Shown here piece by piece: positions 1 through 64,000 of a DNA stretch of 64,000 nucleotides (its first letter is position 1; every line of letters begins with the position of its first letter). The stretch lies in assembly GCA_948474755.1 (NCBI GenBank), contig CAOLHI010001478.1:682001-746000 (forward strand), read 5' to 3'. The notes under the pieces are model-generated. The model had not been told where the DNA came from. It did not search any database and worked only from the letters and a program-made list of their open reading frames with translations. Position numbers and translations under genes: made by a program. The DNA is from Ctenosaura bakeri (taxonomy: Eukaryota; Chordata; Lepidosauria; Squamata; Iguanidae).

Positions 1-127
1 GTTAAAAGTCCATCCTGATTTTCATGTTTTTAGTTACTTTTACTTAACTGTTCTTTTTTAAAAAATGAGTGTTTTTCAGCAGTGTAAGGCATAGCATGAG
101 CCAGCACTTGAGAGAAATTCCTCCTCT

Positions 128-291
128 GCCATTTCTGCATTAGACTGTTCCAGTGCTGTTGTTCTACTTTCAACATCCTATGGAGTCCTGGGGTTTGCAG
201 CTTAGAGAGGGGCCTTTGAGGCCTTTGCTTCCATAGGATATTGAAAGTGGAACAACAGCACTGGAACAGTCTAGTGCAGAAAAGTGAGGCC
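128..291. repeat. Palindromic MITE, family P, copy 1
   Basis: A foldback element. The left arm (GCCATTTCTGCATTAGACTG, then TTCTACTTTCAACATCCTAT) is matched by its reverse complement on the right (ATTGAAAGTGGAACAACAGC, CTAGTGCAGAAA). The arms are nearly the whole element and leave no coding room. The same arms recur at 12.23, 20.39, 23.0, 28.43, 36.73, 38.05 and 43.02 kb. It is a non-autonomous DNA transposon; the superfamily is inferred under copy 5 and the findings. Confidence 0.75.
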
Positions 292-2069
292 ATAGATACA
301 TAGCTAAAGAAGCCATTTAAAAGTTACAGTTCCATCACAAAAGAAAGGCATAGGTTACACTGATAATGTAAAACAATTATGCCTTATTTATTGGAAAAAG
401 GAGATTAACTGCAAGGATCACATGTGACACTCTGTGCTATACACTGAACAGCCTGTCATGTACAGGGCAACTCCAAACTCCAATGAATGCTCAGTGGTTT
501 TAGGAAATTTATTCAAAGACATTTGCCACAAGCTCCCAAGTGCACATTTCAGCAAGCTGCTTGAACTAGAGCCTTGCTGGCATTGCGTTTTCTTATAAGC
601 AGTACCTTACCAGTTTGCATGCGCTAAGCTACTATTTGCCAGTTAAGTAAAACAATCTCTTTTTTTGCAGGCTGGCTTCTTTCCCAGACCTTTCCGTCCT
701 TGTGCTGCTTTCGATCTCACCCCTTGACGAGGCCTGTTATATCAACATTCACTCATTTCCATCACATTGTTCTTACTTCACACTTCTCACAGCTTCCACC
801 CAACCCCCTCCACTCTCTGTCTTCATTTGGTTATTTAGGCAATTATAGCATAGAATATTATTACAGTTATAAGAGAGGTGCTATCAACTACATAAAGCAG
901 GTGTCAAGCAACACACAGTTGTTACGAGGATTAAATGCAGAGCAATACACACAAGCCTTCAAACCACTAGGAAAACATGGCGCTGCTAGCCAGTTATTTA
1001 AAACACATTGCAAGCCTAATGCCTGACAGAAATGTCATCATGACAAGGAAGCAGAATGACCTGATATGGCCCCATAACTCCACAGTCGTTCTGCTTTCAT
1101 TATTAATTGCTTTTTTTTGGTTCAGTTTGAACATTAGGCTATGGAAGTTCAAAAAAGGGGGAGGTTTGACTGTGCTGGCTACAGCTTCAACAGGAGCCTA
1201 ACTTATCTGCTATGCCCACTCCAGGTTGCCAGTGTGTCCCTCTGGGTCTATCTTCTCACCCCACAAAGTTGCCTGCTATTGCTGCTTCTCTTCCTCTTCC
1301 CCAAAACCACCTGGCAGGCAAAGAGCCAATGAGAAAGCAGGCAGTGCTTCACATCCCTACCCCTCTCTGGGTAAATATAAGAACAGCTGGACAAGTCACT
1401 CACAATGTGTCAAAAGAGGAGCCACTGGTCTCTTCCACAAATGTACAATAAAGGACCCTCTTGGCAGGTCTATTTAACTGTTTTCCTTGATATTTTGTCA
1501 CTGGGCCTTAAATGCTTTGCTATCTGTGGCTCTCCCATGCTCTTATGCTTGTTTTTGGTCAAACATGTTCTTTTATGGGATGTTCATTTAAAGCAAGGGT
1601 TGGCAAATATGGAAGGCTAGGGGACTACATTAACCCCCACAGGAGACCTTGGAGGGCCACGACCTCCTGCAGATGCTCCCACAAAAGGACACAAATTCTT
1701 GCCCCCATATGCTCCCTACTAGGGGAGATGGTGGTGTTCTCACCATGCTTAGAGGGCATTTGGGGAACATTTTTAGACAAAAAACATTTTTTGAATGATG
1801 TTGCAAAAAAATATTTTGACTCTTGGGGGATCCATGGTAGAAATGTTCTCCCTATTCCTTAGAGGTAGAATGGTAGAATGGTAGAAATGTTCTCCCCATT
1901 CCTTAGAGGTCACTTTAGGAGCAATGTTTTAACTCCTGGGAACCACAAAAGCAGGCCGCACTTTGTCCATCCCTGATTTTGAAGAAGATACAATGCCCAG
2001 TTGATATCCTTTACCAATAAAGCCAGGAGCCTTCTGAGCCAGCTGAAATGTGTGTAAATGTGTGTGTGT
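292..2069. other. Intergenic stretch, no gene seen
   Basis: I see no coding exon, no recognisable LINE or SINE and no RNA gene here. The open frames are short, overlapping and compositionally ordinary. At 1861-1900 a 30-40 bp phrase ending in AGGT is repeated almost directly after itself (GGTAGAATGGTAGAAATGTT), a small local duplication. Confidence 0.5.
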
Positions 2070-2275
2070 GTGCATTCAAATCACCTGTCAATTTATGGTG
2101 ACCCCATGAATTTCAAAAGGTTTTCATAGATGAAGAATACTCAGAGGTGGTTTGCCAGTTTCTTCTTCTGAAATATAGCCATAGCATTTGGTTTTCTTTG
2201 GTGGTCTCCCATCTGAGTACTAACCAGAGCTGACTCTGCTTAGTTTCCAAGATCAAATGGAATCAGATGCCTTTA
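2070..2275 (-). repeat. 5S rRNA-derived SINE, copy 1
   Basis: Read on the plus strand, the right part (GGTCTCCCATCTGAGTACTA, ACCAGAGCTGACTCTGCTTA, GTTTCCAAGATCAAATGG) is the reverse complement of the internal promoter half of vertebrate 5S rRNA. The left part (GACCCCATGAATTTCAAAAG, CTCAGAGGTGGTTTGCCA) is the SINE body, shared with the copies at 31.66 and 46.64 kb. The 5S-like head places the promoter at the right, so the element runs on the minus strand. It is a SINE and not a 5S gene because the 5S part is diverged and fused to the body. Confidence 0.75.
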
Positions 2276-2673
2276 TGAAATACCCAAGGCCTTTATGAAA
2301 TACTAAAAGAGACTGTGGATACAGTGAGCATGTCAGAAACAACATGTTTCCTTCCTTCAGTGTAACCTCTGTCATAAAACAACTTGGCTGAAAAAGTGAA
2401 ATGTTAAAATAGTTTGACATCTTTCCTCTATGAAAAGGGTGGGAATTATACTGTCCTGAAGATCCTGTTGGGCAGCAACCTTGCCAGCCTAGTCAGTCTC
2501 GAGAAATGCTGTGAGCTGCCATCCAGCCATATTTGAAGGGATATCTGTTTCATACCCCCTTTTCTGATGCATTTGCGGATAGTGGGCAAAATGAAATTTA
2601 AACTGCTTAACAGTGTAGTGCTGTCCATGTTACTCAGAGCCTCGGTGGCTGTCACTGTGTTTTCTGGGCTTGT

Positions 2674-3700
2674 TGTTGTTAGCTGCCATCAAGTTGACCT
2701 CAACTTATGGCATCCCTATGGGTGAGAGACTCCAAGTCACCCTATTTTCAATCGCCATGCTCAGGTCTTGCAAATTCAGGGACATGTGTTCCTTGATTGA
2801 ATCTATCCATCTGTAATGTGGTCTTCCTCTTTTCTTACTGCCTTATACCTTACCAAGCATTGTTGTCTTTTCTAGTTTATCAGCTCTTTCCATGATATGG
2901 CAAAACTATGACAGTCTCAGTTCAGTCATCTTGACTTCTAGATATACTTTACACTTGATTTGCTCTAGGACCCAATTATTTGTCTTTTTAGTAGTCCAAG
3001 GTATCAGTAGAACTCTTCTTCAGCATTACATTTTAAATGAGTTGATTTTCAGCCATACATAGTTATTCAAAGTAAAATGGTATGGACAGTCCAAACTTTT
3101 AACATTCAATGATATATCTTTACACTTGAGGATCTTGTCTAGTTCCTTTTATCTGCCCTTCCAAGTCCTAGGCCCTTTGTGCACCTTACCTTTTCTCACT
3201 GCCATCGGATGGGGATCGCACAAAAAAACCTCTTGCGGGAGGGAATTACCTCCCCTGAGCTTTCCTCCACACCAGCTCCATGCTGGACAGAAGGAAGCGC
3301 AATAGCTCAGCCCCTTCCTTCCGCAGGTACTTTCTCAGGCTGCACTGGAGGAGGAAGTGCAACCATCGCACTTCCTGAGGTTCCGCACACCAGGTAAGTG
3401 CAGGAGGGACGCAGGAGGAATGTGCAATTGTGGGTCATTTTTGGCAAAGAGCCGAAAATGATATAAGGATCACTGCAGGAGCACTGCATGATCACAAGAA
3501 AGTCATGTGGAACCATCCTCGCATTCCCGCAGCACTCCCGTGGCAATTTCACATGGGAAATGGCATGCAAAAAGGGCCCTAGTCTTCTGATTTCTTGACT
3601 GCAGTCTCCTTTCTGATCAATGACTGAGCCGAGGTATGGAAAGTCTTGAACTAGTTCAGCATCTGCATTATCTAACTTAAGGTTAGTCACTACTTAAGTA
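2674..3700 (-). mobile_element. Bov-B/RTE-type LINE, 3' end, split by a MITE
   Basis: On the minus strand the segment encodes pieces of the C-terminal part of an RTE-clade reverse transcriptase polyprotein: YLGSVIDQKGDCSQEIRR at the right. After the MITE at 3171-3578 it continues with KELDKILK-like and RGRPHYRWIDSIKEH-like text, then an AACAACAACAAG tail at 2674-2690. The YLGS...GDCS.EIRR phrase and the short CAA-type tail are known marks of Bov-B elements, which are abundant in squamates. Stops and indels show it is dead. The 5' end is missing. Confidence 0.75.
3171..3578. mobile_element. MITE, family H, copy 1 (inside Bov-B)
   Basis: 408 bp with terminal inverted repeats GGCCCTTTGTGCA / TGCAAAAAGGGCC, flanked on both sides by CTA (3168-3170 and 3579-3581). 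Joining the flanks with one CTA gives an uninterrupted Bov-B frame, so the 3-bp duplication is supported by an empty site. Internal sequence is GC-rich and includes TTCCGCA/TGCGGAA-like inverted segments. A 3-bp duplication points to the PIF/Harbinger superfamily; this is inference, as no transposase is present. Confidence 0.8.
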
Positions 3701-4424
3701 TGTTTAAGATTGCTGCCTTAAGGGGAATAAAGACGGAAGTAAAATAGATTGTTGCAGCATGGGGAAAAAGAAAAAGAAAAGTCAAAACAGTAAAAGTAAG
3801 CACAGGCATATAAAACATTGCCTTTTAATTTATAACAGTTGGATGCAAGAGGAGAATAAGAAACTTTAAATGAAGTTTAAGATCAAGATCAAGTACTATT
3901 ATTTAATAGAAAAGACAACTTTCAAAATGAAAACTCTCAGACTATAATGAATAAGATGTCCATTTCCATAGCAGGCATCAGCTAACAGTCTGAAACAGCA
4001 ATTTGTGATAGATAAGGACTTGTGTGTTTCTGTTTTTGTTTGAAGTACTTACCATTCCCTGTAATCTATTTATTTTCTATTACAGCTATATCTTGTTTAT
4101 TCATAGTCTTAAATAATATAAAACCTTGTGAGGTTTTTTGGTCAGGCGGGAAGGTGAAAGCCTCCTCACCCCCACACATATGGAATAAGATGTTAGAGAT
4201 TAAATTCTATAGACAGAAGTGACATTTATCTGGCTTTGATCCCAAGCACACTTACTTAGGGGCAAGCCCACTGAAGGCAATAAACAAACCTTCAAGAAAA
4301 TGTGTGTTTATAATGGAGTTATACAAGTCATTCACAGCACAGTCCTATGCATGTCTACACAAAAGTAAGCTTCATTGAGTTTACTGGAAACTAAAGTACT
4401 GATAGCAACTTTCCCCAAGCTGCG
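3701..4424. other. Intergenic stretch, no gene seen
   Basis: AT-rich unique-looking sequence with no exon, SINE or LINE that I can recognise. A purine-rich run near 3760-3780 is low-complexity. Confidence 0.4.
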
Positions 4425-4700
4425 GTGTATCTGCACTACAAAGTTATAGCAGTCTGATACCATTTTAACTGTCAGGGTTCCACCCTATGGAATCTGGGGA
4501 TTTGTTATTTGGTGAAAGATTAACATTCTCAGCCCTTGTTCAGTAGAGAGGCCTAAAGCAGAGGTTCTAAATGTGCTCCAGCCAAGACTACAAAACACCA
4601 TTATTCCTAGCCATGACCAGCTCATCTGGATAGTGCTAGTTTACAGAAAGCTGGGGTACGTAAGATTTTAGTCTTGGAGACTTCTAAGCTCTAGAATACC
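4425..4700. repeat. Remnant of DNA-transposon-like repeats
   Basis: The segment contains TATAGCAGTCTGATACCATTTTAACTG-type text and CCTATGGAATCTGGGGATTT, then a diverged palindromic unit (CTCCAGCCAAGACTACAAAA). These resemble phrases of foldback hAT-like MITEs found in amniote genomes. The identification is by phrase only. Confidence 0.35.
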
Positions 4701-4856
4701 AAACATCTTTTTAAAACTTAATAGCATGAGGCTCAGGGAATTCTATCTTGTGAGCCCAAGCAGTTAATACCAGCCATTGTAGACTGAACTGAGTGGACCA
4801 ATGATCTGAGTCTTTCTAAGGCAGTTTGTACTTATACATACTAAAGAATGGGCATT

Positions 4857-4860
4857 GGGC
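4857..4860. repeat. Target-site duplication of provirus, left copy (GGGC)
   Basis: GGGC directly abuts the TGTTGCAG start of the left LTR and is repeated directly after the CA end of the right LTR at 11103-11106. A 4-bp duplication is the gammaretroviral integrase footprint. Confidence 0.85.
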
Positions 4861-5149
4861 TGTTGCAGAAAAATAGAGATCGAGACCCACGGAAAGAAAA
4901 TTCAAAGTTTATACAGCTGGCTAGGCTCAGTGGAATAGCTTCCAAAGACCGAGCCCCCACTTCATCAATTCACAATGCTTTATACATTTTTTTGCACAGT
5001 GTTATCTTTAGTACAGTGTCATCATGTTCATACATGGCGTCAGTCCAAACTACGAGCTACATACTACAATAGACAAGAGACCATTCTGTGGCTGTGCATT
5101 CTTTAATTTTGCAAGTAGAAATCTACTCTACTTTGTTTCATCTTCCTCA
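4861..5149 (-). mobile_element. 3' LTR of minus-strand provirus
   Basis: 289 bp starting TGTTGCAGAA and ending TTCCTCA on the plus strand, so TG...CA on either strand. It is a direct repeat of 10821-11102 with roughly 15-20 mismatches and one ~9-bp length difference by eye. It is the 3' LTR because env lies to its right in minus orientation and a purine tract on the minus strand (5150-5161) abuts it. The position equivalent to the AATAAA of the other LTR is changed here (TTTATA instead of TTTATT on the plus strand). Confidence 0.9.
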
Positions 5150-5161
5150 TTCCCTCCTTTT
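5150..5161 (-). promoter_or_regulatory. Polypurine tract of provirus
   Basis: On the minus strand this reads AAAAGGAGGGAA immediately before the TGAGGAAG start of the LTR. Retroviral plus-strand DNA synthesis is primed from such a tract directly upstream of the 3' LTR, so position and composition both fit. Confidence 0.8.
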
Positions 5162-5193
5162 ATGCTAAATTCTACACAGCAATTTAAGCATAA

Positions 5194-6304
5194 TTACTTG
5201 GTTTGGGCCATTATGGCATAAGTGGCAGCTTTCCCATCCATAATTTTACTCATTGCAGATTGAAAGCAATTTAGTAAGCAAGGTACGATTATACATATCA
5301 TTAGCCCTATCATTAATACAAAAAGAAATCCCACGAACAGTGTCCTCAACCATGCTAAATTCGGGAACCAGGAAGTTAACCATGCCCACATGTCTGCAGA
5401 CTGCAAGTATGATTTCCTAACATTAGATACCACAGAGTGTATTTTCTCCACATTGGTTTCTACTACTCCAGACTCATTAACATAATGACAACATATGGTA
5501 TTTAACTATACACACAAGCCTCCTTCTCAGCTGAGGAAGTAATCCAGGACTATTTTATACTAAGGGCAACTCCTGCCATGGGGAACATTATGGCTCTGAA
5601 TCTTTCACTCTCAGTTAGGTATGTGTTGTCAGGATCATACCCAAAGCTTTTCATCATATACTCTCTTCAACCCATGCCATCCAAATTGTCTATCCCAGGC
5701 CTTGACAGGTTGGTTGAGGGGGTGAAACTGAACCCCTCCAATTGAGAGAGAACCAATAGTGCAGATACCATTCCATACCGGGGGAAGTGCTTTCCCTGCC
5801 CAATAACCACAAAGCCAATACATCCCAGGAGGCAGATCATAAATCCACTGACCATTATGCAAACTGGCTTCTTCTTGGAGCTTAATTAAAGGGGAGTGGC
5901 CCCTACGGTTCCCATACAACTCGATGAAGGTGTCACTGCAACTGAAAGGGATACTGATATTGGGATACCTTCCTGGGCAGGCCTGTGGAGATTCAGGGAG
6001 TTCAAATAAGCCTTGGGCTCTTCTGCGAGGAACCATATAGAGTAATACTATTCCATCCAGTCAGATTCATGGTACCTGCTGGCATTACAGGCCACCCTTG
6101 CATGTGTGAGCTTGGCCCATGAAGACATACCCAGCAATTACTGACATTCAGGGTGCTCAAGATCTGATTGACTAATTGGTGAAACCAATTCACTTCCCAG
6201 CCTCCCTGGCTCAATATCACTCTCATCATAAACAACAATCCCCATATCCACATATTGTCCAGACTCGCAATATCACTGTCTGAAGTGATACAATATATAG
6301 CCAA
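5194..6304 (-). pseudogene. env: Endogenous retroviral env, broken
   Basis: Minus-strand envelope remnant. A hydrophobic leader-like run (GLLFMMRVILSQG) near 6250 is followed by a short surface-subunit region with a CWVC motif (CXXC type) around 6130. A later CGYWAGKALP stretch is typical of gamma-type Env. The transmembrane part keeps a CX6CC motif near 5485 (one of the six positions is now a stop) and a C-terminal membrane anchor (5250-5340). Stops and a frame change near 5635, and several stops between 5470 and 5620, break it. The surface subunit is short for the family, and the region where the furin site, fusion peptide and first heptad should lie is largely missing. It cannot encode a working envelope as it stands. 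Confidence 0.85.
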
Positions 6305-6512
6305 AGCCTGCCGCTGCCCCTATACCTTCTCCATCCCACAATATTGTCTCCCACATTCAGGATCTGGCCATACGAAGAGCAGTGCGTCCTTGGTAGCAAT
6401 TGCTGTAGGGCCTAGTCCCAGTCTTCTTTCCGCTCCAGATGGGGATCTGGCCATGTGCCAGGTGTTCAGCTTCCCAGAATGTGAACACAGCAGGGCCTAG
6501 TCCCAGTCTTCC

Positions 6513-7466
6513 TTACTGCTTTGTGGTAATTTTCATCTTCAAAGATTGCCCTATGACTGGGGCAACAGTCCTGTCAATGTGGGCCCTTTTTATCCTAGTG
6601 TAATGCATCCAAGGCCTCAACCCTGCTACCTTCACTGAGGTGGGGGTTGCCAACATAACCTGGTAAGGCCCCCTCCACCTGAAACTGAGTGGCCCTCCTT
6701 TCCAATCCTTCACCCATACTTCATCTCCTGGTTGGAAGGGGTGTGCTTGAGTCTGTAGGACGGGAAGATGCTGCTCTAATGTGTACTTCCTCATTTTACT
6801 CAGGGCTTTCCCTAAGGCACTAACCTCCTCCTGTAAGGTCCTATTCCCCAATTCCTTTGTATCTCCCCTCAACCCACTCAAAATAGTAGGGGGTCGTCCA
6901 TACATCAACTCGAAAGGGGATAGCCCTGTGGTTTGATGTGGCGTGCACCTTATCCTGAAAAGAGCTATGGGTGGGGCATGCAGACACTTCAACTTTGTTT
7001 CTTGGCACAATTTGGACAACTCTGTCTTTAGGGTTTGATTCATCCTTTCCACCTTTCCTGAACTCTGGGGTCAGTAAGTGCAGTGTAGCTTCCAGGTGAT
7101 TCCATGAGTGGTGGTTAAGTCCTTGACAACCTTGTGGTTGAATGCAGGTCCATTATCTGAGTCTATATGATGTGGTAGTCCGTGTCTGGGGATGATATCT
7201 CAAAGCAGGGCCCGTACGACCTCCCACGTCTTCTCGGTGTGGTAGGCTTCCACCCACCCAGTGTAAGTACAAACAAAGACTAGGAGGTAGCGATAGGCTC
7301 CGACTCAGGGCAATTCAGTGAAATCTACTACCGGTGATTCAAAAGGACTACTTCCTTGGTACTGTTGTCCTTCCACCATCTTGGGTCCCTGTCAGGGATT
7401 AATTTTGGTGCACAACTGACAGCTTGAGGAGGCCAGGGTGGCAAATCCATGTATCCCGTTAAGATA
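6513..7466 (-). pseudogene. pol: Endogenous retroviral pol remnant: integrase
   Basis: Minus-strand integrase of gammaretroviral type. In order it shows the tail of the zinc domain (CQLC, 7410s), the first catalytic Asp (VDFTE, ~7325), the second (DSDNGPAF, ~7150), the catalytic Glu (VERMN, ~7045), and a C-terminal GPYQV (GPY/F) module near 6635. Four in-frame TGA stops interrupt the catalytic core near 7390, 7305, 7200 and 7070; the stretch 6513-7052 is open. Everything of pol upstream of the zinc domain (protease, reverse transcriptase, RNase H) is absent. The remnant begins abruptly where the NUMA1-derived segment ends (about 7466) and is in a different frame from it. Confidence 0.92.
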
Positions 7467-8910
7467 GACTTTCCTTTTCCAGCAGCTGCCTATGCACGAT
7501 GGACATCTCCTGTTCCAGGCTGTTGACCAGGCTGGCCTTCCTCTCGGATTCCTGGAGGCAACGTGACATTTGCTCCTTCCAGCTCTTTTCAGACTTGCCC
7601 TTTTCCTGGTCCGAGGCACACAGAGAAGCCAGGTCCTTCTCGGCTCTCGACATGGCCTCTCTGCTCTGGGCCAGTTGCTCTCCCTTCTCAAGGAGACCCC
7701 TCTTCAGCTTCTCCACAGCAGCCTCCTGCGTGGACCAGGAAGCCTCCAGCAGCTTCTCCTGCTCAGAGGCTTGCTGCTTGTGCTGCACCACCTCCTGCTT
7801 AACAGATTCCATCTCCATTTGCCACTCTTGCCCCGAGGCTGCCACGACCTTCTCCAGTTTGGCAAGAGTGCTCTGATGCTCCTTGTACTGCCACTCAAGG
7901 TTCCCCATCTGGCCATGCAGTGCCTCACACTCCTTCAGCTGTTTCTCATAGAGCTTCCGGCTGGAAGTACACTCCCGTTCCCAAAGGTGCTTCTCCTCCT
8001 CCAGGTTTTTCAGGGAGAGGTCCTTGGAGTGCACCAGGGACTTGATACTCTTCAGCTCTGGTTCCCGAGTCCTGGCCACCTCCAGGAAGCCTTGCAGCTC
8101 ATTCTGCATTTTGGCTTCCCTCTCCTTCAGTGCCTCCATGGAAGCCAGTTCCCCTTTCAGCTTGCTGACGGTCTTCTGCGGGTCCCTCAGCTCCTCACTG
8201 CGAGAGTCGTTCTTCAGGTGCAGTTTCTCCAGCTCCCTCTCTTTCTCCCCAACCAGCTCCTGGGCTCTGGCCACCTCTTCCTGGAGGCCAGAGACCTCCA
8301 CGTGGTGCTCACTGGTGAGGTTCTGCAGCTGGACCTCCAGCGCTGCCTTGCCAGCCTTTTCTGTGGTTAGCTCTGCCCTGGCTCGCTCCTCCTCCCCTGC
8401 CAGCCGCTTCACTTCCTCATCGCGCAGAGTTAGCTCCCGTGTCTGCTGCTGCATGGGCTCCTCTAACTTGCTCTCCAGTGACTTCACCTGGGTAGAGAGC
8501 TGCTTCACCTCATGCTCCTTCTCCTTCAGGGAAGACCTGATACTGGAGAGGCTCGACTGGTCTTTATGGCTATGCTCACCCAGTTGCTTCACTCTGGCCT
8601 CCAGCTCAGCTCTCTTGAGTTTCTCCTCGGCCAGGTCTCTGGTGGCAGCTTCGAGGGCCTCTGCTGCTTCACGCCCATTCTTTTTCGCTTTTGCTGCATT
8701 CTGGGCTGTTTCTTGGTGAACAGTCATCATCTCCTCCTGCAGAGAGGCAATCTCAGCTCTGAGCTTCTCCTTGGCACTCTCCACCACCTTGACCTCAGAA
8801 TGTGCAAGAGACAAACTGGCCTGAAGCTCAGCCAGAGTTTCTTGGTGTTTGGTGCTCAGGTGCCTCATCTGCGTTTCCGCTTCTGCCACCTTCGCTTGCT
8901 CAGCCTGCAA
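7459..8910 (-). CDS. Open frame of 483 codons within the NUMA1-derived segment
   Basis: This is the uninterrupted part of the captured NUMA1 coiled coil. It is rich in Glu, Lys, Gln, Leu and Ala in heptad-like spacing, with no membrane segment or folded-domain motif. The first Met is simply the first ATG in the open stretch; NUMA1 similarity extends upstream of it in another frame. The last three residues and the TAA (7459-7461) lie at or past the junction with integrase. The frame equals that of the upstream gag remnant. Whether it is transcribed or translated cannot be seen; it could be a passive remnant. Treat it as a candidate only. Confidence 0.45.
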   Translation of the reverse strand: MQAEQAKVAEAETQMRHLSTKHQETLAELQASLSLAHSEVKVVESAKEKLRAEIASLQEEMMTVHQETAQNAAKAKKNGREAAEALEAATRDLAEEKLKRAELEARVKQLGEHSHKDQSSLSSIRSSLKEKEHEVKQLSTQVKSLESKLEEPMQQQTRELTLRDEEVKRLAGEEERARAELTTEKAGKAALEVQLQNLTSEHHVEVSGLQEEVARAQELVGEKERELEKLHLKNDSRSEELRDPQKTVSKLKGELASMEALKEREAKMQNELQGFLEVARTREPELKSIKSLVHSKDLSLKNLEEEKHLWERECTSSRKLYEKQLKECEALHGQMGNLEWQYKEHQSTLAKLEKVVAASGQEWQMEMESVKQEVVQHKQQASEQEKLLEASWSTQEAAVEKLKRGLLEKGEQLAQSREAMSRAEKDLASLCASDQEKGKSEKSWKEQMSRCLQESERKASLVNSLEQEMSIVHRQLLEKESLS

Positions 8911-9200
8911 TTTCTGCAGGAGCTGCTCCCGGTCCCTGCTTACTCTTCAGCTCTTGGACTTTCTCTTCCTGCCTCCCACATTCGCCTGTCTCCCCTCTGG
9001 CAGCCAAGGACAATTCTGCCAGCTGCTGCTGAAGCTCCTGGACTTTGGTCCTGGATTCTTTCCCCAGCTACTGCACCTGAACTTCCAGCGCCAGTCTCTT
9101 GGCCTTCTCCTCATCCATCTCCTGCCCCTTCCTCTTCCCCATTTAGAGTCACCCTTCTGAGTGCTCAATGCAGCTGCCAACAACTCCACCTTCTTATGCA
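7466..9200 (-). pseudogene. NUMA1: NUMA1 central coiled-coil segment captured in a provirus
   Basis: The minus strand encodes the long coiled coil of nuclear mitotic apparatus protein 1, which tethers dynein and organises spindle poles. Recognisable matches to vertebrate NuMA are ERKASLVNSLEQE near the end, KAALEVQLQNLTSEHHVE in the middle, and HQETLAELQASLSLAHSEV near the start; the order is colinear. A 483-codon frame is open from 8910 to 7459. Upstream (9200-8911) the similarity continues in two frames with one stop (VQ*LG near 9068) and two frameshifts (about 9150-9115 and near 8945). NuMA's globular head, microtubule-binding and NLS regions are absent. It lies in proviral sense between gag and integrase, with no poly(A) or duplication of its own. 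Much of this coiled coil is in one giant exon in vertebrates, so lack of introns does not prove a cDNA origin. The fragment starts and stops inside the gene, so it is not a native locus. Confidence 0.9.
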
Positions 9201-9201
9201 T

Positions 9202-9900
9202 TCACCTGTGGCCTCCTTCTTGCTTGGCATCGGAGACCAGCTGGCTAACCTGTCTAAGTGGAGCCACTACTTCCTCTTCATCCCTTTCCACTTCATCTTG
9301 GGCTTCACAAAGGGGTTTCGCTTGTATTCTTTTAATTTCCTTGACGTTTATCTTCTGCCCGATACTAAGGGGGTGTGTGGATCCCCCTTTCAGGTCTGAC
9401 AAGTCAGGATATAGTGCAGGGGGTGATGGCGGCGATGATAGTCGGTTCCAAGTTAAGGATGGGGCTAGCCGGGTTCCCCAGTGGTGCTGCCACTGCCTGC
9501 TCTGCCAGGGCTGGACCTGGGGTTGCCACAATATATGGGGGTGGTGCGCTGGGTTCCTCTGAGGGGGCTATCTAATACTACAGGGTCCCTGCCGAACTCC
9601 TTCCAAGTTTTATCCTTCATCAGCACCATAACTTTACTGCACTGTTCCTTACATTTTGCAAGCCACGGGGGGATTCAGTTACTATAATTCCCATGAATCA
9701 ATATAGGGCTACTGGTCAGAGTGTCCGGGGTTCCCCAGCACCACTGCATACACAGCCCTTATCTTTTCTGGGTCCAAACTTCCTTCTGACGGCCATCCCA
9801 GTTTGAATGATAGCCATTCTACCTCACACAAGTTTCGCAACCTGTGATAATGGGGCTTCTCATTATCTAGACTTGGCCCTCTTCAGGTAAACCAAGGGTT
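9202..9900 (-). pseudogene. gag: Endogenous retroviral gag remnant: matrix and p12-like region
   Basis: Minus-strand gag of gammaretroviral type. A matrix segment near 9834-9690 carries the W-x-S-F-x-x-GWP and AVVLGNPGH phrases of MLV-like matrix. A proline-rich p12-like stretch follows at 9531-9380 with an LYPDL late-domain-like motif. Near 9240 comes a PLRQV phrase such as starts capsid. Stops (TAG near 9711, then several around 9670-9570) break it. Matrix and p12 parts share one frame. The frame ends in TGA at 9204-9202, directly at the join with the NUMA1 segment, which continues in the same frame. Capsid proper and nucleocapsid are absent. I could not fix the start codon. Confidence 0.85.
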
Positions 9901-10820
9901 AATGAGGTGTTGGGGTGAGGTTAAGTTTTGCAGCTTTAAAAATCCATCTCCCCTGTAAAAGCGGGAAGAGGAAAATCCAGAAATCACTCATTCCTAAAGA
10001 GTGGCTTTGTCTGACAAGGGCAGCCAGCCCTGCAACCAAAAATCCCCCTCTCCCCTCCTCCCTGCTGCAAGGAGGAAGAGTAAAGGAAAAAAACTTCGAA
10101 AGCCTGTTTAGACAAACAATGCTGCTTTGCCCACTCCCCCTCCTCCTCCTTGCTTGATTTCTGGCAGGACTCAAAGGGACAGAGAGAGTGAGAACCCAGA
10201 AGCCTGTTTTCTGTAAGTTAACCCTTTCTTGAAGTTTTTCAGCATACTTTGGAGCGGCATTTGTCGACTGCTACCCCTACCCATTTTCCTCCCTGTTGGT
10301 AACAACACACAGTAGGTTGGGGGGATTGGACTGTGGGTAAGGGGTCCCAACAGTCCAACACAACAGGGTTTTAGACAGTCACACACACGCACTGACCCAG
10401 GCACCCGGTCTCTCAACAGTATGCACTACGAACTGCGATGCCAGTCACACTGTCTTTCACCCAAACAACACGGCCATCCTCCTTTTTCTTGTCCTTCTAA
10501 GGAATCCTGCAGTTTCAGTAGCTCCCCTCTGGGGACACTCTACTAGGGCAGGTCCTAAGGGGGTGATCAAGCCCCTCTTCTCCCCATTTCACACACTTTG
10601 CGGGGAGGTACTTACCTAAGGCTGTGTCTATGTTGAATTTCCAAACCGTCCTGAGCTGGCAAACCATTCCCTGGGTCTGATGCCCTCACGAGGAGGACCG
10701 TCCGACAAAATGTCAGGGGCGCCCAAGGTCCCTGTTGGTGGGGCACGGATACCGGGGAAGCGGTGGCTGCTTAAGTGGGCAAAAGGCCCCTCCGATCCTG
10801 GACAAAGAGCCCCCAGAAAA
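9901..10820 (-). other. Proviral 5' leader
   Basis: About 900 bp between the primer-binding site and gag on the minus strand, the usual place of packaging signals. It is C/G- and pyrimidine-rich in blocks and has no clear coding sequence. I cannot point to a specific packaging structure. Confidence 0.6.
10797..10815 (-). promoter_or_regulatory. Primer-binding-site-like sequence (tRNA-Pro type)
   Basis: Five nucleotides inside the 5' LTR, the minus strand reads TGGGGGCTC, then TTT, then GTCCAGGATC. Many gammaretroviruses have TGGGGGCTCGTCC..GGAT here, complementary to the 3' end of proline tRNA. The extra three T residues and one substitution make this copy imperfect. The position next to the LTR supports the call. 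Confidence 0.65.
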
Positions 10821-11102
10821 TGTTGCAGAAAAATAGAGATCGAGACCCAAGGAAAGGAAATTCAAAGTTTATTCAACCGTCTGGAATAGCTTCCAAAGAC
10901 CAAGACCCCCCCCTCATCAATTCACAATGCTTTATACATTTTTTTTGCACAGTGTTATCTTTAGTACAGTGTCATCATGTTCCTACATGGCGTCAGTTCA
11001 AGCTACGAGCTACATACTACAATGGACAATAGACCATTCTGTGGCTGTGCATTCTTTAATGTTGCAAGTAGAAATCTACTCTACTTTGTTTCATCTTTCT
11101 CA
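10821..11102 (-). mobile_element. 5' LTR of minus-strand provirus
   Basis: 282 bp, TGTTGCAGAA...TCTTTCTCA on the plus strand, repeat partner of 4861-5149. On the minus strand it contains AATAAA (plus-strand TTTATT at about 10869), a poly(A) signal. The primer-binding site and leader lie to its left, which makes it the 5' LTR. I do not see a clear TATA box. Confidence 0.9.
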
Positions 11103-11106
11103 GGGC
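11103..11106. repeat. Target-site duplication of provirus, right copy (GGGC)
   Basis: Matches the four bases at 4857-4860 and directly follows the CA end of the right LTR. Confidence 0.85.
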
Positions 11107-12229
11107 CATTAAGAGCTGGCAGTCTTTCAGATATTGAAAATAGAGGAAGAGGAATACTGGGAGTGGAATTCATTCAGTTCTTGGGATAGCTCCCAACTTT
11201 GAGATGGCCTTTGGAAGGGTGTGCATCTCCCAAAACATCCCATCCTGCAAACCCTGTTTCAGATCAATGCCTGTGTCAATCCACAATGACAGCCTCCCAT
11301 CACAGGTCCAGCGCATCAAGTTGACGCTTGAGTCACCAGAATTGGCTCAGCGATACTACAGCCCCTAGCCAATTGCCTTTTGAGTTGCTTAATTGTGTAA
11401 CTCATGAGAAAAGGGGCCATTTTGTCATGAATTGAGGTTTGTTTTTTTAAAACTGAGTTCTTTTCTTTCCCCCCACCATCATTCAAACAAAAATATTTTG
11501 TTTCTATGCAAAAGAGGGTCAGCTTTTCTGACAGCAACTGGGCAATGCAAGGAATGTGATGGGTATGTGCAACTTTTATGCACACACAATTATCCCTGAG
11601 GTCCTGTTCCACACCTATCTGCAAGATAGAATACTAGCCAAAGAGAGAAAGAAACTGCAAAACAACCTGTATTTAGAGCAAGGAACAGCTGGGGAACAAA
11701 AGGGTAGATGTGCTTGGTTAAGCAAGGGAAAGGAGATTTATCTCTGCAGATAGCAGCTCTGGCAAAAGCAAAATAACCTAATAATGTCATGACTGATTTG
11801 CAGCAGTTTTCTGGGCCCAGAGAGACAAGTTCCCCCAAATATTCAGCCCGTGGTGTAAAACAGGAAAGAGCCTGACAGCTGTTGTGTGAAAATACTTTGC
11901 TGTTCCTCTATGGGTTAACTCACTCAAAAGAGAGTCCTCACAGGTCAGTGGATAAAAATCTCTTATAAGTAGGAGAGGGAGGAGTGGGAGGGCAAAGTGC
12001 TTTAGACTAACTGCACAGCAACATTAAAATGTACTGCATTTCAAACAGACCCATGCTTTCCTGGCTCCTCCAGAAAACAGTTTGAAGGCAATGCTGGCTT
12101 TAAACCCCAATGGCACACATGCTAGAGGTCCCTGAGAAACTGTAATTTAAATAAACAAACAAGGAAAATATCTTCCAAAGCAGTGGTTTTCAAGGACTAG
12201 AATCCTGCACGAGGAGGCAAGAGTGTACA
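11107..12229. other. Intergenic stretch, no gene seen
   Basis: Mostly unique-looking sequence. I find no exon, SINE, LINE or RNA gene with confidence. Confidence 0.4.
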
Positions 12230-12416
12230 GCCATTTCTGCCCTTTATTATTCTACTTTCAACTTCCTGTGGAATTCTGGAATTTGTAGTTTATTGAGGCC
12301 AAAGAACTCTCTGGCTGAGAATTCTAAAGGCCTCTTCCTAAACTACAAACCCCAGGGTTCCATAGGATGTTGAAAGTGGAATAATAGCACTATAACAGTG
12401 TAGTGCAGAAATGGCT
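12230..12416. repeat. Palindromic MITE, family P, copy 2
   Basis: Left arm GCCATTTCTGCCCTTTATTA and TTCAACTTCCTGTGGAATTC; right arm CCATAGGATGTTGAAAGTGG, CACTATAACAGTGTAGTGCA, GAAATGGC. The two arms meet around a short AT-rich centre (AGAACTCTCTGGCTGAGAAT). Confidence 0.8.
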
Positions 12417-14030
12417 TAAAGGTATACCCTGTTTCCCCTAACGCCTCTTCTAGAACTCACTTGGCTCTTGTGCCCCCTCCCAAAATAGCCATTTAGTAGC
12501 TGGTGGAGAGCAGAGGATAGAGAGTGCCTGGCTATGTCTTATAGCCCAATGCACAAAAAAATGAGGTACACATGCTATCAGCAAAAACGTAATTGTCTTC
12601 CATCAGCTGGCAATCACTGGCACAAACAGCAACTATAGCACTGAAACCAGATGTGGAAGTGAACAACCCCAAAATGATGGCAACAGTGCATGTTTCAGCC
12701 TATCAAAATGCTGGGGGGATAGTTGCTCAACACTGCAGAGAGCCAGCTAGCTAGATTGCTCAGCTATGCAGTATTATGAATGCACTCACTGTTTATGATG
12801 GGTCTAGATCAACCAGTTAAATCCTTCAGGGTCAGCACCAGCAATTAAATCTTCCTTGAGCTATCCGATTAAAATATGAAGGAGCCAATCTCTCCCCTCA
12901 CCCCCCCCTTGCAGCTCCCACTCCCATGTTTGTGTAAGGGGAGAAAATAATAAAGCTGCCTGATTTTCAGTCACATCACATACACATACCTCTCCCCCGC
13001 CCCAACACACTGCCCTGTTTTAAAGCTATTTGCTAGATAGTGCTAATAAAGCCCACAATGCCACCCAAGAGGACTCTCTGGTCTCGCTGCAAAAAGATTC
13101 ATGAATTCATTGCTGTTGTGTAGCACTCACTTCTCAAACCCGGATGAATATTTTATGTGCTGGGAATTCCACATTCTACATAATGTAGAGAACAGGATAA
13201 CTTGAAAGATTAACACAACATCCCCTTAGGGAAAGACTTTCAGTGGGCTTTGGTGTCAGCAAGATGTGTCAATGCTTCATTTAAAGCTGTACCAGGTGCA
13301 TGATCTGATTATAATAACTGGCTGGGGTTGCCAATTGTGTTGCAGGAAACAAAGTAGAATTAGTGCAAGCAATTGCTTTTTTCAGAGGAAGAAAATGCAT
13401 CTTTCTAGCCTGCAGTGCAGTCACACAGAAATGCACAATAAATGCTCTGGAATCATGTGACAAATGCCATATTCCTAGAGGAACTCCTCCACCACCCCCA
13501 TTCTCTGCTCCACATCATTCTGGCCACAGCTATAGAGACTGTTTATTATTAATTTTAGTATAGAATACAATAAGAATTGGGTATTGCAGATTAAGATTGC
13601 TAGGTAACAATTAAGTTTCCTTTCTAAAATAATAATAATAATGATACCTGATAAGCAAGGTAGAATTGATATTTATAATCTACTTAGAATTTAATTATTA
13701 ACTAATTTTGTAAGCTTAGACCTGCTATGAAAATAAATAATAGGCAATACGTATTAATGTAAATTTTATTTTAGGATCTAATGGTTAGTTTGTTAGTGTA
13801 TAACCATTCACTGTTGGTAACAGGGGCAGAATCAATTTTTAGATATGCATAGTTAGTTGTTGCATAGTTTAATAACTGTTAGTCATATTAGTTTTTTCAG
13901 TTTTGTCTTTCATTTCTTTAATATTGTACTGTTCCATTGCTTAGTTCAGTTTAGTTCTATAGCTTATGTTTTTTGTAGTGTTATTGTGTGTGCTTTTTTT
14001 CTGCTATTGTTCTTTTCTTTTTATTCAAAA
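12417..14030. other. Intergenic stretch, no gene seen
   Basis: AT-rich from about 13560 to 14030. No coding sequence or classified repeat recognised. A short C-run near 12899-12907 and an AAT microsatellite at 13629-13643 are the only low-complexity marks. Confidence 0.4.
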
Positions 14031-14032
14031 TA

Positions 14033-14402
14033 GTTCGCCCTCCCCACATTTGTGTGTTTGTCCTTTGCAAATTTGATTATTTGCGAGGTGCCCATTTGCC
14101 TCCTCCCGTTCTCCCCCTCCCAAGCGCACTACCTTCCCTCCCCTCCACTCCTGCCTGCCCTGCACGGGTGGGCAAAATGAAGGCAAGGCAGGCGGGCAAC
14201 AGGCAGAAGACTGGAGGGGGAAAGGTTTTTTCCCTCTGTGCCCTCTTGCCTTTCTGCCCAATGGGCTGTGGAAAGAAGGCAGGGGGAGGGGGAGGGGGAG
14301 GGAGGGAGGGAGCAGCACTCAGTTGGAGGGAGTTATTCACAGTTTTTTGACTTTCACAAGGGTTCTGCACCCCAAACCCTCACAAAAGTTGAGAGACAAG
14401 TG
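14033..14402. mobile_element. Pogo/Tigger-like non-autonomous element, copy 1
   Basis: Starts TA-GTTCGCCCTCCCCACATTTG and ends CACAAAAGTTGAGAGACAAG-TG-TA. The ends are imperfect inverted repeats (CCTC..CACATTTG against CTTTTGTGAGGGTTTGGGG) beside TA dinucleotides. Related copies lie at 17.93 and 23.79 kb and a half copy at 15.0 kb. The CAGT.G.CCCTC-like ends with a TA target match the TcMar-Tigger group. No transposase is present; the inside is G/A- and C-rich filler. Confidence 0.55.
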
Positions 14403-14423
14403 TAAAAATATTGAATTAAAAAA

Positions 14424-14985
14424 CATAGAATCGTAGAATCATAGAGTTGGAAGAGACAGGGGCCATCGAGTCCAACCCCCGGCTATGCAGGAACACCCAT
14501 CAAAGCATTCCCAACAGATGACCATCCAGCCTCTGCTTAAAAACCTCCAAAGAAGGAGACTCAACCACACTCCAAGGCAGCATATTCCACTGCCGGACAG
14601 CTCTGACCATCAGGAAGTTCTGCCTGAGGTTCAAGTGGAACCTCCTTTCCTGCAGCTTGAATCCATTGCTCCTTGTCCTAGTCTCTGGATCAGTAGAGAA
14701 CAAGCTTGCTCCCTCCTCAACATGACATCCCTTCAAATATTTAAACCTGACTATCATGTCCTCTCTTAGCCTTCTCTTCTGCAGACTAAACATATCCAAC
14801 TCCCTAAGGCGTTCTCATAGGGCATGGCTTCCAGACCCTTCACCATTTTGGTCACCCTCCTCTGGACATGTTCTAGCTTGTCGACATCCTTCTTGAATTG
14901 AGGTTCCCAGAACTGGACACAGTATTCCAAATGAGGCCTAACCAATGCAGAATAGAGTGGTACTCTGGCCACAGCCTCACATGGC
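14424..14985 (-). mobile_element. CR1 LINE, 3' end
   Basis: On the minus strand it encodes the end of a CR1 reverse transcriptase: [31 protein letters not shown], then RRLREDMI and NLRQNFLMVRAVRQWN, with SPSLEVFKQRLDG near the end. The 3' tail at the left holds the CR1 TAGAATCATAGA type repeat (14427-14450). Stops and a frame change break it. It is 5'-truncated at about 14985, where sequence related to a pogo-like element resumes. Confidence 0.9.
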
Positions 14986-15002
14986 AAAAATGTATTCCAT
15001 AT

Positions 15003-15260
15003 ACCCAAGGAAGGAAATAGGTGACAGAGATGAACTATAGGGCCACCAAGCTGACCCACCCCTTTCCCTCTGTTTTCCCTGACCTGGTTTGAACCCTGGG
15101 TGTCCATTCCCCACCATGCCTCAGCCCCCTTCCTGCAGACACACGCACCCATTTTAACATTTGTGATTTTTACACTTTTGCGATATTTTGTGATTTTCCC
15201 CACTTTTGCAAGGGTTCTGCATCCCCTAACCCAAGCAAATGTGAAGGGTCAACTGCAGTA
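15003..15260. mobile_element. Pogo/Tigger-like element, right half, copy 2
   Basis: Matches the right half of the copy at 23788-24268: CTGACCTGGTTTGAACCCTG, ACACACGCACCCATTTTAAC, and the end CAAGCAAATGTGAAGGGTCA-ACTG. The left half is missing where the CR1 fragment abuts it. Confidence 0.55.
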
Positions 15261-16610
15261 GACAATTTCCCTCATCTCAAAGCTTCATAATCTTGTCTCA
15301 GAGCATTGTCTTGAATGTGTCAGAATTGAATGTGTCAGAATCTTTCAGTATTTTCCAAAAGTTTTTTCACCCCCATTGGGCTCTAGACTGGCTGTTTTGT
15401 GCTGAAACTTTCAGATTAAAAAAAAAAAAAGTTTGGAACTTGTCACTCTTTGGTAAAGTGGGGTGATTGTGACGTTAAAGCCCAGTAAGAACAGACATTG
15501 ACAGAAGAATAGCAAAAGAGAGAAGGAGATCAAATAGCCATAAGGTATTTTTCTAGTGCTTTGTCAGCCCAGTGGGAACAATCTCAAATTAATTACTAAC
15601 TGCCCACCCAGCCTATGAGGGCAGTTTCCAGTAAGCACTGTATACAAACTTTATAAGCTGTACACTAAATCCCCTGCCATGGGGGCTCCCCAGCATTGGC
15701 TGCTCTTTGTGGAAGCAAAATGACTGAATGATATTGTCGCACTGCTGTATTTTGTGAAAATGGAGCCATCCGTTTGAATTTGCTGCTAATAGAACAGCTT
15801 GAGACATTTGGGCTTAATATGAAAGGTCTAGAGTCTAAACAAACAAGCATAGATGGAAAGGAGCAGCTACAACGGAAGGCTGGTTCAAAATAAAAACAGA
15901 AAACCATCATACTGCCAGCAGGCATCAGAAAGAAAGAGGAAAAAGGATCCAGAAAGTGCAACTCACAGTTGAGCAGTTGGGCAAAAATCTGTAGTGTGTT
16001 ACGTTACAATGCTCAACACCACATTTGCGTTACCAAGGGCCTTTTTTAATTATTATTTTCAAATGTTGATCATTTATGAAGGGAATTGTCAGAGTGCATT
16101 CTCATCTTGGGTATTTATATATTCTCTGTCATCTCTCTGTGGGGCAACCGGGAAATGAGCATTGCTGCAGACATTCAAGCAATGCAGGTGGAGCCCTCAT
16201 CAAACCTGTGGGGCTTTATAATCCATTATCTACCAATTTGTCTAAATAGATTTGTTCACACTGTTCCAGCAGCTGACCAGCTGTGTGGAGAAAAAGACTT
16301 TTAACAGAACATTTTATTTTTAAAAAATCTATTTTAAACCTATTGTTAACTAGCTTCAACACTATAATCATTGAATTATGCTTTTTGCAATATGTATTTC
16401 TGATCGTTTCTGGTTTTGTTTGTTGTTGCATTTATCTTATTTTATTTCTCCCTTCACCTGGTTTACTGGAACCTATTGTGAGCCTTTTCTGAGCATTAGT
16501 CTTGATACAAAGGCTGGGGGCAGGGGAATAAAATCAATTAATTAATATAAATGTACCTTTTGGAACAGAATACATAAAAATAGCTAAATATATAAATGCA
16601 ATTATATTAG
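15261..16610. other. Intergenic stretch, no gene seen
   Basis: No exon or classified repeat recognised. A short poly(A) run at about 15418-15431 is the only landmark. Confidence 0.35.
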
Positions 16611-16611
16611 G

Positions 16612-16733
16612 GGTGGGTAACGGTGATCCTTCAGATGTTTTTGTACTACAAATCCCATAATTCCTCTCCACTGGCCATGCTGATCAGAGCTGCTGGGAGT
16701 TGTGTACCAAAAACAGCTGAAGGCCTTAGTTGC
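16612..16733. repeat. Short foldback element (hAT-like), copy 1
   Basis: Imperfect palindrome: GATCCTTCAGATGTTTTTGT, ACTACAAATCCCATAATTCC on the left answered by GGGAGTTGTGTACCAAAAAC, AGCTGAAGGCC on the right. Related foldbacks occur at 22.54, 29.14 and 55.30 kb. The arms resemble widespread hAT-type MITEs of amniotes; superfamily not proven here. Confidence 0.5.
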
Positions 16734-16734
16734 C

Positions 16735-16872
16735 CCATACCATATCATCCAGCTGTCTCAATTTGACAGAAATACACCCAATTTTGTGTTGTCCCATTTT
16801 TTTTCAGCTGCTTTTAAAATGTCCTAGTTTCTCTCTACTCTTCCCACTTTCCCCCTTTGTTTACTATAATGT
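16735..16872 (+). repeat. Unclassified interspersed repeat R3, fragment
   Basis: Shares CAGCTGCTTTTAAAATGTCC, TAGTTTCTC and surrounding text with the longer copies at 41.68 and 45.34 kb. Only the left third is present. Confidence 0.55.
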
Positions 16873-16884
16873 CCTTCTGCATTG

Positions 16885-17930
16885 CTGGGATGGGACTTGG
16901 AGGCAGGGTTTATAGTGGCTCCATTCCTTACTGAAAGGGCACATTCAGATGGTGCTGGGGGACTTTTACTCAACCACCTGGCCATTAGACTGCAGGGACC
17001 TTCAAGACTTGGTTCTGTACCCCATGCTATTTTACATATAAATGAAATTGCTGACAGAGGTTGTCTAGAATTTTGGTTCAGTGCCATCAGTTTGCAGATG
17101 ACACCCCACAATAGTATTCCTTTCCCCCACAAGCCAAGGAAGTTCTTTTTTTAATCTTAAACTGGTGCCTGTCATCAGTAATAGACTGGATTAGAGTGAA
17201 CATATTGAAATTTAATCCAGGCAAGACAGAATTGCTCTTGGTCAATTGAAAGGCAATTCAGGGAATAGGAATTCAGCCTGTGCTATATGGGCTTACACTC
17301 CCCCTGAAGATGCAGGTCCACAGCTTGGATGTGCTCCTGGATTCAACTGTGAGCCTGGAAGCTCAGGTTTCAACAGGGACAAGGAATCCATTTGCACAGT
17401 TAAAGCTTCTACACCAGCTGCACCTATTCCTTGAGACATCAGATCTGGTCATGGTGACAGATGCCATAGTTGCATCCTGGTTGGATTACTGTAACACAGT
17501 CTACTTGGGGCTGCTTTTGAAGAGTGTTCAGAAATGTCAGCTAGTCCAAAGAGCTGCAGCCAGATTGCTAATTGGGGCTGGCTGCAGGGAACATACAGCT
17601 CCCTTGTTTCAACAGTTTCACTGGCTGGGGCACAATTCAAAGTGCTTGTTTTGACCTATAAAACCATATATGGGTCAGGCCCAGGTTGTTTGAAGGAGTG
17701 TTTTTTTTCCCTTATGAACCAGCCTGTGCTTTGAGATCTCTGGGAAAGCTCTGATTGTTGTCCCACCAAAGGTATATCTGGTGGGAATATGAAAAAAGGG
17801 CCTTCTCAGTGAGTGGCTGTCCCCAGGCTCTGGATTTCCCCTCCCAGAGAACTTAGATTGGACCCTCTCTACTTTCTTTCTGACAACAAGTAAAGACTTT
17901 TCTGTTTAGACTGGTATTTAATGATTGACT
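16885..17930 (+). mobile_element. L2-type LINE, C-terminal reverse transcriptase fragment
   Basis: On the plus strand the broken frame encodes FADDTQ-region text near 17080-17110 (CAGTTTGCAGATGACACC), then VASWLDYCNTVYLGL at 17470-17520, QLVQRAAARLLIGA near 17540-17575 and FKVLVLTYKTIYGSGPG near 17635-17690. The order and phrases are those of L2/CR1-clade reverse transcriptase ends. Frameshifts are frequent. The 5' part is missing. Confidence 0.85.
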
Positions 17931-17933
17931 GTA

Positions 17934-18422
17934 CAGTCCTCCCCCCCATTTGTGGGTTTGACCTTCATGAATTTGATTGTTTGTGACATGCATGCATGCC
18001 TTTCCCTCCATTCTCTGGGTCCCATTTTCTTGCATTTTTCTAAGCATGGAGAAGGAAGATGAGCACACCAGGCAAAAGGCAAAGGAATGAGGGGGGAAGT
18101 ACATATGCACCTTCCTTCTCCCCTCTGAAGCTCCCCCCTCATTCCCTTAACTCTGGCCCCTGAGCTGAGAACACATGCAGAGGCAAAAGGCAAGGAAATT
18201 GGGGGAGGGAGAGGCACACATGTACCTTCCTTCTCCCCTCCACAGCTCCCTGATCCCATTCCCTTGCCTCTGGCCCTAGTGCAGAGAAGGAAGGTTCACG
18301 CACCAAGGCAAAAGGAAAGGGAATGAAAGGGGGATCACGGGGGGGGAGGGAGTTATTCATTGTTTTTCCACTTTCACAAGGGCTCTGTGCCCCAAACTCT
18401 TATGAAAGTGGAGAGGCTACTG
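17934..18422. mobile_element. Pogo/Tigger-like non-autonomous element, copy 3
   Basis: Begins TA-CAGTCCTCCCCCCCATTTG and ends TATGAAAGTGGAGAGGCTACTG-TA, with imperfect inverted ends beside TA. Internally it contains two near-repeats of about 110 bp (GGCAAAAGGCAAAGGAATGA type), which made the copy longer. Confidence 0.55.
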
Positions 18423-18594
18423 TATAAGGCCTGTCCCACCAAAATAATGTGCTGGATCTTCCCAGCTATTGTTCTAGTAATACTGCTCATACTAGTTCAT
18501 ATTAGTTCTCGTGCTATACATCTTATGCTCACACTAGGTTATACTAGGTTATATTCTGTATTTCAAAGTTATATGGCTAGATCAAAAAGCTGAC

Positions 18595-18722
18595 AACTGG
18601 ATAATCTGCCCTTCACCATCCAGCTTATGTTTTCTTCCTCATTAGTAACTTTTCCCCTCTTGACCACACTGTAATTGCTTGGCCACATATGCCCTGGTTT
18701 GTATCTGTGAAACATTAGAGGA
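18595..18722 (+). repeat. Unclassified interspersed repeat R3, right end
   Basis: TTCCTCATTAGTAACTTTTC, CCCTCTTGACCACACTGTAA, TTGCTTGGCCACATATGCCC match the right end of the R3 copies at 27.7 and 41.7 kb. Confidence 0.6.
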
Positions 18723-18920
18723 CAACATTGACTAACACCATATGCCAAAGGGCCAATCCAACCAGAGTTAAGCATTTTAAAACCAATGGATTCAATGGAA
18801 GAGTTATGCACACACTAATGTGTCTCACTTTCACATTAGAATTCGAGAATATTTAACTTGGGCCACATTGTGCCCCAAGGGTAGCTCACCATATGTTCTT
18901 CAACATTTAAAATATTTCAT

Positions 18921-19715
18921 TTGCTGAGCTCTGACAGATATCTACACAAAAGCTCCAACCATCACCCAGGACCAAAAAAGGAGCACAATAAAACTCTGGT
19001 AGACCGCGCAAAAAGAATATGTGAACCCCATGTCCTGAAAGATGAACTGAACCATTTAAACTGGGCTCAACAGGACAATGGTTACTCTGGTTCAGACATC
19101 AGGAAAGCCTCTAGACTTGGGGGAAAACACAGCAGTGAAGATAAGCAGCCAACCAAAGGGAATGTGTTTTTACCATACATTAAAGGGATCACTGACCGTA
19201 TAGAGAAACTGATGAAGAAACATAACCTCCAAACAATATACAGACCAACCAAGAAAATTCAAATGCTATGCTCAGCAAAGGACAAGAGGGATCCTCTAAT
19301 TTCTGTGAGAGTTTACTGCATACCTTGCAGCTGTGGGCAGGTCTACATAGGGACTACAAAACGCAGCATCCAAACACAAATCAAAGAACACGAAAGACAC
19401 TGCAGACTGATCCACCCAGAAAAATCAGCAGTAGCAGAACATGTTATAAACCAACCTGGACACAGAATGCTTTTTGAAAGCACAGAAATTCTGGACCATT
19501 CTGACAACTACTATGTCAGACTACACAGAGAGGCCATTGAAATCCATAAACTCATGGACAATTTCAACAGGAAAGAAGAAACTCGGAAAGTAAACAAGAT
19601 TTGGCTACCAGTACTGAAGAACACTAAAATCAAGACTCTGGAAGGCCCTCTACAGGGGACAATACAATGGATTGCTAATGTACTTAACACACTGTTATGC
19701 ATATCCCCTGACTAA
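18921..19715 (+). CDS. GIY-YIG endonuclease domain frame of a Penelope-like element
   Basis: 264 codons with no internal stop. The Met start is only the first ATG in the open stretch; element similarity begins a few codons earlier (SSDRYLHK phrase). The conserved Tyr-x-x-Pro-Cys...Tyr-Ile-Gly pair, the Arg of TKRSI, the His of KEH and the Glu of EAIEIHK are all present. A lone endonuclease of a selfish element is expected to be inert here. Confidence 0.6.
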   Translation: MLSSDRYLHKSSNHHPGPKKEHNKTLVDRAKRICEPHVLKDELNHLNWAQQDNGYSGSDIRKASRLGGKHSSEDKQPTKGNVFLPYIKGITDRIEKLMKKHNLQTIYRPTKKIQMLCSAKDKRDPLISVRVYCIPCSCGQVYIGTTKRSIQTQIKEHERHCRLIHPEKSAVAEHVINQPGHRMLFESTEILDHSDNYYVRLHREAIEIHKLMDNFNRKEETRKVNKIWLPVLKNTKIKTLEGPLQGTIQWIANVLNTLLCISPD

Positions 19716-19848
19716 AAATACACCCTGGAGGATATCCCATTTAACAATAGGCCATCACACAGGCCAACTGTAACACATGCAAATTGCTCCCTCCCACCTG
19801 GGGGCTACACAAGTATATATACTCTGTCTCATTTCCATGCCACCATAT

Positions 19849-19895
19849 CCTCTGAAGATGCCAGCCACAGATGCGGGTGAAACGTCAGGAGAAAA
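19849..19895 (+). ncRNA. Candidate hammerhead-ribozyme-like core in Penelope-like 3' region
   Basis: CTGAAGA at about 19850-19856 and GAAACGTC at about 19878-19886 are separated by TGCCAGCCACAGATGCGGGT. Penelope-like elements are known to carry hammerhead ribozymes with CUGANGA and GAAAC boxes. In this copy stem II is weak (GCC against GGG/T), so activity is doubtful. Confidence 0.35.
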
Positions 19896-20389
19896 TACTA
19901 ATAGAACACATCCTCAAAACCTGGAAAACCCACAACAACCTATGGATTCTAGCCATGAAAGCCTTTGACTTTACAGTTACACTAAGCTGCCTGCTATGAT
20001 ATCAGAAGGACCTACTCCCGTGACATCACAAGCATTCACATGCCCTCAGCCTCAGGTTTAGATCTTGAAACCTTACGGAATGGGAAAGGTGCTGACATGT
20101 CAGTCCAAGTGGTGCCCTACCCATCATTGTCATCTCCATTGTGGAAAGCTGGAAATAATCCAAAAAGATTGGATCCTTCAAAAAAACGAAAACAAAAAGC
20201 AACCCTGTGTCTCAGATGGGATGATAGGTTGATGGATGGATGGACAGACAGAGATACAGAAAGACAGGGAGCATTCTGAATACTAGCGTTCACATCTCTA
20301 ATCAGCTATGAATTCCATTGTCGTTGGTCAATCTCAGTTTGCCTCTCATGTGCCAGCAATGAGTCTGATGTCAAGCCAGATCTGTCCTC

Positions 20390-20567
20390 TTTTCCGCACT
20401 ACATTGTTATAGCACTAGTGTTCCACTTTCAACGTCCTATGAAATACTGGGATTTGCAGTTTAGAGAGGGGCATTTAGAGGGCCTCAGTAAAATACAAAC
20501 CCCAGATTTCCACAGGACATTGAAAGTGGAATAATAGCACTATAATAGTGTGGTGTGGAAACTGCCT
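20390..20567. repeat. Palindromic MITE, family P, copy 3
   Basis: Left arm TTCCGCACTACATTGTTATA, GCACTAGTGTTCCACTTTCA; right arm CATTGAAAGTGGAATAATAG, CACTATAATAGTGTGGTGTG, GAAACTGCC. Central part is GTTTAGAGAGGGGCATTTAG. Confidence 0.8.
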
Positions 20568-21765
20568 TGGGATTTAGAATATCCTACTACCACTGCTCAG
20601 TTATGGATGACTTCTGTGCGCTATTCTGTTAACTTTTCTTAAAAGCAGCTTTCCCTCTGCCCCACCCCAGCAGGCTGATAATGCTGGCAAAGATTGCCCT
20701 AGCAAATGATGTCATAACACCTACTGTGAAAAGCATACCAGATCTGCACTCCCACATGATCCATTTCTATTATCCCACTGATCATAATCAGCCCCTTTGC
20801 TGTAACTGGAAGGCTACAGGAAGTTAGTTCAAAGCCCAAGAACATAAATGCAAAGCAGACATAAAGTACTGTGTATCTCGCTAACTTTTCATAAATGTAA
20901 CACGCAGCATCTCTTTGAAATGAATAATATCCTCAGGGGAAATGGATTGAAGACCCACATACTATTTCAGCACCTTTCATCCAGAGCTGAACAAAATAAA
21001 GCATTCACATGAATAGAGCGTTCATTGAGCATCTTTGAAAGCATTGAGCAGCTGGCCTCTGCCTTGTACTCCTTCATATGAGGAGAAACAGAATTATATA
21101 CTTTTTAAAAACAACCTTGCAACCTGAGGAATAGTGCTCTAATGATAGTACATTTCACATCTTGCCAAAGCACTAAGTACTACTAGACAAAGGAGAAGAG
21201 CCACAGGTGATTATAAAAATATAAAACAAAACTAAACTAAAATGTAGAAATTTAACTTCATAAGCAGAATGACCATGACAGGACATCTTCCAACTGCATG
21301 ACAGCAGTGGGCTGTGCCTGCATAAAGAAAACAGGTTATGCATGCACCAAAGACATCAGAGGATGTAGTATTTATTCCAGAGAACTCTAAGAAATGTCAT
21401 TCTGGGAAAAGAGAGGATGTGCACTAGAATGATATTCCCAGAATCCTCAACAAACTATATCCCAAGATTCTTTTCAAGAAGCAGGCCTGACCAACCCTTC
21501 CTCCATGAGAGAATCAGGAAAGAGAGGGAAGCAGAACACAGCCTCATCTGAGAGTGGCACTTAGCCTGAGGATCCAGCTAGACAATATGTTCACCCCATT
21601 TTTCATCAGTCGTCCTCCATGTGGTGAAAGATGTCTATTTGTCATAGCAAGTGATTTTCCTCACATGAGTATCTTGTGTTTAGCAACCTTTATCATTAGA
21701 AGGATTTTAAAGGGCTTAATTTAGAAGTCTGATTGCTGAGGCATGTACCATATTTACTGATGAAT
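20568..21765. other. Intergenic stretch, no gene seen
   Basis: No exon or classified repeat recognised. At 21340-21480 there is a diverged foldback-like phrase (TATTCCAGAGAACTCTAAGA / GAATCCTCAACAAACTATAT). Confidence 0.35.
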
Positions 21766-22309
21766 AAGACACACTTTCCCCCCTGAAAAATAACATTTAA
21801 AAATAAGGTGCATCTTATACGTCAGTGGTTCTTACAAGTGGCAAAAACTAACCCCTTTGCTATGCATTTTGCCACCATGAAAGTTCTCAATATGGAGGCA
21901 AAACGCACTGGAAAGGGAGGAGAAGTTCCCAAAGAGGGAAAGGAACCCTCATGCGAGGCTTCCCACACTCCCCTTTCCCTTCCATTTTGCATGAGAAGAG
22001 AAAAAGGTAGCTGCAGAGGAGGGAAAAGCAAGTTCATGCAGCTTTCTTTTTGCCCCTCCAGAGCTCTTCCTTTCCCTTCCCCTGCAAAATATAGGGGAGA
22101 GGGAGGGGGAAGAATGATCCTAGGAATTTTCTTTCCCCATCTCTGGAGCAACTTTTGTTCCCTTCCTCTGCAAAACTGAGGCGGGGGGGGGGCAGGAGAA
22201 GCCATGCTATTTTTAAAAAAAAACTAGTTTGTTTTCCCAGAAAATAACATTAAAAAACGGGTTGCATCTTATATGCCAGTGCATCTTATATGCAGCAAAT
22301 ACAGTATAT
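21766..22309. mobile_element. MITE with CATCTTATA-type inverted ends
   Basis: Left end ACCATATTTACTGATGAATAAGACACAC, with AAAATAACATTTAAAAATAAGGTGCATCTTATACG soon after; right end AAAATAACATTAAAAAACGG..GCATCTTATATG..GCAGCAAATACAGTATA. The ends are imperfect inverted repeats of the GTATTTACT..ATAAGAC kind, common among TcMar-type MITEs. The inside is a G/A- and C-rich filler without a transposase. Confidence 0.5.
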
Positions 22310-22539
22310 TTGAGGAATTTTATTTATTTTTTATTCAGCTTTTGCCCACCATGGGAAAACTTATTGGGAGAGGGAAAAATGATTAGTCACAGAGAATATG
22401 CCTTCCCCTTAGTGTTTAGCTTCACCCATAGAGTTGTGTATGTGCATACACATGAGCACACAGCAAATTCCCACCGCAGTGAAGGAGCCCTGAGTGAGCC
22501 TATTTTCATACTACTAATGAATATGTAACCACTAGGATA

Positions 22540-22640
22540 GGAGTGGGAAAGCTTTGGCCCTCCATGCTTTGTGCTACAACTCCCATAATCTTCAACATTG
22601 GTCATGTTGGCTAGGGCTTCTGGTAGTTGTTCAAAACTCT
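22540..22640. repeat. Short foldback element (hAT-like), copy 2
   Basis: GTGGGAAAGCTTTGGCCCTC, GCTACAACTCCCATAATCTT on the left and TGGCTAGGGCTTCTGGTAGT, TGTTCAAAAC on the right; a diverged relative of the element at 16.61 kb. Confidence 0.45.
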
Positions 22641-22999
22641 TGCACTGGGATCTGTCTGTGAACAGTAGGTCTCTCAGCACTGGAGGAGGCATGTGTTATT
22701 AGTTGTCTTGTTTTCCTGTTCCCAGTACCACCCATACTGGTAGGTGGAGTGGAGTTTGCTTAGGGCCCCGGTGTCCTTAAATCTTGGTCTTGGGATCAGG
22801 GTCAGGATTAGGATAAGAGAAAAGCTTATGGGATAGACAATGGTCAACTTCTCTTACCTATGGTGCAAACTTCAGGCTCCCATCTTTAAAAACAAACAGT
22901 TGTCAATGAGGCCGAGAGATAAACAAAAAATGCAGAGGGTGGGAGCATAGTTTTTTTTTAAATATAACTCCCAGAATGCCCCAGCCAACATCATCACTC

Positions 23000-23092
23000 T
23001 GACCGGCCCCTCCCGAAACTGCAAACCGCAGGATTCGAGAGGATGTTGAAAGTGGAATCATCGCGCTATAACAGGCTAGTGTGGAAATGGCC
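23000..23092. repeat. Palindromic MITE, family P, right half, copy 4
   Basis: CGAAACTGCAAACCGCAGGA, GGATGTTGAAAGTGGAATCA, GCGCTATAACAGGCTAGTGT, GGAAATGGCC. Only the right arm is clear. Confidence 0.7.
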
Positions 23093-23787
23093 TAGGAGTT
23101 GTAGCCCAATAAGCAATGTTTCTTCTCTCCAGTATGTTGCTAGCTTCTAAGCTAATTGACAACTGTCTGGGAAAAATCTTTGCCACTCATTCCTTTTTTT
23201 GTTCAGCTCAATGATGAATCTCAATAATACACGCAGCAGATATCAATCTTGCTGCTGGTAACATATATTGAATCATTCTGTGCCGTTGTTTATCATAGCT
23301 GGTATCTTGCTGTCAATTTCACAGTAGAAACAGTTCTGGGGACTGTGATCTGGCATTTCAATTTTTTTTGTATTATATTCTATATCATCTTCCAACATTA
23401 TTTATTTTAATTATACCCTATCTTTTTTCCAAAATGAGTTCAAAGTGTAGCACAGAGAGCTATTTTCTTCAGCAAGTATTTTTAAATACGTCTTATTAAT
23501 TTTCCATCCCATAAACCAGACAATGTCATTAATAATGCACATGACCAAGACAATTGATGACCAGGGGTCTTGAAAGTATCTTTTTCATAGAGTTGCCACA
23601 AATCAAGGTTGACTTGGCAGCAAATAACCACAAAAATTACAAAGCCGCTCCAGTTAAATGTGACTATAACAAACAAGATCAAACAATGTCTAAGTTCAAA
23701 ATAGCTTATGTTTTGTCAGAGTTCCATGGGCATACTTCATTTCTGAAACAAATTTGATAAATGGATGGCATATAGTTTCAAAATATA

Positions 23788-24268
23788 GTCAGCCCTCCAC
23801 ATCTGTGAATTTCATTTTCACAGATTTGATTCTTCCTGAGTTTCTCCAACCCCTGCCCGTCCCACCTCAAGTGCTTCTTTTCTGGGGGAACCTTCCCTCT
23901 AGGTGGTTCAAAACAGGCCATACAGCGCTTTTAAAAAAAACATCTCTGGTCCTCCTCTTCCACCAGCCTCTGCCTGGCCAGCTAAGGAGAGATCACAGAA
24001 ATCATCTCAGCACCACTACCTTTTTCCCGATCCCATTCCATACAATCAAGGAAGGAGATGAGCAAGAAAGAAGAAGTATACAGCCACTATGCTAACCAGC
24101 CCCCTTTCACTCTTATTTCTCTAACCTGGTTTGGACCCTGGATGCCGCTCTTCTCATCATGTCTTGGCCGTCTTCCCACAGACAAATCCACACATTTTGA
24201 CATTTGCAGTTTTTCCACTTTTACAGGGGTCCTGTGCCCCTAACCCTAGCGAATGTGGGGCCCAACTG
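23788..24268. mobile_element. Pogo/Tigger-like non-autonomous element, copy 4
   Basis: Ends TA-GTCAGCCCTCCACATCTG and AGCGAATGTGGGGCCCAACTG-TA are inverted repeats flanked by TA (23786-23787, 24269-24270). This copy shows most clearly the CAGTTGG.CC..CACATTCG-type terminus of the group. It supplies the intact version of the half copy at 15.0 kb. Confidence 0.65.
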
Positions 24269-24454
24269 TAATCCTGTGTGATCTCTCTTCTTGCCTTTAA
24301 GATTTTCAAAGTCAATTTTTTCCATTGGCCCTTTAACAAATATTCTTCATTTGTATATATTGGTTGATCACGTGTAAATTCAGCTAGTAACAAAGAGGTG
24401 TCAGAACGAACATGAACCACATTGCACTTGGGATGAAAGATGTCCTTCTGAATG

Positions 24455-24488
24455 CACACACACACACACACACACACACACCAATAGG

Positions 24489-24547
<59 letters not shown>
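24455..24547. repeat. Microsatellites (CA)n and (GAAA)n
   Basis: About 13 CA units (24455-24481) followed after a few bases by about 14 units of GAAA/AAAG to 24547. Confidence 0.95.
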
Positions 24548-26800
24548 ATTCACCTCCCTGAAAAGAGAAATGTATGTGAAGGAGGGAGCTTCTAATGGGG
24601 CTTAGTACTATTCAAAGCATTACTCTGACTTCTGAGGGTCTCTGGGGGACACTCAACTTTGCTCCAAAAATGCAAAGGTTGGGGAAATTAGCGGAGCACT
24701 GCATAGCAAAGTGGAGGGCAGGGCAACACAGCGAGATCTTGAATCCTATGTCTACAGAGTCAGACCACACAAGAGCCAGGTCAAATGCCCAATTATCAGT
24801 AGTTTATTTAGCAGAATTGGCAAAATATCCACACACACAGTGAAGCAGTCACTCACACAAGCGCACAAGGACTAATGAGTTGGAAAGATATGAAGATCGT
24901 GGAGGGAAAGAGAGCGGTTTATATTGCACTTGATCCTATAGACTGCGACTCAGAAAGAAGCAAGGCAAAGTGGCTCAGTGTAGGAAGAAAGCTAAGGGGA
25001 GCTCTCGACTAGCAGAATGCCAGGGGCTAATCAAGTGTGGGAGTTCTCCAAAGAGAACCCCAAAAGGGGACTCAATTATAGTGCAAAGTATGCCAAGCGG
25101 GGCGCAGACCCTTTCCAGAAAAAGACAAATGGCCAAAACATCTGGATGGACCTTGTTTTGCATTTCTAACCCTCATCCAGAGGCCATGTAGTTCACATCA
25201 AGGTGTCATTGCTGTTGATGGCCCATTTGGTGTGTGTATACATGCCTTTTGAGGTTTCCCTTTTGGAGATGTGACTGGGGGCGTGTTGGCCTAGCCTCAC
25301 TAAAAATGCTTCAGTTTATAGACCTAGATGTCTACGTTCCTGTCCGGTGAACCTCTGGCTTAATATTACATTTCCCCGGGACTGGGTCTGCTAGCAGGGG
25401 TTACAAAAGTGGTGATCCCTGGATGGTTGCTACTCTCAAAGCCATTGGGCACTAGTCTCTGAAAAATGTTCTGGAAAGAAAGAAATAATTATACCCAAGG
25501 GGCACAAATTTAGTGCTGATCCCTGGCACATTGGGAAAAAATGCTGGTCTGCCACATCAGATAGCCTAAGAAGTGTTGATCTAGCTTTTTGCATGATGTG
25601 CTGGTTTTCAGTTTGCACCAAGGTGGGTTCTTTTTAGTGGCAAGAGGGGGGAATGACATTCTGTCAGCTTCTGTGAAAAATTTTGTGGTCAGTTTTTGTA
25701 CCTCAGTGCGTTTCTATTATTCTGCTGCAGCTGGAAAGGAGGGGAGACAGATAACTAGGCAGAGTCCCAAGGCTTTTCTGGATAGATGGTTCTTAATGTT
25801 AGCCAGTCACTGTTCTTCTATTCTAAACAACAAATGGGACTGCAATTCACGTACCACACTGTAGGGCGTAATGTTACTTCATATCTGTGTATGTCAGACT
25901 GTGCTCCATCCACATCATTTAATGCTTAGTTCAGTGAGTGACATTCAATGGCCCTGATCTTTTAAAAAAGATCAATTTTTGCATTGTCACAACTTCAAAC
26001 AGCAAAATGTCTTGAGGTTAAATTGATATCGAGATGTCTTTGCCAGTCATCTCAAGAAACTTTGCTATAATATTCTTGTTCCATTAAGAAGATACTGGTC
26101 TTATGGTGCTTCTAAAAAACAGGTCACATTTTGTTTTAGAAAAACAATTTGTGTTGGTTCTGTTTTCTGAGTAAGGCAGCTGCAAATTAGCCCTGGTAGT
26201 AGCTAAGTTCTCTACAGCACTGCCTAGATCAGATCTGAGCTGCATATAAATGAAGTTGAACTTTCTATAGGGTGCTGCTTTAAATGGCATTGTTAGTAAG
26301 AATGGCAAAACTAATGAAGCTGTAGCTTTTCTTTGTCACCTGTTAGGTTACATTTTAGTGAATTAATTTCTGCTCACAATGGTGTGCAGGCAGAGGATTC
26401 CCAATCACTTAGGACTGGAATCCATGTAACATTTAACCCATCAATAAAATGATGGACACAATAGAATGTGTGGGTTATTCAAAATTATAGCAAAAAGCAC
26501 AACTAGCTTGCTAATTCTGTGAACTCTTCCTGCAATAAACATTGCCTGAAGGTAATCTTAATGAGGTGGCCAGGCAAAACTCCAGCTATTTTGTGGCCTT
26601 CAGTGGCTTTCTGTGGAAATGCCCTGCAGAAAAGAGCTATGCTTTAAAGACAGGTAATTGGGTACGGAGGAGGATCATCCAGCTGCATTCATGAGAAGCA
26701 ACAAGATTTGAAGGGATGATACATTCACAGACATGGCCAGATTAAGGTAGTTGGTAAGCCTGGAGAAATTCTAAAAACTGGGCCCCCTTTGTGCCAGTGA
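24548..26800. other. Gene-less stretch with a possible LTR-like part
   Basis: No exon found. Between about 24749 and 25404 the sequence has TGTCTACAGA near the left and GGGGTTACA near the right, with a TTTATT (reverse AATAAA) inside. This could be a decayed LTR in minus orientation. No target duplication is visible, so I do not claim it. From 25.4 to 26.8 kb I recognise nothing. Confidence 0.3.
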
Positions 26801-26802
26801 AT

Positions 26803-27168
26803 ACCTTCCAACGTTTCACAGATGAAAACTAGGACACATGCAGCCAAGCATTACATCAGTGTGTGGTCAAGATATCAAAAGTTACTAATGAGTTAGAACA
26901 GATAAAGTAGGAACTCAGTTTACAGCAATCAGAGGTGAGAGGAGAAAGAAACTGGGATTTTTTTAAAGTAGCTGAGAAAGTGGGATGGTGGATTAATCCA
27001 GACTAGCCCTGCCAAATCAGGACAGTAGGAGGCAAAAGCAACCTACCATAGCATCTTCTAGCTTGTATTCTCTTTCTCCTCAATAACTTTGGCCCTCTTG
27101 ACCAAACTCAGATACTGCTTCTTCACTTTTGTCCTGGTTTTTATCTGTGAAATGTTGGAGGGTTTGCC
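26803..27168. repeat. R3 repeats in inverted arrangement
   Basis: The left half (CGTTTCACAGATGAAAACTA, GGACACATGCAGCC, then AGTAGCTGAGAAAGTGGGAT) is R3 on the minus strand. The right half (TCTCCTCAATAACTTTGGCC, CTCTTGACC, GTCCTGGTTTTTATCTGTGA, AATGTTGG) is the R3 right end on the plus strand. The two outer edges are therefore inverted copies of the same terminus. Confidence 0.6.
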
Positions 27169-27739
27169 ATTGGAGGTTAGACAAAGTATATTTTTATATT
27201 TAGGAGTTTAGACACAACATATGTATTTATGACAACTTCCAGTTCTTAGGTCTTTTCCATAACTTGTTTCTCTGTGTATCACTGTAACCTTCAAACATTT
27301 TCCCTCTGCCTTCTTTCTCATTCCATTATACCATGTGTTTGATTATGAATAAATAATTTGTACGTAAATCTACTTTATATGGTTTACAAAGCAGCCTGAG
27401 CTTCTTTTTTCCCCCTGCTAACTTTGTGGAGGGCATAAGACTGGCTGTTGTTCATTTTCTGCCTTGCAATATTGATTATTCTGCTTGAGAGATCCAGTAC
27501 TGTGTTTCACATTTCCCAAAGCAATCTGTCCTCCCTGCATGTGTTGGAATACATTTCCTAGTTTCATTGAACAGCTGACCAGTCAGCATTGGGATGCCAA
27601 GATGAAGGAGGATGGTTTAGATTAAGTTTAAATTTTGGAAGATGAAAAGTATGATGTGTAGAAAAGATGTTGTTTGACTGCAACTCCTATTAGCCCTACC
27701 CATCATAGTCAATTGTAAAGGATGATAGGATCACACATC

Positions 27740-28095
27740 CACCAACATTTCACAGATGAAAGCCAGGACACATGTAGCTATGCAACAGGAATGTGGTCAA
27801 GGTAGTAAAACTAACAAGCAAGAACAGAGAAGCTGGGAGAGACTGCAGCAGTTTGCTTTGGCCTGAGCCTACTGGGAAGGGCAAGATTTGCCCTTTTTTT
27901 CCTTTCCCAACAGCTGAGTGAATTGAATGTGAACTGTTTCTGTACTGTGAATTCATTTTGCAGCAACTGAAGTAAGACAGAGACAAAAGGCAGAGTTGAG
28001 AGGAGAAGAGAGAAACCGGGACATTTTAAAAGCAGCCAAAAGAGTGGGAATGACAAAAATTTAATCAAAACTATCCCTCCTAAATCAGGACAATC
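27740..28095 (-). repeat. Unclassified interspersed repeat R3, near full length
   Basis: About 355 bp from CCAACATTTCACAGATGAAA (left, element end) to CCTAAATCAGGACAATCAGAGG (right, element start). The plus-strand copies at 41.68 and 45.34 kb read as its reverse complement. No coding capacity or poly(A) tail; superfamily unknown. Confidence 0.65.
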
Positions 28096-28301
28096 AGAGG
28101 ATATGGGATTAGGAATTGCAGGCCAGTAACTTCTGGATGGTCACAGGTTGTCCAGCACTGATCTAAACTGTTCTTTCAATTTTGATTCTGCATTAATTAA
28201 CTGCTTTCCTATACACCTCTCTAAGTTATATTGACTTAACTGCTGTACTGTGTACCTCTTTTATGTGGAGGAGAGAGGAAATACAAACCTGTTATGTCTA
28301 A

Positions 28302-28692
28302 GAACCAGCATGATGTAGAGGTTTGAGCACTGGACTACAATCCTGGAGACCAGGGTTGAGTTTTCTGTTCAGCCATAGAAACCCCCTGGGTGAACTTGGG
28401 TGCTTCACACACTCTTAGCCCCAGAAATCCCCATGGTCATTTCTGCACTGGACTGTTATAGTGCTATAATTCCACTTGCAACATCCTATGGAATCCTGGG
28501 GTTTGTAGTTTCGGGAGGGGCCAGGCAGCCCCTCCTGAAACTGCAACCCCAGGATTCCATAGGATGTTGCAAGTGGAATCATAGCGCTATAACAGTCCAG
28601 CGTGGAAACGGCCCTCGATAAGTTCACCTTAGGGGTGTCATAAGTTGGAAACGACTTGAAGACACAGAGCAACAATAACAACAAACAGTTAC
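28302..28692 (+). repeat. tRNA-derived SINE split by a MITE
   Basis: Left part: AACCAGCATGATGTAGAGGT, TTGAGCACTGGACTACAATC, GGAGACCAGGGTTGAG (tRNA-like head with a B-box-like GGTTGAG). The body (CAGCCATAGAAACCCCCTGG, CCCCAGAAATCCCCAT) stops at 28434. It resumes at 28614 with GATAAGTTCACCTTAGGGGT, GTCATAAGTTGGAAACGACT and the tail ACAATAACAACAAAC. The interruption is the foldback MITE at 28435-28613. Confidence 0.85.
28435..28613. mobile_element. Palindromic MITE, family P, copy 5 (inside a SINE)
   Basis: 179 bp, nearly perfect foldback: GGTCATTTCTGCACTGGACT, GTTATAGTGCTATAATTCCA on the left; its complement ends GTCCAGCGTGGAAACGGCC on the right. Flanks are CAT (28432-28434) and CTC (28614-28616). 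Other SINE copies read CCCCATGATAGGTTC, so the right flank fits a decayed 3-bp duplication of CAT. Confidence 0.85.
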
Positions 28693-29139
28693 GTCTAAGT
28701 TCTGACAGTCTATATGAACTGTTAAATATATTCTGATGCCAGAATCAATGGATGTAGTAATAATGCCCTAGAGTGAAGACTGAGATTTGTCAATGCAATT
28801 TTAGTTTTGGATGACTTTCTCTGCCAGTCCTTGCTTCCTGGGAGATGATGGGTCCTATGTCTACATTCAGCTCTGCCAATGCATTTGCACTGTGTTATTT
28901 GCACCATTAAAACATTCATGAGAAAGGATGCCTCCCAAGGGAAATTGTTTGCCAGCTCCCAACTCAGCAGACATTTGAATGTAAATGGGCACAATTAAGA
29001 TCTCACTCTCAAATAGAGTTGGGTGCTTGTCTAAACTTTCCACAGTTGAAAGAAAATGGCTCGAGGGTAGCTCAAAAAAATGTACTGGTGCATTTTTATA
29101 CTTCCAACTGCAAGGGTATGGAGATGGTTTGAGTTTAAA

Positions 29140-29262
29140 ACCGGGCTGGGAATTATGCTGCCCTCCAGATGCTGTGGACTGCAATTCCTTGCAGCACCAG
29201 CCAGCATAGCCAACAATGAGGAATGTTGGGAGGTGCAATCCAACAACCACTGGAGGGCTTCA
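29140..29262. repeat. Short foldback element (hAT-like), copy 3
   Basis: GCTGCCCTCCAGATGCTGTG, GACTGCAATTCCTTGCAGCA answered by GGGAGGTGCAATCCAACAAC, CACTGGAGGGC. Better preserved than the copies at 16.6 and 22.5 kb. Confidence 0.6.
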
Positions 29263-29374
29263 TAGTCTCCATACCTGGTTTAAAAGGTCATCCCTCTAAA
29301 AATCCTAGTTCAGTCTCCATTTCAGAGCTGTTATACTTTTACATCCAGTCTGGAAAAAGTCATGCTCAAACTAT

Positions 29375-29792
29375 GGCCCTTTTTGCACACAGTTTTTTTT
29401 GTGTGAGGGCCCCTTGAGCGTCTTGTAAATGGGAGCGTTGGTCCATACGACACACTCCCATTCACGCAACGCTCAGGAGCCTAAAGCAGGACGCGCGCGC
29501 ATTTTCTTATTTTCAGCTCTAAGCCGAAAATACTGCGCAATCACGCAATGCTCGTGGGGCCCTCGCACACTTACCTGCGTGCGGTGCGCCGAACAAGCCG
29601 GCCCGGTCATGCTTCCACACACACACACCCCGCAGCCTACAGCTCCCAGGCTGCGCTGCGAAAGGAAGGGGCGGGGCGCTAGCGCAACAGTTGCGCAACC
29701 GGCAAGCTGCTGCGGGAGGCAGAAGGGCTGCTGTAAGCGCACGCGAACGCTGCTCCGCACTGCCGTGACGAAGGTAAGGTGCGAAAAGGGCC
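29375..29792. mobile_element. MITE, family H, copy 3 (CpG-rich)
   Basis: 418 bp with ends GGCCCTTTTTGCACAC and GGTGCGAAAAGGGCC, flanked by TAT on both sides (29372-29374, 29793-29795). The inside is rich in CpG (GGACGCGCGCGCATTTTC, GCGCAACCGGCAAGC), unlike its surroundings, which suggests a younger insertion whose CpGs have not yet decayed. Confidence 0.85.
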
Positions 29793-29795
29793 TAT

Positions 29796-31110
29796 GTCAA
29801 GTTTGAGAAGCCTCACAGTAAGATTTAAGTGTTGTTATTCTAAAAATCTTATAAAACTTGAAATCTAGGGGTGGGTTTCAGACTCAATATGCTTTATTTA
29901 CCTTGCTTGTAAACCTGGCACTCTGTTACATATGAATTCCTTTAAAGACTTTTGTGTTACCAAGAAAACATTGGAAATCTCTGCAGCAGCATATTTGTTA
30001 CTTCTTTGTGGGTTAGGGGAGCATTAATAACAGACTGATATTGTCTGCCTATGCACTGGGAAGTAAAGTCTCCCAGGGCCTCCTCAGCCTGGCTGAAGGA
30101 TCCATGGATTAAATACATTTTTTGTTGTCAAAGATTTTGTCATCTTCCATTGAACAACTCTGTGCCTGAGCTATCTTCTTTGGAGTCATGTAGGGATGGG
30201 GGGAGGCGGTTTGCCCTGGGCAGCAAAGTTTTTGGGGCGTCCTGACCCGTGGCCACACCCCCACATGCCCTAGCCACATCCCCATGTACCACAGCAACAC
30301 CCCCCTCACAGTGGCCACGCCCCTTGTGCCATAATCCCACCCCTCCCCACACCCCAAGCTCTGCCACTGCTTCTTTGCATGTAACTTTGGAACTTTCTTT
30401 AAGGAAGTCTAGGATAGATTTTTAGGACGTAATGTGTCAGTTTCTTTTATCACTTCTTAGGACTCCTTCAGTTGAGGCATATGTGTCAGGAGATTGATGC
30501 ATTTATTGCTCAAGCTCTCAGGTGAGAGGTGAAGGGGGTGAGGTTTTTTTAAAAAAATAGGCAGATGATGTTTCTGTTGCCTGGGTCTCTTTTCTGGCAG
30601 TTCCTGGCACCAGCAGCAAGATTTTATTTCCATCCTCGTGGTTTTGTTTTTTCTTTGACTTCTAAGACATATTAGAACAATATTTCCCTTCACTTCTTTT
30701 TTCATTTTTTTTTTTTAGAATTATAGTGCTATAATGTATCAATGAAATGCACCTTATAACTGTTTAAACAATTAAAATGAGAAAGGAGAATAATTGACTT
30801 GCAAACCACAGGGCCACCTCCACAAATTATACCTCCTTTAAATGCACACACACAAAACCCTTGAAGAATCCTACTACTGATCCAAAAAATAGCTATATAC
30901 AACCCCCCAAAAGAATGAAACAAATGGGTGCAGAGGTGATAAGAGCCAGCAAAATATAGAACACTCAGCAAAAGACAAGGGACTGCATTATAAGAATTTA
31001 CACTTCATTAGATCAGTCTGGAAGAGTTAATTTGTCTCTACTGTCATATTCTTAAGCCTAAGAAATCTTTTGAACTGGAGCTCAGGGTTCAACCAGCTAG
31101 ATATATAAGA
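29796..31110. other. Intergenic stretch with repeat R4
   Basis: No exon seen. From about 30530 to 30985 the sequence is a diverged relative of 39960-40440 (TTTTCTGGCAGTTCCTGGCA against TTTTCTGGCAATTTCCAGTA; CAAGATTTTATTTCCATCCT against CAACATTTTATTCCCATCCT). This is an unclassified two-copy repeat, here called R4. Confidence 0.5.
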
Positions 31111-31290
31111 AGCTGCCTTATACTGAATCGACCATTGGTCCATTTAGCTCAGTAGCATCCAGATCTCCAGGGTTTCAGGGGTTTTCCCCTAATACTTACC
31201 TGGAGATTGCTGGTATTATTTCATGCCCTCCTGTCCAAGTACTAACCAGGCCCAATCCTGCTAAGCTTTCAAAGTCAGGTCAGACATACT
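31111..31290 (-). repeat. SINE with 5S-like head fused to another body
   Basis: Left part AGAAGCTGCCTTATACTGAA, CCATTGGTCCATTTAGCTCA, CCAGGGTTTCAGGGG is the body of a SINE usually headed by a tRNA promoter. The right part TGTCCAAGTACTAACCAGGC, CCAATCCTGCTAAGCTTTCA, AAGTCAGGTC is reverse complement of 5S rRNA. So this copy has a 5S-type head on a different body from the copies at 2.07, 31.66 and 46.64 kb. Confidence 0.65.
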
Positions 31291-31654
31291 CTAAACAGCT
31301 AATGAGAATGTTCCCTGCAACATGCTTTGGTAAAAATGAGGTAAAGGATTAAAAAAGGCTGATCCACAATGATCCACTGTAGATTCACTTCACAGTTGCC
31401 TGTTGTGGGTAAATATTTACAGGGAAACTGACTTTTAAGTAAATTCCAACAGCTTCCCCATGCTTTGTATATAGGATTAAAAAGAAAGTTCATAGTAGCT
31501 GCATGTAAAAGAGATATATGTTGCAGTCTGGTTGCCCAGCCAGGCAGGTAGGCACTTTTCTTCCATGGTGAGCTTGCTAAACAGTGTTGTAAAGAAGAAA
31601 ACAGAGTGTTTGATGGAGAAGAGCTGCAAACAGTTACAGGTATGGTATATTCAA

Positions 31655-31866
31655 TACTCTAAAGACACCAGATCCCATCTGATCTTGAAAACTTACCAGG
31701 ATCAGCCCTGGCTACTAGTATTTGGATAGAGGAGTGCCAATGAACTCCAGATGTAGGCTATACTTCAGAGGAAGGATATGGCAAAAGTACACGTGAGTAT
31801 TCCCTGCCTATGAAAACCATATGAAACTCATGGGGTTGCCATAAGCCAACACACAGCTTGAAGGTA
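31655..31866 (+). repeat. 5S rRNA-derived SINE, copy 2
   Basis: ACACCAGATCCCATCTGATC, TTGAAAACTTACCAGGATCA, GCCCTGGCTACTAGTATTTG, GATAGAGGAGTGCC follows the 5S rRNA order (ATCTGATCT..AAGCTAA..GGTTAGTACTTGGATGGGAGACC). The body after it (ACTTCAGAGGAAGGATATGG, GGGGTTGCCATAAGCCAACA) matches copies at 2.07 and 46.64 kb. A short ACAT-type run follows (31866-31888). Confidence 0.8.
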
Positions 31867-31888
31867 CATACATGCATACATACATATT

Positions 31889-33112
31889 TTCATGTATTTT
31901 AAAAGTGTGGCTGAGATGCTGCATTGGGAGATGAATTGTAAAAACTTGCACAGCCAGAACTGTGAAGCATACCTTGTAAACACTGTGCCCTGCATGCTGG
32001 CTGGAGGAGAGCGAGGGGGCAGCAGAGAAGCGTCCAGCTGTGGTCCCATAGCTGAACACACAGTAGTGAGGCATCTTCCACATACTCCTGGGGAATCTTC
32101 CAGAGGTCCTGAAAGAAGATGGCAGTGCTGGGCATCTAGCTATAGGAAAACAGCTGGACATTTTCTGTCACTTCCTTATTCTCTACCTGTAGAGAATTCC
32201 AACCTCCACAACAATAACAACAAACAGATTTATGCAGTTAACACTGGATTTACATTTGTTTAAGTTGTTAAAAGGATGGTGGCATATAATATGGTATGTT
32301 ATTATTTGCTTAGTTTTTTTATGTGGTTACCATGAAGCTGTAGCTCTCTGTGGACTACAACCAAAACCTCAAGTTGGGCCTAGACAATAATCATCAGCCA
32401 ATGCCAGTTTCAAAAGGCTGGGGTAATATGCTTGCAAACACAGCCCACAGCACACTCACCTATATAAGGCTGGCAAGGAATGGAAATGTTGAAATAATAG
32501 CTCTGATGTCCTGAATGATAATTGCTTGTTCCCTTGTGCTTCCAGTCTGAGAGGAACTAATATATGCCCTATGTTGCAAAGAGGCTTGTATATCTTTATT
32601 CTTCAATCAATGTCAATGGGTTTCTGGAAGAGAGGCAGAGAAAAACGGTTCTAATGAGACCACTATTCGTTTTTAGTTATTATTTTACTGTAGTGTTTGA
32701 CACTTCCAACTAAATTAAAACTAGATTGGATATGTTGCCACAGCAACACAGCCTGTCCTCCGTCATATAGCTTTCACACAGACTTTTCTTGAGATAGAGC
32801 ATCTACATGATATCCATTTTGGCTTCAAGGAACAGTGTGGTAGAAGGACATAAGGAACATCTCCAGGAACCCAACTGATCCAGCATCCCATTGCCAATAA
32901 GGTGCAGCAAGATGTCCATCAATGCTTACAAGCAGGGCGTTAAGAAGAATGCTTACAAGCAGGACATTGCTTTCTTTATCCCTGGCATGTGGCATATGGA
33001 AAGATGCTGCCTCTTAACATCAGAGTTTGAGAAATTTAGCATTATGGACTAATGCTCATGCTGACTTGGGGCTTGTGGGAGCTGTAGTCCTCAAAAGTAA
33101 CTTTTCCATAGT
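31889..33112. other. Intergenic stretch, no gene seen
   Basis: No exon or classified repeat recognised, apart from a 20-odd-bp direct repeat at 32920-32965 (GCTTACAAGCAGG..). Confidence 0.35.
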
Positions 33113-33350
33113 CATAACGTGTTGCTGTTGTGCGCCTTCAAGTTGTTTCTGACTTGGCAATCCTATGGCAAACCTATCATGGGGTTTTCTTGACAAGATT
33201 TGTTCAGAGTGGATTTGCCTTTCCTTTCCTCTGAGGCTGAGAGAATATGACTTGTCCAAGACCACACAGTGGGTTTCCATGGGTAAGGAAGGATTCAAAC
33301 CCTGGTCTCCAGAGTTATCCAACCCTCAAACAATTACACCACACCAGCCC
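33113..33350 (-). repeat. tRNA-derived SINE, full-length, minus strand
   Basis: Reads on the plus strand as GCCTTCAAGTTGTTTCTGAC, CCTATCATGGGGTTTTCTTG, CCTCTGAGGCTGAGAGAATA, CAGTGGGTTTCCATGG, AACCCTGGTCTCCAGAGTTA, CACCACACCAGCCCTC. This is the reverse complement of the SINE at 33.49 and 63.05 kb. It keeps the internal section (GAACAAATCTTGTCAAGAAA) that the plus-strand copies lack. Confidence 0.85.
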
Positions 33351-33487
33351 TCTCTCTTGTCCTAATGCAGAGTTTCCAATAACAGCAAATTATTCTTTTG
33401 ATCCCAACACTCTTGTCAGTTTTCCCAAAGTTTTATTAAGGACATTTATGCTAAGAGCCTCTAAATTGCATGTCAGTTATGCATTGT

Positions 33488-33690
33488 GAAGAGCCAGTGT
33501 GAGGTAGTGGAGCATAGAAACATTGGACTATGGTCCTGGAAACCAGGGTTTGATTCCCTGCTCAGCCATGGAATCCACTGGGTGACCTCGGGCATGTCCT
33601 CAGCCCCAGAAAACCCCATGATAGGTTCACTTTAGAGTCACCATAAGTTGGAAGCTACTTGAAGACACACAACAACAACACTATCCATTG
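33488..33690 (+). repeat. tRNA-derived SINE, plus strand
   Basis: GAGCCAGTGTGAGGTAGTGG, CATTGGACTATGGTCCTGGA, AACCAGGGTTTGATTCCCTG (B box), CAGCCATGGAATCCACTGGG, CCCCATGATAGGTTCACTTT, TGAAGACACACAACAACAAC tail. It lies 140 bp from the inverted copy at 33.1 kb. Confidence 0.9.
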
Positions 33691-34598
33691 TGAAGTGCAT
33701 TCATTGCTTGCCTGTTACTCAATTAAATCTGGTGAGTATGGGTTCTAATACCTTTTCAAGATCCCAATACCTATTCAAAATCTTTGTGGAAAATTGGGAC
33801 CATGTTGACTAGCCAAATAACCTCTGGCGTCTACATGCAAGAGTAAACATCTCCACAAAGGGAAACATAAAGTAGTTCTGCAATTTTTTTGATCAATGCA
33901 TAAATAAATGCTGACATGCTCATTTTACACACCTGAAGAACAGAGAGCATCTTATCAATGAACAGGGGTACCCAAGACATTATACTGCCTGAAACAGAAA
34001 TGCAAATAGTATATGTGAGCACACATGAAAATATACATGTACACCCAGGTCAAGGCAGGTCAAGTTGCTTTTATTACTGAGTGGGGGGGGAAATCCCATG
34101 AACCCCTTCCCACTCACTGGCAGCAAAATCACAACAGTGAAGCTGGGCATTTACTTCCCTTTCATAACAGCCAAATTGTGCTGTCTGGGAAGGCCACCTC
34201 ACTCTGTCTAATAGTAGGCTGATTCTGACACAGTGCATTTTGATCTTCATGTGTAATGAAGCTATCAGACACGCACTGTATATGAATTCTGCATTCACTT
34301 ATACATCTGACAACCCACATTCAGTAATATGGAAATAAGTCATGTAGAAAGAGCAACTCAAGTTCTCTCTGCCTCTGCAACTATTCACTGGTATTTGTCA
34401 TCACCACCAGATTCTCTCATCTCATCTTCTGTGTGAGGGGGGAAGAGGAAAGGAAGTCAGGAGAGAGGACAACAGTCAGTGATCAGAACTTGAAAACTCA
34501 TGAATCAACCTGTTAGTGTCGTACATTTGTTATCCAGCAGCCATTCTACCAGGCTGTTTTTGGGGTTTTATTTTCTCTTTCCCTCTCTATTTCCTTGC
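33691..34598. other. Intergenic stretch, no gene seen
   Basis: No exon or classified repeat recognised. Confidence 0.35.
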
Positions 34599-34998
34599 AT
34601 GGTATTGTAGTGCTGGAAGGGATCACAAGAGACAGCTAGTCCACTTCACTGCCATGCCATATAACTAAAGCACTCCTGACAGATAAGCATTCAACCTCTA
34701 TTTATTCACCTCCAAAGAGGGAGTTCCTACCAACATCCAAGGCAGACCATTCCACTGTTGGACAACTCTTACCATCAAGAATTCTTCCTAATGTTTATTT
34801 AGAAAAATTCATTTTCTGGTCTCTGGAGCAACAGGAAATAAACTTGTTCTATCTTCTGAGTGATATCCTTTCAAGCAGTTAGATACAACTATCACATCAC
34901 CTTTCAGTCTTCTGCTCTCCAAGCTAAGCATATCCAGCTCCCTAAGCTGTCCCTCCAAAGAGATTGGTTTCTAGATCTTTTGCCATCTTGGTTGCCTT
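34599..34998 (-). mobile_element. Old CR1/L3-type LINE fragment, 3' part
   Basis: Plus-strand phrases such as CTGGAAGGGATCACAAGAGA, GACCATTCCACTGTTGGACA, ACTATCACATCACCTTTCAG, TCCAGCTCCCTAAGCTGTCC are the complement of CR1-type coding and 3' tail sequence (compare 14.4-15.0 kb). It is more diverged than the copy at 14.4 kb. It appears to continue at 35930-36170 after an interruption. Confidence 0.65.
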
Positions 34999-35845
34999 CT
35001 GTTGGGGGACATACACCCCCAAACAAACACATTTGGTATGGCCTAATTGATATAAATCAAACACTGCTATGGTTGGACACCAGGCTGAATAAGAAGCAAG
35101 TTGGCCGGATATATAGATCACAAGACCCCTCACAGGCTTAGCTAAATCATACCAGAAGCTTTCAAGGGCTAATGAACTTCCAGCTGGCCATCACTGAGAT
35201 GAAAAGTTTACAATGTTCTCACAGAAGAGATTATCGACATACACCTATTACTGCCTTCCTTCAACAGCCTTCCTTCCTTCCTTCCTTCCTTCCTTCCTTC
35301 CTTCCTTCCTTCCTTCCTTCCTTCCTTCCTTCCTTCCGCCTGCCTTGTGTCCCTTCCTGCCCAAATGATATAAAACTATCAAGCCAGCTATTGACCTCTT
35401 GTCACCTACATGGTAAGGCCATCAACTCATCCTGTATCCCATTGTCCAAGGTGCAAACTCCTTGGTCCACCTTACCAGACAGCCATTTGCACACATGCCC
35501 TCCAGGTAGATTTAGAGAATAAAAAAACCCTGTTTTGACTAGCTGCAGCTTTTCACTTGCTAGACATCACTGCATCACTCTGAAACCTGATTTAGGATGC
35601 CCCTAGACACAAGTCTAAGCCACTCCAATGCTTCTTTACTACTCTTCTGGACTTATAATTATAACCCAGAACCCTCAGTCTCACTATCCATAATTTTTCC
35701 TCCCATTATCCTTCAGTTAGCTCTTGTGTGAGTGCAGGATTGTCTGAATTCTGTGTGCATGCATGATTGTATTCCCTGTGATAAACACAACTTAAGTTTA
35801 CTTTTGAGTCTTTGGCTGGTTTTCCTGCAAGGACCCTGTAAACAT
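34999..35845. repeat. Candidate LTR or other insertion splitting the LINE
   Basis: Begins TGTTGGGGGACATACACCCC exactly where the CR1-like text breaks. A possible end is ...ACCCTGTAAACA followed by TTGGTGGAAAGATCCTGC. It contains AATAAA (35519) and a long TTCC microsatellite. TG..CA ends and the position fit an LTR, but no partner LTR or target duplication is seen. Confidence 0.35.
35268..35336. repeat. Microsatellite (TTCC)n
   Basis: About 17 tandem TTCC units. Confidence 0.95.
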
Positions 35846-35929
35846 TGGTGGAAAGATCCTGCTGGTTACCCCACCTCTTGCAGCCTTTTAATTAATTCCT
35901 CATTTTTGCACTGAATTGCAGATACTGCT

Positions 35930-36170
35930 GGAGGACCTCAAGGGGTACCCCACCTTTTGGGGTAACACCTCCTCTGGACACATTCCAATTTCTCAATATC
36001 CTTCTTGGACTGTGCTGCCAAAACTGAACACAGCACTTTAGCTGAGGTCTGACAAAAGCTGAATAGACTGATAAAATTATTTCTCTGTCTCTCAACTGTA
36101 CCTTCCTGTTGATGCAGCCTTGTATCACATTGTTTTTTTCTGCTATCTCCTTTTAGTCTTTAAACCTGAA
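35930..36170 (-). mobile_element. Old CR1/L3-type LINE fragment, 5' part
   Basis: CACCTCCTCTGGACACATTC, CAATTTCTCAATATCCTTCT, TTGGACTGTGCTGCCAAAAC, TGAACACAGCACTTTAGCTG is the complement of the CR1 segment that reads YCVQFW upstream of KLE/NW..-type text. It is the continuation of 34599-34998. Confidence 0.65.
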
Positions 36171-36731
36171 GACATGGATTGCCTTGTAGTTTTAAAAAAT
36201 ACTGTATAAGCCATTCTGAAAGTCTTTTCAGCTCTAGAAATAAGTATAGAAATTATCTCCCTGAATAGACAGGGCCACATGAATGCTGCATTAACACTGG
36301 CTGCAGCTACCACTAGCTGTCAGCTTGTTCTGCTTTGAACATTGCCCAAACCTGTTTTAGTGTAATGCCTTCAGAGTTCTGGGGCAAATTTAATTCACTC
36401 TTGAGCAAAATTCAACTTCATGAGTATAATGTATAAATTATTCTCTGCCTTTCTTATGCTATTACCATGGTGTGATTCTTTTTTTCAGAAGTTTTCCTGT
36501 GGAACTGACCTACCAATTAATTCCATTGACATTCAGTTCAGTGTATTTTTATTTGTTCTGCTCTTCTCCATGAAGGCTTTGAAATAAAGTAAAAATTGGC
36601 TTGCCCTATGTCCAGTAATAAATGCTCTCTCACACAGTTATATGTTGTAAGAAATGGACTCACCAGTAAATGAATAAGCACTTTGTGCAGAACTCCTATG
36701 ATACTACGACGCTATGATGCTACAACAGGAG
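36171..36731. other. Intergenic stretch, no gene seen
   Basis: AT-rich, no exon or repeat recognised. Confidence 0.35.
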
Positions 36732-36912
36732 AGCCATTTTGGCACTAGACTGTTGTTTCGGCACTAGACTGTTTGACACTAGACTATTATACAACACAAG
36801 GGCCATTTCGGCACTAGACTGTTAGACGCCTCCCTAAACTGCAAACAGCATGATTCCATAGGATGTTGAAAGTGGAATAATAGCACTATAACGGTCTAGT
36901 GCGGAAATGGCC
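36732..36912. repeat. Palindromic MITE, family P, copy 6, with duplicated left end
   Basis: The right arm is complete (GATTCCATAGGATGTTGAAA, CTATAACGGTCTAGTGCGGA, AATGGCC). On the left, the terminal phrase GGCACTAGACTGTT occurs three times (36741, 36760, 36811), and GGCCATTT twice, so the end was duplicated or scrambled. Confidence 0.7.
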
Positions 36913-38049
36913 TAGGACATTATGATGCTGTGATGCTTGAAGGAGGGATAACCTGGCCGTATCCACTCCACACCCACTAATGGATCATTGGAAGAAGAGA
37001 GCCCTATGAGACATCTGCACCTGAACTGGTAACTGACTTGTTGTGGGAAAGGGGATCATTAACAGATTATTTCCACTGTGAAAAATAAACACATTTTCAA
37101 GTATCCTGCAATGCAATAGCACCCAGAGAGCATGACATTGTGCGATAAGGATGAGGCAAAAGAGGGACTAATGCATCACTATGACTGTATATCACCATGG
37201 TGTGATAAAGCTCTTCGAAAAAGGAAGGGTGAAGCAAAGACAGAGAGAGAATGCACTGGGCAGATTAGTGTCATGTAAACATTGCAGTTCTGCCCTGAAA
37301 GAGAAGGTTGCTTTCTAAAGTCACGTTTAAATTGACTTTTGGATTTCACTCAAGTGTGCTGGTACCATTCCAGCCTCCATTAAGCATGGTGATTTGATGT
37401 TGCAAGGAAGCCAATGAATGACTCAAGATAACTCTGCTGCTTTATGAAAATAACCTGCATTTTTTGTTTTTGATTTGTGGATAGTCATGTATAAGGGTAT
37501 GTGAAATTGGACTACTGACCAGCCTCTAACTGGGCTATTAGAAGGTTTTTCAGGACATCACCCTGGAGCATTGACATATATATGGTATTGCTGCTTATAT
37601 TCCAGCAATGTGGAAAGATAAATATATAAATTAGTCTCTGCTGTTAGGAACTGAATTCACACACACAAATATAACAGTGTAAACACTATTTATTAGGAGC
37701 GTGATACATAGTACGGGACTTCAGTAAGTGAACTGGAGGCAATTAGCAAAATTCAAAACATAAAAGGCAAAGAGTTTCTCATCCCGCCCACAAGATACCT
37801 TGGAGTTCTGGTTTAGCCTGGTAGCGCTTATCTCTACATTCCTAGCTTTGTTTATCTAATGGTCTCTGGTTCTCATACCTTGTTACAAGCAAGCTGCTAC
37901 TTAACTCCTACTACCTGTCCCATAACTAAAATATGGAGGGCTACCTGACACTGCTGTCCACCTTCAGTGACTGAAAAACTCCTGGGATCATTGCTGTCTT
38001 CTATGTAAAGGCCAGTGACCAGTGGACAAGACTCTGTTCCTTCCCAGTT
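36913..38049. other. Intergenic stretch with a possible LTR fragment
   Basis: No exon seen. From about 37640 (TGTTAGGAACTGAATTCACA, ACTATTTATTAGGAGCG) to about 37920 the sequence resembles an LTR in minus orientation, with reverse AATAAA inside. No partner or duplication is visible. Confidence 0.3.
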
Positions 38050-38175
38050 TAGGGAAGGGCACTGAGAATTCTTAGCCAGAGAGCTTTTTGGCCTCAGCAA
38101 ACTACACACCTCAGAATTCCCCAGGATGTTGGAAATAGAATAATAGCACTATAACAATGCAGTGTGGAAGTGGCC
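38050..38175. repeat. Palindromic MITE, family P, right part, copy 7
   Basis: TTCTTAGCCAGAGAGCTTTT, GGCCTCAGCAAACTACACAC, CAGGATGTTGGAAATAGAAT, AACAATGCAGTGTGGAAGTG, GCC. The central AGCCAGAGAGCTTTTTGGCC phrase is shared with copy 8 at 43.0 kb, so the two form a subfamily. Confidence 0.7.
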
Positions 38176-38552
38176 GAAGAAAGGAATTGCTTCAACCAAA
38201 AAATGTCCATCTTGAGATCATGAGATGTTAGCTGGGACATTGTCTAACAAAAGGAGCTAACGTTAATCTTGGACTATCTTCCACTTAAAAAAAAAAAAAT
38301 CACAGAAGGGTTCAGTCAACTACCCTTGCCCTAAAGGTGATATTTTCTATCAATGGCTTTTCATATTTATAATACATTGTTTGCCTACTGCAAGGACGGA
38401 CAGACAGAACCTTGTCTGGGCAATATTCAGCATTCGATTGTTGAAGCACAAAACTTAAGCAATTTGATTATGGTAGATGTCCCATTGTCTTTTTAGAAAG
38501 AGGTGCTGGCTATAAGGTTTGTCCAGCTAATCCTTTTGTGATCTTGGCCAGA

Positions 38553-38805
38553 CAATCAAAAGTGGTCTCATTTTCCTTGGTGCAAACTGAGTTCAAAGTG
38601 CAAAAGTAGTTTACACTCAATTAACTTAGCGGGAATGGGGGAGAGGAGGGGGAGGATTGGTCAGGTCCTTCCCAGTAGTCATAGGCAAAAGCAAGCTGCT
38701 GCAGCCTCTCCTAACTTGGGTGCTCTTCCTCCTTAATAACTTTTGCCATCTTTGCCTCACTCTGATGTTGATTGGCCACATATGTCCTGGTTTCCATTCA
38801 GAAGG
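38553..38805 (+). repeat. Unclassified interspersed repeat R3, partial
   Basis: GGTGCAAACTGAGTTCAAAG, TGCAAAAGTAGTTTACACTC, GGCAAAAGCAAGCTGCTGCA, CTTAATAACTTTTGCCATC, GATTGGCCACATATGTCCTG. Shows the uninterrupted AAACTGAGTTC that is split by a MITE at 45.44 kb. Confidence 0.7.
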
Positions 38806-41676
38806 TATGAAGTTTTTGGGACCTTCTGGGATCCACAATATGAAATTTTCCGTTACAGCCATTATGGCAGAATACCAAATTGCCCATTTGCCAAAAGAAG
38901 GGAACAAAACAACATTGGAATTAAACAGAAATTCCAAACAAGTTTCAAACTAGGTTTGAAAAATTGGTGGTTTTCTCGTATTTAAAACGTGGATTCCAAG
39001 AGAAGTGGTTCACCATTCCATGTGTGAAAGAAGAGTGCTGCAGGGCAGTTTGGGAAGGAGGGCCATGAAAACAGCATTGCATCAGGTGCCAGGACTTCAC
39101 TTTCCCCACCCCTGGGAAGCACAGAGGCCATGTTTCATGTCCTCAATTGTTCTGAATATTGTGAGGCAGTAATTGAGACTGTGGCTGCATCCAGCTAATT
39201 TAGCAATCCTGGGAAATTTAGCACTTCGTGGCACACTTGTAAGTGTGATGTCCAAAAGATATTTTAAGAACTGCTTGCATACTGGCTACAGATCCTGTAA
39301 GCTGCTTCAAAGCCTGACTTTCCATGAGCCTACCTACCTCCTCCTCTTACAAGTTCTGATTTGCCCTCTCATGTCAGGGCTTGGCGGAAGGCAGCAGGGG
39401 AGATGCAGTGGGGGAGAAACTGGGCAAGAAGAGAGGAGAAGGCAGTGAGGTTGCATAGTGGCAGCAGCCAAGAGCCCATGAACACCGCCAGGAGCTGCCT
39501 GCCTGCCTACCTTTTGTTCTCAAAGGTTTCTCAAGGCAAGGAGAAAGAATCAGTGGATGAGAGAGAGCATTTCTTTTTAATTAAGTGGATTTGGGGGTAG
39601 GGAGGCCCTGCTTAGGAGGCAGAAGAGAACTTGGGGAACCAATTGCATAGACAACCTTTCTCAATCTTTTTACTCTGGAGGAAGCTTTGACATAATTTTC
39701 TGGTCTCAGGGAAGCCCTGCATAAAAATTGTTCTATCTACAGCTTTAAAAAATCAATTACTATATAGCCTTAATGACCTTCCCTAGGCTTTGTGGGAACT
39801 CTGGCTGAAAAACTATAACACAGACTGCTCTCTCTCACGCGCTCTCTCTTTCTCACTCTCACTCTCACGCTCAATTTCTCCCTCTTTCCCCCAGAGGACT
39901 CATACTGATGAGGCAAATGTGTTGGGAAGTTGTAGAATTTGTTGCTGTAGGGTGTGTTTTTTTAACAAAAAAAAATACAAATTATGTTTCTGCTTCTGTT
40001 CTGTCCTGGACTGTTTTCTGGCAATTTCCAGTACCAGCTGCAACATTTTATTCCCATCCTTCAGTGGATATCTTTTTAATTCCACAACATATTGGATCAA
40101 AAAAGTATCTTTCTCTCCTTTCTCATTTTAATATGTGAAATGGTACTTCTACATCATAGCATTTTCTCTTTTAAAAAATTAAATAAAATAAAAAAGAGAA
40201 AATTTGCCTTTTAAGGCATAGAACCACCTCTGCAAAGTATGCCCTGTTTTTGAAAATTATTTGGAAGAGCCTTAGTGTAGATCCAACAAATCACTGAAAG
40301 CAACTCCTCACCAAAACAAAATGGAACAACCAAATGGTGAGGCAACAACAACTTGAAAAACCTGGCAAAACCCAAGGAGCAGGATCACTCAAAGTTACAA
40401 ATGAAAACTGCTTCCGGTTCTCAGAAGGAAAGGGAAGAATCTCAGGGTGAGAGCACTGTTTTGAAGCATAAGTGTAATTCTCTTTCTCTCTCTCTCTGTA
40501 TCGTTTCCTCACTGGCCAGGCCAGATATGTTTCACTCGAATGAGCTGTTTGATTGGTTGATGCTTAGTGTGTCATACTTAGGAACATCATCAGGGGCTGT
40601 CCTTTGCTTCCTGTGACATCTCTAGATGTCAGGTTTTGACTCTGAAATCCCAAAGCTGGGGGAGTCCTGACCTGGAAGCTCTAAATGTACGCATATCTAG
40701 GAGAATATCTCACTGGTGATCCGGGCTATAGGCAAAAGCTATTCAGACCTTTTGTGAACTTTCCCTCCCACAGTAACCACAAAGCAACCAAGATCACTCC
40801 TTCTATACTCCCAATGGGAATCAGTAGGGAATTTGTAATTCCCAGCCAAGACTGCCCAAGTGGGTGGAAAGCTTGAACATTACCCCCATCTCAGCAATCT
40901 TCTTCAAGATCATTGTACCCTTGATGAGGTTAAAGTTTCCATCTCCACCCTAATGATCCTGAGCCTCTTCCTCATCCCAGTGCACTGAGCATTTGTGCGC
41001 ACCATTTAGCATAACTTGCAACTCTTGAGACTGAAAAGGCAGCTGTTCTGGTTTAGAAGATACAGAACTCCAATTAAAATAATTGTTTCAAATGGCATGA
41101 GAGGACCTTAATACCACTACACTAGTATTTTTCCAACTTTCTATACTCAGACCCCAATCTAAATTTACTCTTCTGCTTTGTTTCATATAAACACATGATT
41201 TATTCTGTCATGGAGCACCCAGAACTTCCTGCCTATAGCTCTGTATGCTGATGAATGTACGCAGGTCTGTGGATGAAAATGAAAGCAAGTTTTTAAACTG
41301 GACACTACCCTGTGTGACCACCTTCATTCTTTTGCATGACCCTAGTCTCAGCTCCCAAGGCTAGTGACAGAGGAAGCATGGCTGCCTAGAGCTAGAACAT
41401 ATACCGCATGAGGTTACTGTTACTGTGGAGCATCTGTGACTCTTAACCACTCGGCTATCACCCATGTGTTTCACAACCACAGCTGAAGACAGGCCATAGT
41501 GTCAGTGGTAGAGTTCCTGCTTTTTCAAAAGGTTCAGTCTCTATAGGCAGGGTTGAGAAAGACTCCTCTCTGCAAACCTGCAGAGCCACAGACGGTCAGC
41601 TTAATCAGTACTAGACAAGAAGGAACCATGGGGTGACTCCTGAAGAATAAGGCAACTTTCCTCATATTGTCTAACT
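38806..41676. other. Intergenic stretch with second copy of R4
   Basis: No exon seen. 39960-40440 is the partner of the R4 repeat at 30530-30985. A CT-rich run lies at 39827-39875 (CTCTCTCACGCGCTCTCTC type). Elsewhere nothing recognised. Confidence 0.4.
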
Positions 41677-42010
41677 GTCCCAGTTTGATGGGAACAGTCC
41701 TGATTAATCCTTGTCATCCCACTTTTTCCAGCTGCTTTTAAAATGTTCCAGGTTCTTCCCCCTCCTCTCACTTTCTCTTGTTGTCTTTAGTTTACTTCCC
41801 TTGCTGCAAACTGAGTTCAAAATGCCAAAGTAGTTTGCACTCAGTTATCTCAGTTTGGGGGAAAGGAGAGGAAGGAGCAGAGACCTGTCTTTCCTAGTAG
41901 CCTGAGGCAAAACAAACTACTGCAGCCTTTCCTAGTTTCTGTATTCTTTCTCATTAATAACTTTTGCCATCTTGACCACACTCTTATGTTGCTTGGCCAC
42001 ATGTGTTTTT
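41677..42010 (+). repeat. Unclassified interspersed repeat R3, near full length
   Basis: Runs from CCCAGTTTGATGGGAACAGT through CAGCTGCTTTTAAAATGTTC, TTGCTGCAAACTGAGTTCAA and CATTAATAACTTTTGCCATC to GCTTGGCCACATGTG. Reverse complement of the copy at 27.74-28.10 kb. Confidence 0.7.
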
Positions 42011-42212
42011 ACCTCCCATTCTGGGAGAAAGACGACCCACAAATATAATTAATTAAGTAGTTAGCTAGTTTTGGGGTATGGGTCTGTCTTCCACAGGATG
42101 AGGCATCCTTCCTATGTTAAAGAAACAAATTGCTAAATCATATCACAGGTTCAATGTGTCTAGTTCAATGAGCAAACTCAGCTCAACAGGTTAAATGCAA
42201 TATCGTGATTTT

Positions 42213-42643
42213 GGCCCTTTTTGCCTCTTACCTTGCTCATGGTGCCATCACATGGGGATCACGCAAAAAGTCTCTTGAGAGAGGGAGTTGCATCCTCTGC
42301 ACTTCCTTCTGCACCAGCTCCGTGCTGGATGGAAGGAAGCACGATAGTTCTGCCCCTTCCTTCTGCAGAGCAGTTAGGTACTTTCCCAGGTTGCGCTGGG
42401 GAGGAAGCACGGCCATTGCGCTTCCCCAGGTTCCGCATGCCAGGTAAGTGCAGGAGGAACATGGGAGGAATGAGCAATTGCGCATCATTTTCAGGGAAAA
42501 CTAAAAAATGATATAATGAGTGATTGCTGCAGGATCGCTATGGGAGTGCCACACAATCGCGAGGACGTTGTGCAGAACCATCCTCGTAATTCCGCATCGC
42601 TCCCATAGATATTTTGCATTTGAAGTCACGTGCAAAAAGGGCC
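42213..42643. mobile_element. MITE, family H, copy 2
   Basis: 431 bp, ends GGCCCTTTTTGCC and GTGCAAAAAGGGCC, flanked by TTT on both sides (42210-42212, 42644-42646). It shares the inside with copy 1 at 3171 (CATGGGGATCACGCAAAAAG, CTGGATGGAAGGAAGCACGA, TTCCTTCTGCAGAGCAG). Confidence 0.85.
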
Positions 42644-42875
42644 TTTAATTCTCAATCACTTGGTTTCTACAACTGTAAAAGTGGGGGGGAAATAATCTTA
42701 TTATAGTACTAATTCTATAAATTGCGTTTGTACTGTTCATTGTACGGAATGCTCAGCTCCAAAACAAATGTTCTGTCTTGATAAAGAAATTGGAAGACTG
42801 TTTAATTTGCACAAAACTTTACTTGTTTACCTCTTTTGAAATTTCAGGTTAGGTCTACTTTAAATTAACAAAAGA

Positions 42876-42958
42876 GCCAGTCTGGTGTAGTGGTTTAAGG
42901 GTTTCACTTTAGGGTCTTCGTAAGTTGGAAACTCCCTAAGGACACATACATCATCACC
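42876..42958 (+). repeat. tRNA-derived SINE with internal deletion
   Basis: GAGCCAGTCTGGTGTAGTGG, TTTAAGGG joins directly to TTTCACTTTAGGGTCTTCGT, AAGTTGGAAACTCC. The head and tail of the SINE at 33.49 kb are present; about 110 bp between them are gone. Confidence 0.75.
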
Positions 42959-43016
42959 CTGCAAATTAAGCTTGTGTTACCTTCCAATGACCGGTTACAA
43001 AACAAAGCACACTCAG

Positions 43017-43217
43017 GCGATTTCTGTACTATACTGTTATAGTGCTATTATTACACTTTCAACGTTCTGTGGAATTTTGGGGTTTGTAGTTTAGGGAGGG
43101 GCCTTTAGAATTTTCAGCCAGAGAGCTTTTTGGCCTTAGCAAACTACAAACTCCAGAATTCCACAGGATGTTGAAAGTGGAATAAAAGCACCATAACAAT
43201 GTAGTCTGGAAATGGCT
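43017..43217. repeat. Palindromic MITE, family P, copy 8
   Basis: Left TTTCTGTACTATACTGTTAT, AGTGCTATTATTACACTTTC; right GATGTTGAAAGTGGAATAAA, AATGTAGTCTGGAAATGGC; centre AGCCAGAGAGCTTTTTGGCC as in copy 7. Confidence 0.8.
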
Positions 43218-44049
43218 CCAGTGCAGTATGTGTTGGTGAGAAAACCATGTGCTATCACAAACAGATGTCTTAACTATTAAGGAATCACAACCTTGAATAT
43301 GTTTAATCGAAGCCATTTCTAGTTGTACCACTAAATAAGCCACTGTTAAGGGCAGAGGAAGCATGCAACAGATAGAGATCCTGTTCTCCCTTACAAATGT
43401 GTGTGGGAGTTGTAGGTACAAAACAAGAGGGAAGAGGAAGCAGCGGTAAAGAAACTGTAAACTGTAGGGATGTAAATTTGGAAGAACTGTTTAGATCTCC
43501 CTATTAGGATATCTCTTTTGGTGTTAAAAAGAAGATTCCCAATTGGCCCAGATTCCCCCCACTCTAAATATTTTACTTTTAACTTGGCTTTTTGGTGTCC
43601 CAGCAAGGGTCTGATGAAAAAGTGAAAGAGGAAACAGAGAAGAGGAATCAGGCTGGTGTGGGTCATGATCTCTCTTCTGACAAAGCAACAGGTTTACCTC
43701 TTGACTAAACAGGAAGTGACTCCCATTAATGAGTCCAGTTGCTCCATGAAGCTGTTACTCATAGTACCAGAAAACTGAACTCCTTCATCCAATAAACTGC
43801 GCTCCTGCAAAATAGACTGTTTATTTAATCAAGTTCTTAATGAAGTCATTCACAAGTCTTCAGGCAACTCTTTTCTAAAAATAGATTGCCATGATGACTC
43901 AAAGTGGTGCTCCTGCCAGTCTATCTACAGCAAATCGGGCAAAAATACTTGGATAAGTCCATCAGTCTCTCTAGCTGGGGGGATGGTGGTGGCAAAATGA
44001 GGGTGTTGCCCCCAATTGGAATTCTGCCTGCCCATCACATTTTGCTTCA
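43218..44049. other. Intergenic stretch, no gene seen
   Basis: No exon or classified repeat recognised. Confidence 0.35.
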
Positions 44050-44720
44050 TCCCCCAAATTTCTAGCATTCCAGCAACTCAAAATTTCACTTGAGCATTTT
44101 GAAATCCAGTTTAGGCATTTAAAGAGAAGGGGTAGGCAGTGTTACCAAGAGAATGCAAATACAACTAATACAAAAGCACTAAGATGGATAATTTTCAGGT
44201 GCGTTTGAAAGGGATCTAGGAAATCTTCATACACCAAAGCTATACCCTAGTCACATGGGTGTGATCAGCCAAGGAAAAGCCCAATTCAATTCCTGGGCCT
44301 AGAAAATCCAAACAGGAAAATATGGTTGGGAACAGAGAAACAGGGAGATATTGGTACCCGTTCTGATGGGTGGTTAGAAACCCATATTAAATACTGGAGC
44401 CATCTTTTGGGGCACATATAAGAAGATTAGGATGTGGGAGCAAGTTTCCAGAAGGAGCAGTGACCTGTGGTTTTTAGAGGCCTGTGAAAACCAAAGCCCT
44501 ATCACTTTCACTTTAAGCCCTTGCTTACTTCATCTGCAGCAAACTGAGGTTCAGTGGCGTCATGTAGCCATGAGATATTTAAGGGTCCACGAGAGGAAGG
44601 AGGGACATTTTTCCCCGCCTGCTCCATCAAACCGGGTCATTAAGGAAAAATCCATTGCAGCCTAGGAAAGGAGATTTCCACCTTGGGAAAATCAAAATGA
44701 AGTAGACTTCCTTACAGTCA
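44050..44720 (+). repeat. Local tandem duplication, unit 1
   Basis: Shares in the same order with 44945-45850: CCAAAGCTATACCC..CACATGGGTGTG, AACAGAG..CAGGGAGATATTGG, GCACATATAAGAAGATTAGG, ATGTGGGA, the R3 phrase TGCAGCAAACTGAG, TGGCGTCA..TCCACGAG, and TCATTAA..GGAAAAATCCATTG. It is more eroded than unit 2 and the H-type MITE in it has lost its left end. Confidence 0.7.
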
Positions 44721-44759
44721 GGGGCTGGTTCCTGCGGCAGTGGAGATGTGCTTTTTCCC

Positions 44760-44925
44760 TTCCGGAGGGAGGGGGAGTGGAGTTCCTACCTTTGGAGGTT
44801 TTTAAGCAGAGGCTTGATGGCCATCTGTCGGGAGTGCTTTTTAGGGTGTTCCTGCATGACAGGGAGTTGGACTGGATGGCCCGTGTGGTCTCTTCCAACT
44901 CTACATTTCTATGATTCTATGAATA
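44760..44925 (+). mobile_element. CR1 LINE, extreme 3' end
   Basis: GGAGTTCCTACCTTTGGAGG, TTTTTAAGCAGAGGCTTGAT, GGCCATCTGTCGGGAGTGC, AGTTGGACTGGATGGCCCGT, CTTCCAACTCTACATTTCTA, TGATTCTATGA. This is the sense-strand CR1 end with its ATTCTATGA tail. It lies between the two tandem units. Confidence 0.85.
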
Positions 44926-44944
44926 ATTTTTTCCCCCCTTTATT

Positions 44945-45850
44945 TGGGATGTCAGAAATTTGAGGACTGCAGGAAAATTTCATTCGAGGGGATAGAATTC
45001 TTATTTGGGGACATTTTTCTCCCCCAAAGCTATACCCCTATCTTCTACATGGGTGTGTCATCATTTTGCCAATTGGTAAAAGAGCATCTGCAATTAAAAA
45101 CATATTCCATGGTGACCAAAAATGACAGAAACTATAGGCCAACACATTTGGAAGATACTAGGTTAGGGAAAACAGAGTAATGCAGGGAGATATTGGCTAC
45201 AGTTGTGATGGAAGATGAAGCAGAACGTTAGCTATATAACATCACAATGGAGCCATACTATGAATAGTGCACATATAAGAAGATTAGGATGTGGGATTTT
45301 TGCACATGCATTCCTTTGAAAAGCACAGGTAGCTCAGTGAACCCTCTGTGGTCCCCTTTTTCTAGCGGCTTTTAAAATGTCTCAGATGCTCTCTTCTCTC
45401 ACTTTCCCTCTTACCCTCTGCTTACTTCATCTGCTGCAAACTGAGGCCATTTCCACGTGGCGTCACTGTTGCACAATGAGGATGCATTGTCAGTGGTCCA
45501 CGAGTGGCGCTTTTGCACGACATTATTGCAGTCCCACTGCCAGTGCATCCCCACCTATCATAATCCCTGGATATGTCATTAATGGAAAAAAATCCATTAG
45601 CAGCCTATGATCACACAACATTCCCACTGCTCATGGCCATGTGGAACATGCAGAAGTGCAATGTAGGCACTTCCTTCCCCAGTGCAGCACAAGAAAGAGG
45701 CTGGTTGCACTGCGGAAGGAAGATGCATGTCGCTTGTGCTCTCTTCCAGGAGCGGCCAGGTGTGAAGGGGAATGTTCGCATCATGCTTCTATTCCAGCAA
45801 GCCACTGCCAGGATGATGCTCAGACAGAAGGAGGCGAGGTGTAGAAATGG
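44945..45850 (+). repeat. Local tandem duplication, unit 2
   Basis: Second unit of the duplication described at 44050-44720. Offset between matching phrases is about 790-860 bp, the variation coming from indels. It contains R3 text interrupted by the intact MITE at 45445-45852. Confidence 0.7.
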
Positions 45851-46075
45851 CCTGAGTTCAAAGTGCAAAAGTAGTTTTTATTCAACTAAGCCAGAAGTGG
45901 AGAAGAGAGAAAGGAGTGGAATCTTGCCCTTCCCAGTAGATTCAGGCAAAAGTTAACTGCTGCAGCCTTTGCTTGTTTATTCTTCCTCATTAACAGCTTT
46001 TACTATTTTGACCATACTGTGATGTTGTTTGGCCATACGTGTCCATTTTTTCATCTTGAAATGTTAAAGGAAAGA
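45340..46075 (+). repeat. R3 repeat split by a MITE
   Basis: Left part to CTTCATCTGCTGCAAACTGA (45444); right part from TGAGTTCAAAGTGCAAAAGT (45853) through CTCATTAACAGCTTTTACTA to GTTTGGCCATACGTGTCC. Removing the MITE and one TGA restores the continuous text seen at 38.56 and 41.80 kb. Confidence 0.8.
45445..45852. mobile_element. MITE, family H-like, copy 4 (inside R3)
   Basis: 408 bp with ends GGCCATTTCCAC and GTAGAAATGGCC, flanked by TGA on both sides (45442-45444, 45853-45855). The inside has inverted segments (ACTTCCTTCCCCAGTGCAGC, CACTGCGGAAGGAAG). The GGCCATTTC end is also that of family P, linking the two MITE families. Confidence 0.85.
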
Positions 46076-46639
46076 TAGAACAAGGAGACTGAAACATTGG
46101 AGAATTACTTGCCATGAGTGTCAATGGTACTGGGCTAGATGGCTGACTCATTTCCTAAGTTGCTGTGTATAGGAAAGGGAGAAATGATTGTATGTTAATG
46201 TGAGAAATACCCCAGGTTGAATTAGTAAGAAAGAAAAAAACCTTAATAAGCAGGAGAGCTCTTAGCAGCAGAAGCAAGTACTGTAATTATTTGACATTTG
46301 GATTTTCTAAATGTGAAGAAAATTCTGCAGGGTGGCTTTCCTTTGGTGGGATTTACGGTACTTTTAGCATTCATCAGTAATTCATCAGGAAGGCTGTGTG
46401 ACTTGATTAGAGACACAGTTGGTAAACTAGCTCACTTTCCCCCAAAAAATGTAAAGGGAGATGGAACTCTCTATGTATCTGAGATAAAAGTTCACATAGA
46501 AGGATAAGACTCATACAAACTTCTCTCTGTCAGTAGGGAACTGGAATATTGGTTCCAGTGTTTTTGAAATAAAGAAGGCTACTGTTTTCCTTTTTGAAAC
46601 AGAATGGCCACTGATAATTTTTACTTACACAAAGCTTAC

Positions 46640-46865
46640 ATGTATATGTGCCTTCAAGTCACCTGTTGACTGAGAGTAACCTCATGAATTTCATAAGGTT
46701 TTCTTAGGGAAGGAATACTTAGAGGTGGTTTTGTCAGTTCCTTCCTCTGAAATAAAGTCAATAGCACCCGGTATTCATTGGTGGATTCCCATCCAAGTAC
46801 TAACCAGGGTTAACCCTGCATAGCTTCCAAGATCAAATGGGGACCTAGTGCCTTCAGGATTTTTC
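46640..46865 (-). repeat. 5S rRNA-derived SINE, copy 3
   Basis: Plus strand reads GCCTTCAAGTCACCTGTTGA, CCTCATGAATTTCATAAGGT, AGAGGTGGTTTTGTCAGTTC, then the 5S-like part AATAGCACCCGGTATTCATT, GATTCCCATCCAAGTACTAA, CCAGGGTTAACCCTGCATAG, CTTCCAAGATCAAATGG. This is the best preserved 5S head; AGCACCCGGTATTC..CCATCCAAGTACTAACCAGG is nearly exact 5S. Confidence 0.85.
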
Positions 46866-48729
46866 AGTCTATGCCAGTTTCACCGTGTACTGATTTCTTA
46901 ATCCCAGCATTGTAGGGACAGACTTGCCTTAATAAATGTACATTGTTTTGAAGTTTTCTTGTCACTCCAGATTGCAATGCATTGAAAGAAAAGAGCATTT
47001 GTGGCCTTGGGGTGAGGAAGCTAATCTGCATGTATGTTTCACCACAGAGAAAGCGTGCTTGCACCCTATATTTGGGGTAAATTGTTCTTAGAAGAACTAG
47101 GAGAGCATGTGTAAAGTTGGGGCCAAGTGTCCCAATGTTATCTGTTATTTAAGGAAAGCTGCTATAGGAAGGAGAAATCAGAAGCAATCAAAAGAAATAA
47201 AATAATAAACTATCAAATACTTGTCCCTTTTTCCTCCACCAATTTTCAGTTCAATGCACCTCCTCCCCAAAACTTTTCACTCAAAAAGTCCCATGATTTT
47301 GATAGCTATATAAAAAAATATATGCTTCAAGAAGTGGATGCAACTGTTAGTGTGCATTCGCAGTTCACACAAGTATTTCACAAAATAGTTACAATTGTAC
47401 GTATGTGATAGCATAAGGGAAAACAGACAAGGTATCTGTGAATTATGAGTATGAATTTGTTCCAGATAAAATGGTTTCAAGCAAGCATTTGGAGATGAAT
47501 GCATCATTTGGAGAAGTGCTACCACTGAGAAGTCCTGTTTTGAAGATGGTGCCAAGTTATTTGGACAGAACAAGCAGCAACACTTTTGAATTCATTCAAA
47601 TCCATTCTGGAGTCTCACATACTGTTTAAAGCAGATTGGCCCCATAAATCCTACAAGATTTCACATGGTATCCAGAGATAAAAATTCCAATTTGAAAAAA
47701 AAAATCTGCACAAACCTATAAGAAAATACAGGCTTCCAATTTAGATCAAGCCCTCCTTAATTAAGGAGGCTCCTGTCTTTCCCATGAAATCGACATCATA
47801 AAATAAATTGTGCCATGCGCCTTGAGCAACCTATTATCACGATGACCAATTAAAAGGAGTTAACCATCAGCACTTCTTAGGGTATTGTTCCTTCAATTGG
47901 CAGAAGAGTTAATGGCCATCAAGCACCTCTTCAGAGAGAAAAATAACCTGTTTTTAAGCCTGAGCTGCCTTCTTAATCACACAGACAAAAATGATTGCAA
48001 TGCCTCCAATAATTGTGTTAGGAGAAAATAGTAAGAAATAAATGACATAGCAAGACCTGTAGGGAAAGCTTTGAGAGAGAGTGGGCACCAACATATGCTT
48101 CTTCAGAATTGTCAAGCCTTCAGTTGCTATGGTTGCAATGTTCCTAAAGAAACCAAATTAGATATTTGTGCCTTACCACTGGAATCATCCAAATGAAAAA
48201 GCATCTGCTTTCAGAATCAAACACACAGGATTTGTGTTTTCTCTAATCTGCAAAACAACATCCCCCCCCCAAAAAAAACATATATCCCATTAGCACTGTT
48301 GGGAAGAAAACACCCACCTTTATTAGGCCCTGTACATTCTTTTTGTGTATGTAACATGGAAGCAGGAGCAGGGAAGAATTTTTTTAGATAGGGGTGTTTA
48401 CACTGGAGGATGAATTATGCAGTTGAAGTTGCTGATAGTGGAGAGTACAGGCATGGAAACACTGCAGAACTGTGCTGCTAGAAGAGTACAAGCTTGAATG
48501 TTTATCTGCTGGATTAGGGCGCCTTCCTGCTCCTGATCTCACTCATATACACACTGCAGTGCAAAACATGTAAGCAACGTTTAAGTGAGATGAGCTGAAG
48601 CTGCCAATAAATCTGGATTTTAGCCTGCACATCTGAAATTGGGACACAAGTGGGACCTGGAACAGTGGTGGTGCATATTGTCACACCTTAGGAAGATTTT
48701 TTAAAAAGCATGGTTAACTGCATTGATCA
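46866..48729. other. Intergenic stretch, no gene seen
   Basis: No exon or classified repeat recognised; short poly(A)/poly(C) runs at about 47696 and 48261-48278. Confidence 0.35.
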
Positions 48730-49440
48730 GAAAACAAAATCCAAAATCCAAATTGTGGTGATGTCTTTGTCACACCAACCAAAGGATACAGAACACATTA
48801 TGCTAGCTTTCGAAACCTAAAGGGTTCTTGATCAGGCAAAGAGGTTTAAAAAAAAGCATGTCAGGGAAGGAAAGGGATGATATTGGAGTGACCACATCTA
48901 TCCATTTGTTGTGAGGTATTTTGCAGGAAACATCAGAGATGTTGCAGAGGAAACGGTTGTGCCACATACCTCCAGTTGTTAGGGACAAAGCCAGTAAGGG
49001 AAAACAATAAAGGTTTGCTTCTTCATTTGAAGTTACAAAGTACCCTCTATTGAGAAGTATGTTTCCTTCACAGTAAGTCTGTACACAGCGAGTCTTTTCA
49101 GAAGTCTCTTTACTGTCAGGTCTGGAGATAAATTTACATATTGAAACAGGCAAAGCATATCCATAGAAGCAAAACCGGGTAGCTTTACTTTCTGTTGAAG
49201 GAAACACCCCTCAGAAAATAAAATCCCAGTATATGAGAATGTGAAGTTGTAAAATCCACTTCCTCCAGTTCAAAATCTCTACACTCCTTAAGAGCATTCT
49301 TACGCCAGTCAGCTATATATGCTTTTCCAGGACTTCTGGTCTCCTTCCACTTCATCCCACCAACACCTAGCATGCAGATTTTTGGAGTGTTCAAAAGCTT
49401 CTTTGTAATCATAGATTTTAAGAAAGGTATTTAATGGATT
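48730..49440 (-). mobile_element. Possible decayed retroelement with Penelope-type tail
   Basis: The plus strand near 48800-48842 reads ATGCTAGCTTTCGAAACCTA, AAGGGTTCTTGATCAGGCAA. Its reverse complement (CTGATCAAGAACCCTTTAGG, TTTCGAAAGCTAGC) has the layout of the hammerhead-like pLTR motif of Penelope-like elements, with one substitution in the CUGAUGA box. The sequence to its right on the minus strand has broken frames without a motif I can name. Confidence 0.35.
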
Positions 49441-49687
49441 ATTGTGGATTTTGCTTTGCTCTTACAAACCCAGGTAGGTACCTCCATTTTGTACCCATGT
49501 TTTACTGGTTCACAGTCAGTGAATATGCTGTCTTCATTGGGCTCTATGGAGGGGTGACTTTTTTTCTGGTTTTTTTTTAACCTCTGAGTAACATAGAGTT
49601 CATCTGAATGTGCTGACACCTCCCTTTTCCCAGTACCTCCTTTCTGCTAGCAATCCTATCAGCACTTTACCATCTCCATTTACTGTC

Positions 49688-49702
49688 AAAGGGGATGATG
49701 CG
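49688..49702. repeat. Target-site duplication of L1, left copy
   Basis: AAAGGGGATGATGCG, identical to 49688+961 at 50649-50663. Confidence 0.85.
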
Positions 49703-50648
49703 GAGAGGATGTCAAGAAGGAGAGGATGTCAAGAAATTGGTACATATATGCATATATGGTGGAACTGTAATAGGATAATGGAATTTTGGCAAAAGGTTTT
49801 TAAAGAAATAAAAGAGATAACAGGAGTTGAGATACCAATATGTCCAAATATAGGGTTGTTGTCTATATATAATAAACTTGAGTGTACCCAGGTAATGAAT
49901 GAATTAATAACAAATTTGTTAACTGCAGCGAGGTCAATAATAGCAAAAAAATGGAAAACAAATGAAAAAGTTCAAATAGAGGAATGGTATAAAGAAGTGT
50001 GGAAAATTGCAGTTAATGATAAATTAACTTGTAGAATTAGATTTATGAAAGGTTTTGTAAAAGGGAATGATTTTGAAGAAATTTGGAAAATATTCTTGGA
50101 AAAACCTTTGATAAGAGATGGTAAAGCTACCCTTTCACAAGAAGAATGGCAATTTTGGAAAGTGTATTAAATAAAAAGTTGGTTCCGGGGGGGGGGTATT
50201 CACCTTTTTTGTTAATTATGTGGTGTTTTGTTTACTTGGATTTGTATTAATTTTTTTTTCATAACAAAAAAAAAGTAAGTTGAAACATAATTGGCTTTGG
50301 GGAGTGGGTTTACTTTTAGAAATAGTTTGATATGTTAAGTAATAAGATTATGTTTAGTAATAGCAATAGAGTAAATGTAAGGGAAAAATATAGAATTAAG
50401 AATGAAATTATTATAATAATAATAAGTATAAGGAGAATGAGATCTAGAGATAGGTAATAAAAGTATATAAGTAGTATGATGTAGAATACGCTGAATAAGT
50501 ATATGATTGTAATGGTATTGGAGAGAAATAATAATGTAAGCTTGTTTTTGTTGAAATTTCTCCCACCCGCACCTATTATGTGTATCACATGGTGTTTTAC
50601 TTTTTTGTTCTGTTTTTTTCTTTATAATCAATAAAAATTTAATTAAAA
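49703..50648 (+). mobile_element. L1-type LINE, 5'-truncated
   Basis: About 946 bp. It encodes the end of an L1-clade ORF2 protein on the plus strand up to the TAA at 50168-50170: the HIWWNCNRIMEFWQKVFKEI phrase at about 49755-49812 is the C-terminal zinc-knuckle-like region, and the frame ends EEWQFWKVY. A 3' UTR of about 450 bp, partly AT-rich, follows. It ends with AATAAAAATTTAATTAAAAAA (50629-50650). The 15-bp duplication is intact, so the insertion is fairly young. Confidence 0.9.
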
Positions 50649-50663
50649 AAAGGGGATGATGCG
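50649..50663. repeat. Target-site duplication of L1, right copy
   Basis: AAAGGGGATGATGCG directly follows the A-rich tail. Confidence 0.85.
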
Positions 50664-51609
50664 TTTAGTTTTGTATAATATAAAATGCATACCAAAGTAA
50701 GCAAAAACAACTATTAATAATGATTGTTTCTCTTTCTTGATTACAAAAATTAGCCTCTGAATTTGGTTTAAAAAGGTACATTTACAAGTTTTTATCTCTA
50801 GTTCATTAACTTTCCGTTCATCCTGTAACAGCATAATTGGTATAATATTTGGGGGGAGGATTAAGGAGGGAATAGAAACATACAAATACACACAGGAATA
50901 AGATACCACAAAAGGATAAAGGTCCAGTGGCTGCTTAGGTACACCACCAAACAAGGATTTAGTTAAAACATCCGAAAAATTTATCCCACTTTTTATTCAA
51001 ATGCTTGCACAGTTGGTCTTAATTTGTGATCAATCTATTCTTATTTCTTCCAGACAGATTTGGTATTTCATAGTGTTCACCACTTTTGCCAGAACATGCA
51101 TACCTACAGAAAAGTTCATGGGGTTTTTTAGAATAAAAAATTTAGCCCAGCAAAAAATAATATGCCTAAATGATCCAGCCACCAAGTAAACAAGGCCAGG
51201 AGAAAACAATCTTCTCATGATACCTGGTTATCTTATATTCATTCTATGAAGTGAGATACAGTTTTGCATCAACTTACGCAAATCTATTAAACAGTTTAGA
51301 TCTAGGTATTAAAATCTATTGCTCTACTAGATTTTGTATTGCAAATCTACATTGTATTTCTTATACTGCGTGTCAATCTCAACATTTTTTATAATTGCTA
51401 TCTCTACAAAATAAACTCTGTAATCCATTCAGGTTAAATTGTATATATCTTTGTTTTACCTATCTTACATGTTCTGAATTTCATATTATACAATAGGATT
51501 TGTATTGTCCAAATCTAACATCCCGGGGCTGCAATTGAAAATATACATTCTTCATTTTCTTCTTAAAAACAGTTCTGGTATGACACCAGGACAAAATTAC
51601 TAGAATAAA
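50664..51609. other. Intergenic stretch, no gene seen
   Basis: AT-rich sequence downstream of the probable MKNK1 end; nothing recognised. Confidence 0.35.
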
Positions 51610-53542
51610 AGCTTCCATGGTATGTATTTATTATGCAGGGTGTACAAAGGGTGTACAAAGGATGGTCAGTGGCCAACTGGATGGATTCTATGGACTTTCA
51701 TTTGAGAAGAGGGGAGGGGTGTGTGTGTGTGTTACTCCACAGATTAACAAGAAAAACAAGTATTTTAGAAACAACTTAAGTTTAATTTAAAGTACACACT
51801 ATCAATAATTGTGTCACATATGTAGGAATATTATTTTCCTGAGTTTCCCAGCACTTTAAAAAACCCATTAACTATGCAGTACAGTACATCTGTAAGAGCT
51901 TATACTACACTTAAAAACCAAAGTATAATTAATGACCTTCACGAATGGTGCAATACATAGAAAACCTTTAGCAGCCATTCTTCACATTCATCACTAATAC
52001 AAACCACAGTCATTAAAAAGTGTATAAATACACAAGTTGTATTCAAAGGCAAAATGTGAAACTATCCTGGCAGACAGGATTAGGATAACTTCAATTCACA
52101 TCCTACTAACTTCTTGGATTTGTCCTGTTTCCTGTTCCTTCAACATGAATACTGATTTTCAAAAGTTTGCCAACTTTAAACAAATCTTGCTTGAAAGAGA
52201 CATGAATTTCCTGAGGTGAACACCTTCAGCACTTTCAGCAAAGCAAGGCTTCCCAAGATGTTCAAGCTGAATTCACTGGCTTGGGTTTAAAATAACTTTT
52301 GTGCAACTGCAATTACAAAGCCACTAGGTTTTAAAAGGCCTTAATTGAAATAACATGTTGCATTTAAAAAGGAAATCTGACTCTACTTCTGTCACTTGTC
52401 TTTCCATTACCAAACACAAAATATACTATAGTGGAGCTTCCAGGGTCTGAGGTATAAGATTACCCCAGTAAAACTCTCTTGGCATGCAGAAATATGGGGA
52501 GGGATTGAGACACAGAGGAAATAATCACAGCTGATCATAAGAAAGCGTGTTTACTTTGTGCGGTGAAAACGGTATACACCACTCTTGCGATCTTCCTTTC
52601 TCCACCTTCAGTTTATAAAGTAGTCCATGGAATGTGTGTCTCAACAGCAAATTCCTCCCAGCACAAACTGATCCAAGCTCTAGGGAGCTTTGTTAGTGTA
52701 TCCAACTCTATGGCATTATCGTTTTGCTCACTGTGTTAGAAAAGGCTGTTTGTGATGTGTACTTAGAAATGTCAAACTGAACCAGAAGACCTGTTGTGTT
52801 GTCAAAACAGTTAGAAGATATGCTCCTCAGATGATCAAAGAGATGCTGATGATGGATTCTGCAACCATGCAAGTTCACTACATGTATGGTACAACACAAT
52901 CCTAATTTTAAGCAACTTTGTTACTGGCTGTGCTGGCTGAAAATTTCTGAGAGTAGTTTTCCAAACAAGTAAATGTTCAAAACTCTGGTCACATCTATAG
53001 ATGCCTAGTCAAGTCAGGGATACAGCTTAATAAAGGCACACACTCTGGAAACAAAGATAAAAGAAAGGGTTTTTGTTTGCTTGTTTGTTTTATGCATATG
53101 TTTTGCTATTTTGCTGAAGTCTTATAACTGGACAAAGAAAGTTAAAAAGCAGCCAAGCCAAGTGGCCACCACAGTTATTCTGGAGCTGCAGGCAGAAGAC
53201 TCAAAGCTGTGGAAGGATCAAAAAGTCCTTCAAGAACCTGTTAGTTCAGAGCCCTTCTTCTATTAGTCCCAAGACTGGTAACAGAGGTTTCTTCTCTGGT
53301 ATCGAGAAATATGTGCAAACACAGCCTGGGTGGTTGGTTTTATCAGTACCATAGCACCATTATTATCTAAAAATTTCTTATAATTCATATCTACAAACTT
53401 AAAAAACTCCAAATAAATCAGATCCTATATTACTTCACCACAAGCTTCATCCTAAAAACTTTTTAAACAATGCTAGATCAATGAGTCCTTTAAAACAGCA
53501 ATACAAAAAGCAGAGTCTAACACTGGTAAACAGAGAGAGGTG
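51610..53542 (-). other. MKNK1: Probable 3' UTR of MKNK1
   Basis: Region following the stop codon on the minus strand. The first canonical AATAAA I find on that strand is at 51627-51632, which would give a UTR of about 1.9 kb ending near 51610. The segment contains no repeat that I recognise, in contrast to its surroundings, as expected for an exon. The end point is inferred; an earlier non-canonical site could be used. Confidence 0.5.
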
Positions 53543-53771
53543 TTAAAGGGCTGAATGAGGAGCTGGTTGGAAGTCGCTGCTCTTTGTTGCCTGGGTCATG
53601 GCTCTTCGTTTGGCAAGGCGAGATTTAGAAGGAGGAGACAGCTTCATGGAGCACATGGCCTGCAACATACTCTCTTGCTCTTCATTGAGATGATTCTCAT
53701 GCTGGGAGAGCTGGCGGTTCAGGGCAATGGCCTCAGCAGCAAAGAGGGTCAGCTCTTTTGTGCTGCTGTTC
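53543..53771 (-). CDS. MKNK1: MKNK1 last coding exon (C-terminal regulatory region)
   Basis: Minus strand, 229 bp, after the acceptor TTTCCAG. One base completes an Arg codon, then 75 codons run to TAA (53545-53543). It starts NSSTKELTLFAAEAIALNRQ and contains CSMKLSPPSKSRLAKRRAM. The SRLAKRR segment is the basic docking motif through which ERK and p38 bind MNK1 to activate it. The tail ends PAPHSAL, comparable to the SPPTAL-type end of the mammalian long isoform. So this species keeps the MAPK-responsive isoform tail. Confidence 0.93.
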
Positions 53772-54424
53772 CTGGAAAGGGAGTGGAGGAAGGAACAGAC
53801 AAAATCAGTTCATACCCTGCAGGAAGAGCTTGTTGGGGCTGTACACTGGTATACCAGTAAAAAGCATGTTTTACTTTCTTCTAGTTCACTCAAGACAAAG
53901 ACAGCAACAGCAGGAGAAGGTTACCTGCCTGTGCAATGTAATTCCTGAGTGACTGATCAATGAGGAATTTGGGGTGGGGGGAGAGAGAAGGCAGCATGGG
54001 AGGTCTGGCCTGGACAGCACAGACATTTCAGAAAAAGCAGCATGTAGCCAGCAGCCTTCTCCTCCCATTGCTTCTGCTGCCTTTTTCCTTCTTTCCTTGC
54101 TGCCACCTTGTTACTTTTGCCACTTTGCCTCTACCAAGATAGTCACATCATTAACGGAGCCATTAGGATCTTGGCCTAAAAATACAGATGTTCATGCCAG
54201 CAAAAATTCTCTCTTCATTGTGTCATTTATCAATAGTCAAAGTAAGGTTGTCTGATCATAAATAAATGCCATGAGCTATTCAGACACAAAAGACTGTGAC
54301 AGCTTTTCCAACTAGTGCTATTTAATGCTTCTCCCTTCCCCCCGAGAATTTCTTGTACTAGACTGTAACAACTCTCCAAGTACCCCTTTTCAACTGGTTA
54401 TAAAAGACAATCAGAAAAGGTTAC

Positions 54425-54468
54425 CTTTGGAGAACCTGTGGTGTAGGCAGCCCTCTTTCAGAAGCATG
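54425..54468 (-). CDS. MKNK1: MKNK1 short linker exon
   Basis: Minus strand, 44 bp, acceptor TATATACAG, donor GTAACC. It encodes HASERGLPTPQVLQ and two bases of an Arg codon completed in the next exon. This is the segment just after the kinase domain; mammalian MNK1 has GLPTPQVLQR here. Phases agree on both sides. Confidence 0.92.
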
Positions 54469-55294
54469 CTGTATATAATGGAAACATTGCAAGGTTAAAT
54501 TACGGATGTTTACAAAAAAAATTTATTCATTCAAACCACAGGTTCATGATTCTTATCATATGTCAGGGTTTATTATTTTGAGCACTGTCTAGTAGATTGG
54601 TAAATATAATGTTTGCAAAAGCTTATATTTAAAAACAACAACAAAAGCATGTACTGTCTTCTGCATTTTGCCTACATCAGCACAGGAAAAATGTGGCTCA
54701 TTCTATGTAAAACATTCACTAGAGACACAGAGTGGCGAATAAAAGGACAAAGGCTTTACTACAGGAGTGGAGAAAGAGTGGGATGTCAGCTTCATGTGGC
54801 TCCCCAGGGCCATTTTTGAGGTGTCAGTTTTATTTATTTAGTTAGTTAGTTAGCTAGTTGCCTCCAAATGCTCTTTAGGCAGCAAACAGGCAAGTTCCCC
54901 TTTCAGGCCAGGGGGAGGCCTTTTTCTATCAAGAAGTGAACCTGAAGCTGACTTCCAGGTCACTTCCTGCTGTTGAAAAATGGTTCTTCTTGGCGTAAAA
55001 TGGGTCAGGAGGGTCAAAAATATGGCAAAACTGCCCCCTTCCATGTCTCCTAGCGGGCATTTGGGGATATCTGACAGAAAAATTCATTTTTGTGTGTGTG
55101 TGGAGGGATGCAGCCAACTGTTGAAGATTAAAGAGCACCAATGTGGCTCCTTAATTTTTGACAGTTACCATTCTCTGTTTTAAGAACTGAGCATCTTTGA
55201 ATGCTTGCGGAAAAAGCCCCTGTGCTTCTGGTAGAGAAAGATTTCAGGTATATCTATATTAGGGAATCATTTTGGCTAAAATCAAGGAACTTTA

Positions 55295-55395
55295 GAACCT
55301 CCAGGAATTGTGGATTACAGTTCCCTAAATCCTCTACCACTGGATATGCTGGCAGGGGTTTCTAGGTGTTGAATGCATCTGGAGGGCCAAAGGTT
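55295..55395. repeat. Short foldback element (hAT-like), copy 4
   Basis: CCTCCAGGAATTGTGGATTA, CAGTTCCCTAAATCCTC answered by GGCAGGGGTTTCTAGGTGTT, GAATGCATCTGGAGGGCC. Diverged copy inside the MKNK1 intron between the linker exon and the C-lobe exon. Confidence 0.45.
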
Positions 55396-55975
55396 TCCCA
55401 GTCAATTTAGGTATTTATAAGCAGCCACACTAATTGAAACCTTGAGTCACATGGCACTAAGCTTGGTCACTCTTCACATTTACATTCTATAGAGAATCCC
55501 AATTCTGGACAGATTGTTTTGGGTTTTTTCCTAAGTAATGATGGGCAAAGTGCAGCCTGTGATGATCCATATGCTGTCCCAGAGCCTCACTTTTTCAGAT
55601 TTTAGTGACACCCCAAAGCTCCCCAACCCTTAATAATTTTTAAAAAAAAATTCTGACAATGTTCAGTTTTTCTCCCTCAAAACTGGATAAATGAACTAAT
55701 AACTGGCTGCAAACACAGTGTGTTACTTCTTCTCCATCCCACAAGCCTCAATGCCCTTAAAAACAAACGAACAAACAAACAGCTGAACATAGGCAAAAAA
55801 GGCAGTCAGAAGTTACATGATGCCACTTCCAGCATGCCAAAATGCAACGATGGAGCTGATAGGAGTCAGGGGAAGGGTATCACAGGGGTAAAAACTGGCC
55901 AATGCCCCCTCCACAGATGCCCATCCCAGGTATAAAGCAAAAATAACTCTTGGGTCACGAACCTATGTTTTATCA

Positions 55976-61549
<5,574 letters not shown>

Positions 61550-61660
61550 CTAGAATGGAGGAAGAAGAAAAGAGGGGAAGGACGCAACACACATCATTAC
61601 CTTCATGAACTCACCTTGCAAAAGTAACAAAAAAAGAGGAATGACAAAGAATGAAGTACC

Positions 61661-61716
61661 TTAGTGGGAGATTCACACAATATGTTTTCAGGTTTTAAGT
61701 CTCGATGAGCAATACC
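61661..61716 (-). CDS. MKNK1: MKNK1 exon, HRD catalytic loop
   Basis: Minus strand, 56 bp, acceptor ACACCTTAG, donor GTACTT. Two bases complete a Gly codon, then [26 protein letters not shown] is the catalytic loop with the catalytic Asp and the Asn that binds metal. It is the most upstream MKNK1 exon in the window; exons for the N-lobe, the ATP site and the N-terminal eIF4G-binding region are not found up to 64,000. Border is uncertain by one base. Confidence 0.94.
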
Positions 61717-62091
61717 TAAGGTGTGTAACACAAGGAGAAGAATGATTCACATCTTAAAGAGACAAATACTACAAAATTGGGGTGGGAGAGACTTTATAAC
61801 AATATTTGATATTGGTGTTTACATACAGACTGAAGTTTCAATCAAGTTGCCCACAAGCTGTATTGTCCACCAAACCATAATCAGTCAGCCATTGCGTTGA
61901 ATAGTATTGGATAAGCCCTAAATCAGCACAAGTACTCAGAAATAGAAAGTCTACACCATGCTTCACTACTTTGCAGCAGCGAACACACTTTGGGGACAGG
62001 CAGTACCAACTTCAAATAGAGACATGACACAGTTTCCTCCCATTTGATATAAATTGCCTAGCAGTGTTCAGACATTTAAGCAGTGCATTAA

Positions 62092-62320
62092 TGTTGCTGT
62101 TGTTACGAACCTTCAAGTCAGCTCTGACTTAGGGTCAACTTATCTAACCTACAGTTTTCTCCGCAAGATTTATATAAAGGAGGTATGCCACTGCCTTCCT
62201 CTAAAGCTGAAAGAGTACAACTGGCCCAAGCCAACTACTGAGCTTCTAGGGCTAAGACGGCATTAGTACCCTGGCCTCTCAGGACCCTAGTCCAACACTC
62301 ACACAACTATATCATGCCAC
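62092..62320 (-). repeat. tRNA-derived SINE in MKNK1 intron, minus strand
   Basis: TTACGAACCTTCAAGTCAGC, TCTGACTTAGGGTCAAC, GATTTATATAAAGGAGGTAT, GCCACTGCCTTCCTC, CCTGGCCTCTCAGGACCCTA, GTCCAACACTC. Reverse complement of the tail-to-head order of the family at 33.1 kb. Confidence 0.75.
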
Positions 62321-63049
62321 GTCAAGCAGTATATCCAAAACACAATTTTTAACCATGAGGTTAGTAGGAACCTCACAGAACTATCAGAGGAACTAAGTTA
62401 CAGCCTTCTTATATCCCCTGATGAAGTAATGCTTATGTTTGAAAAGGACTGACTTGTTTCTTACTTGTATAATTTTTTTTTAAAAAAAGGGAATATAAAA
62501 ATCTGTCAGTGACTGAATAATATAATCCACCTTCATGCAATAATGACATAAAATGCTCCACATTAAAGCAGGATTACTTAGGTCACTTAGTTCCTTGCTC
62601 AGTCTACATCCACATACTGCATATTGGTGTCTTCAGGGAGAAAGCCTATGTTTACATGAGAAACAGAAACCTGCAGACATCATGGCTGAGCAAAACAGGA
62701 AGAAACCACATAACTTTAAGAGAGGAGCTACAGATACAGTCTTGGTGCTCTCAAAACTGTGTAGACACCTTTGAGTGATTTACTTATGAAAGCTGCTGCC
62801 CTCTTGGCTCAGCACAAGTTACAAAATAATTCCATCTAGATCATTTATTCCCCAGAACTACATGGGAAGAACCCATTGGATTTCAAGATAAATTTCTGAA
62901 GGACATATGTGCATAAAATAAAGTTTATCATATGGGCAAAGGAACATCATTATTATGGTCAAATGTTTGCAAATAAGTGAAGTATTGATCATTTAATGGC
63001 TTCTTAGGAAACTGTATAGCTTTCTTTTTCTTTTTTTCAGTATGCTGTG

Positions 63050-63235
63050 GTATGGTGGCTTAAGTACTGGACTACAATCTTGGAGACCAGGGTTTGAGTC
63101 TCCACTCAGCCATGGAAAACCACTGGGTGACCTTGGCTGCATCACACACTTTCAGCCCCTGAAAACCCCATGATAGGTTTGCCCTAAAGTTGCCATGAGT
63201 CAGAAACAACTTGAAGGCACACAACAACAGCAATG
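63050..63235 (+). repeat. tRNA-derived SINE in MKNK1 intron, plus strand
   Basis: GTGGTATGGTGGCTTAAGTA, CTGGACTACAATCTTGGAGA, CCAGGGTTTGAGTCTCCACT (B box), CAGCCATGGAAAACCACTGG, CCCCATGATAGGTTTGCCCT, TTGAAGGCACACAACAACAG. Confidence 0.9.
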
Positions 63236-64000
63236 CACTATCAAAGTTCTCAGAGTTTTATGATACAAGATGAGCATGAAACAGTGCTGGGATTACAGAC
63301 TTCATAATATAGCAGTTTCCAAAAGTGATAGAGAACATGTCTTTCTTGACTTTTGAGAAGCCTATAATTTTAAACAGCAAAAAACTTAAGCATCCACAGC
63401 AAGGAAGGCTTCAGTTCCCAACATAACACTGTGTGGAACATTGTTTAATAAGGGTATTAATGCTACACAGTGGAATCACAAACTAAATGAGAAAATCAGA
63501 GATTACAGAAGATTCTCCTGCAAGCATTTCTTCCTGTTGAGTAGCTTTTCTCTCTAAAACATAATTTTATCATGTGCTTGTAAAATCTTCTTTGCAAGGC
63601 CAGAATAGACTCTGTGGACAGTTAATGAAAGGCAGAACACAAAATTGCAAACCAGCTTGTATTTACATTGTTTCTAGTTCAGTATTCCTGTTTATAAAAT
63701 AGGTATGCCACTTCTTCTGTTGAAACCATATCCTCAGAATGCTTTACAATCAATTTAAGAGCATTAGAAAACAAGTAAACAATGAAGCACAGAGTCAGCA
63801 CAAACACACAAAGAAATAGTACCAAACAATACCATAAATATCCACTAAATGCGTTTTTTAAAATCTAATGTTAGTGTATGCTAAGAGAGGCACACCTCCT
63901 AGAGCAGTGCTTCCATAAGTGTAATGCTTTTGCTAAGACAGTCCAGTTCTATAGCCTCAGAGAGCAGGGAGACATGAACAGAATATATTTTGATAATCTC

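What the first reader, a model, noticed from the sequence alone, without database searches (positions are those of the whole stretch)
4861..11102. Endogenous retrovirus that has captured part of the host gene NUMA1
Seen: paired LTRs, GGGC target duplication, purine tract, primer-binding site, and gag matrix/p12, integrase and env remnants all on the minus strand. In the same sense, about 1.7 kb of NuMA coiled coil replaces capsid through RNase H. Known: acute transforming retroviruses have this layout, a host gene replacing part of gag-pol and often joined to gag. Inference: this is a germline fossil of a transducing retrovirus. Endogenous copies of such viruses are rare, and I know of no report for NUMA1.
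Basis: partly seen in the sequence, partly recalled or inferred. Interest (0 to 1): 0.96.

Follow-up and report, generated by a model that had tools for sequence, protein, structure and literature searches.

The report
Retrovirus family carrying four host genes
The window holds one copy of an old, defective retrovirus family that picked up a piece of the host gene NUMA1 and then spread through this animal's germline with it, and relatives in the same genome also carry pieces of other host genes, joined in a fixed order.

Summary
Confirmed and extended. Window 4861-11102 is a minus-strand gammaretrovirus-like provirus holding 1,655 nt of NUMA1 at 7471-9125. The parental gene lies on contig C2434, where the segment falls inside one open frame. 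Of 19 proviral contigs compared, 16 show both NUMA1 junctions at the same host bases, the other 3 one. Of 12 full segments, 11 share a 12-nt deletion; the twelfth has a larger one there. Four of four copies read at both outer ends have different 4-bp duplications. So NUMA1 was captured once and moved with the virus. Correction: capsid loss is separate (5 copies keep capsid sequence); NUMA1 replaced nucleocapsid to the start of integrase. New: relatives carry histone H1, BRAP and a C-terminal-motor kinesin (KIFC3 by recall); 38 of 39 places with two or more share strand and order. BRAP exons are joined, so spliced mRNA was captured. Selection tests on NUMA1 are mixed; a passenger moved in trans is likeliest. 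Known kind (crocodilian ERVs), unusual in the number of captures.

The parts
4857..4860 (.). target-site duplication GGGC, at the 3' LTR side
   Evidence: flanks
4861..5149 (-). 3' LTR
   Evidence: LTR-LTR K2P 0.060
5150..5161 (-). polypurine tract next to the 3' LTR
   Evidence: read
5194..5505 (-). env transmembrane remnant
   Evidence: Pfam TLV_coat 1.5e-09
5635..6060 (-). env surface-subunit remnant, assigned by position only
   Evidence: open frame; no Pfam hit
6513..7470 (-). integrase, broken into several frames in this copy
   Evidence: Pfam MLVIN_C 8.4e-17 in 6513-7070; frames; 308 first-look candidates in own genome, 40 scored
7471..9125 (-). NUMA1 coiled-coil segment, same sense as the virus; private 7-nt insertion near 8947 and a premature stop in the native frame (shared with copy C18)
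9126..9226 (-). gag remnant abutting NUMA1: end of capsid / start of nucleocapsid, by comparison with sibling C543
9227..9230 (-). approximate site of the capsid deletion (about 640-680 nt present in copies C18, C2522, C78, C19, C127)
9231..9567 (-). gag p12-like region, by position
   Evidence: no Pfam hit
9709..9882 (-). gag matrix remnant
   Evidence: Pfam Gag_MA 2e-05, below cut-off; sibling C4349 3.6e-11
10799..10816 (-). primer-binding-site-like stretch next to the 5' LTR
   Evidence: read; tRNA pairing not tested
10821..11102 (-). 5' LTR
11103..11106 (.). target-site duplication GGGC, at the 5' LTR side
   Evidence: flanks

Best explanation
This is one member of a replication-defective, gammaretrovirus-like ERV lineage. 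It captured a within-exon piece of NUMA1 once, by template switching at short homologies, in place of nucleocapsid through the start of integrase, and was then copied many times in the germline by retroviral proteins supplied in trans. The lineage also took in pieces of histone H1, BRAP and a C-terminal-motor kinesin. Shown: one capture, movement with the insert, 4-bp duplications, short homology at both junctions, intron-free BRAP in one copy. Inferred: RNA as the NUMA1 source, help in trans, passenger status, order of the captures.
For: Parental open frame C2434:244897-248635, 1246 aa. Both junctions at the same host bases in 16 of 19 proviral contigs, one in the other 3. A 12-nt deletion shared by 11 of 12 full segments, the twelfth (C3987) having a 26-nt deletion across it; every frameshifting indel is private among the 12. 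4-bp duplications GCCC, AGGG, CCAG, AGAG in 4 of 4 copies read at both ends. Short homology at the junctions, counted by eye: 18 of 19 nt at the 3' side (sibling C4349), 7 of 8 at the 5' side (sibling C543). NUMA1-free sibling C543 with protease, RNase H and a weak CCHC match. H1: Pfam 4e-16, PDB H1.2 3e-31. BRAP: joined exons in C1204 against separated parental exons with GT/AG ends; both BRAP2-domain rows of the genome lie upstream on the same contig and strand. Kinesin: motor exons downstream of coiled-coil exons on C36. 38 of 39 multi-gene places share strand and order. Relocation test near neutral for the NUMA1 frame.
Against: The NUMA1 piece lies within one open frame, so DNA capture is not excluded for it. 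No complete helper was found: in siblings C543 and C4349 the spacing leaves too little room for a full reverse transcriptase, and C595 was not judged. H1 sits in different gag positions in different copies. The names NUMA1 and KIFC3 rest on recalled human proteins. Against passenger status: 10 of 27 comparisons fell below p 0.05, 9 of them towards fewer amino-acid changes among shared differences (5 for changes in nearly all copies, which may be host-branch; 4 for changes in four or more copies) and 1 the other way.
Confidence: 0.9

Rival explanations
1. A NUMA1 retrocopy or gene fragment inserted independently into an already integrated provirus.
For: Processed copies are common in vertebrate genomes (general knowledge).
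Against: Same junctions in 16 of 19 proviral contigs, different flanks in 4 of 4; by eye no duplication or poly(A) at the insert's edges, which are short viral-host homology.
Confidence: 0.02
2. Segmental duplication, not retroviral copying, multiplied one chimeric provirus.
For: Full copies differ by 7.3% on average, an age at which duplications could be blurred.
Against: Four of four copies read at both ends have different flanks and different 4-bp duplications directly at the LTR ends.
Confidence: 0.02
3. The captured NUMA1 (and other coiled coils) encoded a protein useful to the virus during its spread.
For: No frameshift shared among 12 full copies; NUMA1-BRAP joined in frame in C1204 and BRAP-kinesin in frame in C4930; shared differences richer in synonymous ones: in nearly all copies 20 S, 12 N (p 0.0003), in four or more copies 36 S, 49 N (p 0.03), its transversions alone 7 S, 4 N (p 0.001).
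Against: Differences in nearly all copies may reflect constraint on the host gene; transitions in four or more copies show nothing (p 1.0) and changes in 2-3 copies lean the other way; the relocation test gives 86 S against 79.0 expected (P 0.17) and 6 stops against 8.2 for shared changes; gag runs into NUMA1 out of frame in 12 of 12.
Confidence: 0.15
4. Independent captures of NUMA1 by two ERV lineages (the 92% group and the more divergent group).
For: Integrase pieces only 72-78% alike between the groups in the 4 of 6 divergent copies where they were in reach, and NUMA1 ends at host local 4967-4992 instead of 5566. Of sites with clear states, 28 set the divergent group apart from host and main group.
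Against: C552, which carries H1 and BRAP like the divergent group, starts NUMA1 at the same host base 3907; C4130 and C1560 carry H1 beside a full NUMA1 segment of the main group; 11 sites unite both groups against the host and 3 unite the divergent group with the host (the 11 may be host-branch changes).
Confidence: 0.08

Closest known systems
Crocodilian ERVs with captured KIT ligand (CrocERV29) and nectin3 (CrocERV31), Chong et al. 2014, PMC4299795 (passages, section 15)
   Same: Endogenous multicopy reptile ERV lineages carrying host coding sequence, which the authors read as captured mRNA.
   Different: There one host gene per lineage, between pol and env or in place of env, with frames under purifying selection by the authors' tests. 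Here up to four host genes in the gag-pol gap of one lineage, fragments only, selection unclear.
Acute transforming retroviruses (src named; two-gene viruses such as erbA-erbB, mil-myc, myb-ets recalled)
   Same: Host coding sequence in viral sense, often replacing part of gag-pol, leaving a defective virus that needs a helper (recalled).
   Different: Here no growth-control gene, no gag fusion frame for NUMA1, and inherited through the germline in many copies.
Plant LTR retrotransposons with captured genes, such as maize Bs1 (seen only in the search listing; details recalled)
   Same: Defective LTR elements carrying pieces of several host genes (recalled).
   Different: Plant retrotransposon, not a gammaretrovirus-like ERV.
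Readthrough and template-switching model of oncogene capture (review PMC4997597, passages seen)
   Same: [quoted passage not shown] short homology at junctions and joined exons fit.
   Different: No provirus next to any of the four parental genes was looked for, so the readthrough step is untested.

Membership tests
Gammaretrovirus-like (class I) ERV | Integrase, matrix, capsid and TM of MLV type | tested here: met
   Pfam MLVIN_C 8.4e-17, TLV_coat 1.5e-09, Gag_MA 2e-05 but below cut-off; Gag_p30 7e-12 and rve 4e-17 in copy C18
Gammaretrovirus-like (class I) ERV | 4-bp target duplication | tested here: met
   4 of 4 copies read at both outer LTR ends; in 3 further copies tried (C994, C2522, C18) both ends could not be read
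Gammaretrovirus-like (class I) ERV | Reverse-transcriptase phylogeny | not tested
   No reverse transcriptase was found in the window copy; no such tree was built
Transducing retrovirus | Host coding sequence in viral sense between viral sequences, with a separate parental gene | tested here: met
Transducing retrovirus | Provirus moved after acquiring the host sequence | tested here: met
   Both junctions identical in 16 of 19 proviral contigs, different flanks in 4 of 4
Transducing retrovirus | Capture through RNA | tested here: inconclusive
   Met for BRAP in C1204 (joined exons); undecidable for NUMA1 (within one open frame); H1 genes are intronless (recalled)
Transducing retrovirus | Host sequence fused in frame to gag (common, not universal) | tested here: not met
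   NUMA1 out of frame with gag in 12 of 12 full copies
Acute transforming retrovirus | Causes cell transformation | not testable with these tools
   No expression or phenotype data

The most novel reading that the evidence does not exclude
The slot where nucleocapsid was lost became a repeated landing place for host mRNAs encoding coiled coils or basic proteins (NUMA1, BRAP, kinesin, H1), and the captured pieces did something for the element: either coiled coils stood in for nucleocapsid in particle assembly, or gag reading NUMA1 in the shifted frame gained a basic tail (58 codons, K+R 17, D+E 2, pI 12.0 when computed from the host sequence) that bound RNA. That would be natural replacement of nucleocapsid by host sequence.
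Probability: 0.06. Interest if true: 0.93.

Novelty: new variant of a known kind. Interest (0 to 1): 0.79.

Why it matters
Host-gene capture by retroviruses is known mostly from tumour viruses (general knowledge). Here one genome holds a series: family members without the insert, copies with NUMA1, copies with H1 and NUMA1, and copies with H1, NUMA1, BRAP and a kinesin, with readable junctions and splice evidence. That makes the order, mechanism and fate of serial captures testable by comparison, and shows that captured sequence can persist in an inherited lineage without being an oncogene.

Tried and rejected
Independent insertion of NUMA1 and segmental duplication were rejected on junctions and flanks. 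Selection on the NUMA1 frame: 27 Fisher comparisons gave 10 below p 0.05, in both directions; a relocation test found nothing firm. Selection on the gag-frame tail: 22 synonymous against 17.4 expected, P 0.12. Protein search of the NUMA1 segment scored 7,999 candidates and found none at E 0.001. PDB sequence searches found nothing for it, for the C1204 frame (best E 0.27), for the parental BRAP exon, and only weak hits for the kinesin piece (best E 0.018). A Pfam accession that I recalled for the NUMA1 N-terminus (unchecked) did not complete, nor was the search for the parent of the about 230-nt piece between NUMA1 and kinesin in the divergent group. No LTR was found in the fetched ends of copy C18. 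Papers: among the titles and abstract starts listed in searches (3 of 4, 20 of 123, 5 of 5, 15 of 59, 1 of 1, 6 of 16 and 8 of 27 papers) none reported an ERV with NUMA1, H1, BRAP or KIFC3; the library holds open-licence papers only.
Full report
Observation. LTRs at 4861-5149 and 10821-11102 are flanked by GGGC. Pfam finds matrix (2e-05, below its cut-off), the MLV-type integrase C-terminal domain and env TM.

Parental gene. A protein search of the same 1.9-Gb genome gave 94 matches (86 of 832 candidates scored). One, contig C2434, lies in a 1246-residue open frame, 244897-248635; in the 9.6 kb fetched around it, the window's provirus matches nothing but the NUMA1 segment. The other strong matches carry stops, are split into pieces or, in the window, have a frameshift. 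Downstream in the same orientation are short frames that I recognise from recalled human NUMA1 (VEQLEVYQKEQAKQ and MEKAKTHYNAKKQENQ). The name NUMA1 rests on recall plus gene structure; no tool named it.

One capture, many copies. Against the host frame, matches in 19 proviral contigs begin and end at the same bases, local 3907 and 5566: both in 16 of 19, the 5' one in 18 of 19 (C4666 is not covered there), the 3' one in 17 of 19 (C4431 stops at 5502, C4194 is deleted there). Of 12 full segments, 11 share a 12-nt deletion and the twelfth, C3987, has a 26-nt deletion across it; every frameshifting indel is private; three stop codons are shared, by 4, 2 and 2 copies. Both outer LTR ends were read in 4 copies (window, C526, C613, C4130): each has its own flank and 4-bp duplication. 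C994, C2522 and C18 could not be read on both sides. LTR pairs differ by K2P 0.042 to 0.081 in 5 copies; NUMA1 differs from the host by 0.061 to 0.078 in 19 copies, and between the 12 full ones by 0.073 on average. I infer that the capture is not much older than the spread. No clock for this species was available.

What was replaced. Family members without NUMA1 exist: the integrase query gave 308 first-look candidates, 40 scored, several on contigs outside the NUMA1 list. I read stretches upstream of integrase from three (C595, C4349, C543). C543 runs from capsid end and nucleocapsid start (zinc knuckle 0.0096, below cut-off) through protease (1.8e-07) and RNase H (9e-19) to integrase. By spacing, most of the reverse transcriptase is missing there and in C4349; C595 was not judged. 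NUMA1 therefore replaced nucleocapsid through the start of integrase. By eye, host and virus share 18 of 19 letters at the 3' junction (C4349) and 7 of 8 at the 5' junction (C543), as expected for template switching. Capsid is separate: C18, C2522, C78, C19 and C127 keep about 640-680 nt between p12 and NUMA1; ten (window, C994, C526, C613, C3987, C4194, C2225, C462, C4431, C2358) lack it with what looks like the same join; C4130 and C1560 have an insert there; C420 could not be judged, C4666 was not tested.

More host genes. The insert in C4130 contains a histone H1 globular domain (Pfam 4e-16, PDB histone H1.2 3e-31). A genome search with it gave 41 rows, some of which look like ordinary H1 genes (not checked). 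Six copies of a divergent group were read (C1812, C6604, C1947, C564, C1832, C1204); they carry shortened NUMA1. C1204 continues in frame from NUMA1 into a second coiled coil. Its parent, C2870, holds that stretch in three exons spread over 4.4 kb, with GT and AG at the introns, while the provirus has them joined, 30 nt short after one acceptor. Both rows for the BRAP2 domain in the genome lie upstream on C2870 in the same strand, so this is BRAP. A further piece follows BRAP in frame in C4930. Searching with it gave 33 rows; C36 has it in two separate exons, and kinesin motor exons lie downstream in the same strand (122 of 217 candidates scored): a C-terminal-motor kinesin, KIFC3 by recall. 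Four other places with this piece alone (C657, C2040, C1051, C6491) were not read. Grouping the search rows gives 65 NUMA1 places including the parent, the weakest of them unread, and 39 places with at least two of the four genes. In 38 of the 39 all lie on one strand in the order H1, NUMA1, BRAP, kinesin; C349 is the exception. Most of the 39 are known from search rows only. C4930 has all four by search; C552 has NUMA1, BRAP and H1 by reading and the kinesin piece by search. C552 starts NUMA1 at the same host base 3907, which ties it to the same capture.

Did the insert do anything? Gag enters NUMA1 in the wrong frame in 12 of 12 full copies. In 7 of 12 that frame ends in the same residues, in 2 more at about the same place; C526 stops early, C78 is shifted by an indel, C3987 runs on to the end of the 300 nt translated. 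Read from the host sequence the shifted stretch is 58 codons and strongly basic. In the native frame, 19 copies: private changes 146 synonymous against 153.6 expected, shared ones 86 against 79.0 (P 0.17), tail in the gag frame 22 against 17.4 (P 0.12). Fisher tests against private changes were below 0.05 in 10 of 27: 5 for changes in nearly all copies (20 S, 12 N overall, p 0.0003), which may lie on the host branch; 4 for changes in four or more copies (36 S, 49 N, p 0.03; transversions 7 S, 4 N, p 0.001; transitions p 1.0); 1 in the opposite direction. The in-frame NUMA1-BRAP and BRAP-kinesin joins, each seen in one locus, are suggestive only. I read the inserts as passengers, with some room for early function.

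Mechanism. Shown: single capture, short homology at the junctions, movement with the insert, joined BRAP exons. Inferred: viral RNA co-packaged with host mRNA, template switching, integration by proteins from other proviruses. A review passage describes this route for oncogenes (PMC4997597, passages). A search listing calls BRAP2 highly expressed in testis (PMC4377634, start of abstract); germ-cell expression of the captured genes would fit germline capture but was not tested.

Novelty. Crocodilian ERVs captured KIT ligand and nectin3 (PMC4299795; passages, section 15), so the kind is known. No report of these genes, or of four captures in one ERV lineage, was among the papers listed in searches, which cover open-licence papers only and showed only part of the hits.

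Noticed in passing
L003, L007, L015 (C4130, C2522, C420): Three copies lack most of env, with the same join of window positions about 6096 to 5213 (for L003 and L007, for L015): an env-deleted subgroup.
   Followed up: no
L021, L023, L024, L025, L027 (C4431, C2358, C462, C2225, C127): Five copies share a deletion of about 180 nt inside NUMA1 (window 8082-8258), between two 20-nt near-repeats.
   Followed up: partly
L003:700-1140, L008:710-1130, L061 (sense): About 430 nt of unassigned sequence sits inside the H1 module, between a start resembling H1 (MSETAP) and the globular domain, by eye; possibly another host gene.
   Followed up: no
L041, L043, L044, L045: About 230 nt of unassigned sequence lies between NUMA1 and the kinesin piece in the divergent group, where C1204 has BRAP. 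The parent search did not complete.
   Followed up: partly
L060 (C4930:5300-9500): The NUMA1 piece of this copy is split by a LINE-like element with long reverse-transcriptase-like frames, by eye.
   Followed up: no
C2434:242001-243150 (L039): A tyrosine-recombinase-like frame, perhaps DIRS-type, by eye, lies about 2 kb upstream of the NUMA1 open frame; a stretch next to it recurs in L042.
   Followed up: no
window 18885-19712 and 49592-50167: Two open frames of 276 and 192 codons that look retroelement-derived, by eye.
   Followed up: no
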